64,000 bases of DNA, taken from assembly GCF_034661235.1 (NCBI RefSeq), contig NZ_CP141059.1, forward strand, positions 3,905,501 through 3,969,500. The letters are read 5' to 3'. The first letter of the stretch is position 1. Every line of letters begins with the position of its first letter. A program made the translations under genes and the position numbers. The notes beneath the pieces are model-generated. The model saw only the letters and a list, made by a program, of their open reading frames with translations, did no database searches and had not been told where the DNA came from. Below, one piece after another: positions 1 to 64,000 of this stretch. Source of the DNA: Nocardioides bizhenqiangii. GTDB taxonomy: Bacteria; Actinomycetota; Actinomycetes; Propionibacteriales; Nocardioidaceae.

Positions 1-2
1 CC

Positions 3-773
3 CTCGCCGCCGCAGTGGCGCTCACCCTCGTGGGACCCCAGCCCGGCACCTCGGTGGCCACTCCCGCCGGACCCGGCGACCGGGCCGCGGCCGACGTACG
101 GGCGGCCGGCAAGGCGATCGTCCGTCCGGCGACCCTGAGACGGGTCGAGGGTGGCTACTACTTCGGGGCGTGGGGGCAGAACAGCCGCGTCGTCGTGACG
201 TTGGTCGACGGCAAGCTGCGGTTCAGCGATCCACGGACCGCACGGTGGCAGGGGCTGGCCAGGTCGTGCGAGAGGAAGCGGGTGGCCCGCGGCGTCGCTG
301 CCGTCTGCCGGGTCCCCAACGGCGTGACTCCCGCCAACCCGTTGACGATCAACTTCGAGATGCGCTTGGGAGACGACCACGTCGACACCTCGACCCTGCC
401 TGCCCAGTTCCGGACCTCCGCGCTCCTCGACGCCGGCGTCGACGTGGCGCGGACCGGCGCGGGCAAGGACTTCGTCAACGGCGCGTTCGACCGCGACCTG
501 ATCATCAGCGGAGCCGGGAACGACTGGGTCCGCTCCGGCGAGTCCGGCGACCGGGTGTTCGGCGGAGACGGCAGGGACCGAGTGGTCGGTGGCGAGCTCG
601 GGGACCGGCTCCGCGGCGGTGACGGCATCGACCTCGTCGAGGGCGGACCCGGCAATGACGAGGTCTACGGCGACGCGGGTGCCGACCGGCTCAAGTGCGG
701 CGACGGCAGCGACGCCGGTGAGGTCGACCCGGCCGACACGCAGCGCCTGTCGTGCGAGCGCTCGCTCGGCTGA
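3..773 (+). CDS. Secreted RTX-like calcium-binding repeat protein, 5' end cut by window
   Basis: The frame is open to the left edge and already encodes an Ala/Leu-rich stretch (LAAAVALTLV) that looks like the end of a signal peptide, so the true start lies outside the window; an internal GTG at 15 is a less likely start. The C-terminal third carries tandem glycine/aspartate nonapeptides (GGDGRDRVVGG, GGDGIDLVEGG, GPGNDEVYGDAG) typical of RTX beta-roll calcium-binding repeats. The middle, about 100 residues, has no recognised domain. An extracellular location follows from the repeat type and presumed signal. It converges on the DUF1501 gene with 3 bp between the stops. No partner secretion gene is visible. 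Confidence 0.7.
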   Translation, partial: LAAAVALTLVGPQPGTSVATPAGPGDRAAADVRAAGKAIVRPATLRRVEGGYYFGAWGQNSRVVVTLVDGKLRFSDPRTARWQGLARSCERKRVARGVAAVCRVPNGVTPANPLTINFEMRLGDDHVDTSTLPAQFRTSALLDAGVDVARTGAGKDFVNGAFDRDLIISGAGNDWVRSGESGDRVFGGDGRDRVVGGELGDRLRGGDGIDLVEGGPGNDEVYGDAGADRLKCGDGSDAGEVDPADTQRLSCERSLG

Positions 774-776
774 CAG

Positions 777-2075
777 TCAGGTCATCACCCCGACGTTCTC
801 CGGCGTGAAGCCGGGGAACAGCTGGGCGCGGCTGCCGCTGATGGCCGGGAACCGGTGCGACATGACCTCCCACAGCACGCTGCGGAAGTCCTGCCGCATG
901 GCGAGGTCGCCGTCCTCGAGGTCGGCGTCCGCCAGTCCCGGCCACTGGCCGTGCACCGCACCGCCGTCGACGCCGGCACCCAGCAGCAGCATCGCGTTGC
1001 CGTACCCGTGGTCGAGGCCGCCGTCGCCGTTCTCCTCGAGGCGGCGGCCGAACTCGCTGATCGTGACGACCGTGACCCGGGAGGCGGAGGCTCCCAGGTC
1101 GGCGAAGAACGCCTTCAGGGCACCGGCGAAGTGCCGGAGGTGGTCGTACATCCAGCCGCCGTCGACCAGGCCCACGCCCTCGTGCATGTCCCAGTCGCCG
1201 TAGTCGACGGCGACCACGCGGGTGCCGACGTCGGCGCGGATCAGCGCCGCCGTGTTGGCCAGCACCTCGGCGAGCGGACCCTCGGGATAGGCGTCCACGT
1301 GCACGGTGTCGGGGGCGCTGTTGACCAGGGGCGCGAGCGTCGACGTCGCCTCGAGGGCGAGGCGGACGCCGGACCCGAGCACCGACTGGTCGGGTGACCA
1401 CATGGTGCGCAGCGAGCTGCGCCGCGCGCCGGCCGTCGTACCGACGTCAGCCAGCGAGAGGTCGGCGACCCGGTAGGCGCCGAGGGCAGGGGCCGGCCCG
1501 ATCATCGCGGTCGGCAGCAGCGTCGATCCCAGCGACACCGCGTCCTGCGGTGCGGCTGCGGGATCGAGCCCGATCAGCCGGTTGATCCAGCCGACACGGG
1601 CAGTCGACCCCGGGTCGGCGTCCTCGACCTCCTCCATCGCCTCGAAGTGGCTGCGGTTGGGTATCGGGAGGCCGACGGCGTGCACGGCGCCGAACGAGCC
1701 GGCGCTCCACATCGGCATCAGGTCGGCGAGAGCCGGGTGCAGCCCGAAACGCGGGTCGGCACCGAGGAGCGTGCTCTCGGGGACGAAGATCGTGGGGCGG
1801 TAGTCGGCGAGGTGGTCGTGGTCGACGCCGCGCGGCACCACCATGGAGAGGCCGTCGGCTCCCCCGCGCAGACTCAACACGACCACGACGTTGCCGCCCG
1901 GTTCGCCGCCGTACGCCACCTCCAGGAAGGCGTCGCCGACCATCTGCGCGCCCACCAGAGCGCCGGCGCCGGCGGTCGCGGTGCCCAGCAGTCGGCGCCG
2001 GGAGATGCGGGTCCGCGTGAAGTCGGGACAACCACATGGTCTGATGGGGCGCCGCGGGGTGTCGTTGCTGGACAT
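777..2075 (-). CDS. DUF1501 family protein with Tat signal
   Basis: This 432-residue protein begins with a twin-arginine-type leader: RRRLLG at residues 26-31 followed by an Ala/Gly-rich hydrophobic stretch, so export in folded form is expected. The body matches the DUF1501 family, which is related to the sulfatase/alkaline-phosphatase fold (LSLRGGADGLSMVVP near the start, VTVVTISEFGRRLEENGDGGLDHG near the end). It lies 28 bp downstream of a DUF1800 gene on the same strand, and these two families commonly occur as a pair. Substrate and reaction are unknown for the family. Confidence 0.88.
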   Translation of the reverse strand: MSSNDTPRRPIRPCGCPDFTRTRISRRRLLGTATAGAGALVGAQMVGDAFLEVAYGGEPGGNVVVVLSLRGGADGLSMVVPRGVDHDHLADYRPTIFVPESTLLGADPRFGLHPALADLMPMWSAGSFGAVHAVGLPIPNRSHFEAMEEVEDADPGSTARVGWINRLIGLDPAAAPQDAVSLGSTLLPTAMIGPAPALGAYRVADLSLADVGTTAGARRSSLRTMWSPDQSVLGSGVRLALEATSTLAPLVNSAPDTVHVDAYPEGPLAEVLANTAALIRADVGTRVVAVDYGDWDMHEGVGLVDGGWMYDHLRHFAGALKAFFADLGASASRVTVVTISEFGRRLEENGDGGLDHGYGNAMLLLGAGVDGGAVHGQWPGLADADLEDGDLAMRQDFRSVLWEVMSHRFPAISGSRAQLFPGFTPENVGVMT

Positions 2076-2103
2076 TCGGTGGCTCCCTTCCTTGTCGATC
2101 GGG

Positions 2104-3615
2104 CTAGCGGTGCAGGTGCATCGGCGAGTCGAGCAGGGACGAGAGGATGCCGCGCAGCGTCCAGTAGGCGAGGGCGTCGTCCTTGGTGAGCCGGGTTGTC
2201 AGCGGCATGCCCAGCAGCTGCGCGATGCCGGTGCGGACGGCGTCACTGGGCTTGTGACCGAACATCCGCAGGGCCTGGTGGTCGATCACCTGCGCGAGCG
2301 TGGCCGGCATCGGCGGCAGCATCGAGGCGTACGACGGGAACCGCGCCTGCTCGGTGGGCCACCACCGGGCGGCCAGGTCGCGATGGATCGTGAAGCTGGT
2401 GAGCACGCGGCCGGCACTGGCCCAGGCGCCGTCCACCTCGGGGTAGCCGTTCGGCGCGGGCCATTCGTACGGCGGCTGTCCCGCCTCGCCGTACTGCCAC
2501 AGCATCGCGTTGGCGAACGACTCGTCGGTGGTGGGCGCCTGGGGCCGGATGCCGAGGGCGCGGACGGCGGCGACGTAGTCCTCGGTGGGCGTGCGCACCT
2601 TCTTGCCCGCGCCGGCGGCGAAGTCCGGGTGGTCGACGAGTGCCCGCAGTGTCGGCTTGATGGCGGTGCCGCTGGCGCGGTAGGCCCGGGCCACGGCGTT
2701 CACGATCGCCCGCGTCGGCTGGTCGGAGACGAACTTGACGCACAGCCGGTGGGCCAGCCGCTGCGCCGTCGCGGGGTGCTTGGCGAGGTACGAGAGGTAG
2801 GCGAGCGTGGCTGCGCGCCCGTCGGCCGACCGGTTGGCGTGGGTGAACCCCATCACCTGCACCGGCTGGGTGTCGTGCCAGCTGGTGTCGTAGAAGGCGC
2901 GGAACGACGGCCACCACAGATCGACCCGGTAGCCGGTGAGCATCCGCGCCGACGCCTTCACGTCGTCCTCGGTGTAGCCGGCGTCGACCCCCACCGTGTG
3001 GAGCTCGAGCAGCTCGCGGCCGAGGTTCTCGTTCGGCGACTCCTTCGACGAGTACGCATTGTCGAGGTAGAGCCCCATCGCCGGATGCGTGATCGTGGCG
3101 CGGAGCAGCGCCTCGAAGGTCGTGAGCGCGTGCTTCCGGATCACCCGGTCGTAGTCCATCCGCCAGAAGACCGCGTCGTCGTGGAAGAGCGAGACGTTGA
3201 GCAGGTTCGACCAGAAGTCGACCATCACCTCGTGCAGCTGCCGGTTGCTGGCGATCCGCCGCCCGACCGTCCAGCGGCTGAGGTCGGCTGCCACCTCCCA
3301 CGAGCCCTGCACCTCGTCCTCCTGGTTCTGGAAGATCTGCCGAGGACCGAGACGCATGCTCGGGAACCAGGTGTTGACGGCGGCGCCCGGTGCGTCGGCG
3401 ACGTTCGCCGGCTGCAGCTGCTTCGCGAACCAGGCCCGGCCACCGCCGGCCGCCCTCACCTGGGCGGCCAGCGCGGGCGTCAGCCCCCAGCTGAAGCGCT
3501 TGACCAGGTGCCGGTCGGCGGCCGGGAGCACGGACGGCCCCTGCCGCTCGTCGTAGGTCACGACCGGCTTGCCCCGACGGCGGATCGGGGCCGGACGGGT
3601 GGGCACGAGGGTCAC
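2104..3615 (-). CDS. DUF1800 family protein
   Basis: This 503-residue protein belongs to DUF1800, seen in DRHLVKRFSWGLTPA near the N-terminus, NENLGRELLELHTVG in the middle and HPATAQRLAHRLCVKFV later. The frame stays open far upstream, but the GTG at 3615 is chosen because AGGAG sits 6 nt before it and the family N-terminus begins shortly after. No clear signal peptide is seen, in contrast to its DUF1501 neighbour, which follows after 28 bp. The two are probably co-transcribed. The biochemical role is unknown; family pairing is the main context. Confidence 0.86.
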   Translation of the reverse strand: MTLVPTRPAPIRRRGKPVVTYDERQGPSVLPAADRHLVKRFSWGLTPALAAQVRAAGGGRAWFAKQLQPANVADAPGAAVNTWFPSMRLGPRQIFQNQEDEVQGSWEVAADLSRWTVGRRIASNRQLHEVMVDFWSNLLNVSLFHDDAVFWRMDYDRVIRKHALTTFEALLRATITHPAMGLYLDNAYSSKESPNENLGRELLELHTVGVDAGYTEDDVKASARMLTGYRVDLWWPSFRAFYDTSWHDTQPVQVMGFTHANRSADGRAATLAYLSYLAKHPATAQRLAHRLCVKFVSDQPTRAIVNAVARAYRASGTAIKPTLRALVDHPDFAAGAGKKVRTPTEDYVAAVRALGIRPQAPTTDESFANAMLWQYGEAGQPPYEWPAPNGYPEVDGAWASAGRVLTSFTIHRDLAARWWPTEQARFPSYASMLPPMPATLAQVIDHQALRMFGHKPSDAVRTGIAQLLGMPLTTRLTKDDALAYWTLRGILSSLLDSPMHLHR

Positions 3616-3716
3616 GAGAGGCTCCTGGGGCCGGGACACAGGGGATCGCCCAACGTAGGCACCGCACGCACGCCGGCGGCACCGCCACGCGGTCGTCAGC
3701 ACTGATCCGAAGTGAC

Positions 3717-3722
3717 TAGGGT
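3717..3722 (+). promoter_or_regulatory. Leaderless -10 hexamer TAGGGT
   Basis: TAGGGT lies 7 nt before the GTG at 3730, matching the leaderless spacing seen throughout this window. Confidence 0.6.
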
Positions 3723-3729
3723 GGCGAGC

Positions 3730-4176
3730 GTGTCCCTGCGACTCGCCGGCGTGACGCCGTCCCCGCTGCTCGACCAGCCCGCCTTCGCCGCCGACGGATC
3801 GTCTGCACGGCTGCGGACCTACAGCGGCGACATCACGATCGCTCAGGACTCGGGCGTGATCATCTACCGATCCGGACAGGTCGATGTCGCACCGATGAGC
3901 TTCGTCCCGCCGGACGCCGAGGCGATCGCGACCGGGGCCGAGCCCGCGCTGACAGCGGAGGTCACGATCGGCCAGATCCTGACGACGGGCAGCGTCGAGC
4001 ACTTCAGCGGCGCCGGTGCTGCCGGCGTGACCGTCGCACTGCAGCCCGACCAGAACGACACTGCGTGGTGCTGGCCGCACCTGGCCTTCCAGGCGCTCGG
4101 CACCCGTCCGATGGTGCTGCGCTACCGGCTGACGGTGCTGACCGTGCTCCCCGGGACGTCGGACGAGGTGCCGTGA
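3730..4176 (+). CDS. Hypothetical protein, 148 aa
   Basis: I do not recognise this protein. It has no signal peptide or membrane segment and reads as a small soluble, beta-rich domain (GDITIAQDSGVIIYRSGQVDVAP; one tryptophan-rich patch TAWCWPHLAF). An earlier in-frame GTG exists at 3712, but 3730 is preferred because a TAGGGT hexamer sits 7 nt upstream, which would make the transcript leaderless. It is divergent from the DUF1800 gene and is followed by an inverted repeat in front of the next gene. Confidence 0.6.
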   Translation: MSLRLAGVTPSPLLDQPAFAADGSSARLRTYSGDITIAQDSGVIIYRSGQVDVAPMSFVPPDAEAIATGAEPALTAEVTIGQILTTGSVEHFSGAGAAGVTVALQPDQNDTAWCWPHLAFQALGTRPMVLRYRLTVLTVLPGTSDEVP

Positions 4177-4177
4177 A

Positions 4178-4208
4178 TCACCTGACCGAATCGGTAAACC
4201 GCAGGTGA
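4178..4208. promoter_or_regulatory. Nested inverted repeat, possible operator
   Basis: TCACCTG (4178-4184) is mirrored by CAGGTGA (4202-4208) around a 17-nt spacer, and the spacer itself starts with a smaller palindrome, ACCGA-A-TCGGT (4185-4195). The structure begins 1 nt after the stop of the upstream gene and ends 17 nt before the TAAATT hexamer of the next gene. It could act as an operator covering the -35 region or as a terminator; there is no T-run. Confidence 0.45.
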
Positions 4209-4225
4209 ACCGGAGCTGGACCGCG

Positions 4226-4231
4226 TAAATT
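4226..4231 (+). promoter_or_regulatory. Leaderless -10 hexamer TAAATT
   Basis: TAAATT lies 6 nt before the GTG at 4238. It is the most AT-rich stretch in its surroundings. Confidence 0.65.
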
Positions 4232-4237
4232 TCGACT

Positions 4238-4984
4238 GTGTTGTCGATCCCCCTGCTCCGCTGGTTGTGGGGTGCCGCCGCCGTCCTGGTGGTCGGTCAC
4301 CTCCTGACCCTCTACCTCGAGCACGAGCACGGCGTCAGCCGCGCGCACAGCGTGCCCCGGCAGTTCGACCTGAACGGTGAGGGCAACCTCGCCGCCTGGT
4401 TCCAGTCGTCCCTGCTCCTCACCTGCGCCCTGCTCACCCTCGCGCTGGCGTCCCACTACCGGGGTCAGGGGGCGCCGCTCGCGCACCGGTGGGTCGCCTT
4501 GTCCGGGCTTTTCGGGCTGATGGCGATCGACGAGACCGCCCAGCTCCACGACATGTTCACCGGACCGCTGCGCCGCGGGCTCGAGATCGACTTCGGGATC
4601 TTCTACTTCGCCTGGCTGCTCCCGGCGGTGGGATTCCTCGCCATCTGTGCGTGGTACTTCGCCCCGGTGGCGTTCTCGTTGCCGGCCGCCATCTACCGGC
4701 GCCTCTTCCTCGCCTTCGCCGTGTACTTCGGCGGGGCCGTCCTGGTCGAGATGATCAGCGGGTTCGCCGCGGAGAACGGGCGCCAGTCCACGCCGTACCA
4801 CCTGGTCCTGACCGTCGAAGAGAGCTGCGAGATCGCCGGCATCCTGCTCGTCGTCACGGCGCTCCTCACGATGGTGCGGATGGTGCAGCCGCAGACCACG
4901 GTCTCGCTGCTCGACGGCGGCACGGTCAGGATCGCCCCGGCTGCCTCCGTATCCTCCGAGGCCAGGGCCGAGCGGCTTCCCTGA
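4238..4984 (+). CDS. Six-helix integral membrane protein, unknown function
   Basis: The 248-residue protein shows six hydrophobic segments, at about residues 3-22, 50-66, 84-98, 121-141, 152-172 and 190-210. Polar residues sit inside or next to helices (DETAQLHD after helix 3, EMISGF in helix 5, EESCEIAG before helix 6), which could coordinate a metal or cofactor. This is speculation. The C-terminal tail is short and soluble. The GTG start is supported by TAAATT 6 nt upstream. I do not recognise a family. It ends 1 bp before the operator of the ketosteroid isomerase gene but has its own promoter. Confidence 0.7.
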   Translation: MLSIPLLRWLWGAAAVLVVGHLLTLYLEHEHGVSRAHSVPRQFDLNGEGNLAAWFQSSLLLTCALLTLALASHYRGQGAPLAHRWVALSGLFGLMAIDETAQLHDMFTGPLRRGLEIDFGIFYFAWLLPAVGFLAICAWYFAPVAFSLPAAIYRRLFLAFAVYFGGAVLVEMISGFAAENGRQSTPYHLVLTVEESCEIAGILLVVTALLTMVRMVQPQTTVSLLDGGTVRIAPAASVSSEARAERLP

Positions 4985-4985
4985 C

Positions 4986-5007
4986 GTAGAACGAGAACAC
5001 GTTCTAC
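4986..5007. promoter_or_regulatory. KstR-like operator in front of ketosteroid isomerase
   Basis: GTAGAACG and CGTTCTAC form perfect 8-bp arms around a 6-nt spacer. Inside, AGAAC-AC-GTTCT matches the published KstR pattern TNNAACNNGTTNNA except for its first base. The right arm overlaps the TACACT -10 hexamer (5005-5010), so a bound repressor would block RNA polymerase. KstR is the TetR-family repressor of sterol catabolism in related actinobacteria. No tetR gene is in the window. Confidence 0.65.
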
Positions 5008-5010
5008 ACT
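5005..5010 (+). promoter_or_regulatory. Leaderless -10 hexamer TACACT
   Basis: TACACT lies 6 nt before the ATG at 5017 and overlaps the right arm of the KstR-like operator. Confidence 0.6.
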
Positions 5011-5016
5011 TCATCC

Positions 5017-5391
5017 ATGGCCGCAGACCGGGACCGCATCCTCGACACCATCGAGCGCTACGTCGACCTGGTCGGCAAGGGCACCGCGGACGAGATCCTC
5101 GCGCTCTACGCCGACGGCGCGACCGTGGAAGACCCGGTCGGCAGCGAGGTGCGGACCACCCGCGAGTCGATCCGTGAGTTCTACGCCGCGATCGAGCCCC
5201 TGGAGCAGGAGAGCCGCCTGGTCTCCGCCCGCGTCGCCGAGGGGCAGGCGGCGTTCCTCTTCGAGCTGGTGACCCGGGTGGGCGACCAGACCTACACCCT
5301 CGCGCCGATCGATGTGATGACGTTCGACGACGACGGTCGGATCACCACCATGCGAGCGTTCTGGAGCAATGCCGACATGGAGATCAGCTGA
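5017..5391 (+). CDS. Steroid delta-isomerase (ketosteroid isomerase, NTF2-like fold)
   Basis: This 124-residue protein resembles bacterial delta5-3-ketosteroid isomerase, which moves the 5,6 double bond of 3-keto steroids to the 4,5 position. The hallmark ATVEDPVGSE is present, and the catalytic residues are all there: Tyr15, Asp39 and Asp99 (in APID), at or within one residue of the positions in the Comamonas enzyme. Length is normal for the family. It is cytoplasmic, with no signal peptide. It stands alone, without other steroid genes nearby, but an inverted repeat resembling a KstR operator overlaps its promoter, which supports a role in steroid metabolism. A generic SnoaL-like role is less likely given the intact triad. 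Confidence 0.85.
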   Translation: MAADRDRILDTIERYVDLVGKGTADEILALYADGATVEDPVGSEVRTTRESIREFYAAIEPLEQESRLVSARVAEGQAAFLFELVTRVGDQTYTLAPIDVMTFDDDGRITTMRAFWSNADMEIS

Positions 5392-5406
5392 CCGTCTGAA
5401 CTCCCG

Positions 5407-5493
5407 TCACTCCTGACGGCGCTCGCGCACGGCACCGAGGACGAGCGCGACGACGATCAGTGCGCCCGAAGCGCCGGCCACCAGCATCAGCAT
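5407..5493 (-). CDS. Possible single-helix membrane microprotein, 28 aa
   Basis: A short frame reads [12 protein letters not shown], then a hydrophobic run [10 protein letters not shown], then the basic/acidic tail RERRQE, as expected of a tiny single-pass membrane protein. AAGGA lies 7 nt before an internal ATG at 5487, which may be the true start and would give 26 residues. Nothing else supports expression. It occupies the otherwise empty gap between the isomerase gene and the divergent dehydrogenase gene. Confidence 0.3.
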
Positions 5494-5662
5494 GTCCTTA
5501 CGACGCGCGAGGGGTGCCGTTCGGTTGCCTCCGCGCCCCGAAACGTGGGCGTTCCCGCCCGGAGGTCCTATCGTTGGACACACCGGCGAGCACCACCCCC
5601 GCCCGCCGGTGACCATCAACGCCACACCACCCCCGTGGCTGACCCAGAAAGCGGCATTCCCC

Positions 5663-6787
5663 ATGTCCGAGCGCAGCAACACCCCGCCCGTGCCCGACGT
5701 ACCCGCCACCGACGTCCTCGAGCACGACCTCGAGCACGAGCAGGTCGTCTTCGCCAACGACCCCGCCAGCGGCCTCCGCGCGATCATCGCGATCCACTCC
5801 ACGGCCCTCGGCCCCTCGCTCGGCGGCACTCGCTTCCACCCCTACGCCTCGACGGCAGCGGCGCTCGCCGACGTCCTGGCGCTCTCGCGTGGCATGTCCT
5901 ACAAGGCCGCGGTCACCGGGCTCGACCTGGGCGGCGGCAAGGCGGTCATCATCGGCGACCCGGCGACGCAGAAGACCGAGCCGCTGCTGCGTGCCTACGG
6001 ACGCTTCGTCGAGTCGCTCGCCGGTCGCTACATCACCGCATGCGACGTCGGCACCTTCAGCCCGGACATGGACATCGTCGCGCGGGAGTCCACGCACGTC
6101 ACCGGACGCACCGAGGCGCACGGTGGCGCCGGCGACAGCAGCGTGCTGACGGCGTACGGCGTCTTCTGCGGCCTGCGGGCGGCAGCCGAGTCGGTCTGGG
6201 GTGACGCCGATCCCGCGGCGGTCCTCTCCGGCCGTACCGTCGGCGTGGCCGGCGTGGGCAAGGTCGGACGGCACCTCGTGGGTCACCTGGTCGACGCCGG
6301 CGCCGACGTCGTGGTGACCGACGTCTTCCCCGACGCCCTTGACCGCATCCGTGACGAGCACCCGGAGGTCCGGGTGGCGGAGTCGACCGAGGCGATGGTC
6401 GCCTCCCAGCTCGACGTCTACGCCCCCTGCGCCCTCGGCGGAGCCCTGACCGACACGGTCGTCCGCGAGCTCTCCGCGCGGATCGTCTGCGGCGCCGCCA
6501 ACAACCAGCTCGCTCACCCCGGCGTCGAGAAGCTGGTCGAGGACCGGGGCATCGTCTACGCGCCCGACTACGTCGTCAACGCCGGCGGGCTGGTCCAGGT
6601 CGCCGACGAGCTCGAGGGGTTCAGCTTCGAGCGCGCCCGGCAGCGGGCCGCGCAGATCTACGACACGACCCGCACGGTGCTCGAACGCGCCAAGTCCGAT
6701 GGCGTGCCGACCGCCACCGCCGCCGACCGGATGGCCGAGCAGCGGATGCTCGAGGTCGGCCGGATGCGCGGCATCTGGCTGCGCTAG
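5663..6787 (+). CDS. Glu/Leu/Phe/Val dehydrogenase (valine/leucine dehydrogenase type)
   Basis: This NAD-dependent oxidative deaminase of branched-chain amino acids has 374 residues, close to Streptomyces valine dehydrogenase. The N-terminal dimerisation/catalytic domain carries LGGTRFHPY and [17 protein letters not shown], which includes both active-site lysines (first at about residue 80). The C-terminal Rossmann domain begins with GVAGVGKVG at about residues 194-202. The ATG at 5663 is chosen over longer in-frame starts because the family N-terminus fits; there is no strong ribosome site. A TATCGT hexamer at 5569-5574 could be the -10 of a leadered transcript. It is separated from DUF3073 by a strong bidirectional terminator. 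Confidence 0.9.
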
Positions 6788-6802
6788 GACACGGACGGAC
6801 CA

Positions 6803-6837
6803 GAGGACGGCCTGGCCATATCGGCCGGGTCGTCCTC
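6803..6837. terminator. Bidirectional hairpin terminator
   Basis: A continuous 15-bp stem (6803-6817 paired with 6823-6837, two G-U pairs) closes a 5-nt loop ATATC. It sits between the convergent dehydrogenase and DUF3073 genes and can serve both. No long T-run follows, which is usual in this GC range. Confidence 0.75.
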
Positions 6838-6855
6838 ACCCGTTGACGGGAACGA

Positions 6856-7038
6856 TCAGTCTCGCTGGGGGCCGGAGTAGTCCGACCACTTCTCAAGCTC
6901 TTCGACCGGCACCGCGTCGGACTCGCCCTCGTCGCCATGGAGCTCTCGCGCCAGGGCAGTGAGGTCGGTCTCGTGAGTGCGGTACTTCAGGTCGCGCGCG
7001 ACCTTCGTCTGCTTCGCTTTAGCTCGGCCGCGGCCCAT
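6856..7038 (-). CDS. DUF3073 family protein, 60 aa
   Basis: The start MGRGRAKAKQTKVARDLKY is the signature of DUF3073, a small actinobacterial protein with a basic N-terminal half and an acidic C-terminal half (GDEGESDAVPVEELEKW). The gene lies just downstream of purF-purM on the same strand, the order also known from Mycobacterium tuberculosis (Rv0808-Rv0810c). A GAGGGGG ribosome site lies upstream of the ATG. The AT-rich stretch at about 7091-7104 (minus strand TATGTATCAGT) may be its promoter. Function is unknown; the basic head suggests nucleic acid contact, which is inference. Confidence 0.9.
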   Translation of the reverse strand: MGRGRAKAKQTKVARDLKYRTHETDLTALARELHGDEGESDAVPVEELEKWSDYSGPQRD

Positions 7039-7169
7039 AGGGTCCAGCCCCCTCGCACACTTGGCCGGGGCGACCAAGCACCCCGGACTACTGATACATA
7101 GTCTCGTGGGGCCAACGCTACCTGTTCGGTGGGTGTTCCCGCACACCGGAATGCCGATAGCGGCAGAAA

Positions 7170-8273
7170 TCACCAACCAGCGTGCTGGCCGACGAGCCGG
7201 ACGGTCCCCTTCAGGTCCGGATCGACGTCGACCTCTCCCGCCACCCAGGCGTCGATCCCGAGGTCGGCCAGCCGGGCGAGCGCCGCGTCGACCGAGTCGG
7301 GGTGGGTCAGGGCGACCATCCCGACGCCGCAGTTGAGGGTGGCCTCGAGGTCGGGCTGGGGGACGTCGCCCAGCGTGCGGACCACGTCGAACACCGCACC
7401 CGGCTGCCAGGTCGCCCGGTCGAGGGTCGCGCGGAGCTCGACCGGCATCACCCGCGCCAGGTTGTTGGCCAGGCCGCCGCCGGTGACGTGGGCCATCGCG
7501 TGGGTGCGGGTCTCCCGGGCGAGCGCGAGGCCGGCCTTGGTGTAGATCCGGGTTGGCTCGAGCAGCTCCTCGCCGAGCGTCCGGCCGAGCTCGTCGACGT
7601 GACGGTCGACGGACCAGCCGGCCGAGGTGAAGAACACGTGGCGCGCCAGCGAGTAGCCGTTGGAGTGCAGGCCGCTGGACGCCATCGCGATCACCACGTC
7701 ACCGGGTCGCACCCGTCCCGGGCCGAGTAGGGCGTCGGCCTCGACCACCCCGGTCGTGGCTCCGGCCACGTCGTACTCGTCGGGCGCGAGCAGGCCGGGG
7801 TGCTCGGCGGTCTCGCCGCCGACCAACGCGCAGCCCGCCTCGACGCACGCTTCGGCGATGCCCTTTACGATCGCCGCGATCCGCTCCGGCACGACCTTGC
7901 CGGTGGCGATGTAGTCGGTCATGAAGAGCGGTTCGGCGCCGCACACGACGAGGTCGTCGACGACCATGCCGACCAGGTCGAAGCCGATGGTGTCGTGCTT
8001 GTCCATCATCTGCGCCACGGCGACCTTGGTGCCGACGCCGTCGGTGGAGGTCGCCAGCAGCGGCCGCTTGTACGACGTCAGCGCGCTCGCGTCGAACAGG
8101 CCGGCGAACCCGCCGAGCCCGCCCACCACCTCGGGGCGCCGCGCCTTCTCGACCCAGACCTTCATCAGGTCGACCGCCTTGTCGGCGGCGTGGATGTCGA
8201 CGCCGGCGAGGGCGTACGCGCCGGGGCCGGGCTCGTCGCCGGAGTCGCCGGCAGTGGCTGCGTCGTCGGACAA
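7170..8273 (-). CDS. purM: Phosphoribosylformylglycinamidine cyclo-ligase (AIR synthetase)
   Basis: PurM closes the imidazole ring, turning FGAM into AIR with ATP, the fifth step of purine synthesis. The 367 residues show the expected PurM features: DGVGTKVAVAQMM, ASSGLHSNGYSLARHV and THVTGGGLANNL-type segments (here HAMAHVTGGGLANNL). The chosen start is a TTG at 8273, because AAGGA lies 5 nt upstream and the family begins just after; the frame is open further but overlaps purF. It follows the purF stop after 8 nt, so the two are one operon. Confidence 0.95.
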   Translation of the reverse strand: MSDDAATAGDSGDEPGPGAYALAGVDIHAADKAVDLMKVWVEKARRPEVVGGLGGFAGLFDASALTSYKRPLLATSTDGVGTKVAVAQMMDKHDTIGFDLVGMVVDDLVVCGAEPLFMTDYIATGKVVPERIAAIVKGIAEACVEAGCALVGGETAEHPGLLAPDEYDVAGATTGVVEADALLGPGRVRPGDVVIAMASSGLHSNGYSLARHVFFTSAGWSVDRHVDELGRTLGEELLEPTRIYTKAGLALARETRTHAMAHVTGGGLANNLARVMPVELRATLDRATWQPGAVFDVVRTLGDVPQPDLEATLNCGVGMVALTHPDSVDAALARLADLGIDAWVAGEVDVDPDLKGTVRLVGQHAGW

Positions 8274-8281
8274 GGCGATCC

Positions 8282-9742
8282 TTAGGGGTTGTTGAAGACG
8301 GGGAGCGCCTCGCCGTGGATGGGCGAGGTGAGCGTCGCCTCCAGGAGGTGCTTGCCGAGCAGGCTCTCGTCGGGCAGCGGGATCGGGTACTCGCCCGTGA
8401 AGCAGGCGGTGCACAGGTTGTCCTGGGGCTGGCCGGTCGCCTCGACCATCCCGTCGAGCGAGATGTAGCCGAGCGTGTCGGCACCCACGCTCGAGGCGAT
8501 CTCGTCGACGTCGAGGCCGTTGGCGATCAGCTCGGCACGGGTCGCGAAGTCGATGCCGTAGAAGCAGGGCCACTTCACCGGCGGGCTCGAGATCCGCACG
8601 TGGACCTCGGTCGCGCCCGCCTCGCGGAGCATCCGGATCTGGGCCCGCTGGGTGTTGCCGCGCACGATCGAGTCGTCGACCACGACGATCCGCTTGCCGC
8701 GGATCATGTGGTCGAGCGCGTTCAGCTTGAGCCGGATGCCGAGCTGGCGGAGGGTCTGGCTGGGCTGGATGAAGGTGCGTCCGACGTAGGCGTTCTTGAC
8801 GAAGCCCTGACCGAACGGGATGCCGCTCTCGAGCGCGTAGCCGGAGGCCGCCGGGGTGCCGGACTCGGGCACCGGGATCACCAGGTCTGCCTCGACCGGG
8901 AACTGCCGGGCCAGCTCACGACCCATCTCGACCCGGGCCTCGTGGACGCTGCGGCCGGCGATGTGGGCGTCGGGACGGGCCAGGTAGACGTACTCGAACA
9001 CGCAGCCCTTGCGCCTCGGCTCGGCGAACTTGTGGGAGCGCAGCCCGCCCTCGTCGATGACGATCAGCTCACCGGGCTCGACCTCGCGGACCACGCTGGC
9101 GCCGATGGTGGCGAGCGCGGCGCTCTCGCTCGCGACCACCCAGCCGCGGTCGAGGCGGCCGAGGACGAGCGGGCGGAGACCTTCGGGGTCGCGCGCGGCG
9201 TACAGCGAGTCCTCGTTCATGAAGACGAAGCAGAACGCGCCCTTGACGTTGGGCAGCAGCTCGACGGCGCGGGCCTCGAGGGACTGGTCGGGGTGGTGCG
9301 CGAGGAGCGCCGTCACCAGACCGGTGTCGTTGGTCGACGCCTCGAGGTCGCGGGCGTGGATGTCGAGCTCGTCCTCGTCGCTCGGCAGGTCGTGGACCAT
9401 CTGCGCGAGGTCGGCGGTGTTGATCAGGTTGCCGTTGTGTCCCAGCGCGATCGAGCCGTGGGCGGTCGGGCGGAACGTCGGCTGGGCGTTCTGCCACGTG
9501 CTCGCGCCGGTGGTCGAGTAGCGGCAGTGCCCGACGGCGAGGTGGCCCTGGAACGAGTCGAGGGTGGTCTCGTCGAACACCTGCGAGACCAGGCCCATGT
9601 CCTTGTAGACGAGGATCTGGCGCCCGTTGCTGACCGAGATGCCCGCCGACTCCTGGCCGCGGTGCTGGAGCGCGTAGAGCCCGAAGTAGGTGAGCTTCGC
9701 GACGTCCTCACCGGGGGCCCAGACGCCGAATACGCCGCACAC
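8282..9742 (-). CDS. purF: Amidophosphoribosyltransferase
   Basis: PurF commits PRPP to purine synthesis by transferring ammonia from glutamine to form phosphoribosylamine. The N-terminal glutaminase starts directly with CGVFGVWAP and the PRPP loop VVVDDSIVRGNT is at about residues 350-362. The GTG at 9742 is chosen over the GTG at 9751: a TACAGT hexamer ends 7 nt upstream of 9742 and would overlap the earlier codon. With this start, Met removal leaves the catalytic cysteine as residue 1. It is followed 8 nt later by purM. A 22-bp repeat array lies upstream of its promoter. Confidence 0.95.
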   Translation of the reverse strand: MCGVFGVWAPGEDVAKLTYFGLYALQHRGQESAGISVSNGRQILVYKDMGLVSQVFDETTLDSFQGHLAVGHCRYSTTGASTWQNAQPTFRPTAHGSIALGHNGNLINTADLAQMVHDLPSDEDELDIHARDLEASTNDTGLVTALLAHHPDQSLEARAVELLPNVKGAFCFVFMNEDSLYAARDPEGLRPLVLGRLDRGWVVASESAALATIGASVVREVEPGELIVIDEGGLRSHKFAEPRRKGCVFEYVYLARPDAHIAGRSVHEARVEMGRELARQFPVEADLVIPVPESGTPAASGYALESGIPFGQGFVKNAYVGRTFIQPSQTLRQLGIRLKLNALDHMIRGKRIVVVDDSIVRGNTQRAQIRMLREAGATEVHVRISSPPVKWPCFYGIDFATRAELIANGLDVDEIASSVGADTLGYISLDGMVEATGQPQDNLCTACFTGEYPIPLPDESLLGKHLLEATLTSPIHGEALPVFNNP

Positions 9743-9749
9743 GTGGGCC

Positions 9750-9755
9750 ACTGTA
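9750..9755 (-). promoter_or_regulatory. Leaderless -10 hexamer TACAGT of purF
   Basis: TACAGT (minus strand) lies 7 nt before the GTG at 9742 and decides between two candidate purF starts. Confidence 0.65.
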
Positions 9756-9811
9756 TCGGCCGGTCGCCCTCAATCCCGTTTCGGCGCGGGCGTGGGACGG
9801 ATCACTGACCC

Positions 9812-9914
9812 GCGAAGTGTCGATGCTGGTCGCGCGAAGTGTCGATGTCGGCCCCGCGAGGTGTCGGCGTTTGCCGGGCGAGGTGGCGACGTTTGCCGGG
9901 CGAGGTGGCGGCTA
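9812..9914. repeat. 22-bp tandem repeat array upstream of purF
   Basis: Units begin at 9812, 9834, 9856, 9878 and 9900, an exact 22-bp spacing. On the plus strand each opens with GCGARGTGKCG; the first two carry AGTGTCGATG, the later ones drift to AGGTGGCGACG. The last unit runs into the stop codon of the M20 peptidase gene (9912-9914). The copies diverge but the period is kept. The minus-strand core ATCGACACT recurs at the purD-purB array. Confidence 0.85.
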
Positions 9915-11291
9915 CAGGGTGCCGGCCGCGGACTCGGCGCCCAGGTTGCGCAGCAGCAGGGCCTCGGCGACGAGGACCCTCTCGAACTCGGCGAGGTGGA
10001 GGCCCTCGTTGGCGCCGTGCGCGCGGGTGTCGGGGTCCTCGACGCCCGTGACCAGGACGCTGGCGTCCGGCATCGCGTCGAGGAACTCGGCGATGAACGG
10101 GATCGAGCCCCCGACGCCCATGTCGACCGGTTCGGTGCCGTCCCATGCCTCGGCGAACGCGGAGCGGGCGGCGTCGTAGGCCGGTCCGGTGACGTCGAGG
10201 GCGATCGGCTCGCCGGTGTCGACGACCTCGATCGACAGCTGGGCGCCCCACGGGACGTGCTTCTCGAGGTGCTGGCGCAGGCAGGCGAGAGCGTTCTCCG
10301 AGGTCTCACCCGGAGCGGTGCGGAGCGCGAGCCGGGCCCGGGCGGCGGGGATGAGGGTGTTGGACGACCCGTCGACCTTGGGGGCGTCGAGGCCGATCAC
10401 GGAGAGGGCGGGCTGGGTCCAGAGCCGCTCCACCTTCGGGCCGGAGCCGATCCAGTCCACGCCGGGGGCCACGCCCGACTCGGCGCGCAGCCGCTCCTCC
10501 GGGTAGTCGACGTCGGCGGCGCGACCGGTCACCAGGCCTTCGACCCGGAGGTTGCCGTCGTCGTCGTGGAGCGAGGCGATCAGCCGCGACAGGGTGATCA
10601 GGGAGTCGGGGACCAGGCCGCCCCACATGCCCTGGTGGACGGCGTGGGTCAGGGTGCGCACCTCGACGTTGACCCGGACCAGGCCGCGAAGGCTGGTGGT
10701 CAGGGCCGGGACGCCGATGTCCCAGTTGCCCGAGTCGGCGATGACGATGACGTCGGCCCGGAGGTCGTCGAGATTCTGCTCGAGCAGCTGCGGGAGGGTC
10801 GCGCTGGCGACCTCCTCCTCCCCCTCGACGAAGAGGCGGACCGTGACGGGGAGCTCGTCGCCGAGCACCCGCAGGGCGGCGACGTGCGCCATGATCCCCG
10901 CCTTGTCGTCGGCCGCGCCGCGCCCATAGAGACGGGGGCCGTCGCGCCCCTCACGAACCGTCGGCTCCCACGGCGGGCTGTCCCAGTCGGCGGGGTCGTT
11001 CTCGGGCTGGACGTCGTGGTGGGCGTAGAGGAGCACGACGGGCGCACCCTCCGGGCCGCGCTTCTCCCCGATCACCGCAGGGGGCGCACCGTCGTACGCC
11101 CGGACGATGCGGGCGTCGACACCCTCGGCACGGAACAGGGCCGCGGTCGCCTCGGCGGACCGTTCGACCTCGGTGAGCCGCCCGGGATCGGCGCTCACCG
11201 ACTGGATGCGGACCAGGTCCTCGAGATCCTTGCGCACGCCCGGCAGCACGCTGGCGACCCGGGCGCGGATGTCGTCACTCACCATCGTCAT
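9912..11291 (-). CDS. M20 family dipeptidase
   Basis: A cytoplasmic di-zinc metallopeptidase of 459 residues with all ligand motifs: YAHHDVQPEN (His, Asp), GRGAADDKAG (bridging Asp), EGEEEVAS (catalytic and ligand Glu) and a late histidine in DTRAHGANEGLH. It cleaves dipeptides or related N-acyl amino acids; the exact substrate cannot be read from sequence. The ATG at 11291 has TACGGT 6 nt upstream, so the transcript is probably leaderless. The stop codon is embedded in the last copy of the 22-bp repeat array. The sterol-carrier-like gene ends 25 nt before its start. Confidence 0.92.
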   Translation of the reverse strand: MTMVSDDIRARVASVLPGVRKDLEDLVRIQSVSADPGRLTEVERSAEATAALFRAEGVDARIVRAYDGAPPAVIGEKRGPEGAPVVLLYAHHDVQPENDPADWDSPPWEPTVREGRDGPRLYGRGAADDKAGIMAHVAALRVLGDELPVTVRLFVEGEEEVASATLPQLLEQNLDDLRADVIVIADSGNWDIGVPALTTSLRGLVRVNVEVRTLTHAVHQGMWGGLVPDSLITLSRLIASLHDDDGNLRVEGLVTGRAADVDYPEERLRAESGVAPGVDWIGSGPKVERLWTQPALSVIGLDAPKVDGSSNTLIPAARARLALRTAPGETSENALACLRQHLEKHVPWGAQLSIEVVDTGEPIALDVTGPAYDAARSAFAEAWDGTEPVDMGVGGSIPFIAEFLDAMPDASVLVTGVEDPDTRAHGANEGLHLAEFERVLVAEALLLRNLGAESAAGTL

Positions 11292-11297
11292 GGCGCC

Positions 11298-11303
11298 ACC
11301 GTA
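11298..11303 (-). promoter_or_regulatory. Leaderless -10 hexamer TACGGT
   Basis: TACGGT lies 6 nt before the ATG at 11291 (M20 dipeptidase). Confidence 0.6.
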
Positions 11304-11316
11304 ACCGGCGCCCCCA

Positions 11317-11676
11317 TCAGGCCAGTGGGAGGTACGACGACAGGTCGGTGCGCTCGCCGCTGGCCAGGGCCCGGCCGCTCTCGAGGGCGTCCGCCCAGGC
11401 GAGACCACCGGTCGCGAGGGCGACCCAGGTCTCCGGGTCGGTCTCGATCACCGCCGGCGGCGTGCCACGGGTGTGCCGAACTCCCTCGATCACCTGCACG
11501 GCCGCGAACGGCGGCACCCGGACCTCGACCGACCGGCCCGGCGCCCGCGCCTCGAGGACGGCGAGGAAGTGCTTGGTCAGGAGGCGCAGATCGGCCCGGT
11601 CGGCCGTCCCCCGGGAGACACGAGCGACTGCCGCTTCGACCGCTCCGGGGTCGGCGGGACGCAGTCGGGAGGGCAC
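11317..11676 (-). CDS. Small sterol-carrier (SCP2-like) family protein
   Basis: This 119-residue protein resembles the short sterol carrier family proteins encoded next to purF in many actinobacteria (EVRVPPFAAVQVIEGVRHTRGTPPAVIETDPETWVALATGGLAW). The SCP2 fold binds hydrophobic ligands, but the ligand of this subgroup is unknown. It is soluble with no signal. A longer start at 11709 exists; the GTG at 11676 is preferred because TAGGCT lies 7 nt upstream. It precedes the M20 peptidase by 25 nt on the same strand and is divergent from the lipoprotein gene. Confidence 0.75.
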   Translation of the reverse strand: MPSRLRPADPGAVEAAVARVSRGTADRADLRLLTKHFLAVLEARAPGRSVEVRVPPFAAVQVIEGVRHTRGTPPAVIETDPETWVALATGGLAWADALESGRALASGERTDLSSYLPLA

Positions 11677-11683
11677 GGGCGCG

Positions 11684-11689
11684 AGCCTA
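11684..11689 (-). promoter_or_regulatory. Leaderless -10 hexamer TAGGCT
   Basis: TAGGCT lies 7 nt before the GTG at 11676. Confidence 0.6.
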
Positions 11690-11717
11690 CAAAGTGCGGT
11701 CCGACACAATGAACCCC

Positions 11718-12761
11718 ATGCGGGCGCGTGCTGTGATCGGTTCCATCGTCCTCGTGCTGTCCGCGGCGCTGGCTGCGTGCGGCGAGGAGCAGGACACCAT
11801 CAAGGCCGGCGACCTCATCCAGGCGAGCGCGGACGACCAGTTCAAGGACGGCAAGGAGGCGACCGTCACGCTCCCGACCGGGCGGCTGCTGATCCACACC
11901 GCCGAGCCGGTCGACAGCGCGACGGGCGACGACACCCGCACCCGGCAGGCGGTCGACGCCCCGAGCGGTGCGGTGCTGGTGCCGATCAGCTGGCAGTACG
12001 ACCCCTGGGACCAGGGCCGCCTCGAGCGGATCGTCGACAGCTCCGACACCCCCATCGTCGACCTGGTGACCGACGAGGAGCGCTACCGGTTGCCGCCGCC
12101 GGAGCTCGGCGACGAGGGCGGCGAGTCGTTCTACGTCGTCGTCGACGGCGAGGCCGAGGACCGCTCGCTGGAGATCGAGTTCGACGGCGTCACGCAATCG
12201 GTGAACCTCGCGAACGGCCGTACCGACGCGGGCGACGCCGCCGCGCTCTACGACATCCGGGACGACGCGCTGCAGAAGGCGTCCTGCGACGACGACGAGC
12301 GCTGGTTCGACAGCGTCACGGTCTCCGCCGAGTTCACCTGCGACCGGTTCGGGCCGGTGCTCACGCCCTACGCCGCTGGCGAGTGGGCACCCGAGGGCAG
12401 TCTGTGGCTGGCGCTGACGGTGCAGACCGAGATGCGCATCTACGCCGAGGCCAACCTGCTCGGCGGCGGCGCGCGCTTCGTCGCCACGGACGTCACGGTG
12501 AAGCCTGACATCGACGGCGACGAACCCACGTTCGTGATCTCGGCCGACAACGACGACGACACCTGCCCGAGTCCGTTGACGACCGCCTGCGGATGGAGCA
12601 AGACCCTGATCTTCGAGGTGCCGGCGGACGACGCCGAGCAGGGACCGCTCGACCTCGACGTGGCCTACCGGATGAAGGTCGCCATCGCATGGGGCGGTCA
12701 CATCCCGCCGAAGCGGATGAAGGTCGAGGCGTCCGAGGAGATCAAGCTCTGGGACGACTGA
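11718..12761 (+). CDS. Predicted lipoprotein, unknown function
   Basis: The 347-residue protein starts with a lipoprotein signal: RAR, a hydrophobic stretch, and the lipobox LAAC with the modified cysteine at about residue 21. The mature part is acidic and has four cysteines that could form disulfides (two near SCDDDERWF/EFTCDRFG, two near DDTCPSPLTTACGW). No domain is recognised. CACAAT lies 7 nt before the ATG at 11718, a near-match to the leaderless hexamer; another ATG at 11709 is possible. Its 3' end overlaps kynU by 20 bp in convergent orientation. Confidence 0.75.
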   Translation: MRARAVIGSIVLVLSAALAACGEEQDTIKAGDLIQASADDQFKDGKEATVTLPTGRLLIHTAEPVDSATGDDTRTRQAVDAPSGAVLVPISWQYDPWDQGRLERIVDSSDTPIVDLVTDEERYRLPPPELGDEGGESFYVVVDGEAEDRSLEIEFDGVTQSVNLANGRTDAGDAAALYDIRDDALQKASCDDDERWFDSVTVSAEFTCDRFGPVLTPYAAGEWAPEGSLWLALTVQTEMRIYAEANLLGGGARFVATDVTVKPDIDGDEPTFVISADNDDDTCPSPLTTACGWSKTLIFEVPADDAEQGPLDLDVAYRMKVAIAWGGHIPPKRMKVEASEEIKLWDD

Positions 12762-13977
12762 GCAGCTCGGCCACGACGGAGAGCCCGGCCGCGACCTCGG
12801 CGAACGAGGTGCTCAGCGGCGAAAGGCCGATCCGCAGGCCGTGCGGCGGCCGGAAGTCCGGGATCACGCCCCGCTCCCACAGCTCGGCAGTCACCTGTCG
12901 CAAGTCCGGATGGTCGAGCGTGACGTGGCTGCCGCGGACGGACGGGTCCCGGGGTGAGGCGAGCCGGACGTCGTACGGCGCCAGCAGCGCGTCGGCGATC
13001 TCGACCGCGAAGGCGGTCAGGGCGACCGACTTCCGGCGTACGGCGGACATGCCGACCTCGTCGATCAGCGCAAGCATGTCCCGCATGGGCAGCATCCCGA
13101 CGATCGGCGGGGTGCCGCTGATCAGCTGCCGGACACCGGCGGCCGGCTGGTAGCGCTCCGCCATCGCGAACACGTCTGCCGCACCCATCCAGCCCTGGAT
13201 CGGCTGGCGGACGCGGTCGTGGTGGCGGCCGGCGAGGTAGGCGAACGCGGGAGCGCCGGGTCCTCCGTTGAGGTACTTGTAGGTGCAGCCGACGGCGAGG
13301 TCCACCCGGTGCTCGTCGAGTGCGAGCTCGACCGAGCCGACCGAGTGGCAGAGGTCCCAGAGCACGAGCGCGCCGGCGTCGTGAGCGATCTCCGTGATCG
13401 CCGGCAGGTCGGCGATCTGCCCGGAGCGGTAGGCGACGTGGCTGAGCAGCACCAGCGCCGTCCGGTCCGAGACGGCGGCCCGGACCTGGTCGGGCGTGAC
13501 GGTGGCGTGGGGCTCGGGAGTGATCCAGCTCAGCTCGAGGCCGCGCTCGGCGGCGACCCCCTCGACCACGAACCGGTCGGTCGGGAAGTTGTCGGTGTCG
13601 ACGACGATCTCGATCCGGGCCGGCTGCGCGTCGACGGCTGCCCGCACCAGCTTGTAGAGCAGCACCGTCGTGGAGTCCGCGACCACGGTCTGCCCCGGGG
13701 CGGCGCCGAGGCAGACCCGGGCGACGGTGTCGCCGAGCTCGGTCGGGGCGGCCATCCACTCCTCGTCCCAGGCCCGGATCAGACGGTCGCCCCACGGCCC
13801 GTCGACGAACCCGCTGAGCCGGTCGCGGGTGGCGCGGAGCGGCCGCCCGAGCGAGTTGCCGTCGAGGTAGGCGACCACCCCGTCCGAGCTGATGAAGGCG
13901 TCCCGGTACGGCGCGAGCGGGTCGGCGGCATCGAGCTCGGCGGCGCGGGCTGCCCAACCGGCGACGTCGTGGGTCAC
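12742..13977 (-). CDS. kynU: Kynureninase
   Basis: This PLP enzyme cleaves kynurenine to anthranilate and alanine (or 3-hydroxykynurenine to 3-hydroxyanthranilate). It has 411 residues, usual length, with YLDGNSLGRP near the N-terminus and the PLP-lysine motif GCTYKYLNGGPG at about residues 229-240. The GTG start overlaps the kynA stop as GTGA, so translation is coupled. No kynurenine 3-monooxygenase is in the window, so the local route ends at anthranilate. It converges on the lipoprotein gene. Confidence 0.95.
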   Translation of the reverse strand: MTHDVAGWAARAAELDAADPLAPYRDAFISSDGVVAYLDGNSLGRPLRATRDRLSGFVDGPWGDRLIRAWDEEWMAAPTELGDTVARVCLGAAPGQTVVADSTTVLLYKLVRAAVDAQPARIEIVVDTDNFPTDRFVVEGVAAERGLELSWITPEPHATVTPDQVRAAVSDRTALVLLSHVAYRSGQIADLPAITEIAHDAGALVLWDLCHSVGSVELALDEHRVDLAVGCTYKYLNGGPGAPAFAYLAGRHHDRVRQPIQGWMGAADVFAMAERYQPAAGVRQLISGTPPIVGMLPMRDMLALIDEVGMSAVRRKSVALTAFAVEIADALLAPYDVRLASPRDPSVRGSHVTLDHPDLRQVTAELWERGVIPDFRPPHGLRIGLSPLSTSFAEVAAGLSVVAELLSRPRA

Positions 13978-14831
13978 GACTTCCCGATCTCGGTCCGCAC
14001 CGTGATCAGCTCAGGGAAGAAGGTGAGGTCGAGTGCGCGGCGGAGGAACGCGACACCCGACGAGCCGCCGGTGCCGCGCTTGAACCCGATGGTCCGCTGC
14101 ACGGTCCGCAGGTGCCGGAACCGCCAGAGCTGGAAGGCGTCCTCGACGTCGACCAGGTCCTCGGAGGTCTCGTAGAGGTCCCAGTGGCGGGTGGTGTCCT
14201 CGTAGACCTCGCGGAACACCGAGACCAGCTCGGGCTGCTCGACCCAGGGCAGGCTGACGTCACGCTCGAGCACCACCGTCGGCACGGGCAGCCCTCGGCG
14301 TGCGACGAGCCGGAGGAAGGCGTCGTAGACGGTGTGGCTCGACAGCGCCGACGCGAGGAAGGCGTGCACGGGCGGGTTGCCCTCGAAAACCTTGAGCATC
14401 TGGGCGTTCTTGTTGCCGAGCAGGAACTCCACCGCGCGGTACTGCACGGATTGGAACCCCGAGGCGGGCCCCAGGACGTCGCGGAACTCGGCGTACTCGC
14501 TCGGCGTCAACGTCGCGAGCACGGACCACTGCTCGGTGACGGTGCGCAGGATGTGCTTGACCCGGGCCAGGCTCTTGCGGGCGCGCGAGAGGTCGTCGGC
14601 GTCCAGGTAGCCGCGGGCACCGACCAGCTCGTGCACCATCAGCTTCAGCCACAGCTCGGTGGTCTGGTGCTGGATGACGAAGAGGAGCTCGTCGGGGTGC
14701 GGGGGGTCGCTCCTCACGTGCTGCGCCGAGAGAAGGGTGTCGAGGTCGAGGTAGCCGGCGTAGTCCAGCTCCGCCGAGAAGTCCGTGTGCACACCGGGCT
14801 CCAGCGGTCGGTATCCGTCCTCGATCACCAC
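13974..14831 (-). CDS. kynA: Tryptophan 2,3-dioxygenase
   Basis: This heme dioxygenase opens the indole ring of tryptophan to N-formylkynurenine. At 285 residues it is standard for the bacterial family. HPDELLFVIQHQTTELWLKL carries the distal histidine and substrate-binding residues, and RFRHLRTVQRTIGFKRGTGGSSG matches the conserved C-terminal core. The start is a GTG with TACGGT 6 nt upstream, so it can be transcribed from its own leaderless promoter, although the hydrolase gene ends only 31 nt before it. It overlaps kynU by 4 bp. Confidence 0.95.
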   Translation of the reverse strand: MVIEDGYRPLEPGVHTDFSAELDYAGYLDLDTLLSAQHVRSDPPHPDELLFVIQHQTTELWLKLMVHELVGARGYLDADDLSRARKSLARVKHILRTVTEQWSVLATLTPSEYAEFRDVLGPASGFQSVQYRAVEFLLGNKNAQMLKVFEGNPPVHAFLASALSSHTVYDAFLRLVARRGLPVPTVVLERDVSLPWVEQPELVSVFREVYEDTTRHWDLYETSEDLVDVEDAFQLWRFRHLRTVQRTIGFKRGTGGSSGVAFLRRALDLTFFPELITVRTEIGKS

Positions 14832-14837
14832 CCGGTC

Positions 14838-14843
14838 ACCGTA
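14838..14843 (-). promoter_or_regulatory. Leaderless -10 hexamer TACGGT of kynA
   Basis: TACGGT lies 6 nt before the GTG at 14831, inside the short gap after the hydrolase gene. Confidence 0.6.
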
Positions 14844-14862
14844 TCCCCGACCGCCGCGACGC

Positions 14863-15699
14863 TCAGCGCAGGCCGTCGATCACGGAGCGGATCCGGACCC
14901 AGGCCTGGCTGCCGACCTCGATCACTCCGAAGTGCCCGCCGGTGACCTCCACCAGCTCCGCCGTCGCACCGGCAGCGGTGGCGCGGTCGACGTAGCCGCG
15001 CGACTGCGAGATCGGGACGATGTCGTCGTCCGGCGCGTGCACGCACCACACCGGTACGTCGAGCGGCAGCTGCTGCGCCGGGTCGGCGGCGGCGTCGGCC
15101 GGACCGGGGGCGTGGCCGAGGAACGCCTCTACCGCGCCGCCTCCGAGGCCGTCGCGCGCGGCGGCAACCAGGTCGAGCACTCCCGCCTGTGACACGACGT
15201 GGGTCACCGGCACCCGTGGCGCCTCACGCCCCGCCGCCCACGTCGCGAGGTGTCCTCCGGCGGAGTGACCGAGGGTGACGACCCGGTCGAGGCTGTCCTC
15301 CGGCAGCAGCCCGTCGTCCGCGAGGGACGCGAGGTGGTCGATGCCCGCAGCGACGTCGTCGAGGGTCGCCGGCACACCTCCCCCGTTGCCGACCCGGCGG
15401 TACTCGAGGTTCCAGGTCACCCAGCCCCGCCCGGTCAGGTCCTGCGCCAGCGGCGTGCCCAGCGAGAGGTCGTAGGCCGCCTTCCAGAAGCCGCCGTGGA
15501 TCACCACGACCACTCCGCGCGGCTCGCCGTCGGGCACGAGCAGCTCGCCGAACTGGCTGGGGTCCTCGCCGTAGTCGGTGCCCACGTCGCCTCCGGTTGT
15601 CGGACGGGCCTTCTCCTGCTCGTTCCCGCAAGCGGCTGCGGTCAGTGCGACCGCCGCCGCGAGAACGGTACGACGCCGCGGGCCTCCGGCGGCGTCCAC
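14863..15699 (-). CDS. Lipoprotein alpha/beta hydrolase, possible kynurenine formamidase
   Basis: This 278-residue hydrolase starts with a lipoprotein signal (RRRTVLAAAVALTAAAC, cysteine 24). The catalytic core has the oxyanion motif HGGFWK at 68-73, the nucleophile elbow GHSAGG at 144-149, an Asp in APDDDIVP and a His in GGHFGV. HGGFW-type hydrolases include the esterase-fold kynurenine formamidases. It sits directly upstream of kynA-kynU on the same strand, where the formamidase step would be expected. The oddity is the predicted outer-face location, which would separate it from cytoplasmic KynA. It could equally be an unrelated esterase. It starts 4 bp after the purL stop. Confidence 0.75.
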   Translation of the reverse strand: MDAAGGPRRRTVLAAAVALTAAACGNEQEKARPTTGGDVGTDYGEDPSQFGELLVPDGEPRGVVVVIHGGFWKAAYDLSLGTPLAQDLTGRGWVTWNLEYRRVGNGGGVPATLDDVAAGIDHLASLADDGLLPEDSLDRVVTLGHSAGGHLATWAAGREAPRVPVTHVVSQAGVLDLVAAARDGLGGGAVEAFLGHAPGPADAAADPAQQLPLDVPVWCVHAPDDDIVPISQSRGYVDRATAAGATAELVEVTGGHFGVIEVGSQAWVRIRSVIDGLR

Positions 15700-15703
15700 C
15701 GAG

Positions 15704-17956
<2,253 letters not shown>

Positions 17957-17962
17957 GGCCTC

Positions 17963-17968
17963 AATCTA
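17963..17968 (-). promoter_or_regulatory. Leaderless -10 hexamer TAGATT of purL
   Basis: TAGATT lies 6 nt before the GTG at 17956. Confidence 0.6.
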
Positions 17969-18010
17969 TCGGCCGGGTCGGGCCCGCGTTCAGCGTGGGC
18001 TGCCGTCCGG

Positions 18011-19726
18011 TCAGACCTCCTCCTCGATCTCCTCGATGATCTCGTCGATCAGGTCGTCGCTCAGGTTGTCGACTGCCTGCGCGGCGTACTCCACCCAGGT
18101 CGCTGCCGGGTCGAGCTGGTAGCCGTCGTCGACCTCGGACACCACGAAGAAGAACTCGTCCAGGCCGACGTCCTCGGTGACCTCCTCGTCACCGAGGCAA
18201 CCGCCGTCGGTGTCGCGTTCGTCCTCGGTGACCTGGAAGCACTCACCGTCCAGCTCGATCGTCCCGGACTCCGTGTCGTACCCGTCCTCGAACGCGCTGG
18301 CCGAGAAGGTGCCGCCCTCGATGACGACCTTGACCTTGCCGTCGTCGAGCTCCTCCGTCGACAGGTCCAGCCCCTCGGCGGAGACCTCGAGCCCGATCTC
18401 ACCCTCGGCCCAGCCGCCCTCGTCCATCAGGTCCTCGACCACGGGGATGTACGGACGGAGCGGCTTAACCAGGTCCTCGGGCAGGTTGGCGAGGAGCTCT
18501 TCGACATCACCGGCATTGATGGCGTCCACGAGGTTCTCGATGACCTCCTCGGGGTTCTCGCCGGTGATCGGGTCGACCTCCTCGGCGGCGAGATCCCAGT
18601 CCGGCTCCGGGAGGTCGTAGTCGCTGTCCTCAGCCGCCTCCTCACCGTCCAGATAGGCGTACTCGGCGACGGTGCCGAGCAGGGTGACATACCAGCGACC
18701 GTCGATCTCCACGGTCATCACCGACGGCTCCTCGCCGTCGAAGACTTCCGCGAGATCCCCTGACTCCGACTCCGCCTCACTCTCCTCAGCGAGGAAATCG
18801 AGACGTTCGGGGAGCTTCTCGGGGTCCCAGCTGACGTCGTACTCACCGTCGACGAGAGTGACCAGCGCGAGGTCGTCGTCGCGCTCGTCGACCTCGAACT
18901 CCAGGTCGGAGAGCTCGATGTCGATCGCGTCGGTGATGCCGTCGCCCTCGACGAGCTCCTCGTCCGCGGCGCGCTCGCGGAGCTCGTCGTAGACGTCGTC
19001 GAGTCCCTCGGTCTCCCCCGGGCTCACCATGTCGAGTACGCCGACCGGGTCCTGATCGGCCGCGGCCAGCATCAGCTGCTCGACCGCCTCCCGCGGCGAG
19101 TCCGCGCCGCCGCGCGGCCAGAAGAAGCGCCAGCCGAGGTAGCCCGCCGCGATCAGGGCGATGACGACGCCTACGACCGCGACGATCTTGCCGGTCGAGC
19201 CTTGGGGACCGGCGGCCACGCCGTACGACGGCGGCGGATACGCGAAGGGTGCGGGCGACGCCTGGGGAGGTGCATCGGTGATGGCGCGGGTCGCCGGCGG
19301 CGGCGGTGACGGCGGTGGCGGGGGTGGCGGCGGTGGCGTGGGAGGCGGCGCGGCCTGCGGCGGATTCGCCGACGCCCGGCGCGGCGCCAGATCGAGGACG
19401 ACCTGCTCGGGGACGCGACCGATCGCGAAGCCCAGGACGGCGCAGGCCCACGCGGCCGCACGCGGGTCTGCTCCTCCGCGCAGTCGGGCGAAGCCGGCTC
19501 CCGCAGTCCCCACCGCCCGCGTCGCGTCCGCGTCCGAGTCGAGCAGCCGGATCAGCTGCCCGACCGTGTCGAACCGGACCGCGTCGACCAGGAGGTTGAC
19601 CTCGCCGACATCGGCGGCGTCCTCGTCGAACACGTCGTCGAGCACCGCGCGGAACTGGTCGGGGTCCCGGAGCACGGCACGGCCGACCTGGTCGACGATG
19701 TCGCGCACAGCGAGATGGATCTCCAC
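18011..19726 (-). CDS. Single-pass membrane protein with large acidic external domain
   Basis: The 571-residue protein has an N-terminal cytoplasmic part of about 130 residues without a known domain, a proline-rich linker with runs of prolines, one transmembrane segment (IVAVVGVVIALIAAGYLGW, about residues 190-208) and a very acidic outer domain. The outer part appears to contain two similar halves (DPVGVLDMVSPGE... and GDVEELLANLPED...), each followed by a beta-rich segment. It ends in IIEEIEEEV. I do not recognise the family. The GTG start has TAGCGT 6 nt upstream. It precedes purL by 54 nt. Confidence 0.75.
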   Translation of the reverse strand: MEIHLAVRDIVDQVGRAVLRDPDQFRAVLDDVFDEDAADVGEVNLLVDAVRFDTVGQLIRLLDSDADATRAVGTAGAGFARLRGGADPRAAAWACAVLGFAIGRVPEQVVLDLAPRRASANPPQAAPPPTPPPPPPPPPSPPPPATRAITDAPPQASPAPFAYPPPSYGVAAGPQGSTGKIVAVVGVVIALIAAGYLGWRFFWPRGGADSPREAVEQLMLAAADQDPVGVLDMVSPGETEGLDDVYDELRERAADEELVEGDGITDAIDIELSDLEFEVDERDDDLALVTLVDGEYDVSWDPEKLPERLDFLAEESEAESESGDLAEVFDGEEPSVMTVEIDGRWYVTLLGTVAEYAYLDGEEAAEDSDYDLPEPDWDLAAEEVDPITGENPEEVIENLVDAINAGDVEELLANLPEDLVKPLRPYIPVVEDLMDEGGWAEGEIGLEVSAEGLDLSTEELDDGKVKVVIEGGTFSASAFEDGYDTESGTIELDGECFQVTEDERDTDGGCLGDEEVTEDVGLDEFFFVVSEVDDGYQLDPAATWVEYAAQAVDNLSDDLIDEIIEEIEEEV

Positions 19727-19732
19727 CAGGTC

Positions 19733-19738
19733 ACGCTA
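19733..19738 (-). promoter_or_regulatory. Leaderless -10 hexamer TAGCGT
   Basis: TAGCGT lies 6 nt before the GTG at 19726. Confidence 0.6.
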
Positions 19739-19795
19739 GCGGTGCCTGCGGGCGAGGCGTCGCGGAACGGCTCAGTCTCTTTCGGACGCGGAAGT

Positions 19796-19801
19796 TAGGT
19801 T
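19796..19801 (+). promoter_or_regulatory. Leaderless -10 hexamer TAGGTT
   Basis: TAGGTT lies 6 nt before the ATG at 19808. Confidence 0.65.
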
Positions 19802-19807
19802 GGGCCC

Positions 19808-20962
19808 ATGCCACACCCGCCGACGCCCGCGAGTTCTCGCGCGTCGGCCGCGACGTTCGCACTGGTGGCGCTGGTAGGCGCGATCGCCGTCGGCGGCCTC
19901 TGGTGGGTGCAGCAGGACGACGCCTCGCCGTCGGACGCGAGCGAGAGCTCCTCGGCGGACCCGTCCGACAGCACCACCGACGTCGCCGGATCGACCGCGA
20001 ACGACGGTGGTCGTGGCGACGGTTCGGACGCGGACCCCGGACTGGGGGACGACGCCGAGGAGATCGCAGCGCAAGGCTTCCCGGACGACCCGAGGGTCGT
20101 GGTGATCTCCGTCGACAGCCTCGGGTCCCTCTACGTCAGCAGGACGACGACGCCGACCATCGCCGACCTCCTGGCACAGGGCGCGGGGACCCTCAACGCC
20201 CGCACCGAGGTGGAGAAGACGGTCACCCTGCCCAACCACACCGGCATGGTCACCGGTGACCGCGTCAACAGGTTCCTCGGCGGTCACGGCGTCACCTGGA
20301 ACGACACCTCGAGGCGGTCGGTGGCGCGCAGGACCGAGTCGGTGTTCTCCACGATCGACGAGGCCGGGGGGACCAGCGCGGTCTTCGTCGGCAAGGAGAA
20401 GTTCGAGATGTGGGAGCGGGCCTGGCCGGGCACCATCGACGACCTCGTCTTCAACCAGGACCAGCCCGCGCTGGTGGACGCCGCGATCGCGGACCTGCGC
20501 GAGGACGACCACGACCTGGTCTTCGTCCACCTGGCCGGTCCGGACAACGCGGGCCACAAGTCGGGCTGGGGCAGTGATCCCTACCTCGACGCCGTGACCC
20601 TTGCCGATGCCGACATCGACCGGATCGTGTCCGCAATCGTCGCCGACCCTGAGCTGTCCGAGGAGGTGGTCGTGATCGTGACCGCCGACCACGGCGGCGT
20701 GCCCGAGATGACCTCGCACTCCGATCGTCGCCGGCCCGAGAACTACACGATCCCGTTCGTCGTCTGGGGTCCCGGCATCACCCCGGGCGACCTCTACGCG
20801 CTCAATCCTGACTACCAGGACCCAGGCAACGGCCGGCCCAGGTACGTCGGGCCGCAGCCGGTCCGCAACGGCAACGTCGCGAACCTCGTGACCGACCTGC
20901 TCGGCCTCGACCCCGTGCCGCGGAGCCTGTTCGGCGACGAGCACGACCTCGACGTCGACTGA
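19808..20962 (+). CDS. Membrane-anchored phosphodiesterase/alkaline phosphatase superfamily protein
   Basis: This 384-residue protein has an N-terminal membrane anchor or signal (FALVALVGAIAVGGLWWV), a low-complexity Ser/Asp linker, and a catalytic domain of the type I phosphodiesterase/nucleotide pyrophosphatase group. Metal and nucleophile motifs are visible: VISVDSLG, TLPNHTGMVTG (candidate nucleophile Thr), HLAGPDNAGHKSGWGS and VIVTADHGGVPE. It should act outside the cytoplasmic membrane on a phosphoester; the substrate is not evident. TAGGTT 6 nt upstream supports the ATG start. Confidence 0.85.
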   Translation: MPHPPTPASSRASAATFALVALVGAIAVGGLWWVQQDDASPSDASESSSADPSDSTTDVAGSTANDGGRGDGSDADPGLGDDAEEIAAQGFPDDPRVVVISVDSLGSLYVSRTTTPTIADLLAQGAGTLNARTEVEKTVTLPNHTGMVTGDRVNRFLGGHGVTWNDTSRRSVARRTESVFSTIDEAGGTSAVFVGKEKFEMWERAWPGTIDDLVFNQDQPALVDAAIADLREDDHDLVFVHLAGPDNAGHKSGWGSDPYLDAVTLADADIDRIVSAIVADPELSEEVVVIVTADHGGVPEMTSHSDRRRPENYTIPFVVWGPGITPGDLYALNPDYQDPGNGRPRYVGPQPVRNGNVANLVTDLLGLDPVPRSLFGDEHDLDVD

Positions 20963-20986
20963 CGACTGAGGGCGCGCGGCCAGACG

Positions 20987-21979
20987 TCACTCCCGCTCGC
21001 CGCGCAGCTGTGGGAACGGGCGCATCGCGAGCTGGTCGACCGCGGCCAGGTACTCCGCTTCGTCGGCCGCGTAGATCGTCACCGACCACGGCGCAGACGG
21101 ATCGGTGTAGTAGATCGCGACCTTGTAGCCCACCGACGAGTCGCGGGACTCCACCTGCAGGGCGACCAGGTCGCCGCGACCGTCCGGTGCCGCGATGACG
21201 GCGACGGTGTTGCTGGCGTAGTAGGTCTCGAGCGCCGCGCGGGACCGCCACTCGCTGTAGTGGAAGCGGACCGTGGCGCCGCCGACCACGGGGGCGCACC
21301 CTGCCTCCGACGCGCGCTGGGCGCCGGCCTCGGTCGAGCAGCTGGCGCCGGTCGACGAGGGGAACACCCAGGCCAGTCCGGCCGCACCGGTCGGCGCCGC
21401 GCAGTCGGCGAGCCGGGTCACGGCCGCACCGCCGTCCCAGCACTGGAACGTCGGCGGCTCCTTGGTCGCGGTCTCAGTCGCGGTCGGCGTCTCGCTGGCC
21501 TGGGCCGAGGGCGCGGCATCGGTCGTCGCGTCCCGGTCGCCGGTGTCGTTGGCACGATCCTCCGCCGACGTGTCGGAGGGCGAGTCGTCGTCGCCCCCGA
21601 ACAGCAGCACCACACCGCCGGCGCCGATCGCAGCGGCGAACAGGGCGGCGACGGCCATGAGTACGACCGGCGTACGACGACGCCCGTTCCGTCCGGCCTC
21701 GTACGCGATAGGTGGCGGCCCGGTCGGTGGCGGCCCGGTCGGTGGCGGCACGGGCGGTGGCGGAACGGGCGGGTAGCCCGGCGGGGGCGTCGCCGGCACC
21801 GCGAACGTGGGTGGTGCTGCCGGAGGCGGCGGCAGGTCGTCGGCGAACAGCGGCCCGGTGATCCGGGTCCCCTGGCCGTAGGCCGTCGGCGGCTCGGCCG
21901 GCGCGAGGTTGGTGCCGCACTTCGCACAGAATCGCTGGTCGGGGCGGTCCGGCGGCGTGCCGCAGGTGGGGCAGTCCAT
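20987..21979 (-). CDS. Zinc-ribbon, single-pass membrane protein
   Basis: The 330-residue protein opens with a zinc ribbon, CPTCG (residues 3-7) and CAKCG (18-22), followed by a proline-rich cytoplasmic linker, one transmembrane helix (VVLMAVAALFAAAIGAGGVVLLF, about residues 106-128), a Thr/Ser/Glu linker, and an external domain with four cysteines. This architecture is common in actinobacteria and has no known function. An upstream GGAGGAGG supports the ATG. It follows a small four-helix membrane protein after 22 bp on the same strand, so the two may work together at the membrane. Confidence 0.75.
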   Translation of the reverse strand: MDCPTCGTPPDRPDQRFCAKCGTNLAPAEPPTAYGQGTRITGPLFADDLPPPPAAPPTFAVPATPPPGYPPVPPPPVPPPTGPPPTGPPPIAYEAGRNGRRRTPVVLMAVAALFAAAIGAGGVVLLFGGDDDSPSDTSAEDRANDTGDRDATTDAAPSAQASETPTATETATKEPPTFQCWDGGAAVTRLADCAAPTGAAGLAWVFPSSTGASCSTEAGAQRASEAGCAPVVGGATVRFHYSEWRSRAALETYYASNTVAVIAAPDGRGDLVALQVESRDSSVGYKVAIYYTDPSAPWSVTIYAADEAEYLAAVDQLAMRPFPQLRGERE

Positions 21980-22001
21980 CGACCTCGGACCTCCTCCCCG
22001 A

Positions 22002-22436
22002 TCATGCCGACGAGGACTGACCCGCCCCCGTCGCGTAGATCGCGAAGCCTAGTGCCTGAGCGGCGAAGAGTACGCCGACCAGAGCAACCCATGCGCCTGG
22101 ACCGGCCGCGCCCGGGTCGGTGCCGCTGAGCCTGAGCACGAGCGCGATCGAGCCGATCGACCCGACGGCGAGAGCCCCCACGCGGACCGCCGTCGCCGCA
22201 CGTCCGGAGAAGCCGACCACCCCGATCACCACGATCCCGGCCAGTGCCGGGACCAGCAGCACGACGGCCGCTCCCGAGGGGACGACCGCGTCGACGGCAC
22301 CCCGTCGGACCAGCTCAACGGCGTCCAGCAGCGACGTCGCGGAGAGCGTGCCGTGAGCGGTCCACGGGAGGAACAGCGCGATCAGCCAGCACACGCCGGC
22401 CGCCGCCGAGCCGAGGAGCCCACCCACCCTGACCAT
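22002..22436 (-). CDS. Four-helix membrane protein, unknown function
   Basis: The 144-residue protein has four hydrophobic segments (about residues 5-24, 53-78, 85-104 and 117-137) and little outside them. No family is recognised. It precedes the zinc-ribbon membrane protein gene by 22 bp and is probably co-transcribed with it. The upstream region on the minus strand is AT-richer than average (ACTACAGGGTTGTAATTC just before the ATG), so the promoter and start region are probably here. Confidence 0.65.
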   Translation of the reverse strand: MVRVGGLLGSAAAGVCWLIALFLPWTAHGTLSATSLLDAVELVRRGAVDAVVPSGAAVVLLVPALAGIVVIGVVGFSGRAATAVRVGALAVGSIGSIALVLRLSGTDPGAAGPGAWVALVGVLFAAQALGFAIYATGAGQSSSA

Positions 22437-22538
22437 GAATTACAACCCTGTAGTTCTGTGTGACCACTGTTACTGCTGTGATTGATGAGGCTATCGTGAT
22501 TGACCGCGCCTTCCCCACCCGACTCACTGGAGCCCAAG

Positions 22539-23873
22539 ATGTCTGCCCGGTCCGCCGCCGCTGTCGCCGTACTGGCGGTCGCGATGGTCCTCGCCCCGTT
22601 CCGCCCGGCCGCGGCCGAGCCCAACCCGGCGACCCCCGGCGACTTCCGCGGCTACGGCTTCGACCAGTGCCTGGCGCCGACACAGCGGGCGATGGACGCG
22701 TGGCTCAACCACTCGCCGTTCCTCGCCGTCGGCATCTACATCTCCGGCAACTCCCGCGCCTGCCGCAGCCAGCCGAACCTGACGCCGAGGTGGATCGGCA
22801 CCCAGCTCCGCAAGGGCTGGCGACTGCTCCCGATCACGTTGGGGCCGCAGGCGTCGTGCAGCGACCGGTTCCCGCGGTACCACGACGACCCGGTGATCGT
22901 CGGCCGCCCGGGCCGCCACGACAACTACCCGGCTGCCCGCCGTCAGGGTCGCGCCGAGGCCGAGAAGGCGGTCGCTGCGGCCGGGGCGCTCGGCATCGTG
23001 CCGCGCAGCACGCTCTGGTACGACCTCGAGGCGTTCGACCACACCAACCGGCACTGTCGCGAGTCGGCGCTGGCCTTCCTCAGCGCGTGGACCAACAAGC
23101 TGCACGACCTGCGGTACGTCTCCGGCGTCTACTCGAGTGCCGGGTCCGGGATCAAGATCCTCGACGACGTGCGGGTCCAACGGCCGGGCGCCTACACGCT
23201 CCCCGACCGGATCTGGATCGCACGCTGGGACGGCGTCGCCAACACCTCGACGTCGTACATCCGCGACGACGGCTGGCGGCCGGGCGGCCGGGTGAAGCAG
23301 TACCTGGGCGGCCACGACGAGACCTGGGGCGGCGTCACGATCAACATCGACCGCAACTACCTCGACCTCGGCCGCGGCAGCTTCGCGCCCCCCGAGGAGC
23401 ACTGTGGAGGGGTCAACCTCGACTTCAGGCGGTTCCCGGCACTGCGCGAGCCGAGCGGTGGCCACGCGCCGCCGGCCAACAAGGTGCGGGCCCTGCAGTG
23501 CCTGCTCCAGGAGCGCGGGCACTACGACGGCAAGCTCACCGGCACCTACGGGCCGGCGACGATCGCCGCGGTCCAGGAGTGGCAGGAGCGCCGCGGCTTC
23601 CCCGTCAGCACCACCTGGAGCCCGGCCAACTGGGTCGCGGCGTTCGCCCAGGGCAGGGACTACGCCCAGAAGATCGGGTCGGCCGGCCTGCACGTGCGCC
23701 GGGTCCAGCGGGCGCTCAACGCCGCCGACCCCACCCTGCAGCGCGTCGTCAACGGCATCTTCCGCCGGACGACGGCCCAGGACGTGCGCGCCTACCAGCG
23801 CCGGGTCGGCCTCCGCGCCACCGGCATCGTGAACGAGCGCACTTGGGAGAAGCTGCGGGGCGGGCGGGGCTGA
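22539..23873 (+). CDS. Secreted DUF1906 glycoside-hydrolase-like protein with peptidoglycan-binding domains
   Basis: After a signal peptide (about residues 1-27, ending AAA) comes a DUF1906 domain, a TIM-barrel resembling lysozyme-type glycoside hydrolases and related to Rv2525c: FRGYGFDQCLAP, LWYDLEAFDH and YVSGVYSSAGSGI. The Asp/Glu pair in YDLE is the usual candidate active site. Two C-terminal peptidoglycan-binding-like repeats follow (KVRALQCLLQERGHYDGKL and HVRRVQRALNAADP). GGAG lies 6 nt before the ATG. It likely acts on or binds the cell wall. The 102-bp gap upstream holds a direct repeat GTGATTGA and probably the promoters of both divergent genes. Confidence 0.85.
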   Translation: MSARSAAAVAVLAVAMVLAPFRPAAAEPNPATPGDFRGYGFDQCLAPTQRAMDAWLNHSPFLAVGIYISGNSRACRSQPNLTPRWIGTQLRKGWRLLPITLGPQASCSDRFPRYHDDPVIVGRPGRHDNYPAARRQGRAEAEKAVAAAGALGIVPRSTLWYDLEAFDHTNRHCRESALAFLSAWTNKLHDLRYVSGVYSSAGSGIKILDDVRVQRPGAYTLPDRIWIARWDGVANTSTSYIRDDGWRPGGRVKQYLGGHDETWGGVTINIDRNYLDLGRGSFAPPEEHCGGVNLDFRRFPALREPSGGHAPPANKVRALQCLLQERGHYDGKLTGTYGPATIAAVQEWQERRGFPVSTTWSPANWVAAFAQGRDYAQKIGSAGLHVRRVQRALNAADPTLQRVVNGIFRRTTAQDVRAYQRRVGLRATGIVNERTWEKLRGGRG

Positions 23874-23874
23874 C

Positions 23875-24318
23875 TCAGCCGACCGGCGGGCCGACGACCA
23901 GCGCGATGCCGGTGAGGGCGGCGACCGCCACGACGAAGCCGACGATCGCCTGGCGGTGGTGGCGGAGCAGCCAGCAGACGGCCCGCTGCGCGGCGGTGTC
24001 GCTGTCGTGACGCGAGTGCCAGTGGTCGTCGAGCCCGCCGCGCTTCTCGACGTGCCGGTCGAACCACACCGTCATCAGCGGCGGGACCGACGACGCGAGC
24101 CCGAGCAGCAGCCGGCCGCGTGACCACTGCTGGTCGACCCCCACGACGACGGTCACCAGGCAGTAGGCGATGAACGCGACGCCGTGCACGGGACCGGCGA
24201 CCTGGACGCCGACCTCGGACGTGCCGACGACGTACTTCACGAACATCCCGGCCAGCAGGCAGGCCCAGGTGATCGCCTCGGTGACGGCGAGGGCGCGGAA
24301 GACGTTGCGCGGGGTCAT
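23875..24318 (-). CDS. DUF3817 family membrane protein
   Basis: The 147-residue protein begins FRALAVTEAITWACLLAGMFVKY and continues GPVHGVAFIAYCLV, the pattern of DUF3817, a small integral membrane family of unknown function often encoded near purine genes in actinobacteria. Four hydrophobic segments are seen, with a basic loop containing FDRHVEKRGGL. It starts 10 nt after the purQ stop and so appears to be the last gene of the purC-purS-purQ operon. Its 3' end is 1 bp from the convergent DUF1906 gene. Confidence 0.8.
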   Translation of the reverse strand: MTPRNVFRALAVTEAITWACLLAGMFVKYVVGTSEVGVQVAGPVHGVAFIAYCLVTVVVGVDQQWSRGRLLLGLASSVPPLMTVWFDRHVEKRGGLDDHWHSRHDSDTAAQRAVCWLLRHHRQAIVGFVVAVAALTGIALVVGPPVG

Positions 24319-24328
24319 CGGGCGGTGG

Positions 24329-24997
24329 TCACGACAGCACGGCGGCGGCGAGGCTGGTGAAGAAGCCGAGCCCGTCGGTGCCGGAGCCGGTCAGCTCCTC
24401 GACGGCGTGCTCGGGGTGCGGCATCAGGCCGACCACGTTGCCGCGCTCGTTGGTGATGCCGGCGATGTCGTTGAGGGATCCGTTCGGGTTGACCTCGAGG
24501 TAGCGCGCGACGACCTGCCCCTCCCCCTCGATCCGGGCCAGCGTGTCGGCGTCGGCGACGAACCCGCCTTCGCCGTTCTTGAGCGCGATCGTGATCTCGG
24601 CACCCTCGGCGTACGACGACGTCCAGGCGGTGCGGTTGTTCTCGATCCGCAGCCTCTGGTCCCGGCACACGAACCTGCGGTGGTCGTTGCGGATCAGCGC
24701 ACCGGGCAGCAGGTGGGACTCGCAGAGGATCTGGAAGCCGTTGCAGATGCCGAGCACGGGCAGCCCGTTGCCGGCGGCCCGCACCACCTCCGACATCACC
24801 GGCGAGAAGCGCGAGATCGCGCCACAGCGCAGGTAGTCGCCGTACGAGAACCCGCCGGGAAGGACCACCGCGTCGACACTCTTCAGGTCGGCGTCGGCGT
24901 GCCAGAGGGCGACCGCCTCGTTGCCGCCGATCCGGACCGCACGCCGCGCGTCTACGTCGTCGAGGGAGCCGGGGAAGGTGACGACCCCGACCCTCAC
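24329..24997 (-). CDS. purQ: Phosphoribosylformylglycinamidine synthase subunit I (glutaminase)
   Basis: PurQ supplies ammonia from glutamine to PurL. The class I glutaminase triad is visible: the cysteine in [12 protein letters not shown] (about residue 92) and the His/Glu in [13 protein letters not shown] near the C-terminus. The 222 residues are normal for the separate-subunit enzyme. Its start overlaps the purS stop by 4 bp, so the two subunits are made in coupled fashion. The partner PurL is encoded about 7 kb away at 15704-17956. Confidence 0.96.
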
Positions 24998-25257
24998 TGG
25001 TCGGCCTGCTCGACCTGCTCGACGCTCACGACGTAGTTCTCGATGACCGGGTTGGAGAGCAGCGTCTCCGCCATCTTCTCGACCTCGGCGAGCACGTCGG
25101 GCGTGACGTCCCCCTCGACCTCGAGCTCGAACCGCTTGCCCTGGCGGACGTCGGTCACGCCGCCGAAGCCGAGTCGCGGCAGCGCCCCGAGCACCGCCTT
25201 CCCCTGCGGGTCGAGGATCTCGGGCTTCGGCATGACGGCTACGACGACTCTTGCCAC
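24994..25257 (-). CDS. purS: Phosphoribosylformylglycinamidine synthase subunit PurS
   Basis: PurS is the small structural subunit of the FGAM synthase complex. The 87 residues match: [21 protein letters not shown] at the start, a canonical PurS opening, and [13 protein letters not shown] near the end. It starts 10 nt after the purC stop and overlaps purQ by 4 bp. Confidence 0.94.
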
Positions 25258-25267
25258 GCGCCAGAGT

Positions 25268-26185
25268 CTAGAAGGTCTCCCCGGTCAGCAGCTCATAGGC
25301 CTCGACGTACCGGCTGCGGGTCCGCTCGATGACCTCGGGCGGCAGCGGCGGCGGAGCCTCGCCGGACGCCTTGTCCCAGCCGGACTCGGGCGATAGTGCC
25401 CAGTTGCGCACGATCTGCTTGTCGTACGACGGCTGCGCGCGGCCGGGCTGCCACTCGGCCGCGGGCCAGTACCGGGAGGAGTCGGGAGTGAGCACCTCGT
25501 CGGCGAGCACGATCTCCTTCGTGGTGGTCGAGCCTGTCGAGACCCCGAACTCGAGCTTGGTGTCGGCCAGGATGATGCCGCGTTCCCGGGCGATCGCCTC
25601 GGCCCTGCGGTAGACCGCGAGGGTCAGGTCGCGCAGCTCGGCGGCGGTCTCGGCGCCGACCGTGGCCACGACGGCGTCGTACGAGACGTTCTCGTCGTGG
25701 TCGCCGAGATCGGCCTTCGTGGCCGGGGTGAAGATCGGCTCCGGCAGCCGGCTGCCGTCGACCAGGCCTGGCGGCAGCGGGATCCCGCACACGGCGTGAT
25801 CGGGGTCGCTTGCGTTGTAGTCGAGCAGGCCGGTCCCGGTCAGGTAGCCCCGCGCGACGCACTCGACGGGATACATCGCGAGGTTGTCGCAGATGACGGC
25901 GCGCCCGGCGACCTCGTCGGGTACGCCGGTGCTGACGATGTGGTTGGGCACCACGTCGGCGAGCTGGTCGAACCACCACAGCGACGTCCGGGTGAGGATC
26001 TCCCCCTTGTCGGGGATGGTCGTCTCGAGCACGTAGTCGAAGATCGACAGCCGGTCGCTCGCCACCATCAGCAGCTTGCCGACGTGCGGGCCGTCGGTCA
26101 GCTCATAGAGGTCGCGCACCTTCCCGGAGTGGAGGTGGCGGGCGCCGGGCAGCACGGGCGCGGTCGGGATGTTGGCGAGCGTCAC
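25268..26185 (-). CDS. purC: SAICAR synthetase
   Basis: PurC joins CAIR and aspartate with ATP to give SAICAR. Recognisable segments are HSGKVRDLYEL, MVASDRLSIFDYVL, PDKGEILTRTSLWWF and LADEVLTPDSSRYWP. The GTG at 26185 has TAGGCT 7 nt upstream; the TTG 6 nt earlier is less likely. An unusual segment, GVSTGSTTTKE, replaces the short loop between DTKLEF and VLADEV and is encoded by a copy of a near-palindromic genomic repeat (25526-25544). First gene of the purC-purS-purQ-DUF3817 operon. Confidence 0.95.
   Translation of the reverse strand: MTLANIPTAPVLPGARHLHSGKVRDLYELTDGPHVGKLLMVASDRLSIFDYVLETTIPDKGEILTRTSLWWFDQLADVVPNHIVSTGVPDEVAGRAVICDNLAMYPVECVARGYLTGTGLLDYNASDPDHAVCGIPLPPGLVDGSRLPEPIFTPATKADLGDHDENVSYDAVVATVGAETAAELRDLTLAVYRRAEAIARERGIILADTKLEFGVSTGSTTTKEIVLADEVLTPDSSRYWPAAEWQPGRAQPSYDKQIVRNWALSPESGWDKASGEAPPPLPPEVIERTRSRYVEAYELLTGETF
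25526..25544. repeat. Near-palindromic repeat inside purC
   Basis: GGTCGAGCCTGTCGAGACC lies in frame within purC, where it encodes part of a loop extension. Its core GAGCCTGTCGA also appears at 33044-33054 at the edge of the purD-purB repeat array. Confidence 0.6.
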
Positions 26186-26192
26186 GGGCAAC

Positions 26193-26198
26193 AGCCTA
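26193..26198 (-). promoter_or_regulatory. Leaderless -10 hexamer TAGGCT of purC
   Basis: TAGGCT lies 7 nt before the GTG at 26185. Confidence 0.65.
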
Positions 26199-26222
26199 CG
26201 AGCGCGCAGCCGGCGAACCCGG

Positions 26223-27092
26223 TCAGCCCACCGCAGCGCGCACGACGGCTTCGTACTCCTCCAGGTCCACCCATTCCAGCGACCCGACCAGCGCGCGGAA
26301 CTCCGCCGCCCCGAGCGTGCTGGTCTCGAGCAGCAGCCCCGGGCCGCCGTCGTCGACGGGGGACGTGAGCAGAACCTGGTACTCCTGGCCCTCCTGCACG
26401 AAACCGGTGAGCCGGCCGGTCACACCGAGGACGTCGATCCGGTCGCCGGCCCGGTCGTAGCGGTCGTAGGCGAACGGGTCCGCCGAATCCGTCTGCACCC
26501 AGGTCAGGTGCACCTCACGGCCCCCGGGGCCGACCCAGTCGAGGTCCATGTTGTAGACGCCTTCCACCCGCCAGCCTTCGGCGGTGAGCAGCACGGGCTT
26601 CGGCGGCCGCTGGTACCGCTCCTGCTGGACGAGGTCACCGGGCTGCTGCTCCTGGAGGATCACCTCGTCGCAGTGCGCGAACTCGGGGCCGTCCGTCGCC
26701 GGCGTCGGGCCGCCTCCGTAGCTGAGGATGCAGGCGTTCTCGGCTGTCTCCGTGGCGGTGTCGGCGCTCGGGCTCTCGGCGCTCGGGCTCTCGGCGCTGG
26801 GGCTCTCGGTGCTGGGGCTCTCGGCGCTGGGGTTCTCCGCCGGAGAGGAGGGACCGGACCCGAAGCCCGGGCTACGCGGCGAGGTGTCCGGCCCCTCACC
26901 GGCCGACAGCGCCCAGGCGCTGCCGGCGACGGCGACGACGGCCGCTGCGGCCGCGAGCGGCACCAGCAGCCCACGGTAGGAACGGTCCGTGCTCGTGCTG
27001 CTCTGCATGATCTCCTCCAGAAGCTCGGCGCGCCCCTCGGCGATGGGCAGACCGGCGACGCCCTGGTCGGTGATCCTCTGACGTGCGCTCAT
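26223..27092 (-). CDS. Single-pass membrane protein paired with ECF sigma factor
   Basis: The 289-residue protein has a cytoplasmic head of about 45 residues, one transmembrane helix (LLVPLAAAAAVVAVAGSAWAL), a stalk of five-residue ESPSA repeats, and an external domain of about 170 residues with two cysteines (NACILSYGG, AHCDEV) and no known fold. Its ATG overlaps the sigma factor stop (ATGA, 27089-27092), the arrangement typical of sigma/anti-sigma pairs. The head lacks an obvious zinc-binding HxxxCxxC motif, so anti-sigma function is an inference from position. Confidence 0.7.
   Translation of the reverse strand: MSARQRITDQGVAGLPIAEGRAELLEEIMQSSTSTDRSYRGLLVPLAAAAAVVAVAGSAWALSAGEGPDTSPRSPGFGSGPSSPAENPSAESPSTESPSAESPSAESPSADTATETAENACILSYGGGPTPATDGPEFAHCDEVILQEQQPGDLVQQERYQRPPKPVLLTAEGWRVEGVYNMDLDWVGPGGREVHLTWVQTDSADPFAYDRYDRAGDRIDVLGVTGRLTGFVQEGQEYQVLLTSPVDDGGPGLLLETSTLGAAEFRALVGSLEWVDLEEYEAVVRAAVG
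26761..26835. repeat. 15-bp tandem repeat encoding a Ser/Pro stalk
   Basis: Five 15-bp units begin at 26761, 26776, 26791, 26806 and 26821 with few substitutions. They encode the repeated SAESP stalk between membrane helix and outer domain. The in-frame unit length means copy-number changes would lengthen or shorten the stalk without a frameshift. Confidence 0.85.
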
Positions 27093-27655
27093 GCCGGTCC
27101 CTCCTTCGGGGCCACGGTTCGGGGTCTTCTGGGGAGATGTCCGGCCCGGGCCGGATCGTTGCCGAGCTGCGCCCGCAACCTCGCCTTGGCCCGCGACAGC
27201 CGAGGCCGTACGACGGCGCCCGGCAGCCCGAGCACCTCGGCGATCTCCCGCGACTCGAGGCCTTCCCAGAGGTGCAGCTGGAGGACCTCCTCGTCGCGCG
27301 CACTCAGCCGCGCCATCGCCGTCGTCACGTCCGTCCGGTGCACCACCTCGGCCGACAGGTCGGCCATCGCGAGCGACAGCTGCTGTCGCAGCCGGTCGCC
27401 GAGCGCGACGCGGCGGCCCTCGCCGCGCCGGTGGTTCGCGAGCACCCGCCGGGCGACGCCGTACAGCCATGGGCGGGCCGCGTCGCCGTCCGGGACGTGC
27501 GGCCCCCTGCGCCACGCGACCAGGAACGTCTCGGCCGTGACGTCCGCGGCATCCTCGGGCCGGTCGGTGCGTCGCAGGGCAAAGCCGAGCACGGCATCGA
27601 AGTGCAGCTGATAGAGCCGTCGGAAAGCGACGTCCCGAGAGTCGGGCTGATCCAT
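27089..27655 (-). CDS. ECF-type RNA polymerase sigma factor
   Basis: The 188-residue protein carries region 2 (FRRLYQLHFDAVLGFALRRTDRPEDAADVTAETFLVAWRR) and region 4 (LSARDEEVLQLHLWEGLESREIAEVLGLPGAVVRPRLSRAKARLR), with no regions 1 or 3. The ATG at 27655 is chosen because GGGAGAGG stands right before it; an upstream GTG/ATG extension lacks support. It overlaps the downstream membrane protein gene by 4 bp, so the two are likely a signalling pair. Confidence 0.9.
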   Translation of the reverse strand: MDQPDSRDVAFRRLYQLHFDAVLGFALRRTDRPEDAADVTAETFLVAWRRGPHVPDGDAARPWLYGVARRVLANHRRGEGRRVALGDRLRQQLSLAMADLSAEVVHRTDVTTAMARLSARDEEVLQLHLWEGLESREIAEVLGLPGAVVRPRLSRAKARLRAQLGNDPARAGHLPRRPRTVAPKEGPA

Positions 27656-27737
27656 ACCTCTCCCATGTCCGGGTGCCGGCCGATCGTTGCAGGGGGTGGT
27701 CGTTTCTGTCCCGAACCCGTGCTGGCACAGTGTCGCC

Positions 27738-28355
27738 ATGCCGGAGTCTGCCGAAGAGGTCTATCAGCGGATCGTTGCCAGCACGGGCGACGGAGGTCGC
27801 CTCCCGATGCCGCCGTCGGGAGGGTGGGACATCTTCCCCTGGGACGTCGTCGACGGCGCACTCGCGCCGAAGGTGGTCCAGCCGCCGGGTGCCGAGCCCG
27901 GGCGGTACGGCGAGGACCCCGCGAAGGCCTGCCCCGAGTGCACCGGGATCGACCCCGACCGGATCGTGTGGGAGGACGAGCGCTGGCTCCTCACCCACCC
28001 GGGCCAGCCCGCCGGCCTCCCGCTGGTGCTGATGCTGCACACGCGTGAGCACGAGGACTTCGGCCAGCTCGACGACGAGCTGGCGTCGCAGTACGGACGG
28101 ATCAGCAACCGGCTGGTGCGGATCATCGAGAACCTCCCCAACATCGGCCGGGTGCACGTCAGCCGCTGGGGTGACGGCGGCGCCCACTTCCACGTCTGGT
28201 TCTTCGCGCGGACCAAGGGCCTGATGCCGGTCCTCGGCTCACCCGCCGCCGAGTGGAACGACATCATCCCTCCCGGCGACGAGGGCGTCTGGCGCAAGGA
28301 CCTGCACACCGTCGCCACCAAGCTCTCCAACTGGGGCGGCGACGCCCGCGCGTAG
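27738..28355 (+). CDS. HIT-like fold protein
   Basis: The 205-residue protein has a CPEC motif (residues about 70-73) near the middle and a histidine-triad-like segment GGAHFHVWFFAR further on. The first two histidines are in the HxH pattern, but the third triad position is tryptophan/phenylalanine instead of histidine, so classical nucleotide hydrolase or transferase chemistry may be altered. CACAGT 6 nt before the ATG is a near-match to the leaderless hexamer. It is divergent from the ECF sigma gene. Function is not known. Confidence 0.7.
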   Translation: MPESAEEVYQRIVASTGDGGRLPMPPSGGWDIFPWDVVDGALAPKVVQPPGAEPGRYGEDPAKACPECTGIDPDRIVWEDERWLLTHPGQPAGLPLVLMLHTREHEDFGQLDDELASQYGRISNRLVRIIENLPNIGRVHVSRWGDGGAHFHVWFFARTKGLMPVLGSPAAEWNDIIPPGDEGVWRKDLHTVATKLSNWGGDARA

Positions 28356-28385
28356 CCCGGGGCGGGGGGCGACGTTGGTCCGACC

Positions 28386-29912
28386 GTGAACCGCGGATCG
28401 CGCTGCCTCGTCCTGCTCGCGGCACTGGCCGCCGCCGCAACCCTGACGTCGGGAGCGACGACAGCCTCGGCCGAACCGGACCCGACGCCGGCGCCGGCGT
28501 CGTACGACGTCGCGGCCGACCTCGCGAACATGCGCGCCGCCTACGGCCGGATCATCGGGCCGGGCGGGCAGCTCCAGAACCCGGCCTACCTTCCTGCGCT
28601 GGTCCGCGAGAGCACGCTCGTCGGCGTCTCCCAGCTGATGCAGCAGCTCGCCACCCCCGACCGACTCGCGCTGACGCCGGCGATGGTCGTTCCCGGGTGG
28701 AACGTGGGCAACCCGCTACGCGCCACCTGGGAGGGGAGCCGCGGCCGCTCGCAGCAGGTCGCTTTCACCAACCGGTTCGGCGCACTGCTGCGCGGCACCG
28801 TCTACGCCCCGCTGCCCGGCGCGACGGACCCCTACACCGGTGCCGCGCTGCGGGCGCCGTATCCGGGCGTCGTCATCACGCCGGGTTCCGTCGGCGGCTC
28901 GCAGGGGATGTACGAGTGGCTGGCGCAGGACCTGGCCGAGCGCGGTTACCTCGTCCTTCTCTACGACGTCCAGGGCCAGGGCACCAGTGAGACCCTCCCG
29001 CACGACGGCGACCCGGTCTTCCCGTTCTGCAACCCGTTCGGCGCGATCGAGGGCGATCCCGCCCTCGGCACCGAGCAGATGACACCGTGCCCGGGAGTGC
29101 CGTTCCAGCAGCTCTCCAACTTCACCACCGGCACCGTCGACGCGCTCGACTTCTTCGTCTCGAGGCCGTCGGCGCCGTACGCGAACCCCGCGGCAGGCAC
29201 GACCGAGGTCGACCGATTCAACCCGTGGTGGCGCGAGTGGGACCGGTCACCGATCCGCAACCCGCGCACGCCCGGACGGACGACCCGGCTGGCGATCGTC
29301 GGCCACTCGATGGGCGGAGCGGCGGTGTCCTACGTCCAGGGGTACGACGAGCGCGTCGCCGCTGTCGTCGCGTTGGACAAGCTGTGGTCCGAGGGGCCGG
29401 CGCCGTTCGGGCAGCGCCCCGTGCGACCCGTCGTACCGTCGCTCGGGATCCAGGCGGAGTACGGCTTCACGCCGAGCCCGTGGCACCTGTCCGCCGGGTC
29501 GTCGCTGGTCCCGGCTCTGTCGCCGCAGGGTCCGGACCCGCGGCGGGAGAAGGCCACCGGCTTCGATCGCTGGAGCGCGCGTGGCCTGGAGACGATGGTC
29601 GTCGTACCACGCGCCAGCACCCACCTCGAGTTCGCCGACGTACCGCTCGTGCTGCCGGCCAGCCGCTACGGTCAGGCCCTCAGCAGCGTCTACACCCAGG
29701 CGTGGCTCGGTCACTACCTGAAGGGTGACACCGGCGCGGGTGCGCTGCTGGCGCCGCGGTTCCGCTACCTCGAGCCGGTCGGACGGGGCCGATGGGCACC
29801 GGTGCGGCTGGTTCGCGACGAGCTCTTGAGCGAGCGGTACTGCTCGGCGTACCGGCTCCGTGTGAACGGCGCGATCCGCGCCGACGGCGACATCAACGGC
29901 GTCGGCTGCTGA
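28386..29912 (+). CDS. Secreted alpha/beta hydrolase
   Basis: This 508-residue exported enzyme has a signal peptide (about residues 1-29, ending ASA) and an alpha/beta hydrolase core: VITPGSVGGSQGMYEWLAQDLAERGYLVLLYDVQGQGTSE for the oxyanion and strand region, and GHSMGG as nucleophile elbow. A C-terminal ASTHLEF segment may provide the catalytic histidine. It is larger than common esterases because of insertions near the middle. The substrate is unknown; a secreted esterase or lipase is the best guess. The start is a GTG 30 bp after the HIT-like gene, so the two may be co-transcribed. Confidence 0.82.
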   Translation: MNRGSRCLVLLAALAAAATLTSGATTASAEPDPTPAPASYDVAADLANMRAAYGRIIGPGGQLQNPAYLPALVRESTLVGVSQLMQQLATPDRLALTPAMVVPGWNVGNPLRATWEGSRGRSQQVAFTNRFGALLRGTVYAPLPGATDPYTGAALRAPYPGVVITPGSVGGSQGMYEWLAQDLAERGYLVLLYDVQGQGTSETLPHDGDPVFPFCNPFGAIEGDPALGTEQMTPCPGVPFQQLSNFTTGTVDALDFFVSRPSAPYANPAAGTTEVDRFNPWWREWDRSPIRNPRTPGRTTRLAIVGHSMGGAAVSYVQGYDERVAAVVALDKLWSEGPAPFGQRPVRPVVPSLGIQAEYGFTPSPWHLSAGSSLVPALSPQGPDPRREKATGFDRWSARGLETMVVVPRASTHLEFADVPLVLPASRYGQALSSVYTQAWLGHYLKGDTGAGALLAPRFRYLEPVGRGRWAPVRLVRDELLSERYCSAYRLRVNGAIRADGDINGVGC

Positions 29913-29946
29913 CCCGGCCGCCGGGCTGTCGCCCTAGGCACGCGCA

Positions 29947-29952
29947 TAGGCT
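29947..29952 (+). promoter_or_regulatory. Leaderless -10 hexamer TAGGCT of mhuD
   Basis: TAGGCT lies 6 nt before the ATG at 29959. Confidence 0.65.
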
Positions 29953-29958
29953 CACGGC

Positions 29959-30276
29959 ATGTCCGTCGTGAAGATCAACGCCATCCACGTGCCCGAAGGC
30001 GCCGGGGCTCACCTCGAGGAGCGGTTCGCCGCCCGGGCGGGCGCCGTCGAGGGCTCGCCGGGCTTCCTCGGCTTCCAGCTGCTGCGGCCGGTCGCCGGCG
30101 ACGACCGCTACTTCGTCGTGACCCACTGGGAGGACCAGGCATCCTTCGACGCCTGGCGCGAGGGCGCGGGCATGGCAGCACACGCCACCAAGCCCGGCGA
30201 CGAGCAGAAGAAGCCGGTGTCGACCGGCGCCGACCTGCTGGAGTTCGAGGTCGTCCTGGACGTCAAGCCGGCCTGA
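29959..30276 (+). CDS. mhuD: MhuD-type heme-degrading monooxygenase
   Basis: The 105-residue protein is strikingly similar to mycobacterial MhuD, an IsdG-like ABM-fold enzyme that oxidatively opens heme and releases iron. SVVKINAIHVPEGAGAHLEERFAARA and GSPGFLGFQLLRPV align without gaps. Key heme-pocket residues Asn7, Arg26, Trp66 and His75 are at the same numbers as in MhuD. A short lysine-rich insertion (KPGDEQKKP) precedes the conserved TGADLLEFEVVLDV tail. It is cytoplasmic and single-copy here, with no heme uptake genes nearby. It converges on the small membrane protein gene with a 9-bp gap. Confidence 0.92.
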   Translation: MSVVKINAIHVPEGAGAHLEERFAARAGAVEGSPGFLGFQLLRPVAGDDRYFVVTHWEDQASFDAWREGAGMAAHATKPGDEQKKPVSTGADLLEFEVVLDVKPA

Positions 30277-30285
30277 CCGCTCTGG

Positions 30286-30903
30286 TCAGCGCGACCTGCG
30301 TTCCTTCGGACCGACCTGGAGTACATGGCACCGGTGATCGCGGGCGACGAAGCGAACGTCCTGGTCAGCGAGACGGACCACGTAGCGGGCGCCGCCCTTG
30401 CGCCGCGAGGCGCGGAGCCGCAGGGCCTCGACCTCCTCGGCGTCCAGGTGATCGAGCACGCGGAGACACTTGTTCAGGCTCGCGACGCGGCCGATCTCGA
30501 CGCCGTTGAGGCGGACCTCGGGCTGTTTGTCGCGTCGCCGGTCCTTCGTCGGCTCCGACGTGGGCGTCGTGGCCTCGGTCGTGGGCTCGGTCGTGGGCTC
30601 GCTTGCCGTCCGCTCCTCAGACGTTGCGGCGACGACCTGGTCGTCCTCGCCGCCGCTGTCGTCACCGCTAACGGCGAACCACGCGCCGCCGACGACGAGG
30701 GCGATCGCCGCCGCGATCCCGACCGGGATCAGGACACGTCGGGCGGCCGGGGCAGCAGTGCTTCCGGCACCGGGTTGGGACACGATCTCCTCCAGGAGAG
30801 CCTGGCGCGCGTCGTGGAGTGGCCAGAGGTCGATCTGCTCCCGCGGGTGCGGGTCCCTCCCGGCCAGCGGGTCGGTGCCCGGGTCCGGGTCGTGGTCGAT
30901 CAT
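30286..30903 (-). CDS. Single-pass membrane protein paired with ECF sigma factor (second module)
   Basis: The 205-residue protein has a cytoplasmic head of about 55 residues, a transmembrane helix (VLIPVGIAAAIALVVGGAWFAV), a Thr/Glu-Pro stalk (TTEPTTEATTPTSEPT) and a basic outer domain of about 75 residues with two cysteines. The layout matches the protein at 26223-27092 but the outer domain is unrelated. Its ATG overlaps the sigma stop by 4 bp. No zinc-binding anti-sigma motif is visible. Confidence 0.7.
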   Translation of the reverse strand: MIDHDPDPGTDPLAGRDPHPREQIDLWPLHDARQALLEEIVSQPGAGSTAAPAARRVLIPVGIAAAIALVVGGAWFAVSGDDSGGEDDQVVAATSEERTASEPTTEPTTEATTPTSEPTKDRRRDKQPEVRLNGVEIGRVASLNKCLRVLDHLDAEEVEALRLRASRRKGGARYVVRLADQDVRFVARDHRCHVLQVGPKERRSR

Positions 30904-31487
30904 CGGCTCTCCCCGGTCACGTGCTCGAACGGGACTGCCTGGACATGTCCGGACGTCGACGGAGCGTCACACCCGGGCTCGAGGAGGTCCCGGAAGCGGC
31001 GGCGGGCGCGGGCCAGCCGCATCCGGGCGGTGCCCGGCGCGATGCCGACGACGGCCGCCGCCTCGGTCGGGCTCAACCCGTCCCAGCCGACCAGCATGAG
31101 CAGCTCGCGGTCGTCGGGTCGCAGCCGCAGCAGCACCCGCCGAATCCGGTCCCACTCGGCGACACCGACCGCCGGATCGGGCGTGACGTCACGCGCCAGC
31201 GTGTCGCGGAGCAGACCGCCCAGCCGCTGCCGGCGACGCTGGCCGCGGTGGTAGTTGGCGAGCGTGTGCCGCGCGATCCCGAAGAGCCAGGGTCGTCCGT
31301 CGCCGGGTGGCGCCTCGTCGAGGCGGCGCCAGGCGACCAGGAAGACCTCGCTGACCACGTCCGCCGCGTCGGCCGGCTGGTCGACCCGGCGCAGCAGGTA
31401 GCCGAGGACGGCGGCGAAGTTGCCGTCGTACAGCGCCCGGAACTGCTGCTCCGGGTCGTGCTCGTCCGTGGCGGGACCGAGGGTCAT
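30900..31487 (-). CDS. ECF-type RNA polymerase sigma factor (second module)
   Basis: Region 2 is FRALYDGNFAAVLGYLLRRVDQPADAADVVSEVFLVAWRR and region 4 is LRPDDRELLMLVGWDGLSPTEAAAVVGIAPGTARMRLARARRR. At 195 residues it is a normal ECF sigma. The ATG at 31487 is used; an in-frame ATG at 31511 gives eight more residues and cannot be excluded. It overlaps its downstream membrane partner by 4 bp, as in the module at 26-27.7 kb, and is clearly paralogous to that sigma factor. Confidence 0.88.
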   Translation of the reverse strand: MTLGPATDEHDPEQQFRALYDGNFAAVLGYLLRRVDQPADAADVVSEVFLVAWRRLDEAPPGDGRPWLFGIARHTLANYHRGQRRRQRLGGLLRDTLARDVTPDPAVGVAEWDRIRRVLLRLRPDDRELLMLVGWDGLSPTEAAAVVGIAPGTARMRLARARRRFRDLLEPGCDAPSTSGHVQAVPFEHVTGESR

Positions 31488-31527
31488 GTCCTTCCATGTC
31501 CGCCTCGGCATCGAGCGTCACACGTCG

Positions 31528-32946
31528 CTACAGGATGGCGCCGGGTGAGTACGCTGCCGCGGCCGGATGCCGTTCGACGACCGCGGCCACCTGCCGGCAG
31601 ACCGCCTGGGTCTGCGCGACCGCGGCACCGGTGAACGTGATCGGGTCGGCCACCAGCGTGGTCAGCTGGTCCGCGGTCAGGCCGAGCCGCTCGTCGGCGG
31701 CGAGCTTGGCGAACACGTCGTTGGCGGCCTGGCCCTGGCGCATCGCGAGCGCCGTGCCGACGGCCGCCTCCTTGATCGCTTCGTGCGCGGCTTCTCGACC
31801 GACACCGTTGCGCACCGCGGCCATCAGCACCTTGGTGGTCGCGAGGAACGGCAGGTAGCGGTCGAGCTCGCGTTGGATGACCGCGGGGAAGGCACCGAAC
31901 TCGTCGAGCACGGTGAGGAACGTCTGGAACAGGCCGTCGACGGCGAAGAACGCGTCCGGCAGGGCGACCCGTCGTACGACGGAGCACGACACGTCGCCCT
32001 CGTTCCACTGGTCGCCCGCTAGCTCGCCGACCATCGACAGGTAGCCGCGCGTGACCACGGCGAGGCCGTTGACCCGCTCGCAGGAGCGGGTGTTCATCTT
32101 GTGCGGCATCGCGGACGAGCCGACCTGGCCCTCCTGGAAGCCCTCGGTGACCAGCTCGTTGCCGGCCATCAGCCGGATCGTGGTCGCGAGGTTGGACGGC
32201 GCGGCGGTCAGCTGGACCAGTGCGGAGAGCACGTCGAAGTCGAGACTGCGCGGGTAGACCTGGCCGACGCTCGTGAGCACCCGCTCGAAGCCCAGGTGAG
32301 CGGCGACCCGCTGCTCGAGGTCGGCCAGCCTGTCCTCGTCACCGCCGAGCAGGTCGAGCATGTCCTGTGCGGTGCCCATCGGACCCTTGATGCCACGCAG
32401 CGGGTAGCGGGCGATCAGCTCATCGACCCGGTCGAGTGCGATGAGCAGCTCGTCGGCGACCGTGGCGAACCGCTTGCCGAGGGTGGTCGCCTGCGCGGCG
32501 ACGTTGTGGGAACGGCCGGCCATCACCGTCAGCTCGTGCTCGGCCGCGAGCCGGGCGAGCCGGGCGAGGGTCGCGACGGTGCGGTCGCGGAGCAGCTCGA
32601 GGGACTGCTTGACCTGCAGCTGCTCGACGTTCTCGGTCAGGTCGCGCGACGTCATGCCCTTGTGGATGTGCTCGTGCCCGGCGAGCGCGGAGAACTCCTC
32701 GATCCGCGCCTTCACGTCGTGCCGGGTGACCCGCTCCCGCGCGGCGATCGACGCCAGGTCGACCTTCTCGACGACGTCCTCGTAGGCCTCGACCACGCCG
32801 TCGGGCACGTCGACGCCCAGGTCGCGCTGCGCCCTGAGCACGGCGATCCACAGCCGGCGCTCGAGCACGATCTTGTGCTCGGGCGACCAGATCTCGGCGA
32901 GGTCGGCACCCGCGTACCGGGTGGCGAGGACGTTCGGGACGGTCAC
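31528..32946 (-). CDS. purB: Adenylosuccinate lyase
   Basis: PurB removes fumarate from SAICAR and from adenylosuccinate. The fumarase/aspartase superfamily signature GSSAMPHKMN is present at about residues 270-279, along with TSRDLTENVEQ and the catalytic histidine in RSHNVAAQATTLG. The GTG at 32946 is chosen because GAGAAT, a near-match to the leaderless hexamer, lies 7 nt upstream; an ATG 9 nt earlier is possible. Length of 472 residues is usual. It is preceded on its own strand by purD, with a 158-bp gap filled by inverted 22-bp repeats. Confidence 0.95.
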   Translation of the reverse strand: MTVPNVLATRYAGADLAEIWSPEHKIVLERRLWIAVLRAQRDLGVDVPDGVVEAYEDVVEKVDLASIAARERVTRHDVKARIEEFSALAGHEHIHKGMTSRDLTENVEQLQVKQSLELLRDRTVATLARLARLAAEHELTVMAGRSHNVAAQATTLGKRFATVADELLIALDRVDELIARYPLRGIKGPMGTAQDMLDLLGGDEDRLADLEQRVAAHLGFERVLTSVGQVYPRSLDFDVLSALVQLTAAPSNLATTIRLMAGNELVTEGFQEGQVGSSAMPHKMNTRSCERVNGLAVVTRGYLSMVGELAGDQWNEGDVSCSVVRRVALPDAFFAVDGLFQTFLTVLDEFGAFPAVIQRELDRYLPFLATTKVLMAAVRNGVGREAAHEAIKEAAVGTALAMRQGQAANDVFAKLAADERLGLTADQLTTLVADPITFTGAAVAQTQAVCRQVAAVVERHPAAAAYSPGAIL

Positions 32947-32967
32947 GTGCCTCATTCTCCCATGGCC

Positions 32968-33022
32968 TCGAATCGACAGGTTTGCATCGTCGAATCGACA
33001 AGATTGGTCCTTCGAGTTGACT
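32968..33022. repeat. 22-bp repeat array, block A (upstream of purB)
   Basis: TCGAATCGACA starts at 32968 and 32990, and the variant TCGAGTTGACT at 33012, giving exact 22-bp spacing with diverged sequence between. This is the reverse complement of the core in block B, so the two blocks face each other in the gap between purD and purB. Confidence 0.8.
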
Positions 33023-33048
33023 CAGATGGTCAGGCGCCACGCCGAGCC

Positions 33049-33114
33049 TGTCGATTCGACGCACCATGAGTGTCGATTCGACGCACCATGAGTGTCGATT
33101 CGACCTAATCCTTG
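33049..33114. repeat. 22-bp repeat array, block B (at purD stop)
   Basis: Units begin at 33049, 33071 and 33093. The first two are identical 22-mers that open TGTCGATTCGAC; the third keeps only the first 12 nt and then runs into the purD stop codon (33105-33107). On the minus strand the units contain ATCGACACT, the same core as in the array upstream of purF. Confidence 0.85.
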
Positions 33115-34385
33115 AGGGAGGCGCCCTCGACGACGCCGAGCGGCTCGGCGGCGATGTCCGTGCGGAGCTGCCGACCGTCGAACGAGATCATCCCTGCGGC
33201 GTCGTACGCCCGGGCCCGCGCCTCGGCCAAGTCCGCGCCGACGGCGCGGACCGCGAGCACCCGGCCCCCCGCGGTGACCAGCTCGCCGTCGCGGACCGCG
33301 GTGCCGGCGTGGATGACGTCGACGTGGGCCAGCTGCGCGGCGGCGACGACGCCGGCGATGACGTCGCCCTTGGACGACGTCTCCGGGTAGCCGGCGGAGG
33401 CGAGCACGACCGAGACTGCGGCGGCGTCGCGGAACCGCGGGGCCGGCAGGGAGCCGAGGCGGCCTTCGGCGGCCGCGTGGAGCAGCACACCCAGCGGCGA
33501 CTCGAGGACGGCCAGCACCGGCTGGATGTCGGGGTCCCCGAAACGGCAGTTGAACTCGATCACCCGTGGGCCGGCGGCGGTCAGGGCGAGGCCGACGTAG
33601 AGGCAACCGACGAACGGCGCGCCGCGACGTGACATCTCCGCGAGGGTGGGCTGCACCACGGCGTCGATGACGACCTGCGCCAGGTCCGGCTGTGTCCAGG
33701 TGAGCGGCGTGTAGGAGCCCATGCCGCCGGTGTTGGGCCCGCGGCCGCCGTCGAAGATCCGCTTGAAGTCCTGCGCCGGCTGGAGGGGGTACGCCGTGCT
33801 CCCGTCGCAGATCGCGAACAGCGACACCTCCGGCCCATCGAGGAATTCCTCGACCACCACCCGGCCGCAGGCCTTCGCGTGGGTGAGCGCCTCGGCGCGG
33901 TCGCGGGTGACGACCACGCCCTTGCCCGCGGCGAGCGCGTCGTCCTTGACGACGTACGGAGACCCGAGCTCATCCAACGCATCGGCAGCTTCGCTGGTGG
34001 AGGTGCAAACGCGCGAGGCCGCTGTCGGTACGCCGGCGGCGGTCATGACCTCCTTGGAGAACGCCTTGGAGCCCTCGAGCTGCGCCGCGGCCTCGGACGG
34101 GCCGAACACCGCGATCCCGCGAGCGCGCACGGCGTCGGCGACGCCGGCGACCAGCGGCGCCTCCGGCCCGACCACGACCAGTCCCGCGCCGATCCGCTCG
34201 GCGAGGTCCGCGACCGCCGTACCGGACATAGGGTCGACCTCATGCACGGTCGCGACGGCCGCCATGCCGGGATTGCCGGGCGCCGCATGCAGCGCCACGA
34301 CCGCGGGATCCTGCGCCAGGGCGAGCACCAGGGCGTGCTCGCGTCCGCCCGTGCCGACGACGAGGACGCTCAGTTCGCTGGACAC
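33105..34385 (-). CDS. purD: Phosphoribosylamine-glycine ligase
   Basis: PurD is the ATP-grasp ligase that joins phosphoribosylamine and glycine. LSVLVVGTGGREHALVLAL opens the protein, the ATP-grasp segment VVKDDALAAGKGVVV is at about residues 135-150, and GPNTGGMGSYTP plus EFNCRFGDPD follow. The GTG at 34385 has TAGGAT 8 nt upstream. At 426 residues it is typical. Its stop codon lies inside a 22-bp repeat unit. Confidence 0.95.
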   Translation of the reverse strand: MSSELSVLVVGTGGREHALVLALAQDPAVVALHAAPGNPGMAAVATVHEVDPMSGTAVADLAERIGAGLVVVGPEAPLVAGVADAVRARGIAVFGPSEAAAQLEGSKAFSKEVMTAAGVPTAASRVCTSTSEAADALDELGSPYVVKDDALAAGKGVVVTRDRAEALTHAKACGRVVVEEFLDGPEVSLFAICDGSTAYPLQPAQDFKRIFDGGRGPNTGGMGSYTPLTWTQPDLAQVVIDAVVQPTLAEMSRRGAPFVGCLYVGLALTAAGPRVIEFNCRFGDPDIQPVLAVLESPLGVLLHAAAEGRLGSLPAPRFRDAAAVSVVLASAGYPETSSKGDVIAGVVAAAQLAHVDVIHAGTAVRDGELVTAGGRVLAVRAVGADLAEARARAYDAAGMISFDGRQLRTDIAAEPLGVVEGASLKD

Positions 34386-34393
34386 GAGCGCCG

Positions 34394-34399
34394 ATCCTA
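34394..34399 (-). promoter_or_regulatory. Leaderless -10 hexamer TAGGAT of purD
   Basis: TAGGAT lies 8 nt before the GTG at 34385. Confidence 0.55.
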
Positions 34400-34400
34400 C

Positions 34401-35495
34401 GTGGCCTGGATTCTCGTGCTGGCGCTCGCCGCTGCGGTGGTCGGCGGGCTCGTCGGCGGCTTCACGGACCTGCACGTCTACCGCTACGCCGGACGGGCGG
34501 TGCTCGACGGCGCGCAGGTGTACGACGCGGACGACCCGGTCACCGGTCTGCCGTTCACCTATCCGCCGTTCGCCGCGGTCGTGATGGTGCCGCTGGCACT
34601 CGTGCCCGGCTGGCTCGCAGCGGCGCTCTGGACCGGGGCGAGTGCCGCCTGTGTCGCCGCAGCGGTCGTGTTGGTGCGCCACGCGGACGGCCTGCCGGCA
34701 CCCGGTTGGCTGGTCGCTCTCGTCGCCACCGCCTCGATCGCGCTGGAGCCGGTCTGGCAGAACCTCGCCTTCGGCCAGGTCAACGCGGTGCTGATGCTCG
34801 CCGTCCTGGTCGACCTCCTGCGCCCGGAGCGCCGGCTGTCCGGCGTCCTGGTGGGGATCGTGGCGGGCCTCAAGCTCACCCCGTTGGTGTTCGTGGTGCT
34901 GCTCCTCCTGGTCGGCCGGCGATCGTCGGCCGGTCGCGCCGCGCTGGCCTTCGCGGCCACCGTCGCCATCGGGTTCGCGGCCATGCCGGCAGCGTCGTCG
35001 TCGTACTGGACCGACGGCCTGCTCGACGCCCGCCGCGTCGGCCCGCCGCAGCTGGCCCACAACCAGTCGGTGTCCGGAGCGCTGGCCCGCCTGCTCGACG
35101 GTCCGCCGTCGACCGTGCTGTGGCTGTGCGTCGCCGGGCCGCTCGCCCTCGCGCTGCTCGGCGTCGGCGTGGTCCGCTGGCGACGCGGGGACCCGGCGCT
35201 CGGGGCGTGTCTCGCGGCGATGGCGATGCTCGTCGCCTCGCCGGTCTCCTGGTCGCACCACTGGGTGTGGGCGGTGCCGGTGGCGGTGGTCCTGTGGGAG
35301 CGGAGCCGGTGGGCGGCGGTCGCCTGGACCGCCGTGTTCGTGGCCCGGCCGATGCTCTGGCCGCCGTGGGGCGAGGAACGGGAGTACGACTGGAACGCCG
35401 CCGACCACCTGGTCGGCAACGCCTACCTGCTCGCCGCGCTCGCGCTCGCCGCGGGCGTGGCGGTCACGACCCTCAGGCTCCGTCGAACCCGTTGA
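34401..35495 (+). CDS. GT87 family polyprenyl-phosphate-mannose-dependent mannosyltransferase
   Basis: The 364-residue integral membrane protein resembles the GT87 family (PimE-like), which transfers mannose from polyprenyl-phosphomannose outside the membrane. It has about nine hydrophobic helices. FTDLHVYRYAGRAVLDGAQVYD near the N-terminus holds the conserved aspartate, and FTYPPFAAVVMVPLAL, FGQVNAVLMLAVL and GLKLTPLVFVVLLLLVGRR are family hallmarks. The start is uncertain: the GTG at 34401 lacks a clear ribosome site and is only 15 bp from the divergent purD start. Role in phosphoinositol-mannoside or lipoglycan assembly is inferred from the family. Confidence 0.82.
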   Translation: MAWILVLALAAAVVGGLVGGFTDLHVYRYAGRAVLDGAQVYDADDPVTGLPFTYPPFAAVVMVPLALVPGWLAAALWTGASAACVAAAVVLVRHADGLPAPGWLVALVATASIALEPVWQNLAFGQVNAVLMLAVLVDLLRPERRLSGVLVGIVAGLKLTPLVFVVLLLLVGRRSSAGRAALAFAATVAIGFAAMPAASSSYWTDGLLDARRVGPPQLAHNQSVSGALARLLDGPPSTVLWLCVAGPLALALLGVGVVRWRRGDPALGACLAAMAMLVASPVSWSHHWVWAVPVAVVLWERSRWAAVAWTAVFVARPMLWPPWGEEREYDWNAADHLVGNAYLLAALALAAGVAVTTLRLRRTR

Positions 35496-35760
35496 GCAGC
35501 AGGAAGAACAGCGCGACCCCGACGAGGGCGGCACCGATGCCGAGGAGGGCTCCGACGATCACCCGCCGCCCGGTCGCGGCCCCGTCACCGACCAGCGCCG
35601 GCGTGGCGAGACCGACGAGCGCGCCGACCGCCGCCATGCCGCCCAGCTGGACGGGCAGGATCCAGTCCTCCGAGCCCTCGCCGTCGAAGAACGCGGCGGC
35701 GACGGGCAGGCTCAGGACCCCGGCAACGAGCAGGACGAGGTAGGCAAGGATGCGTGGCAC
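35473..35760 (-). CDS. Three-helix membrane protein, unknown function
   Basis: The 95-residue protein has three hydrophobic segments (ILAYLVLLVAGVLSLPVAAAFF, QLGGMAAVGALVGLATPAL, VIVGALLGIGAALVGVALFFLLL). TACGCT 7 nt before the GTG supports the start. It overlaps the GT87 gene by 23 bp at the 3' ends and follows purA on the same strand after an 18-bp gap. No family is recognised. Confidence 0.65.
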   Translation of the reverse strand: MPRILAYLVLLVAGVLSLPVAAAFFDGEGSEDWILPVQLGGMAAVGALVGLATPALVGDGAATGRRVIVGALLGIGAALVGVALFFLLLNGFDGA

Positions 35761-35767
35761 GACGCCG

Positions 35768-35773
35768 AGCGTA
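35768..35773 (-). promoter_or_regulatory. Leaderless -10 hexamer TACGCT
   Basis: TACGCT lies 7 nt before the GTG at 35760, in the short gap after purA. Confidence 0.6.
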
Positions 35774-35778
35774 GGGCC

Positions 35779-37092
<1,314 letters not shown>

Positions 37093-37170
37093 CTACGGGA
37101 ACGGAGTCCCTCCAGCCCGTTCGGGCCGGCTGCTCGACGCACCACTGCTTGTCCATCGGTTTCCCAATGC

Positions 37171-37194
37171 AAAAACCCCGGTGCAAGACCGGGG
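37171..37194 (-). terminator. Rho-independent terminator after the carboxyltransferase gene
   Basis: On the minus strand CCCCGGT-CTTGC-ACCGGGG forms a 7-bp stem (37176-37194) followed by five T residues (37171-37175). It lies 16 bp after the carboxyltransferase stop and stops read-through into purA. It is the only hairpin I noted in this window with a clear T-tail. Confidence 0.85.
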
Positions 37195-37210
37195 CTCTTG
37201 CGACGCAACA

Positions 37211-38659
37211 TTACCAAAAACCGGGAGCCGTGCCCGATCGCAGGTGGTGGGCGATCTCCGCGGCGACGGCGCGCGCGAGGTCGGCGGGGGTGTCGTCGTC
37301 GTGCTCGGGGACGACGGCGTGCACCTCGCCGCCGGCCAGCAGGTCGAGCGCACGGACCCCCTGGCTGGTGGCCATCTCCGCGGCGCGGTCGACGGTGCCG
37401 TAGCGGATCACGCTCGCACCCTCGGGCGGCAGCGGTGAGAGCCAGGCGTGCTCGGTCGCGAGCACGGTCGCCGCCGGCAGCAGGGCGAGCGCGCCGCCAC
37501 CGCACCCCTGGCCGAGGATCATCGACACGGTGGGCACGGTCATCGTCACCAGGGTCGCGATGCAGCGCGCGATCTCGCCGGCGATCGCCCCCTCCTCCGC
37601 CTCGGGCGAGAGTTCGGCGCCCGGAGTGTCGATCACGGTCACCAACGGCAGCCGCAGCTCCTCGGCGAGCCGCATCGCGCGCCGCGCCTCGCGCAGCGCG
37701 CCCGGTCCCATCGGCGTGGCCGCCGACTGCCGCGAGCGGTCCTGCCCGACCAGCACGCACGGGATCCCATCGAGCCGGGTGAGGGCGACGATCACGGTCT
37801 CGTCCCGCTCCCCCTCGTCGGTGCCGCGGAGCCGCAGCGTCCCCTCGGCGCCGTACTTGAGCAGCTCCCGGACGCCGGCCCGACCGTCGGCACGGGTGTG
37901 CTCGATGGACTCCCAGGCGGCGGCCGCGACCACGTCGGCGGCCACGGGGGTACGACGCTCCTGCGTGCCGGGGCCGGGCGGGTCGACCAGGACCGCCAGC
38001 GCCAGGTCGAAGAGCCAGCGCAGGTCCTCGCTCGAGACGACGGCGTCGATCACACCCTTGGCGGCGAGGTTCTCGGCGGTCTGGACGCCCTCGGGGAACG
38101 GGCGGCCGTTGAGCGCCGCGTAGACCTTGGGGCCGAGGAACCCGACGAGGGCGCCGGGCTCGGCCACGGTCACGTGCCCGAGCGAGCCCCACGAGGCGTA
38201 GACGCCGCCGGTGGTGGGGTGGCGCAGGTGCACGAGGTAGGGCAGGCCGGCGGCGCGGTGCTCCATCAGCGCGCGGGAGATCTCGATCATGTGGACGAAG
38301 GCGCGGGTGCCCTCCTGCATCCGGGTGCCGCCGGAGGCGGTGCTCGCGACGACCGGGATGCCCGCGGCGGCGGCGCGTCGTACGGCACTCGCGATCCGTT
38401 CGGCCGCGGCCACGCCGATCGATCCCGCGAGGAACTGGAACTCGTTGACGATGAACGCCACCGGGCGGCCGTTGACCGTGCCCCGACCGGTGAGGACGGA
38501 CTCGTCCGTGCCGGCCTTCTCGGCCGCGGCACGCAGCTCGGCCTGGTACTCGTCGCTGTGGCCGCCGGCGTCGACCGGCTCGTCCCAGGACTCGTAGGAG
38601 CCTTCGTCGAGCACCAGATCGATCAGCCCACGTGCGGTCCAGCGCCTGCTCGTCCCCAT
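37211..38659 (-). CDS. Fused acyl-CoA carboxyltransferase (beta-alpha, AccD/AccA type)
   Basis: The 482-residue protein has two crotonase-fold halves. The N-terminal half (GRGTVNGRPVAFIVNEFQFLAGSIG, STASGGTRMQEGTRAFVHM, TTGGVYASWGSLGHVTVAEPGALVGF) is AccD-like but without its zinc finger. The C-terminal half (LPLVTVIDTPGAELSPEAEEGAIAGEIARCI, GQGCGGGALALLPA) is AccA-like. It would transfer the carboxyl group from biotin to an acyl-CoA; acetyl-CoA is the likeliest substrate but not proven. No biotin carboxylase gene is nearby. The ATG at 38659 is a best guess among close in-frame starts. Confidence 0.85.
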   Translation of the reverse strand: MGTSRRWTARGLIDLVLDEGSYESWDEPVDAGGHSDEYQAELRAAAEKAGTDESVLTGRGTVNGRPVAFIVNEFQFLAGSIGVAAAERIASAVRRAAAAGIPVVASTASGGTRMQEGTRAFVHMIEISRALMEHRAAGLPYLVHLRHPTTGGVYASWGSLGHVTVAEPGALVGFLGPKVYAALNGRPFPEGVQTAENLAAKGVIDAVVSSEDLRWLFDLALAVLVDPPGPGTQERRTPVAADVVAAAAWESIEHTRADGRAGVRELLKYGAEGTLRLRGTDEGERDETVIVALTRLDGIPCVLVGQDRSRQSAATPMGPGALREARRAMRLAEELRLPLVTVIDTPGAELSPEAEEGAIAGEIARCIATLVTMTVPTVSMILGQGCGGGALALLPAATVLATEHAWLSPLPPEGASVIRYGTVDRAAEMATSQGVRALDLLAGGEVHAVVPEHDDDTPADLARAVAAEIAHHLRSGTAPGFW

Positions 38660-38688
38660 GGCATGAAATCCAACCACCCCCCGACCCG

Positions 38689-38694
38689 TAAGGT
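38689..38694 (+). promoter_or_regulatory. Leaderless -10 hexamer TAAGGT
   Basis: TAAGGT lies 6 nt before the GTG at 38701. Confidence 0.65.
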
Positions 38695-38700
38695 GGGTCG

Positions 38701-39624
38701 GTGCCTGCTCCTGAGCCCCTCCTGGTGATCACGAACAGTGATGCGGGCACGGCCGACGACGCCGCGCTCGACTCGGCGCTCACCGTGCTCCGCGACTCGA
38801 CGTCGGTCGAGGTGTGCCGCACCGCGGCACCCGGCGAGCTCGACGGTGCCCTGCACCGGGCGGGGTCCCGACGGGTCGTGGTCGCCGGCGGTGACGGCAG
38901 CCTGCACGCGGTCGTCTCCGCGCTCCACCGGCGTCACGAGCTCGGGGTCGACCGGGTGCTCGGACTGTTGCCGCTCGGCACGGGCAACGACTTCGCGCGC
39001 ACCCTCGGCATCCCCCTCGACCCGATCGAGGCGGCGCAGGCGCTCGTCGACGGCGCCGTCCGGCCGATGGACCTGCTGGTCGACGAGGTCGGGCAGATCG
39101 TCGTCAACCAGGTGCACCTCGGCGCCGGCGCGGAGGCGGGCCGGAAGGCCAAGCCGTGGAAGGAGCGGCTCGGCCGGATCGGCGTGGGACCGGTCAACCT
39201 CGGCCGGCTCGGCTACCCGATCGGCGCCCTGCTGTCCTCGATCGACCCGCCCGTGCTGCGACTCCGGGTCGAGGTCGACGGCGAGGTCGTCACGGACGTC
39301 GACCGCCCCGTGCTGATGATCGCGCTCGGCAACGGCGCCACTGTGGGTGGCGGCCTGCAGCTCACCCCCGACGCCGACCCGGGCGACGGCCGGATCGACG
39401 TGATGATCGCGCGGCCCAAGGGCACCCTGGGCCGCCTTGCGTACGTCGGCCGGCTGGGGATCGGGACGCACGCCACCCACCAGGACGTCGTCACCATGCA
39501 CGCCTCAACGGTCACGATCAGCGGCACCGAGTTCTGGTGCAGCGCAGACGGGGAGCTCTACGGACCGGAGCGGCACCGCAGCTGGCGGCTCGAGCCGGCG
39601 GCCTACTCGATGATCGTGCCCTAG
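38701..39624 (+). CDS. Diacylglycerol kinase family lipid kinase
   Basis: The 307-residue protein carries the nucleotide motif GGDGSLHAVVSAL at about residues 62-74 and LPLGTGNDFARTLGIP at about 90-105, the signatures of bacterial diacylglycerol/sphingosine-type lipid kinases (YegS/DgkB fold). The C-terminal beta-domain includes LTPDADPGDGRIDVMIA. It phosphorylates a membrane lipid at the cytoplasmic face; the lipid is unknown. TAAGGT 6 nt upstream supports the GTG start. It converges on lysS with a 5-bp gap. Confidence 0.88.
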   Translation: MPAPEPLLVITNSDAGTADDAALDSALTVLRDSTSVEVCRTAAPGELDGALHRAGSRRVVVAGGDGSLHAVVSALHRRHELGVDRVLGLLPLGTGNDFARTLGIPLDPIEAAQALVDGAVRPMDLLVDEVGQIVVNQVHLGAGAEAGRKAKPWKERLGRIGVGPVNLGRLGYPIGALLSSIDPPVLRLRVEVDGEVVTDVDRPVLMIALGNGATVGGGLQLTPDADPGDGRIDVMIARPKGTLGRLAYVGRLGIGTHATHQDVVTMHASTVTISGTEFWCSADGELYGPERHRSWRLEPAAYSMIVP

Positions 39625-39629
39625 GGGTC

Positions 39630-41129
39630 CTAGACCTCCGGCTTGACGTGCGGGAAGAGGATCGTCTCCCGGATCCCGACACCGGTGAAGAGCATGATGA
39701 GCCGGTCGATGCCGATGCCCACGCCGCCCATCGGCGGGGCGCCGTACTCCAGCGCACGGAGGAAGTCCTCGTCGAGCTGCATCGCCTCGGGGTCGCCACC
39801 GGCCGCGAGCAGCGACTGCTGGGTCAGCACCTCGCGCTGCACCACCGGGTCGACCAGCTCGCTGAACGCCGTGCCGCGCTCGACGCCGGCGATGACCAGG
39901 TCCCAGGCCTCGATCAGGCGCGGGTCGTCGCGGTGCCGGCGCGCGAGCGGCTGCGCGGACGGCGGGTAGTCGCAGAGGAACGTCGGCTGCAGCAGGCCGG
40001 GCTCGACGAGCTCGCCGAGCAGCTCCATCACGATGTGGGCGGCACTCCACGCCGGGTCGGCCTCGATGCCGTGCCGCTCGGCGATCTTGCGCAGCGTCTC
40101 GGCGTCGGTGTCGGGGGTGACGTCCTCGCCGACCGCCTCGCTGACGGCCGGGTAGACCGACAGCCAGCGCCACTCGCCGTCGAGGTCGACGACGCCCTTC
40201 GGCGTCTCGATCTGCCTGCTGCCGACCTCGTCGGCGGCGGCGAGGACCAGCCGCCGGGTGAGCTCGGCCATCGTGAACTGGTCGCCGTAGGCCTGGTAGG
40301 CCTCGAGCATCGTGAACTCGGGGCTGTGCGTCGAGTCGACGCCCTCGTTGCGGAAGATCCGACCGATCTCGAAGACCTGGTCGACGCCGCCGACCACCGC
40401 CTTCTTGAGGTTGAGCTCGAGCGCGATCCGGAGCGTCATCTCCTGGTCGAAGGCGTTGATGTGGGTCCGGAACGGACGTGCCTTCGCGCCACCGTGGAGG
40501 AGCTGGAGCACCGGCGTCTCGATCTCGAGGTAGCCCTCGTCCTCGAGCGTGCGGCGGACCGCACTGACGATCGCGGCCCGGGTGCGCACCATGTCGCGGG
40601 CCTCCTGGCGGACGATGAGGTCGGCGTACCGCTGCCGGACCCGCACCTCCTCCGACAGGTCTTTGTGGAGCACCGGCATCGGGCGCAGCGCCTTCGACGC
40701 CATCCCCCAGCGGGTCGCCATCACAGACAGCTCGCCCCGACGCGACGAGATGACCCGGCCCTCGACGTACACGTGGTCACCGAGGTCGACCAAGGACTTC
40801 CAGTCGGCGAGGGACTCCTCGCCGATCTCGGCCAGGCTCAGCATCACCTGCAGCCGGGTGCCGATGCCCTCCTGGAGGGTCGCGAAGCAGAGCTTCCCGG
40901 TGTTGCGGACGAAGATCACGCGCCCGGCGACGCCGACGACGTCCTGGGTCTCCTCGCCGGTCTCCAGATGACCCCACTGCTCCCGCACCTCCGCCAACGT
41001 GTGCGTGCGCGGGACGGAGATCGGGTACGCCTCCCGGCCGCTCTCCAGCAGCGCGGCGCGCTTGACCCGGCGGACCTTCATCTGCTCGTTGAGGTCCGGC
41101 TCCGGTGCAGCGCTAGGGATGTCGTTCAC
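39630..41129 (-). CDS. lysS: Lysyl-tRNA synthetase, class II
   Basis: The 499-residue enzyme has the N-terminal OB-fold anticodon-binding domain (VVGVAGRVIFVRNTGKLCFATLQEG) and class II motifs 2 (GRIFRNEGVDSTHSPEFTML, about residues 250-270) and 3 (GGVGIGIDRLIMLF, near the end). TAGCCT 7 nt before the GTG indicates a leaderless transcript. No motif suggests a fused LysX-type membrane domain, so this is the housekeeping enzyme. Confidence 0.96.
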   Translation of the reverse strand: MNDIPSAAPEPDLNEQMKVRRVKRAALLESGREAYPISVPRTHTLAEVREQWGHLETGEETQDVVGVAGRVIFVRNTGKLCFATLQEGIGTRLQVMLSLAEIGEESLADWKSLVDLGDHVYVEGRVISSRRGELSVMATRWGMASKALRPMPVLHKDLSEEVRVRQRYADLIVRQEARDMVRTRAAIVSAVRRTLEDEGYLEIETPVLQLLHGGAKARPFRTHINAFDQEMTLRIALELNLKKAVVGGVDQVFEIGRIFRNEGVDSTHSPEFTMLEAYQAYGDQFTMAELTRRLVLAAADEVGSRQIETPKGVVDLDGEWRWLSVYPAVSEAVGEDVTPDTDAETLRKIAERHGIEADPAWSAAHIVMELLGELVEPGLLQPTFLCDYPPSAQPLARRHRDDPRLIEAWDLVIAGVERGTAFSELVDPVVQREVLTQQSLLAAGGDPEAMQLDEDFLRALEYGAPPMGGVGIGIDRLIMLFTGVGIRETILFPHVKPEV

Positions 41130-41136
41130 AGTCCCA

Positions 41137-41142
41137 AGGCTA
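41137..41142 (-). promoter_or_regulatory. Leaderless -10 hexamer TAGCCT of lysS
   Basis: TAGCCT lies 7 nt before the GTG at 41129. Confidence 0.65.
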
Positions 41143-41177
41143 GGGCGTGCGCGTGGTACCCGCCCGACTGGCTCTCC

Positions 41178-41591
41178 TCAGCCGAGCAGCTCGTCGTACG
41201 CCGTGGGGCTGGAGTCGCGGAGGAAGCTCGAGCAGCGCTCCCACTCCTCGGTCTCGCCGATGGCGCGGGCAGCCTTGGCGAGGAGTGCCAGGCAGATCAG
41301 GAACCCACGGTTGGGCTCGTGCTCCCACGGCACCGGGCCGTTGCCCTTCCAGCCGTTGCGACGCAGCAGGTCGAGCGACCGGTGGTAGCCAACCCGGGAG
41401 TAGGCGTAGACGGTCACGTCGTCCGCGTCGGCCGCGACGGCCGCCTCGGCGAGCGTCGCCCAGGCGAGCGGCGACGCCGGCAAGCGGCGTACGACGGTCG
41501 CCGGCGCCTCACCCCCGGCGAGGGCCTCGGCTGCTGGGTCCTCGGGCAGGTGGGTGGGCGGCGGTCCGGCCATCAGGTCCTGGTGACTCAT
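41178..41591 (-). CDS. DUF3151 family protein
   Basis: The 137-residue soluble protein matches DUF3151: PLAWATLAEAAVA, AYSRVGYHRSLDLLRRNGWKGNGPVPWEHEPNRGFL and the C-terminal SPTAYDELL. Function is unknown. In mycobacteria the homologue (Rv0360c) lies close to purA and fba, and the same neighbourhood is kept here with purA at 36 kb and fba at 42.3 kb. Confidence 0.88.
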   Translation of the reverse strand: MSHQDLMAGPPPTHLPEDPAAEALAGGEAPATVVRRLPASPLAWATLAEAAVAADADDVTVYAYSRVGYHRSLDLLRRNGWKGNGPVPWEHEPNRGFLICLALLAKAARAIGETEEWERCSSFLRDSSPTAYDELLG

Positions 41592-41632
41592 GCCGCGATT
41601 GTGCCCGACGGCCCGCGCAGGTCGCCGCCGAG

Positions 41633-41650
41633 GATGAGGCTCTTCTCATC
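41633..41650. promoter_or_regulatory. Small inverted repeat between divergent genes
   Basis: GATGAG and CTCATC are perfect 6-bp arms around a 6-nt spacer in the gap between the divergent DUF3151 and secreted-protein genes. It may be an operator; nothing else supports it. Confidence 0.3.
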
Positions 41651-41719
41651 AGCGGCTCACCGAGACCTCACGTGCCCGCCCGACGCTGGTCGTCCGACAT
41701 CCACCATCCAGGAGCAGTC

Positions 41720-42265
41720 ATGAACCGGATCACCAAGTCACTGGCGGCCTCGCTGTCCACCGTGGCCGTTGCCGCGGGCGTCACCGTTGCGCTCAGCAGC
41801 CCCGCCCACGCGGAGGAGCGGCGGTGCACCGGCACGATCCGCGCGGTCTCCATCGACGGGGACGTCGTCGTGCCGCAAGGAGCCACCTGCAAGCTCGTCG
41901 GCACCAAGGTCGACGGCAGCGTCAAGGTCTACCGCAACGCGACGCTGCTGGCCCGCGGGATCCAGGTCAACGGCAACGTGCAGGCCGAGAACTTCCGCCG
42001 GGTCGAGGTCACCCATCGCAGCGTCGACGGTGTCGTGCAGCGGTCGAGGATCGGCGGCAGCATCCAGGTGAAGCAGGGTGGCGGCGGCGAGGTCCGCCGT
42101 GCCGTCGTCAAGGCCGACATCCAGGTGTTCTCCAACGACGGCCGGTGGGCGATCTACGACAACGCGGTCGACGGCAACCTGCAGTGCAAGTCCAACGCGC
42201 CCCGCCCGGTGGGCGACCGGAACCGCGTCGGCGGCAACAAGGAGGACCAGTGCGAGACCTTCTGA
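41720..42265 (+). CDS. Small secreted protein, DUF3060-like beta-solenoid
   Basis: The 181-residue protein has a signal peptide (about residues 1-31, ending AHA) and then short repeated beta segments of the type GNVQAENFRRVEV, GGSIQVKQGGGGEV and DGNLQCKSNAP, which suggests a small beta-solenoid. Four cysteines lie at the ends and could form two disulfides. AGGAG lies 5 nt before the ATG. Function unknown. It converges on fba with a shared hairpin between them. Confidence 0.7.
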   Translation: MNRITKSLAASLSTVAVAAGVTVALSSPAHAEERRCTGTIRAVSIDGDVVVPQGATCKLVGTKVDGSVKVYRNATLLARGIQVNGNVQAENFRRVEVTHRSVDGVVQRSRIGGSIQVKQGGGGEVRRAVVKADIQVFSNDGRWAIYDNAVDGNLQCKSNAPRPVGDRNRVGGNKEDQCETF

Positions 42266-42281
42266 GCTCGCGCTGACGACC

Positions 42282-42327
42282 CGCTCGGCCGGTCAGCCGA
42301 TCAGCCGATCGACGTACCGGCCGAGCG
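42282..42327. terminator. Convergent hairpin overlapping the fba 3' end
   Basis: CGCTCGGCCGGT (42282-42293) and ACCGGCCGAGCG (42316-42327) are perfect 12-bp arms with a 22-nt loop that contains the direct repeat CAGCCGAT twice. The right arm lies in the last codons of fba. It probably ends transcription from both sides. Confidence 0.65.
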
Positions 42328-43332
42328 CAGGTTCTCACAGGCCTCGACGACCCGCGCGGCCATGCCGGCCTCGGCCGCCTTACCCCACGCGCGCGGGTCG
42401 TAGGCCTTCTTGTTGCCGACCTCGCCGTCGATCTTGAGCACGCCGTCGTAGTTGCTGAACATGTGTCCCGCGACCGGCCGCGTGAACGCGTACTGGGTGT
42501 CGGTGTCGACGTTCATCTTGACGACGCCGTAGTCGACGGCCGCGCCGATCTCCTCGGCGGTCGAGCCCGAGCCTCCGTGGAAGACCAGGTCGAACGGCTT
42601 CGAACCGGCCTCCAGGCCGAGCTTCTCGACCACGGCCTCCTGGGCGGACTTGAGGATCTCCGGCCGCAGCTTGACGTTGCCGGGCTTGTAGACGCCGTGC
42701 ACGTTGCCGAACGTGAGGGCGGTCAGGTAGCGACCGTTCTCGCCGGTACCGAGAGCGGCGACGGTCTCGAGCGCGTCGTCGGGGGTGGTGTAGAGGTGGT
42801 CGCCCATCCCGCCCTCGACGCCGTCCTCCTCACCGCCGACGACGCCGACCTCGATCTCGAGGATGATGTGCGCGGCGGCGGCCTTGGCGAGCAGCTCCTC
42901 GGCGATCTGGAGGTTCTCGTCGAGGGGTACGGCGGAGCCGTCCCACATGTGCGACTGGAACAGCGGTGCCTCGCCCCGCTGGACCCGCTCCGCCGAGATG
43001 TCGAGCAGCGGTCGGACGAACCCGTCGAGCTTGTCCTTCGGGCAGTGGTCGGTGTGGAGGGCGATGTTGACCGGGTAGCTCTTGGCGACCTCGGCGGCAT
43101 AGGCGGCGAACGCCACCGACCCGGTCACCATGTCCTTCACGGTCGGACCGGAGAGGTACTCCGCACCGCCGGTCGAGATCTGGATGATGCCGTCGGCACC
43201 GGCGTCGGCGAATCCCTTGAGCGCGGCGTTGAGGGTCTGGGAGGACGACACGTTGATCGCCGGGAACGCGAAGGCTCCGGCCTTCGCGGCGTCCAGCATC
43301 TCGGCGTACTTCTCGGGGGTGGCGATGGGCAT
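42301..43332 (-). CDS. fba: Fructose-bisphosphate aldolase, class II
   Basis: This zinc-dependent glycolytic aldolase (343 residues) splits fructose 1,6-bisphosphate. Zinc and phosphate-binding motifs are HTDHCPKDK, EIEVGVVGGEEDGV, GNVHGVYKPGNV and VFHGGSGS, in order. The ATG at 43332 is chosen by family N-terminus (MPIATPEKYAEML) and an AGGAG 10 nt upstream; the open frame further upstream is unsupported. The last codons form part of a long hairpin. Confidence 0.96.
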   Translation of the reverse strand: MPIATPEKYAEMLDAAKAGAFAFPAINVSSSQTLNAALKGFADAGADGIIQISTGGAEYLSGPTVKDMVTGSVAFAAYAAEVAKSYPVNIALHTDHCPKDKLDGFVRPLLDISAERVQRGEAPLFQSHMWDGSAVPLDENLQIAEELLAKAAAAHIILEIEVGVVGGEEDGVEGGMGDHLYTTPDDALETVAALGTGENGRYLTALTFGNVHGVYKPGNVKLRPEILKSAQEAVVEKLGLEAGSKPFDLVFHGGSGSTAEEIGAAVDYGVVKMNVDTDTQYAFTRPVAGHMFSNYDGVLKIDGEVGNKKAYDPRAWGKAAEAGMAARVVEACENLRSAGTSIG

Positions 43333-43456
43333 TGCTGCACTGCTCCTGCTCACGAGGTCTGAAAGGCAGTTCCACCCTAGTCCGTTCCGTGGGGCAACCG
43401 ATCGGGCGGCCGCACCGTATCCATCGGTGAGCGACACTCGACCCACGGAGGAACTC

Positions 43457-44344
43457 ATGCCGGACATCGCCGACCAGCTCGACGCGGCCATCGGAGCCGC
43501 CCCGACCGAGGCACCCGGCCTCGCGTCGACCCTGGCCCTCGGCCGCCGGGCGCTGCGGCGACGCCGACTGGCCTACGGCGTCGGCGCCGCCGCAACGGCG
43601 CTGGTCATCGGAGGTACGGCGTGGGCGGTCTCTCCCGACGACAGCAGCCCGAACCGCTCCGACGACCAAGGGTTCGTGGGAGAGCCATCGGAGTCGCCCT
43701 CGGCGTCGGACTCGGAGCCGCAGCCACCTCAGGACGGCGCCAGGAACGCCGGCATGCCGTGGGCGGGCGAGGACGCCGCCCGGGTCCGGTCGGGGCAGCT
43801 CGACGTGCGACCGGGATGGCAGGTGGTCGACGACCTGTCGGCTCCGGGGATGGTCGCGGTCGAGGTCGCCAAGGGCGACCGACGTCAGTGGTTCCTCTTC
43901 GGTGACGCGATGACGATCGCCAGCCTGCGCGCGCCGGCGCTCGGCTACGACTCGTTCGAGGAGTGGGTCGACGTCAATGCTCCGCTCCTCGAGGACCAGC
44001 GCACCAACGGCGGCACGGAGAAGCCCGGCGACTGGCCGGGCGTCCCGCGCGACGACCTCGTCGTCCTCGAAGCGGACGACTCGCTGCTGCCCCTCGACGG
44101 CGTGACGATCGTGGAACAGCGGCGGCGCCCCGATCTCGGGGACTCCTTCGCGACCGCGGGCGACACCAGTGCGGTCGCCCTCGTCGAGAAGGACGGCGAG
44201 CAGTGGTACGTCCTCGCCCGGCGCGGCCCCGACATCCCTGAGCAGTACATCGCGGTGCCCCGGGCCGACGGCGGCGAGGACCTGGACGCCTTCCTCGAGC
44301 TCGCCCGCCAGCGCTACGCCGAGGGCGGCGGAGGGCTCCTGTGA
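43457..44344 (+). CDS. Single-pass membrane protein paired with SigE-family sigma factor (third module)
   Basis: The 295-residue protein has a cytoplasmic head with RRALRRRRLAYG, one transmembrane helix (VGAAATALVIGGTAWAV), a Ser/Pro/Glu stalk (EPSESPSASDSEPQPP) and an external domain of about 200 residues without a recognised family or cysteines. GGAGG lies 5 nt before the ATG. It overlaps the following sigma gene by 4 bp (GTGA), with the order reversed relative to the other two modules. Regulation of the sigma factor is inferred from position only. Confidence 0.72.
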   Translation: MPDIADQLDAAIGAAPTEAPGLASTLALGRRALRRRRLAYGVGAAATALVIGGTAWAVSPDDSSPNRSDDQGFVGEPSESPSASDSEPQPPQDGARNAGMPWAGEDAARVRSGQLDVRPGWQVVDDLSAPGMVAVEVAKGDRRQWFLFGDAMTIASLRAPALGYDSFEEWVDVNAPLLEDQRTNGGTEKPGDWPGVPRDDLVVLEADDSLLPLDGVTIVEQRRRPDLGDSFATAGDTSAVALVEKDGEQWYVLARRGPDIPEQYIAVPRADGGEDLDAFLELARQRYAEGGGGLL

Positions 44345-44838
44345 AGGGAACCGACCGCGAGGCGGCGTACGTCGACTACGTCACCGCCCGGCGCGCCCAC
44401 CTGCGGCGGATCGCCTACGCACTCTGCGGCGACTGGCACCGGGCCGACGACCTGCTGCAGATCGCGCTGGTGAAGCTGTACGTCGCCTGGCCCCGGGTGC
44501 GGCGGGCCGGAAGCGAGGACGCCTACGTCCGCAAGATCCTGGTCCGGGCGAGCATCGACGAGGCGCGCCGACCGTGGCGCAGGGAGCGCGTGACCGACGA
44601 TCTCCCCGAACACCCGGCGCCCGAGCCGACCGGTGTCGAGGAACGCACGGCGCTCTTCGACGCTCTCCAGGCCCTGCCTACCCAGCAGCGGGCGGCCGTC
44701 GTGCTGCGGCACTGGCTCGGGTTGTCCGTCGCCGAGACCGCAGCCGAGCTCGGGATCAACGAGGGGACGGTCAAGAGCCACACCTCCCGCGGCCTGACGG
44801 CGCTGCGGCTGAACCTCGAGCCGAACACGACCGGCTAG
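44341..44838 (+). CDS. SigE-family RNA polymerase sigma factor (third module)
   Basis: The 165-residue protein matches the actinobacterial SigE family: YVDYVTARRAHLRRIAYALCGDWHRADDLLQIALVKLYVAW in region 2 and LPTQQRAAVVLRHWLGLSVAETAAELGINEGTVKSHTSRGL in region 4. The GTG start overlaps the stop of its membrane partner. It belongs to a different branch from the two ECF sigma factors at 27 and 31 kb. Confidence 0.9.
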   Translation: MKGTDREAAYVDYVTARRAHLRRIAYALCGDWHRADDLLQIALVKLYVAWPRVRRAGSEDAYVRKILVRASIDEARRPWRRERVTDDLPEHPAPEPTGVEERTALFDALQALPTQQRAAVVLRHWLGLSVAETAAELGINEGTVKSHTSRGLTALRLNLEPNTTG

Positions 44839-44908
44839 CGAGTTTTCTTCGGGATTCCCCTCGCGTCCGACGGATGCGCTCTACATTCCGTCGAGCACCT
44901 ACCGACCC

Positions 44909-45661
44909 ATGGGGGATTCCTTGAAGCTGCGACTCGGCGCCGTCGTCCTGACGGCCGCGCTCACTCCGCTGACCGCCGTCGGCACACCGTCGCCCGCCCG
45001 CGCGGGAGTGGACATCACCCCACCCGAGGTCGGCAGCTGCCACGCCTACACGATGGCGGAGGGTGCGGGGAGGAGCGACCGGACCCCTGTGGTCGACTGC
45101 GCCGACCCGCACACCGCGATCACCGTCGAGGTCGTCGAGTTCGACCAGGCGCCCGACTGGGACGACCCGGACGCGCTCGACCGAGCGCTGCGTACGCAGT
45201 GCTATCCGGCGTACTTCGAGGCGCTGGGCGGCAACATCAAGACGATCCAGCGCTCGGCGCACATCCTCTACGTCTTCATCCCGACCAAGGCCCAGCGCGA
45301 GGCGGGCGCAGCCTGGCTGCGGTGTGACGCCACCCTCCAGGGCGGCACCCGATTGATGAACCTGCCCGACAACCTCGTCCTCGGATCGCTCCCGCTGCCC
45401 GACAGAGTGGCCAAGTGCCGCACCGGCAAGCGCTTCGACTACGCCTACACCGTCTGCGCCCGGCCCCACCAGTTCCGAGCCGCGGTCTCCATCAGATACC
45501 CGCACGACTCCTACCCGGGGAAGCGGGCGGCGGTGCGGTTCGCCCTGCGGAAGTGCCGGGCGCGCGCCGAGGCGCCGTTCTTCTACGAGGCCGTCTTCTC
45601 GCGAGCGGCCTGGACCCTCGGTTACCGCCACGCGGTCTGCCTCTGGACGAACTCCGACTGA
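44909..45661 (+). CDS. Secreted septum-formation family protein
   Basis: The 250-residue protein has a signal peptide (to about residue 32, ARA) and a septum-formation-type domain rich in paired cysteines: GSCHAYT...VVDCADPHTAITVEVV, then a second half with RLMNLPDNL, VAKCRTGKRFDYAYTVCARPHQFRAAV. The two CxxPH segments suggest a duplicated unit. The ATG at 44909 is used; a TTG at 44921 after GGGGGATTCC would give a more usual signal peptide. A TACATT hexamer about 20 nt upstream may be the -10. The family name comes from association with cell division and is not a proven function. Confidence 0.72.
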   Translation: MGDSLKLRLGAVVLTAALTPLTAVGTPSPARAGVDITPPEVGSCHAYTMAEGAGRSDRTPVVDCADPHTAITVEVVEFDQAPDWDDPDALDRALRTQCYPAYFEALGGNIKTIQRSAHILYVFIPTKAQREAGAAWLRCDATLQGGTRLMNLPDNLVLGSLPLPDRVAKCRTGKRFDYAYTVCARPHQFRAAVSIRYPHDSYPGKRAAVRFALRKCRARAEAPFFYEAVFSRAAWTLGYRHAVCLWTNSD

Positions 45662-45730
45662 GCCTGAAGACGATGCGCTGACGGAGCTTCGGGTCGTTCG
45701 ACCTGAAAATTGTGTGACGCACGTAACTCC

Positions 45731-45756
45731 ACTCGGTAGAACCCGTTTCACCGAGT
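45731..45756. promoter_or_regulatory. Inverted repeat upstream of the beta-helix gene
   Basis: ACTCGGT (45731-45737) and ACCGAGT (45750-45756) are perfect 7-bp arms around a 12-nt loop, itself containing GAAC-CC-GTTT. It ends 46 bp before the beta-helix start and could be an operator or a leader hairpin in the mRNA. Confidence 0.5.
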
Positions 45757-45802
45757 AGTGGCCGGGCACGGCATGTTGCCGAGCCCGCGAAGGAGGCTCC
45801 CG

Positions 45803-47560
45803 ATGCGTCGTGCCCTGGTCGTCCTGCTCGGACTGCTCGGACTGCTTGCCCTCGTCTTGGTCGCGCCACCGGCGGGCGCCCACGAGGAGCGCGAGTCGGA
45901 GTTCCCGCCCGGCGACGGCTCGGTGCCGGTGCACCGCACCGAGCGGGAGGCGGCCGACGTGCTCGTGGTGTGCAAGGCCGACTCGGAGTCCCGGATCAAC
46001 CAGATCGCCAACGCGACGGTCCGCAACCGCAACCTGCGCCTGCTCGAGCAGTGCGAATTCCGGGACCTGCAGGCCGCGGTCGACGCCGTGACCGTCCAGC
46101 GCTCCAACATCTACCTGCTCCCCGGCGTCTACCGCGAGCGGCCGTCGTGGGACGCGCCGTGCATGGAGGGCTACGACGGCGGCGTCGTCAGCTACGAGCT
46201 GTCCCACTTGTGCGGAGAGGTGGTCAACCTGGTCACCATCGCCGGTGACGACCCGGACGACGACGACATCGTCTGCGACGGGGCGGTGTGCAACCTCCAG
46301 ATCGAGGGTACGGGCGCCAGCCCGGAGGACGTCCTCTTCCGCGGCGGCTTCCGCAAGGACGGCGACTGGGTGAAGCACAACGGCATCAAGGCCGACCGCG
46401 CCGACGGCTTCTACCTCGCGAACATGACCCTCGAGCAGTTCCGCGAGAACGCCGTCTACGTGCACGAGACCGACGGGTACGTCGTCGACCGGGTGGTCAC
46501 CCGCTACAACGACCTCTACGGCGTCCTCACGTTCACCTCCGACCACGGCCTGATCCAGCGCTGCGAGGCCCACCACAACGGCGACTCGGGCATCTACCCC
46601 GGCAGCGCGGCCGACGTGAACGCGACCAACCGCAAGACAGGTCCGCTCACCCGTTGGGCGGTCGAGGTGCGGAACTGCGACATGCACCACAACGCGCTCG
46701 GCTTCTCGGGCACCGCCGGCAACTCGGTCTACGTCCACGACAACCGGATCCACCACAACGGCGTCGGCTTCGTGGTGGAGTCGATCCTCGCGGGACACCC
46801 GGGCATGCCGCAGGACCACGGTTGGTTCTCGCACAACAAGATCTACTCCAACAACGTCAACTACTACGGCAACGTCGCCGGCGACGACGCCCCGTGCCAG
46901 GAGGAGCGGCCGGTCGACCGCGGCCACCAGCGCGGTGTGGTGTGCCCGGCGTTCCCCCTCCCCGTCGGCACCGGCGGCATGATGGTCGGCAACCACAACT
47001 ACGTGGACGGCAACCAGGTCTGGAACAACTACCGCCAGGGCTTCATGCTCTTCTGGGTGCCGCCGGCGCTGATGCGCGAGGACTACGACCCGCTGCACCA
47101 GACCGACAACTCCAACTACAACCACTTCACCCGCAACAAGATGGGCCTCACCCCCGCTGGTGAGGCATCGCCCAACGGGCTCGACTTCTGGTGGGACGAC
47201 GCCGGGATCGGCAACTGCTGGCAGGACAACGAGGCGGCAGGCGGCCAGAAGATCACCCACAACGCGACCCTGGGCTACCTCCCGAACTGCAAGGCGCCCT
47301 CGCTGCTGCCGGTGAGCAACCTGATCAAGACCACGGCACTGCTGGGCTGCGCGTCGTACGACCGGTACTCCAACCCCAGCCCCGCCAACTGCGACTGGAT
47401 CGTGACACCGCCGAAGCCGACCGCCGAGAGCATCGCCGCCGCCCAGGCCGGGGCCGATCAGGGTCCTGACAGCCCGACCGTCCCGATCGTGCTGGTCGCC
47501 GCCGGCCTGCTCGGCGCGGCCGCGCTGCGACTCAGGACCCGGCGGGCCGCGGGGCGATGA
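45803..47560 (+). CDS. Surface right-handed parallel beta-helix protein
   Basis: The 585-residue protein has a signal peptide (ends about residue 26, AGA), a long parallel beta-helix with repeated asparagine/histidine turns (CEAHHNGDSGIYPG, CDMHHNALGFSGT, NRIHHNGVGFVVE, NKIYSNNVNYYGN) and a C-terminal membrane anchor (IVLVAAGLLGAAALRL followed by RTRRAAGR). There is no LPXTG sorting motif. Such folds bind or cleave polysaccharides; catalytic residues are not evident. AAGGAGG lies 8 nt before the ATG. It overlaps the next gene by 4 bp. Confidence 0.82.
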   Translation: MRRALVVLLGLLGLLALVLVAPPAGAHEERESEFPPGDGSVPVHRTEREAADVLVVCKADSESRINQIANATVRNRNLRLLEQCEFRDLQAAVDAVTVQRSNIYLLPGVYRERPSWDAPCMEGYDGGVVSYELSHLCGEVVNLVTIAGDDPDDDDIVCDGAVCNLQIEGTGASPEDVLFRGGFRKDGDWVKHNGIKADRADGFYLANMTLEQFRENAVYVHETDGYVVDRVVTRYNDLYGVLTFTSDHGLIQRCEAHHNGDSGIYPGSAADVNATNRKTGPLTRWAVEVRNCDMHHNALGFSGTAGNSVYVHDNRIHHNGVGFVVESILAGHPGMPQDHGWFSHNKIYSNNVNYYGNVAGDDAPCQEERPVDRGHQRGVVCPAFPLPVGTGGMMVGNHNYVDGNQVWNNYRQGFMLFWVPPALMREDYDPLHQTDNSNYNHFTRNKMGLTPAGEASPNGLDFWWDDAGIGNCWQDNEAAGGQKITHNATLGYLPNCKAPSLLPVSNLIKTTALLGCASYDRYSNPSPANCDWIVTPPKPTAESIAAAQAGADQGPDSPTVPIVLVAAGLLGAAALRLRTRRAAGR

Positions 47561-48096
47561 ACCCGCTCGCGCGGTACGCCGCGGTCGGCGTCACCGGCGT
47601 CGCGCTGGGCTGGGCGCTGCTCCCGTTCGGCGTCCGCGTCGACCAGACGGTGACACCGGACCTGCCCGTCGACGCGGGACTGCTGGTGCCGGGGTACGGC
47701 GACGAGGGGACCTACGCACTCGACTACCGGCACCACGAGGAGGTCACGGTGCGGCTGCCCGTCAGCAACGACGGCCCGTTGCCGATCCGCGTGACCGACG
47801 CGGACCTCGACAGCGAGCCCCTCCCCCTGCTGGCCACGGTCGACGACAACCTGCCGCTCCGGGTCGGCCCGTGGGGCGAGGCCCAGCTCGAGCTCACCCT
47901 GCGGTTCGACAACTGCCGGCACTACCACGAGCGGTCCGCCGACACCTGGGACCACCTCGACCTCGCGGGCTCGGTCCTCGGGCGGGAGTTCGAGAGGGAA
48001 CTGGCGTTGGAGTACCCGCTCGCCCTCCACGGCCAGATCATCAACAACTGCCCCGACCGCACCCTCACCCGCGGCGACGACGTCCGACCCCGCTGA
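47557..48096 (+). CDS. Membrane-anchored beta-sandwich-like protein, unknown
   Basis: The 179-residue protein has an N-terminal hydrophobic anchor (YAAVGVTGVALGWALLPFG) and an external domain that reads like a single Ig-like or cohesin-like beta-sandwich (EVTVRLPVSNDGPLPIRVTDADL, LPLRVGPWGEAQLELTLRFDNC). Two cysteines could form one disulfide. Its start overlaps the beta-helix gene stop (ATGA), so the two are translated together and probably act together at the cell surface. No family recognised. Confidence 0.7.
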   Translation: MNPLARYAAVGVTGVALGWALLPFGVRVDQTVTPDLPVDAGLLVPGYGDEGTYALDYRHHEEVTVRLPVSNDGPLPIRVTDADLDSEPLPLLATVDDNLPLRVGPWGEAQLELTLRFDNCRHYHERSADTWDHLDLAGSVLGREFERELALEYPLALHGQIINNCPDRTLTRGDDVRPR

Positions 48097-48105
48097 GCAG
48101 CGTGG

Positions 48106-48801
48106 TCACCCCCGCCAGGCGGACTCGTCGGTCAGATCGGCGTGCGTCCGCACCCAGGCGTGCATCGCGATCGCCGCGGCGGCCGACGCGTTGATCGACC
48201 GGGTCGAGCCGAACTGGGCGATCGAGAACGTCCCGTCGCAAGCCGCGCGGGCGGCGTCCGACAGCCCCGGGCCCTCCTGGCCGAACAGGAAGCACACCCG
48301 GCGCGGGATCTCCATCGTCTCCAGGTGCGCCGACCCCGGAAGGTTGTCGATGCCGAGCAGCGGCACCGGACCGCCTCCGGGGTCGTGGTCCTGCAGGTAG
48401 CCGCGCAGGTCCGCGACGGTCGGATGGTGCCGCACGTGCTGGTAGCGGTCGGTGACCATCGCACCGCGCCGGTTCCACCGGCGGTTGCCGACGATGTGCA
48501 CCTCCCGCGCGAGGAAGGCGTTGGCGGAGCGCACGATGGTCCCGATGTTGAAGTCGTGCTGCCAGTTCTCGATCGCGACGTGGAACGAGTGCCGGCGCCG
48601 GTCGAGGTCGGCCACGATCGCCTCGACGGTCCAGTACCGGTAGCGGTCCACCACGTTGCGACGGTCGCCGTCGGCGAGCAGGGCGGGGTCGTACTGCTCC
48701 CCCTCGGGCCACGGTCCCTGCCACGGTCCGACGCCGACCTCGGCCGGGCCGTGCGGCATCGGGTCGTACGGCGCCCGGGGGTCGTCCGGCTGCTCTCCCA
48801 C
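48106..48801 (-). CDS. SpoU/TrmH-family RNA methyltransferase
   Basis: The 231-residue protein carries the SPOUT knot motifs: NWQHDFNIGTIVRSANAFLAREVHIVG (motif 1), FLFGQEGPGLSD (motif 2) and IAQFGSTRSINASAAAAIAMHAW (motif 3). It methylates 2'-OH of a ribose in tRNA or rRNA; the target site is not evident. The GTG at 48801 has TAGGGT 7 nt upstream, which fixes a shorter start than the open frame allows. It shares a short divergent promoter region with DedA. Confidence 0.88.
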   Translation of the reverse strand: MGEQPDDPRAPYDPMPHGPAEVGVGPWQGPWPEGEQYDPALLADGDRRNVVDRYRYWTVEAIVADLDRRRHSFHVAIENWQHDFNIGTIVRSANAFLAREVHIVGNRRWNRRGAMVTDRYQHVRHHPTVADLRGYLQDHDPGGGPVPLLGIDNLPGSAHLETMEIPRRVCFLFGQEGPGLSDAARAACDGTFSIAQFGSTRSINASAAAAIAMHAWVRTHADLTDESAWRG

Positions 48802-48808
48802 GAACGGC

Positions 48809-48814
48809 ACCCTA
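48809..48814 (-). promoter_or_regulatory. Leaderless -10 hexamer TAGGGT
   Basis: TAGGGT lies 7 nt before the GTG at 48801. Confidence 0.65.
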
Positions 48815-48832
48815 ATGGCGGCGGCGTTAGGG
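48810..48832. promoter_or_regulatory. Inverted repeat in a divergent promoter
   Basis: CCCTAA (48810-48815) and TTAGGG (48827-48832) flank 11 nt and overlap the -10 hexamer of the methyltransferase gene. It could coordinate the two divergent genes; alternatively it reflects two -10-like TAGGG elements facing each other. Confidence 0.4.
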
Positions 48833-48841
48833 ATCGGCCGG

Positions 48842-48847
48842 TAGCGT
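48842..48847 (+). promoter_or_regulatory. Leaderless -10 hexamer TAGCGT of dedA
   Basis: TAGCGT lies 6 nt before the GTG at 48854. Confidence 0.65.
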
Positions 48848-48853
48848 GGCGGC

Positions 48854-49618
48854 GTGAACACGCTGGTCGCGACCCCGGCCGTCGTACCCATGCTGTTCGG
48901 GATCAAGTGGCTGGACCCGGAATGGCTGCAGCACGAGTACGGCGCCGCCTTCATCTGGATCTCGCTGGCGATCGTCTTCGTGGAGTGCGGCCTGTTCTTC
49001 CCGTTCCTCCCGGGCGACACGCTGCTGTTCGCGCTCGGGCTGTTCATCGCCGGGAGCAACTCGACCGGCTACACCGTGATCGGGATCTCCAACGAGCCCG
49101 CCCAGCTCGTCATCGCGATGTCGCTGCTGATCGTCGCGGCGTTCGCCGGCAACGTCGCGGGCTACGAGATCGGGCGCAAGATCGGCCCACCCCTCTACGA
49201 GCGCGACGGCCGGATCCTGAAGAAGCAGTACTTCGACAAGACCGGCGCGTTCTTCGACAAGCACGGCAACAAGGCGCTCGTGATCGGGCGCTTCGTGCCG
49301 TTCGTCCGGACCTACGTCACCGTCGTTGCCGGTGTCACCTTGATGGAGCGGCGCCGGTTCGTCATCTGGAGCGCGGTCGGCGCCGTCCTGTGGGTCGTCT
49401 CGATCACCCTGCTGGGCTACTTCCTCGGCGAGGCCGTCCCCGCACTCGGCGAGAACATCGACTACGTCACGATCGCCATCCTCGCGTTCTCCGCGATCCC
49501 GCTGGTGTGGGAATGGTGGCGTCACCGCCGCACGTCGGCCAAGGAGGCTGACGACAACGACGGTGACGGCCACCCGGATCGCGACATCATCGGGATGGAC
49601 GCGACCCCCAGCGACTAG
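48854..49618 (+). CDS. DedA family membrane protein
   Basis: The 254-residue protein is a DedA/SNARE-associated (VTT-domain) family member: FVECGLFFPFLPGDTLLFALGLF with the conserved acidic residue and PGD, GYEIGRKIGPPLYE, and FVPFVRTYVTVVAGVTLMERRRF, a DedA signature. Members are thought to move undecaprenyl phosphate or other lipids across the membrane. The C-terminal tail is unusually acidic (EADDNDGDGHPDRDI). TAGCGT 6 nt upstream supports the GTG start. Confidence 0.92.
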   Translation: MNTLVATPAVVPMLFGIKWLDPEWLQHEYGAAFIWISLAIVFVECGLFFPFLPGDTLLFALGLFIAGSNSTGYTVIGISNEPAQLVIAMSLLIVAAFAGNVAGYEIGRKIGPPLYERDGRILKKQYFDKTGAFFDKHGNKALVIGRFVPFVRTYVTVVAGVTLMERRRFVIWSAVGAVLWVVSITLLGYFLGEAVPALGENIDYVTIAILAFSAIPLVWEWWRHRRTSAKEADDNDGDGHPDRDIIGMDATPSD

Positions 49619-49628
49619 ACGACCACGC

Positions 49629-51203
49629 CTAGGCCGGCAGGTTGAACCTCGCGCTGTAGGCCGAGTAAGCGCTGGCGCCGGCGGCGTTGGTCGCCTTCAC
49701 CCGGCAGCGGTAGGCCTTGCCCGCCGTGAGCCGGGTCACCGTGACCGGCGACGTCGTGCCGTCGGCGGTCCTGGTGAGGCCGCCGTTGGAGGACGCACAC
49801 TGCACCCGGTACGAGGTGATGGCGGCGCCACCGTTGTACGCCGGCGGGGCGAACGTGACCTTGGCGCTGGTCCGCGTGGCCGCGGTCGCGGTCACGTTGG
49901 TCGGGCGGTCGGGCCGCGTCGCGGGCTGGGTGACCGTGGCCGAGTACGCCGAGTAGCTGCCGGTCCCGACTGCGTTCCGCGCGTTGACACGGCACCGGTA
50001 GTCCTTGCCCGGCGTCAGGTTGGTGAAGGTGATCGGCGACGAGGTGCCGTCGACGGTCCTGGACGTGCCGCCGTTCGGCGAGGTGCACTGGGCGCGATAG
50101 CCGGTGATCGGCGAGTTGCCGTCGTTGGCCGGTGGGTTGAACGTGACCCGGGAGGTCGTCGCGGACACGACGTTCGTGACGACCGAGGTCGGCGCTCCGG
50201 GTGCGGCCGTCGCCTGCGGGGTGTTGAAGTTGCCGGTCTTGTTCGACCAGCTGCCGCTGCCCACGTTGTTGGTGGCCCGGACGTCGCAGGCGTAGGTCTG
50301 GTTGGGGCTCAACCCGGTGACGTTGATCGGACTGCCGCCGCCGGTGGCGGTCTGCGTCACTCCGCCGGTCGGGCTCTCGCACCGGGCGGTGTAGCCGTTG
50401 ATCGCCGCACCGCCGTTGTTGGCCGGCGGGTTGAAGGACACCTGCGCCGACGTCGGCGAGGTCGCGTTGGCGGCCACGTTGGTCGGCGCACCCGGAGCCG
50501 TCACCGGAGGCGGGGCGGTGTAGAACGGCACGCTCAGGTTCAGGGTCGGGCCGGCGTTGCCGTCGGCGATGCCCAGCTCGGCGGTCAGCTGCGAGCCCCA
50601 CTGCTGCGACGTGGCTCTGACGGGCACCCAGAACTCCCAGGCCGAGCCATTCATGTAGTTCTGACCCGCGGGCAGCGGCCAGCCACCGCTCCACCCGGTC
50701 TGGCTGCTCGAGTAGTAGCCGTTGGCCGAGACGTTCGACCACTGCGGGCACTCGGCAGCGAGCGTGATCTCCCGCTGGGTGCCCGGACCCGGCGGGGTGT
50801 AGAAGCAGCGGATCCGCTGGGTCTTGTCGAACTCGACGCCGCTAGGGAGCACGAACCGCGGGAAGAGCTTGGGAGTGCTGCAGTGCGAGCCGACGAGCAT
50901 CGCGTAGAGGTTGAGGTAGGTGGTGTTCCCGGTGACCGGCGTGATCGGGTCGGACTGCTGGTCACCCCAGTAGGACACGAAGGCGCCGATGCCGAACTCC
51001 TGGTACGGGCTGCCCCAGATGATCGAGGGACAGTTGGTGATCGTCGTGTATTTCGTGGACCCGCCGTTCCACTTCTCGGCTGCTGATGCGGGTGCGGCAC
51101 CGAGCCCGAGCACCGACGCCACCATGGCGACGACGACCAGCACGGGGCTCAATCTGCGAGCGACGCGGCGCGCGCGGGACGGACGGGACGTTGGGACGGA
51201 CAT
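49629..51203 (-). CDS. Secreted protein with three fibronectin type III domains
   Basis: The 524-residue protein has a signal peptide (about residues 1-42, ASA), a unique N-terminal domain of about 190 residues with four cysteines and aromatic residues, then three fibronectin type III domains starting at about 235, 332 and 431 (each opens PGAPT or PDRPTNV and contains SFNPPANNGG-like segments and a YxCxVxAxN strand). The domains are 80-95 residues each and closely similar, implying recent duplication. It is released or wall-associated; the unique head may be the functional part. Function is unknown. Confidence 0.8.
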   Translation of the reverse strand: MSVPTSRPSRARRVARRLSPVLVVVAMVASVLGLGAAPASAAEKWNGGSTKYTTITNCPSIIWGSPYQEFGIGAFVSYWGDQQSDPITPVTGNTTYLNLYAMLVGSHCSTPKLFPRFVLPSGVEFDKTQRIRCFYTPPGPGTQREITLAAECPQWSNVSANGYYSSSQTGWSGGWPLPAGQNYMNGSAWEFWVPVRATSQQWGSQLTAELGIADGNAGPTLNLSVPFYTAPPPVTAPGAPTNVAANATSPTSAQVSFNPPANNGGAAINGYTARCESPTGGVTQTATGGGSPINVTGLSPNQTYACDVRATNNVGSGSWSNKTGNFNTPQATAAPGAPTSVVTNVVSATTSRVTFNPPANDGNSPITGYRAQCTSPNGGTSRTVDGTSSPITFTNLTPGKDYRCRVNARNAVGTGSYSAYSATVTQPATRPDRPTNVTATAATRTSAKVTFAPPAYNGGAAITSYRVQCASSNGGLTRTADGTTSPVTVTRLTAGKAYRCRVKATNAAGASAYSAYSARFNLPA

Positions 51204-51340
51204 CGTTCTGCTCCAAGTGGGGATCGGAATGGCTGTTGCAGAGCCAATCCCCTAGGAGCAGGAGATTTCACCTGAATTGCGGTCGCCCTCGTTCCTGCGG
51301 ATGACGTGATTCATCCCAGAGAACGATCGACTTGACACCG

Positions 51341-51886
51341 TCAGGAAGTCGCAGCCGCCCTGGCGGCGTCGAGCTCGGCCTTGGTGAGCACCGCCCGCAC
51401 CTCGAGACCGACGTCCGCGAGAGGGTTGACGTCCTCGGGGCTCCGGTCGATCGCGCAGACCACCGCGTCGATGATCGCGCCGCCGGCCCGCAGCGCGTTG
51501 GTGGCGTCGCGGACGGCGCCCCCGGTCGTGATCACGTCCTCGATGAGCGTGATCCGGCGGCCGTCGTACGCCGGTCCCTCGGCAAGCTTGCAGGTGCCGT
51601 AGGTCTTGGCCTCCTTGCGCACGAACAGCGCCGGCATCCCGATGATCCCGCTGATCGCGGTCGCGATCGGGATGCCGCCCATCTCGAGCCCGCCGAGCAG
51701 CTCGGTCCCGGGCGGCAGCAGCTGCACCATCTCTCGTGCGACCCGGGCCAGCAGCAGCGGGTCGGCCTCGAAGAGGTACTTGTCGAAGTACTCGGTGCTG
51801 ACCTGGCCGCTGCGGAGCGTGAACTCCCCGGTCAGGCGGCAGGTGGCGTCGATGTCGGCGGCGAGCTCCGGGTCGGTGGCGGTCAC
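51341..51886 (-). CDS. pyrE: Orotate phosphoribosyltransferase
   Basis: PyrE joins orotate and PRPP to form OMP in pyrimidine synthesis. The PRPP motif ITLIEDVITTGGAV is at about residues 112-125 and FTLRSGQVSTEYFDKY opens the substrate site. The 181 residues are standard. TAGCCT 6 nt before the GTG indicates a leaderless transcript. No other pyr genes are in the window. The 137-bp gap behind it holds nothing recognisable beyond the promoter of the fibronectin protein. Confidence 0.95.
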   Translation of the reverse strand: MTATDPELAADIDATCRLTGEFTLRSGQVSTEYFDKYLFEADPLLLARVAREMVQLLPPGTELLGGLEMGGIPIATAISGIIGMPALFVRKEAKTYGTCKLAEGPAYDGRRITLIEDVITTGGAVRDATNALRAGGAIIDAVVCAIDRSPEDVNPLADVGLEVRAVLTKAELDAARAAATS

Positions 51887-51892
51887 GGCATC

Positions 51893-51898
51893 AGGCTA
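51893..51898 (-). promoter_or_regulatory. Leaderless -10 hexamer TAGCCT of pyrE
   Basis: TAGCCT lies 6 nt before the GTG at 51886. Confidence 0.65.
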
Positions 51899-51922
51899 GT
51901 GACCACATCCTCGGGCCGCGTC

Positions 51923-51928
51923 TAGGGT
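51923..51928 (+). promoter_or_regulatory. Leaderless -10 hexamer TAGGGT
   Basis: TAGGGT lies 7 nt before the GTG at 51936. Confidence 0.65.
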
Positions 51929-51935
51929 CGGTCAG

Positions 51936-53123
51936 GTGACCCAGCGCAGCACCGGTCGGCGCGCCCGCCGCCTCGACGGCATCGGGACGACGATCTTCAC
52001 CGAGATGTCAGCCCTCGCGGTCCGCACCGGGGCGGTCAACCTCGGCCAGGGCTTCCCCGACCGGGACGGGCCGCCGGAGGTGATCGCACGGGCGGTGGCG
52101 GCGTTGCAGGGCGGCGCCAACCAGTACGCACCAGGCCCCGGCGTCCCGGCGCTGCGGCAGGCGATCACGCGGCACCAGCAGCGGCACTACGGCATCGAGC
52201 TCGACCCTGACTCGGAGGTCGTGGTCACCACCGGCTGCACCGAGGGCATCGCCGCGGCCCTGCTCGGGCTGGTCGACCCGGGCGACGAGGTCGTCGTGCT
52301 GGAGCCCTACTACGACTCCTACACCGCGATGATCACCATGGCCGGAGGAGTACGCCGTCCGGTGACGCTCCGCTCCCCCGACTTTCGCCTCGACGCCGAC
52401 GAGCTGCGGGCAGCGGTCGGCCCGCGGACGAAGCTGATCCTGCTCAACAGCCCGCACAACCCGACCGGCAGCGTGCTCACGCGGCGCGAGCTGGAGGACG
52501 TGGCCGCGGTTGCCCGCGAGCACGACCTGGTCGTCGTGACCGACGAGGTCTACGAGCACCTGGTGTTCGACGGCCACGAGCACGTGCCGATCGCGACCCT
52601 GCCCGGCATGAGGGAACGGACCCTCACCCTCTCCAGCGCCGGCAAGTCCTACTCGTTCACCGGCTGGAAGGTCGGCTGGGCGACCGGGCCGGCCGCGCTG
52701 GTCGGTGCGCTGTTCGCCGCCAAGCAGTGGCTGACCTTCACCTCCGGCGCGCCGCTCCAGCCAGCGGTCGCCGCCGCTCTCGACGAGTGTCCCGACTTCC
52801 CGATCGAGCTCGGCCGGAGCCTGCAGCAGCGACGCGACCGGCTGGTCGCCGGGCTCGAGGCGGCGGGGCTGGCGCCGTTCGTCCCGCAGGGCACCTACTT
52901 CGCGACCACCGACATCTCAGCCCTCGGCTGGGCCAGCAGCCGCGACTTCTGCCTGGCGCTCCCGGAGCGGGCCGGCGTCGTCGCCGTCCCGATGGAGGTC
53001 TTCTACGACGACCCCGACGCCGCCGGAGCGGGGCGGCACCTGGTGCGCTGGGCGTTCTGCAAGGAGGCGGAGCTCATCGACGACGCGCTGGCCCGACTTG
53101 CTAGCGCGGATCTTCGCGCCTGA
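51936..53123 (+). CDS. Class I/II aminotransferase (DapC/kynurenine aminotransferase-like)
   Basis: This 395-residue PLP enzyme of fold type I has NLGQGFPD near the N-terminus, NSPHNPTGSVLTRRELEDVA, VVVTDEVYEHLVFDG and the PLP-lysine motif SSAGKSYSFTGWKVGW at about residues 228-243. It resembles the group that includes Rv0858c (proposed N-succinyldiaminopimelate aminotransferase) and kynurenine/glutamine transaminase K. Substrate is not settled by sequence. It is divergent from pyrE with a 49-bp gap that carries both leaderless promoters, and overlaps the next convergent gene by 23 bp. Confidence 0.88.
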   Translation: MTQRSTGRRARRLDGIGTTIFTEMSALAVRTGAVNLGQGFPDRDGPPEVIARAVAALQGGANQYAPGPGVPALRQAITRHQQRHYGIELDPDSEVVVTTGCTEGIAAALLGLVDPGDEVVVLEPYYDSYTAMITMAGGVRRPVTLRSPDFRLDADELRAAVGPRTKLILLNSPHNPTGSVLTRRELEDVAAVAREHDLVVVTDEVYEHLVFDGHEHVPIATLPGMRERTLTLSSAGKSYSFTGWKVGWATGPAALVGALFAAKQWLTFTSGAPLQPAVAAALDECPDFPIELGRSLQQRRDRLVAGLEAAGLAPFVPQGTYFATTDISALGWASSRDFCLALPERAGVVAVPMEVFYDDPDAAGAGRHLVRWAFCKEAELIDDALARLASADLRA

Positions 53124-54177
53124 ACCAGGCCGTGACGTCGGACCGTAGCAACAGCCAGAGCGTCACGACGTTGGCGCCGAGCAGCACGACGAGGAGCGGG
53201 CTGAGGAAGGTGACGCCGAGCAGGACGAGCCCGGAGGCCCCGGTGCACACCACGAGCGCGATCCGCGCCCACTGCAGCCGGCGGAAGGCCAGCACGGCCA
53301 GCACCATCGCGGCCGCGCACCACAGCACGATCAGCGCCGTCGCCACGTAGGTGCCGGTCGCCAGCTCCGCCTGCGACATGCCCTGCATGTCGAAGTCGGG
53401 TTGCTGACGCTCGATCTCGTCGAAGAACGCGTCCCGGGCGACGGCCAAGACCAGCGAGAAGAGCACCATGAAGCCGGCGACGACCGCACAGGAGGTCCAC
53501 ACGATGATGCACGCCGCCAGCAGGGCGCCGGGGCGCTTCGCGCGGACGTCGTACGGCGACGCAGGCGGGTCGGAGTCCGGCAGCGGAGCGCCGTACTCAC
53601 CGGTGAACGGCCCGGGCTCTGCCGCTGGCGTTGGCGATGCCGTCGACGACGGCTCGGGAGTGCGTGGTGGAGCGTCCACCGGGCCCGGTGGCGCCTGCGG
53701 TGCGAACGGATCGGGGCGTCGTTGCGCGACGGCCGACGTCGCGGAGACCCAGGGCCGACCGGCGAACCAGTCCCGGGTCGGGCGCAGCCACAGCATGCAG
53801 ATGCCGGCGACGACCAGCGGCGCGAAGAACCCCGCGGTCGCGAACCCGCCGATGAGGACCAGCGGGGCGAGCAGCGTCAGGGCGAGCCGGGCGCTGGTTG
53901 AGCGACGCAGCGCGTGGACGCCGAGGATGGTTGATGCCGTCGCCGCCGCCGCCGCGACCATGCACATCACCCGGATCGTGGTCTTCAGACCCTCCAGCCC
54001 GAGCCCAGTGCCGGAGAGCGGCGGTTCGTTCAGCAAGCGCCGGAGCTCCTCCTGCACCTCGAGGGTGTGGAGGTTGGAGATCCGCTGCCACGCCGTGACC
54101 ACCAGGATCACCGACCCGCCGATGATCAGCCAGGCGGCGAAAGTCGCCTGGCCGGGTCGGGGGGCTTTGTCGGGCAT
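53101..54177 (-). CDS. Polytopic membrane protein, unknown function
   Basis: The 358-residue protein has about six hydrophobic helices in two groups, separated by a proline-rich linker of about 80 residues (RRPDPFAPQAPPGPVDAPPRTPEP). The two groups look alike in layout (each followed by a WLxxRPTRDWF or WLLLRSDVTAWF segment), hinting at an internal duplication. No family is recognised. It overlaps the aminotransferase gene at the 3' end by 23 bp. Confidence 0.68.
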   Translation of the reverse strand: MPDKAPRPGQATFAAWLIIGGSVILVVTAWQRISNLHTLEVQEELRRLLNEPPLSGTGLGLEGLKTTIRVMCMVAAAAATASTILGVHALRRSTSARLALTLLAPLVLIGGFATAGFFAPLVVAGICMLWLRPTRDWFAGRPWVSATSAVAQRRPDPFAPQAPPGPVDAPPRTPEPSSTASPTPAAEPGPFTGEYGAPLPDSDPPASPYDVRAKRPGALLAACIIVWTSCAVVAGFMVLFSLVLAVARDAFFDEIERQQPDFDMQGMSQAELATGTYVATALIVLWCAAAMVLAVLAFRRLQWARIALVVCTGASGLVLLGVTFLSPLLVVLLGANVVTLWLLLRSDVTAWFRREDPR

Positions 54178-54218
54178 GTCTCCATTCCACCAGACCGGTT
54201 CACACCGGCCGCGGGCGG

Positions 54219-56816
54219 TCAGCCCACCCGCAGCTCCAAGCCGTCCTCGGCCCGGTCGACCACGACCTTGCCGCCGTCGGTGACGGTGCCGGCGAGGATG
54301 GCCTTGGCCAGCCGGTCGCCGATCGCGGTCTGGATCAGGCGGCGGAGCGGGCGGGCGCCGTACGCCGGGTCGTAGCCGGTGCCGGTCAGCCATTCCTTTG
54401 CCGCGTCGGTGACGTCGATGGTGATCCGGCGTACCGCCAGCCGCTGCTCGAGCAGGCCGAGCTGGATGTCGACGATCCGCGCCAGGTCGTCCTTCGACAG
54501 CGCGTCGAAGGTGACGATCTCGTCGAGCCGGTTGAGGAACTCGGGCTTGAAGCCCTGCCGCACCAGCGCCAGCACCGACTCCCGGGCCTTGTCGGGCTCG
54601 AGGGTCGGGTCGACCAGGTAGTGCGAGCCGATGTTGGACGTGAGGATCAGGATCGTGTTGCGGAAGTCGACGGTGCGGCCCTGGCCGTCCGTCAGCCGGC
54701 CGTCGTCGAGCACCTGCAGCAAGATGTTGAACACCTCGGGGTGGGCCTTCTCCACCTCGTCGAGGAGCACGACGGAGTAGGGCCGCCGCCGCACCGCCTC
54801 GGTGAGCTGCCCGCCCTCCTCGTAACCCACGTAGCCGGGAGGCGCACCGACCAGGCGCGCGACGGCGTGCTTCTCGGAGTACTCGCTCATGTCGATCCGG
54901 ACGATCGCCCGCTCGTCGTCGAAGAGGAAGTCCGCGAGCGACTTGGCGAGCTCGGTCTTGCCGACGCCGGTCGGGCCGAGGAACAGGAACGAGCCGGTCG
55001 GCCGGTTCGGGTCTGCGATCCCGGCGCGCGAGCGTCGTACGGCGTCGCTCACAGCACGCACCGCGTCGGCCTGGCCGATCAGGCGGTGGGCGATGACCGA
55101 CTCCATCTCGAGCAGCTTGGCGGTCTCGCCCTGCAGCATGCGGCCAGTGGGGATGCCCGTCCAGGCCTCGACGACCTCGGCGACCTGCTCGGCGCCCACC
55201 TCCTCGCCGACCAGCTTGTCCTCGGGCTCCTCGACCGCGTCGGCCGCGGCGGCGGCCGCCTCGATCTGCCGCTCCAGCTCGGGGATCCGGCCGTAGAGGA
55301 TCTCGCTCGCCTTCTCGTACTGCTGCTCGCGTTGCAGCTTGTCGGCCTCGACGCGCAGCTGGTCGAGCTGGCGACGCAGCTCGGCCTCGCCCTCGAGCGA
55401 GGTCTTCTCCCGCTCCCAGCGCGCCTCGAGCGCGCGCAGCGACTCCTCCCTGTCGGCGAGGTCGGCGCGGAGCGCACCCAGCCGCTCGACCGAGGCGTCG
55501 TCGCTCTCCTTCTGGAGGGCGAACTCCTCCATCTTCATCCGGTCGATCTGTCGGCGGAGCTGGTCGATCTCCTCGGGCGAGGACTCGATCTCCATTCGAA
55601 GCCGGCTGGCGGCCTCGTCGATCAGGTCGATGGCCTTGTCCGGCAGCTGGCGGCCCGTGATGTAGCGATCGGACAGCGTCGCGGCGGCCACCAGCGCGGC
55701 GTCGGTGATCCGCACGCCGTGGTGGGCCTCGTACTTCTCCTGGAGACCGCGCAGGATCTGGATGGTGTCCTCGACCGACGGCTCCCCGACGAAGACCTGC
55801 TGGAACCGGCGCTCGAGGGCCGGGTCCTTCTCGACCCGCTCGCGGTACTCGTCGAGCGTGGTCGCACCGATCATGTGCAGCTCGCCCCTGGCCAGCATCG
55901 GCTTGAGCATGTTGCCGGCGTCCATCGACGAGTCGCCGCCGGCACCCGCGCCGACGACCGTGTGCAGCTCGTCGATGAAGGTGATGACCTGCCCGCCGGC
56001 GTCCTTGATCTCCTCGAGCACGGCCTTGAGCCGCTCCTCGAACTCGCCGCGGTACTTCGCGCCGGCGACCATCGCCGCCAGGTCGAGCGAGAGCACCCGG
56101 CGGCCCTTGAGCGAGTCCGGCACGTCGTTGTCGACGATCCGCTGCGCGAGGCCCTCGACGACGGCGGTCTTGCCGACGCCGGGCTCGCCGATCAGCACCG
56201 GGTTGTTCTTCGTACGACGGGACAGCACCTGCACCACGCGGCGGATCTCCGCGTCCCTGCCGATGACCGGGTCGAGCCGGCCCTCCTCGGCGGCAGCGGT
56301 GAGGTCGACGGAGTACTTCTCGAGCGCCTCGTACGTCGACTCGGCATCCTGCGAGGTCACCCGCCGGTTGCCGCGCACCGCGGTGAGCACGTCGCGCAGC
56401 CCGGCCTCGGTGAGACCGGCGTCGGTCAGCACCTGCCGGGCGCTGCTCTCGACGGTCGCGAGCGCGATCAGCAGGTGCTCGGTGGCGACGTAGTCGTCCT
56501 TCATCGAGGTGGCGAGGTCGAGCGCCTGGGCGAGCACCCGGGTCATCGCGGCCGAGCTGGCCGGCTGCTGCACGGTCGCCCCGCTGGCCGACGGGAGGGC
56601 GTCGCGCTGGGCGACGGCGGCCTGGACCAGCGCGGTGGGGTCCGCTCCCGCCTTGGCGATCATGGAGGCGGCCGTGCCGCCTTCCTGCAGGAGCAGGGCG
56701 ACGAGCAGGTGGATCGGCTCGATGTTGCTGTTGCCGGCGGTGGTCGCGGCGAGCTGGGCAGCCTCGATCGCCTCCCGGCTACGGGTGGTGAACTTGTCGG
56801 CCCCGAACTTGCTCAT
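54219..56816 (-). CDS. clpB: ATP-dependent disaggregase ClpB
   Basis: This AAA+ chaperone (865 residues) pulls apart protein aggregates with DnaK. Domains in order: N-domain (1 to about 145), first ATPase with Walker A GEPGVGKT (about 204-211), the coiled-coil middle domain typical of ClpB (about 400-530), second ATPase with GPTGVGKT (about 605) and [23 protein letters not shown], then the C-terminal domain. AGGAG lies 9 nt before the ATG. An HspR-type inverted repeat lies 53 bp upstream, pointing to heat-shock control. No dnaK or hspR in the window. Confidence 0.97.
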
Positions 56817-56868
56817 GAGTAGCGGCTCCTGTGACGTCGGTGTGTCTGTCCTATTCAACGCGACGAAA

Positions 56869-56889
56869 GTTGAGTGTGTTCCACTCAAC
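56869..56889. promoter_or_regulatory. HAIR element (HspR operator) of clpB
   Basis: GTTGAGT-N7-ACTCAAC matches the HspR-associated inverted repeat CTTGAGT-N7-ACTCAAG with only the outermost pair changed, and spacing is exact. It lies upstream of clpB on its strand, near the expected -35. HspR represses clpB in related actinobacteria. Confidence 0.88.
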
Positions 56890-56934
56890 TCTGGCGAGAT
56901 CGAGAGCCTCGCGCGCCGGCCCACCTCATGAATC

Positions 56935-56980
56935 GGCCCCGACGGCTGTCGTGTCAACCGGCGGGGCCTAACCGACACGA
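56935..56980. other. Interleaved inverted repeats between clpB and GAF-ANTAR genes
   Basis: GGCCCCG (56935-56941) pairs with CGGGGCC (56962-56968), and TCGTGTC (56949-56955) pairs with GACACGA (56974-56980). The two stems are interleaved, so the RNA could form a pseudoknot or switch. The region is downstream of the GAF-ANTAR gene on its strand and may also be its terminator. Confidence 0.4.
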
Positions 56981-57044
56981 GATGCCAAGGCGCCTTCGTT
57001 CGGCTTCGATGTCTCTACCCGCTCCGGGTGTCGGCAGTCGCCGC

Positions 57045-57737
57045 TCAAGGTCCTCCGGCTTCGGAGCCTGAGTCGTTGGTCGTCGAGGTGAACTCGCGGG
57101 CGACCTCCCGCAGCTTGACGTTGCGGTCCTGCGAGAGCCGGGCGAGGAACGCGAACGACCGCTCCTCGCTGAGCTGGTAGCGCTCCATCACCACGCCGAC
57201 CGCCTGCCCGATCTGCTGACGGGTGGCGACCGCCTGGCGCAGGTCGGAGATCTCCTGGGCATAGGCGATGGCGACGGCGGCCTGGTGGGAGAACAGCGCG
57301 CCGAGCGGGCCGAGGTCCTCGAACGCCCCGACGTTGTGGGAGTACAGGTTCAGCGCGCCCTGGAAGCGGGCGGCGTCGAACAGCCCGATCCCGGCCTGCG
57401 CCTTCACCCCGGCGTCCAGCGCCGCCTTCGAGTAGTCCGGCCACCGTGAGTCGGCCGCGAGGCTGGACGAGACGACGTAGGCCTCGTCGGTCGCGGTCTC
57501 GTAGCACGGGCCCTGCTGCAGCTCGTACTGCTTCGCATCGAGCTCGAGCAGCACGTCGTGGGTCGGGGCGAACGTCTCGAGCCGGTTGTCGGCGTGGCGG
57601 ATCGTGATGCTCGCCATCGTGACGTCGGGCAGCACCTCGACAGCGGCGGCGGTGATCCGGCTCAGGGTCTGCTCGAGGTCCCCGGGCGTGAGGGTCTGCG
57701 CCAGCCGGCGCGCGTGTTGGAGCAGCTCGTCGTCCAT
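57045..57737 (-). CDS. GAF-ANTAR domain RNA-binding antiterminator
   Basis: The 230-residue protein has a GAF sensor domain (about residues 15-155; ITIRHADNRLETFAPTHDVLLELDAKQYELQQGPCYET) followed by an ANTAR domain (about 165-215; LRQAVATRQQIGQAVGVVMERYQLSEERSFAFLARLSQDRNVKLREVAREF). ANTAR proteins bind paired RNA hairpins and prevent transcription termination. The GAF ligand or stimulus is unknown. AGGAGG lies upstream of the ATG. It may act on distant transcripts. Confidence 0.88.
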   Translation of the reverse strand: MDDELLQHARRLAQTLTPGDLEQTLSRITAAAVEVLPDVTMASITIRHADNRLETFAPTHDVLLELDAKQYELQQGPCYETATDEAYVVSSSLAADSRWPDYSKAALDAGVKAQAGIGLFDAARFQGALNLYSHNVGAFEDLGPLGALFSHQAAVAIAYAQEISDLRQAVATRQQIGQAVGVVMERYQLSEERSFAFLARLSQDRNVKLREVAREFTSTTNDSGSEAGGP

Positions 57738-57902
57738 CGGCCACCTCCTGCGTGGTCTGGGCGGTGCCGCCGGACGGCGTGCCCACGGCCATCATGGTCG
57801 TTACCCCGTCGCCGGTCCATGACACCGGGACCCGACCACCACACCGTCGGTACCGTCGGGGGTGGCCGGATCCCACGGCCGGACGGCGACCGGAGGTGCA
57901 AC

Positions 57903-58784
57903 GTGCGACAGCTCCCGCGGCCGCTCGGCGCCGAGCTCACCGTCATCCGGGAGCGGCTCGGCCAGGCGATCTTCCACCGCGTGGCCGGTCCTGACGGTGC
58001 CCACCACCGAGACCGGATCCACGCCACCCCGGGCCCGCGATGGTTCGAGCCGGGCAGCCCGATCACGCGCGTCCACGGCGACGCGTCGATGTTCGTCGGT
58101 GGCATCCGCGCACTGCTGATGCAGACCCTGCACCCGGTGGCGATGCAGGCCGTGTCGGAGCACTCCGGCTTCCGCGGCGACATGTGGGGTCGGCTCGCGA
58201 GGACCAGCAGGTTCCTCGCGGTGACCACGTTCGGCACGGCCGACGACGCCCAGCAGGCCGTCGACGTCGTCCGCGCGATCCACGAGCGGGTCACCGGCAC
58301 GACGCCGGACGGGACGCCGTACTCGGCGGCCGACCCGCACCTGCTGCTCTGGGTGCACGTCGCCGAGATCGACAGCTTCCTGCTCACGCACCAGGTCTAT
58401 GGCGACCGCCCGCTCGACCAGGCCGGGCGCGACGAGTACGTCGCCCAGACCGCCGAGGTCGCGCGCCGGCTCGGGGTGCTGGACCCGCCGACGACCGAGG
58501 CGGAGCTGCGCGACGTGCTGTCTTCGTTCCGTCCCGAGCTGCGCGGGACGCCGCAGGCCCGCGAGGCGATCCGCTACCTGCTCCTCAAGCCGCCGCTCCC
58601 GGTCGCTGCGCGGGCGCCGTACGGCGTGCTCACCTCGGCCGCCATCGGCCTGATGCCGGTGTGGACACGCCGGCACCTCCGCCTCCCGTGGTTCCCGATC
58701 GCCGAGCGCACCGTCGTCCGTGGCATAGGTACCGCCGCTGTCGGCACCATCCGATGGGCGATGACCCCTCCGGGCGCTGCTTAG
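57903..58784 (+). CDS. MpaB-family oxygenase (DUF2236)
   Basis: The 293-residue protein matches DUF2236/oxygenase MpaB family, which is related to latex-clearing heme proteins: FMGGIRALLMQTLHPVAMQAVSEHS (here MFVGGIRALL), RLARTSRFLAVTTFGTADDA and LLWVHVAEIDSFLLTHQVYGDR. Histidines in HPVAMQ and HVAE are candidate heme ligands. GGAGG lies 6 nt before the GTG at 57903. The substrate is unknown. Upstream lies the divergent GAF-ANTAR gene with a 165-bp gap. Confidence 0.85.
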   Translation: MRQLPRPLGAELTVIRERLGQAIFHRVAGPDGAHHRDRIHATPGPRWFEPGSPITRVHGDASMFVGGIRALLMQTLHPVAMQAVSEHSGFRGDMWGRLARTSRFLAVTTFGTADDAQQAVDVVRAIHERVTGTTPDGTPYSAADPHLLLWVHVAEIDSFLLTHQVYGDRPLDQAGRDEYVAQTAEVARRLGVLDPPTTEAELRDVLSSFRPELRGTPQAREAIRYLLLKPPLPVAARAPYGVLTSAAIGLMPVWTRRHLRLPWFPIAERTVVRGIGTAAVGTIRWAMTPPGAA

Positions 58785-58812
58785 CCGCTCGAGCCTGCTG
58801 GAAGCTCCGGGG

Positions 58813-58838
58813 ATCGACACTCGACGACGTTCGTCGTC
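58813..58838. other. Single ATCGACACT core followed by a palindrome
   Basis: ATCGACACT at 58813-58821 is the core shared by the 22-bp arrays, here only once. It is followed by GACGACG-TT-CGTCGTC (58823-58838), a near-perfect palindrome that may act as terminator after the oxygenase gene. Confidence 0.4.
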
Positions 58839-58889
58839 ATCCCGAACGGGCGCGTTAGCCTGCCGGGAGGCCGGGGCGGAGGTGGTGCA

Positions 58890-60554
58890 GTGCTGCAGGT
58901 CCAGGGGTGGCAAGACCGGGCACGCCGGCTCCAGGGACGGGTCCGGCTTCGCCCTGCCGGTGTCGCACTCGCTGCCGTGCTCGTCTGTTTCTCCCTGACC
59001 CCCTCACTGCTCCCGCGACCGCCACTCTTCCAAGGAATCGTCAGCGGCGTCGCGGCGGCAACCGGCTACGGGCTCGGTGTGTTCGTCGCGTGGTGCTGGC
59101 GAGGGCTCAGCGGACGGCCGCGGCGGCCATGGCCGGCCTGGGCCCGCTGGCTGCTCGTGGCGGGCGGCGCCGCGGCCGGCCTGGTGAGCCTCCTGCTCGG
59201 CATGCGCTGGCAGCAGGAAGCGCACCGGCTCGCCGGCACGGAGCCGACGCCGGTGGCCTTCGTGCTGTTGACCCCGCCCATCGCGGTGCTGGTTGCCGCA
59301 CTGCTGCTTGCCCTCGCCCGGGGCATTCGCGCGGCGACCCGCCGAGTCGTCGGTCTGCTCGAACGTCGACTCGAACCGCAGGCGGCCACGGTTCTCGGCG
59401 TCCTGTTGATGGTGCTCGTGGCGTGGAGTCTCGTCAGCGGAGTGGCGGGCGACGTCGCGCTCCGCTCACTCGACGCGTCGTTCGCGGTGGCTGACCGCAC
59501 CACTCCTTCCGGCGTCGAACGACCGACGACGCCGCTGCGCTCCGGGAGCGAGGAATCGCTCGTCGAGTGGGACGACCTCGGCCGCGAGGGAAGGACCTTC
59601 GTCGGGCGCGGCCCGTCGGCGGAGGAGATCGAGGAGCTCACCGACCGGCCGGCGATGGAGCCGATCCGCACCTACGCCGGGCTGAGCAGCGAGGACGACG
59701 TCGACGACCGGGCCGCGCTTGCTGTCGCGGATCTCGACCGCGCCGGTGGTTTCGAACGCGAGCACCTTCTCGTGGTCACCACGACCGGCACCGGGTGGGT
59801 CGAGCCCAGCGCCGCCAGCGGCTTCGAGTACGTCACCGGAGGCGACTCCGCCATCGTCGCCATGCAGTACTCCCACCTCGCGTCGTGGCTCTCCTTCCTC
59901 GTGGACGCGGCCCGGGCGCGCGATGCCGGCCGTGCGCTGTTCGATGCCGTCTACGGACACTGGTCCAAGCTGCCGCTCGACGAGCGTCCCGAGCTGTACG
60001 TGTTCGGGGAAAGCCTCGGTTCCTTCGGTGCGGAGGAGGCGTTCAGCGGCGAGTTCGACCTGGCCAACCGCACGTCCGGCGCTCTTTTCGTCGGGCCGCC
60101 GAGCTTCAACCCCTTGTACCGTGCCTTCGTCGACGACCGATCGAGCGGCTCCCCGGAGATCGAGCCTGTGTACCGCGGCGGTCGGATCGTGAGGTTCACC
60201 ACCGACGCCAACCGATCACCGCTGGACGACCGCGAGTGGTCGGGGGGCAGGGTGCTCTACCTCCAACACGCGTCCGATCCGGTGACCTGGTGGAGCCCCG
60301 ACCTTCTCCTCACCCGTCCTGACTGGCTCGAGGAAGAACGGGGGGACGACGTGCCGGACAGCATGCACTGGTTCCCCATCGTCAGCTTCCTCCAGGTGTC
60401 CGGGGACCTCGCGTCGGCCTTCTCGACCCAACCTGCGCACGGCCACAACTTCTCCGGTGAGCACGCCGCTGCCTGGGTCACGATCGTGCAGCCGGAGCAG
60501 TGGTCGGACGAGCTGACCGAGCGGCTCCGTGTGGAGCTCCGTCGGTTCCCGTGA
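58890..60554 (+). CDS. Membrane-embedded alpha/beta hydrolase (Abhydrolase_9 type)
   Basis: The 554-residue protein has an N-terminal membrane domain with four to five helices (SLTPSLLPRPPLFQGIVSGVAAATGYGLG is characteristic) and a C-terminal hydrolase domain with the nucleophile elbow FGESLGSFG, LLVVTTTGTGWVEPSA before it and HGHNFSGE near the end as likely catalytic histidine. This matches the two-part alpha/beta-hydrolase family known from actinobacteria (N-terminal domain plus hydrolase). Substrate unknown; a lipid is plausible given the membrane part. GGAGG lies 7 nt before the GTG. Confidence 0.85.
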   Translation: MLQVQGWQDRARRLQGRVRLRPAGVALAAVLVCFSLTPSLLPRPPLFQGIVSGVAAATGYGLGVFVAWCWRGLSGRPRRPWPAWARWLLVAGGAAAGLVSLLLGMRWQQEAHRLAGTEPTPVAFVLLTPPIAVLVAALLLALARGIRAATRRVVGLLERRLEPQAATVLGVLLMVLVAWSLVSGVAGDVALRSLDASFAVADRTTPSGVERPTTPLRSGSEESLVEWDDLGREGRTFVGRGPSAEEIEELTDRPAMEPIRTYAGLSSEDDVDDRAALAVADLDRAGGFEREHLLVVTTTGTGWVEPSAASGFEYVTGGDSAIVAMQYSHLASWLSFLVDAARARDAGRALFDAVYGHWSKLPLDERPELYVFGESLGSFGAEEAFSGEFDLANRTSGALFVGPPSFNPLYRAFVDDRSSGSPEIEPVYRGGRIVRFTTDANRSPLDDREWSGGRVLYLQHASDPVTWWSPDLLLTRPDWLEEERGDDVPDSMHWFPIVSFLQVSGDLASAFSTQPAHGHNFSGEHAAAWVTIVQPEQWSDELTERLRVELRRFP

Positions 60555-60572
60555 CGCGACGACGGCGATTGA

Positions 60573-60589
60573 TCACCCGGTTCGGGTGA
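60573..60589. promoter_or_regulatory. Perfect palindrome upstream of arcD-arcA
   Basis: TCACCCG-GTT-CGGGTGA has perfect 7-bp arms. It lies 93 bp before the arcD start, just upstream of a TAGCCT hexamer at about 60612, so it could be an operator for the arginine deiminase operon or a terminator of the hydrolase gene 19 bp before it. Confidence 0.5.
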
Positions 60590-60681
60590 ATCGAGGCGAC
60601 CTTCCGCGACCTAGCCTCGGCGGATCACCGCGGCCAGGCGACTCGGCACCTGCAGGGTGCCCGCGGAACGGAGCACTCCAG

Positions 60682-62121
60682 ATGACGACGGACACCACCA
60701 CCGCACCCGCGTCACAGAAGCTCACCCTTCCGACGATGACCGCGATGGTCATCGGTGGAATGGTTGGCGCCGGGGTGTTCTCGCTGCCGCGACGGTTCGC
60801 CACAGAGACGGGCGTGGCCGGAGCCCTGATCGCGTGGTCGATCGCGGGCGCTGGCATGTTGATGCTGGCGTTCGTCTTCCAGATGCTCGCCCTGCGCAAG
60901 CCGGAGCTGGAGGCAGGCGTCTATGCCTACGCCAAGGCCGGGTGGGGCGAGTACCTCGGCTTCTTCTCGGCGTTCGGCTACTGGGCCAGCGCCTGCGTCG
61001 GGAACGTCACGTACTGGGTGCTCATCATGTCGACGCTGGGAGCGGTCACGCCCGCGATGGGCGATGGCGACACGCTCGTGGCCATGCTGGCATCGACGGC
61101 CGGCGTCTGGGTGTTCTACCTCCTCATCCGTCGCGGGGTGAAGGGGGCGGCGGCGATCAACCGCGTGGTGACCATCGCCAAGATGCTCCCGATCCTGGTG
61201 TTCATCCTCCTGGCCCTGTTCGCGGTCGACTGGTCGGTGCTCGCCGACAACTGGTCCGGCGGTCCCGGCTACGACTCCCTCTTCGACCAGGTGCGAGACA
61301 CCATGCTGGTCACCGTCTTCGTGTTCCTCGGCGTCGAGGGTGCGAGCGTGTACTCGCGGCACGCAGAGAGGCGGGAGGACGTCGGACGGGCCACCATCCT
61401 GGGTTTCGTCAGCGTCTTCTGCGTCTTCGCCTCGGTCACCATCGTCTCCTACGGCATCCTTCCCGCCGCCGAGATCGCCGAGCTCCGACAGCCGTCGATG
61501 GCCGGCGTCCTGGAGGAAGCCGTCGGACAGTGGGGCCAGGTGCTGGTGAGCATCGGTCTGGTGGTCTCGGTCCTCGGCGCCTATCTCGCGTGGACCCTGA
61601 TGTCCTCCGAGGTCCTCTTCGTCGCCGCCCAGGCCAGGGACATGCCCCGGTTCCTGGCCAAGGTCGACGACAACGACGTGCCCACCGCGTCCCTGCTGAT
61701 GACGACCGCGCTGATTCAGGTGATGCTCGTCGTGACGCTGTTCTCCGACGACGCGTTCAACTTCGCGCTCGACCTCACCAGCGCGCTGACGCTGATCCCG
61801 TTCCTCCTGGCTGCGGGTTACGCCCTCAAGCTGGTGATCACGAGGGAGACCTACGAGGACCAGCCGCACGGGTGGACTCGCGAGCTGGTCATCAGCGCGC
61901 TGGCGACGGCGTACACGATGTTCCTGCTGTTCGCGGCGGGGCCACGCTTTCTGCTGGTCTCGTTCGTGATCTACGCCCCCGCCACCATCCTGTTCGTCAT
62001 GGCGCGCCGCGAGCAGGGCCGCACGCTGTTCTCCCCGCGGGAGCTGGTCGTGCTCGGCGTCTCGATCACCGGCGCCGTGATCGGCGTGGTGGCGCTCGCC
62101 GCCGGCTGGATCACCATCTGA
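60682..62121 (+). CDS. arcD: APC-family amino acid permease, arginine/ornithine antiporter type
   Basis: The 479-residue protein has about 12 transmembrane helices and the APC opening LTLPTMTAMVIGGMVGAGVFSLPRRFA, with GxG motif in helix 1. It resembles the basic amino acid/ornithine antiporter group (FVFLGVEGASVYSRHAERREDVGRATILGF). The link with arcA, 36 bp downstream, supports arginine-in, ornithine-out exchange. GGAG lies 8 nt before the ATG. No arcB or arcC is in the window, so ATP formation from citrulline would need genes elsewhere. Confidence 0.88.
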   Translation: MTTDTTTAPASQKLTLPTMTAMVIGGMVGAGVFSLPRRFATETGVAGALIAWSIAGAGMLMLAFVFQMLALRKPELEAGVYAYAKAGWGEYLGFFSAFGYWASACVGNVTYWVLIMSTLGAVTPAMGDGDTLVAMLASTAGVWVFYLLIRRGVKGAAAINRVVTIAKMLPILVFILLALFAVDWSVLADNWSGGPGYDSLFDQVRDTMLVTVFVFLGVEGASVYSRHAERREDVGRATILGFVSVFCVFASVTIVSYGILPAAEIAELRQPSMAGVLEEAVGQWGQVLVSIGLVVSVLGAYLAWTLMSSEVLFVAAQARDMPRFLAKVDDNDVPTASLLMTTALIQVMLVVTLFSDDAFNFALDLTSALTLIPFLLAAGYALKLVITRETYEDQPHGWTRELVISALATAYTMFLLFAAGPRFLLVSFVIYAPATILFVMARREQGRTLFSPRELVVLGVSITGAVIGVVALAAGWITI

Positions 62122-62157
62122 AGGAGTCCCGCGCACTGCCGACCCGAAAGGAAGATC

Positions 62158-63420
62158 ATGAGCGAGAACCCGCTACCCGGCGCGCGTTACGGAGTGCATT
62201 CCGAGGTGGGCAGGCTGCGCAAGGTTCTGGTGTGCGCACCCGGGCTGGCCCACCGGCGGCTCACCCCGACCAACAGCGACGACCTGCTCTTCGACGACGT
62301 GATGTGGGTGGAGACCGCACAGCGGGACCATGCCGCGTTCGTCGCGCAGCTCACAGCACGCGGCGTCGACGTCGTGGAGCTGCACGACGTGCTCGCCCGC
62401 ACGTTGGAGGTGCCGGGCGCCCGCGACTGGGTGCTCGACCGGAAGATCACTCCCAACCAGGTCGGACTCGGCCTGGTCGACGGCACCCGGGCGTTCCTGG
62501 AGGGCCTGTCGGCACGGCAGCTGGCCGAGTACCTGATCGGTGGGCTCGCGACGTCCGACCTGCCGGACGAGGTCCGCTCCGGCTACGTCGCGCTCGCCAG
62601 GGAGTCCTCCGGCGCGCGGGAGTACCTGATGCCGCCGCTTCCCAACACCCTCTACACCCGAGACACCACGTGCTGGTTGTACGGCGGGCTGACGCTCAAC
62701 CCCTTGTACTGGCCGGCCCGGCACGACGAGACGATGCTGATGAAGGCGGTCTACCTCTTCCACCCCGACTTCGTCGGCTCGACGGTGTGGTGGGGCGATC
62801 CGGAGGAGGAGTGGGAGCAGGCGACGTTCGAGGGTGGCGACATCATGCCGGTGGGGAACGGGGTCGTCCTGATGGGCATGAGCGAGCGCACCTCCCGCCA
62901 GGCCATCACCCAGGTGGCCGCCGCGCTGTTCGCGAACGGTGCAGCCGAGCACGTCGTGGTCGCGGGGATGCCGAAGCTGCGGGCGGCGATGCACCTCGAC
63001 ACCGTCTTCACGTTCGCTGACGTCGACATCGTCACGCTGTACCCGCGGATCATGGAGGCGGTGCACACGTTCTCACTGCGTCCGTCCGACGCCGCGCCCG
63101 GTCTCACGGTCACGGACGAAGGATCGCGTGCCTTCACCGACGTCGTCGCTGAAGCTCTCGGCCTGCCCTCCCTGCGGGTGATCGAGACGGGCGGCGACGT
63201 CTATGCCTCCGAGCGACAGCAGTGGGACAGCGGCAACAACGCGGTGGCGGTCGAACCCGGTGTCGTGTTCACGTACGACCGCAACACGCAGACGAACGAC
63301 CTGCTGGAGAAGGCTGGTGTGGAGGTGCTGCCGATCGTCGGAGCAGAGCTCGGACGCGGCCGGGGCGGCGGCCACTGCATGACCTGCCCCATCGAACGCG
63401 ACGCGGTTGACTTCCGATGA
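62158..63420 (+). CDS. arcA: Arginine deiminase
   Basis: ArcA hydrolyses arginine to citrulline and ammonia. The 420 residues carry the deiminase-fold motifs: [13 protein letters not shown] at the start, [29 protein letters not shown] (substrate Asp) and the catalytic pair His406-Cys407 in [10 protein letters not shown]. Length and order are typical. Ribosome site AAGGAAG precedes the ATG. It is translationally coupled by ATGA overlap to a META-domain lipoprotein gene. Confidence 0.96.
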
Positions 63421-64000
63421 AGTCGTGGGCGGCGACGACGTACGGGATCCGCGGCGCCCGGGTCGCGGCCGGGCTGCTCGCGGCCGGTGCACTGGTCGCC
63501 GGGTGCGGCGAGGACGGTGACGGGCGCGACGACCCCACCGTGATCGTCGAGGACGAGCAGGTGCAGCTGGCCGGGCACACCTTCGTCGCCGAGGAGGTGG
63601 ACGGCCACGATCTCGTCGAGGGCAGCAGGCTCTCCATCACGTTCGACCAGGACGCCATGTCGGTCGTGGCGGGGTGCAACACCCTCTTCGGGCCCTACGA
63701 CGACGCGGACGGCGAGCTGCGCTGGTCAGAGGAGCCGGCCAGCACGCAGATCGGGTGTGACGAGGCGCTCTCGGAACAGGACGACTGGCTCAGGACGACG
63801 TTGACCGAGGGCCTCGAGATCGCGGACGACGACGCAGCCGACCTGGTCCTCGAGGGGGACGGGCTGCGGATCGAGATGACTAGGGAGGACGGCGAGCCTT
63901 CCGAACCGCCGGACGATGCGGCCCAGTACTCCGCACGCCTGAACGGCCCGCCCACGGCCGAGATCGGAAGGGTGGTCCTCCTCACGCTCAGCAACACCGG
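63417..64000 (+). CDS. META-domain lipoprotein, 3' end cut by window
   Basis: An open frame begins with the ATG that overlaps the arcA stop (ATGA, 63417-63420) and runs off the right edge. It encodes a lipoprotein signal with lipobox LVAGC (cysteine at about residue 30), then a META/HslJ-like domain: [28 protein letters not shown], then [23 protein letters not shown] and [12 protein letters not shown] with the typical cysteine pair. META proteins of the HslJ type are linked to stress or antibiotic tolerance; the role here is unknown. At least 194 residues are visible. Confidence 0.8.

Follow-up and report, generated by a model that had tools for sequence, protein, structure and literature searches.

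A 22-bp phased array beside purF in Nocardioides bizhenqiangii as a probable copy of a dispersed repeat whose families accompany AbiEi-like nuclease genes

Between purF and an M20 family peptidase gene of Nocardioides bizhenqiangii lies an array of short units at a pitch of exactly 22 bp, which raises the question of whether it serves purF or belongs to something more widely distributed. The array occupies positions 9811..9912 (plus strand) of the window, the whole 64-kb stretch of DNA that was analysed. It is one-armed and consists of four full units (9811-9832, 9833-9854, 9855-9876 and 9877-9898) and a fifth of 14 nt (9899-9912). Its outer end, CCCGCGAAGTG, faces purF (TIGR01134; 8282..9742, minus strand), whose GTG start was placed near 9742 by reading the sequence against relatives. 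The other end touches the stop codon (9912-9914) of the M20 family peptidase gene (NCBIfam PRK07907; 9912..11408, minus strand). The five evenly spaced units described in the initial annotation are real: 22 is the best period of the intergenic region, with 53 of 66 positions equal at that offset, and none of 1000 dinucleotide shuffles reached as high a periodicity. The last unit does reach the M20 stop codon as had been described, since it ends at 9912, the first base of the CTA that forms the TAG stop on the minus strand. When the window is ranked by offset-22 score, the purF array comes first and an array between purD and purB second (46/66). The window also holds a 15-bp tandem repeat, TCGGCGCTGGGGCTC, at 26761-26837 (5.1 copies, 93% matches, within long ORFs).

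A role of the array in the control of purF or of purine genes is unsupported, because purF of the close relative Nocardioides immobilis has no array, the fold of the array is ordinary, and neither Rfam nor a terminator search gives a match. The z values of the RNA fold are unremarkable (0.53 and 0.78), the region 9600-10050 contains no terminator-like site (a hairpin followed by a T run), and no Rfam family matches at gathering score anywhere in the window. Genomes G229 and G102 of the genus encode an M20 protein 91% identical to that of the window, and the former shares a contig with N. immobilis (loci L243 and L139 are identical on reading). At purF this genome has no array, yet the stretch directly upstream of the gene is conserved there.

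Within this genome, the period-spaced core is confined to the two arrays. Allowing up to two mismatches, AGTGTCGAT-N13-AGTGTCGAT has three matches in the 4.55-Mb genome, all within the purF and purD-purB arrays, and none for the reversed control; with at most one mismatch, a single match turns up among the other 197 family genomes. The core proposed earlier as common to the two arrays is literally present in both as the 9-mer ATCGACACT, at purF only in the first two units. It is not the homologous part of the units, because it lies in opposite orientation once the two families are set in register by reading (CGAA....TGGTC), and the 9-mer was rejected as a unit of homology.

The purD-purB array (32967..33108) is two-armed, with units at 32967 and 32989 in one orientation and at 33049, 33071 and 33093 in the other, spaced by 22 bp within each arm. 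It folds strongly (RNA fold z -4.58 and -6.15). Its unit, GTCGAATCGACANNNATGGTC, has 29 matches in the genome of the window against none for the reversed pattern, and 27 of these fall at 10 loci, nine of them besides the purD-purB array; all 14 neighbouring same-orientation pairs of the family are spaced by 22 bp. Fourteen other genomes of the genus hold 0-14 matches each, and by eye the two with the most (14 and 8) carry a related motif. The purD-purB array belongs to a different family from the purF array, one cognate to a resident gene described below as nuclease A.

The family to which the purF array is related was found in N. immobilis, which came to light with the same 22-bp array in a scan of the collection for two copies of CGAAGTGTCGA (55 stretches). 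In that genome, GCGAAGTGTCGATGTTGG has 64 matches with at most three mismatches, compared with 3 for the reversed pattern. Both orientations occur in 18 of 22 clusters (one of the 18, L130, is probably noise), and neighbouring units of the same orientation are spaced by 22 bp in 52 of 54 pairs and by 44 bp in the other two. On reading, the array unit next to purF resembles the N. immobilis consensus most closely, and those further inside drift. The CGAAGTGTCGA scan also met a 23-bp pitch elsewhere. In Corynebacterium sp. Marseille-P4321 (L104, 3250-3400), four CGAAGTGTCGA and two CAAAGTGTCGA units stand shortly ahead of an ORF starting MTRYMGTETEYGI, and in Coriobacteriaceae and Collinsella (L066, L090, L099 and L107) pairs of CGAAGTGTCGA at this pitch are possibly the ends of insertion sequences.

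Some copies of the N. immobilis family lie inside genes. An in-frame array in a gene that reads as dinG-like is missing from all 14 aligned relatives; this is not a clean empty site, because it lies in a linker whose length varies among the relatives. A second in-gene array is found in an ABC-F-like gene. No target-site duplication is evident at purF compared with N. immobilis, or in the dinG-like gene, in alignments too diverged to set boundaries. Together, the dispersed copies, the presence or absence of an array between close relatives and the in-gene copies support the suggestion in the initial annotation of a slowly decaying mobile repeat. Its other suggestion, a phased protein-binding array, is plausible in the sense that the array would be a putative site of a cognate AbiEi-nuclease protein.

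This protein is the product of a gene that recurs between the arrays. In both N. bizhenqiangii and N. immobilis, one gene lies between opposite arrays of the family motif: nuclease A of N. bizhenqiangii (contig C1, 276502-277443; 314 aa), and in N. immobilis a counterpart of 322 aa with 48% identity across 283 residues. Residues 10-189 of nuclease A match AbiEi models (PADLOC), and its C-terminus matches MTES_1575 and DUF559 just below the Pfam cut-offs. Among 32 proteins of the family scanned against Pfam at E <= 0.01, MTES_1575 was matched by 29, DUF559 by 22, AbiEi_4 by 18 and AbiEi_1 by 17, and no transposase family, Y1/HUH included, was listed. MTES_1575 is described as having a Vsr-like fold (PMC3710099). 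On these profile matches, the gene product is predicted to join an AbiEi-like DNA-binding part to a Vsr-like nuclease. The residues that do not vary in alignments of 45 and of 32 proteins include E200, Q218, D232, E243, D245, G246, R263 and R264; matches to solved structures are weak, the best being 3hrl (E 0.0093). N. bizhenqiangii has four such nuclease genes. At three of them the arrays are clear and the flanks inverted; at the fourth the flanks are inverted as well, but the arrays are weak, being equalled by 2 and 4 of 200 shuffles. Within the window, profile searches find no nuclease gene, and tblastn gives one 34-residue match (11847-11948, E 0.001). In viral contigs, 15 stretches match a pattern and none encodes a relative, and 72,556 plasmid records gave one partial match, in a record of 11.85 Mb.

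The association of gene and array extends through the genus and beyond. At 29 nuclease loci of the genus (30 with L190, which was dropped at a contig end), each compared with 20 shuffles, a 20-23-bp array is present on at least one flank at 26, on both flanks at 21, and an inverted repeat connects the flanks at 27. The corresponding numbers are 5, 0 and 2 for 29 control loci at the M20 gene, where the arrays of L050, L054 and L055 are among the five, and 1, 0 and 0 for 28 control loci of the window's own genome, some of which overlap one another. Outside the genus, where periods of 16-47 were permitted and two loci were dropped for contig ends, 34 loci show arrays at 20, arrays on both flanks at 10 and inverted flanks at 28, and the flanks are often long palindromes. 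Homologues of the nuclease occur in 195 of 196 genomes of the genus; in the class, 240 of 345 genomes and 107 of the 126 genera sampled have them. Arrays based on TGATCATGCA flank the nuclease loci L281, L287, L289, L290 and L293, so that the same word is seen across several families of the class.

TCCACAG motifs, often in the form TTATCCACAG or CGTCCACAG, lie 190-230 nt upstream of nuclease genes (e.g. L172, L189 and L304). At least one is found upstream on the plus strand at 27 of 28 genus loci, compared with 0/28 downstream and 2/28 in shuffled sequence, and 29 of 31 loci from other genera have the motif on either strand. We take these motifs to resemble the DnaA box.

Whether each array is cognate to the nuclease of its own genome was assessed by scoring arrays against the sequences that flank 72 nuclease loci in 56 genomes. 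For the purD array, the top score comes from its own genome (31.0, next 23.5). The purF array matches N. immobilis best (49.5, next 21.5), and its own genome ranks third with 13.5. It matches the nuclease loci of its own genome poorly and is therefore probably an orphan in N. bizhenqiangii. For arrays downstream of the M20 gene in other species, the own genome is best of the 56 for G232 (45.0, next 19.0) and for G187 (46.5, next 44.0, from G257) and only fifth for G219. Over all M20-downstream regions of other genomes, most of which have no array, 41 of 49 could be ranked (8 genomes have no nuclease flank in the set). The own genome came first in three, L054, L055 and L046, the last at chance level, and fifth in the array-bearing L050. 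For L053 and L325 the best match is G302, so that they look like orphans, as the purF array does. A 17-letter G232 motif was tried as a cognate-motif scan and set aside as too unspecific (30 matches in G232 against 20 reversed, and 3-12 in 14 other genomes).

We turn to where the copies sit, with genes called by a simple codon model and both families of the two genomes taken together. Of 34 clusters, two of which (L166 at 1543, and L130) are probably noise, 29 are within 45 bp of a stop codon and 22, counted over rows, within 5 bp. The clusters lie between convergent genes in 17 cases, tandem genes in 12 and divergent genes in 1, with 3 inside genes and 1 unclassified; for comparison, the predicted intergenic regions of at least 60 bp in the window are tandem in 17 cases, divergent in 8 and convergent in 1. 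Behind this M20 stop codon, the arrays found in other species differ in sequence; that of L050 precedes purF, and those of L054 and L055 precede other genes. In L039, L040, L041, L048, L058 and L064, long imperfect palindromes of other sequence (e.g. with arms containing TTGTAACTA) stand directly behind the M20 stop and resemble additional repeat families.

This preference for gene ends, with half of the clusters between convergent genes, is also what would be expected if selection maintained the arrays because they terminate host transcription or stabilise mRNA 3' ends, with the nuclease gene merely caught between two of them. The strong fold of the purD array agrees with such a role, as do copies that on reading enclose a terminator-like hairpin (L146 and L170). 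However, the purF array has neither an unusual fold nor a terminator-like site, some N. immobilis arrays are inside genes, the motifs are species-specific and match the nuclease flanks, and inverted flanks occur at 27/29 nuclease loci against 2/29 controls. This explanation, although the best of the alternatives, is unlikely.

Dispersed copies with inverted arms, some of them in genes, could also be what remains of a conventional insertion sequence or MITE that another transposase of the genome moved, with the nuclease gene a passenger or a homing-type invader; its nuclease part has weak profile similarity to a mobile-intron nuclease (3r3p, E 0.42). The arrays do resemble MITEs and insertion sequences in their non-autonomous dispersed copies, their inverted ends and an interval with one gene. 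They differ in that the flanked gene has no known transposase domain, no target duplication is seen and the ends are multi-unit arrays. Furthermore, the same kind of gene lies between arrays locus after locus while the motifs differ, and no other gene was seen to be common to the array-flanked intervals, which makes this origin improbable.

Slightly less credible again is the reading that the units are operators through which AbiEi-like regulators control transcription, including that of their own gene. The gene product matches AbiEi models, and AbiEi proteins bind inverted repeats in promoters (PMC7319586), but the copies are at the 3' ends of genes, with one cluster of the 34 between divergent genes, arrays are present on both flanks of the gene at 21/29 loci, and some copies are inside genes. 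Finally, a local tandem duplication that drifted and was retained as a purF-specific binding array, for which it might speak that in this genome only two arrays, both close to pur genes, hold the 22-bp-spaced 9-mer, is very improbable given that the units match a dispersed N. immobilis family, that the purD array comes from another family with 9 further loci, and that the M20-downstream regions of relatives have no arrays or other motifs.

The explanation that we favour, and consider likely, is that the purF array is a lone copy, one-armed and drifting, of a dispersed mobile repeat of REP-like kind whose families have a cognate AbiEi-nuclease gene. The members of a family consist of 21-22-bp units in arrays directly behind stop codons, often with two arms in inverted orientation, and the cognate chromosomal gene sits between inverted arrays of the same motif. 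In the proposed mechanism, by analogy with AbiEi proteins, the AbiEi part may read one unit, and units two helical turns apart could place several protomers on the same face of the DNA. The nuclease would then cut the ends of arrays or hairpins, with the result that gene ends receive copied or pasted repeats and not the gene itself. The copies at stop codons, some around terminator-like hairpins, suggest that hairpins or gene ends are the target. The purF copy may have been left when a nuclease of the N. immobilis type was lost here or when the motif of the resident nuclease changed, or it may have come from a relative; it would now be decaying.

The closest known systems are REP, BIME and REPIN elements with their TnpA-REP (RAYT) enzymes, and the repeat and nuclease together resemble a REPtron with an unrelated enzyme. 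A REPtron combines dispersed repeats with an HUH enzyme, each repeat type having a gene of its own and each genome holding several types (PMC6006769 and PMC3733652). The likenesses are that the repeats are short and extragenic and are dispersed, in direct and inverted copies, at the ends of genes and occasionally within them; that a chromosomal gene lies between repeats of its own kind; that one genome holds more than one type; and that repeat and gene appear to co-evolve, with the repeats spreading and not the gene. Unlike in a REPtron, the enzyme is an AbiEi-like part with a Vsr-like nuclease and has no Y1/HUH transposase match, and unlike REP, the units form phased 21-22-bp arrays in a host group that is here the Actinomycetes. 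Reading of the purF, purD and own-family units showed no short hairpin with a GTAG (or GT[AG]G) foot. Membership among REPtrons thus fails on the enzyme and on this foot, and what is claimed by analogy is a similar way of working.

Each half of the predicted protein has known relatives in other settings. Its N-terminal two-thirds matches the AbiEi antitoxins of the type IV toxin-antitoxin system AbiE, described as binders of inverted repeats (PMC7319586), but here the AbiEi-like part is fused to a nuclease domain. Its C-terminal domain matches the profiles of MTES_1575/DUF559 Vsr-like nucleases (PMC3710099); the proteins with this domain described in that paper are HEPN/helicase fusions of very large size and do not accompany repeats. 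A search of the open-licence literature found no prior description of a pairing between AbiEi-like nucleases and repeats.

A broader proposal, in which our belief is evenly divided, is that these systems are a class-wide actinobacterial counterpart of REP-RAYT, in which dispersed families of phased repeats or palindromes would each be written and maintained by their own AbiEi-Vsr-like nuclease. The gene of this nuclease has DnaA-box-like sites and might act together with chromosome replication. Such a system would have an origin independent of the HUH transposases and would explain many so far unassigned intergenic repeats of actinobacteria.

If repeat families are tied to AbiEi-Vsr-like nuclease genes, this gives a source for repeats in the Actinomycetes and an enzyme-repeat pair that can be tested, and it is a caution against taking such arrays for promoter-proximal operators. 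If true, it would also be a second, independent case of chromosomal nucleases that make repeats, beside the RAYTs, and would offer a function for a protein family present in most of the class genomes surveyed.
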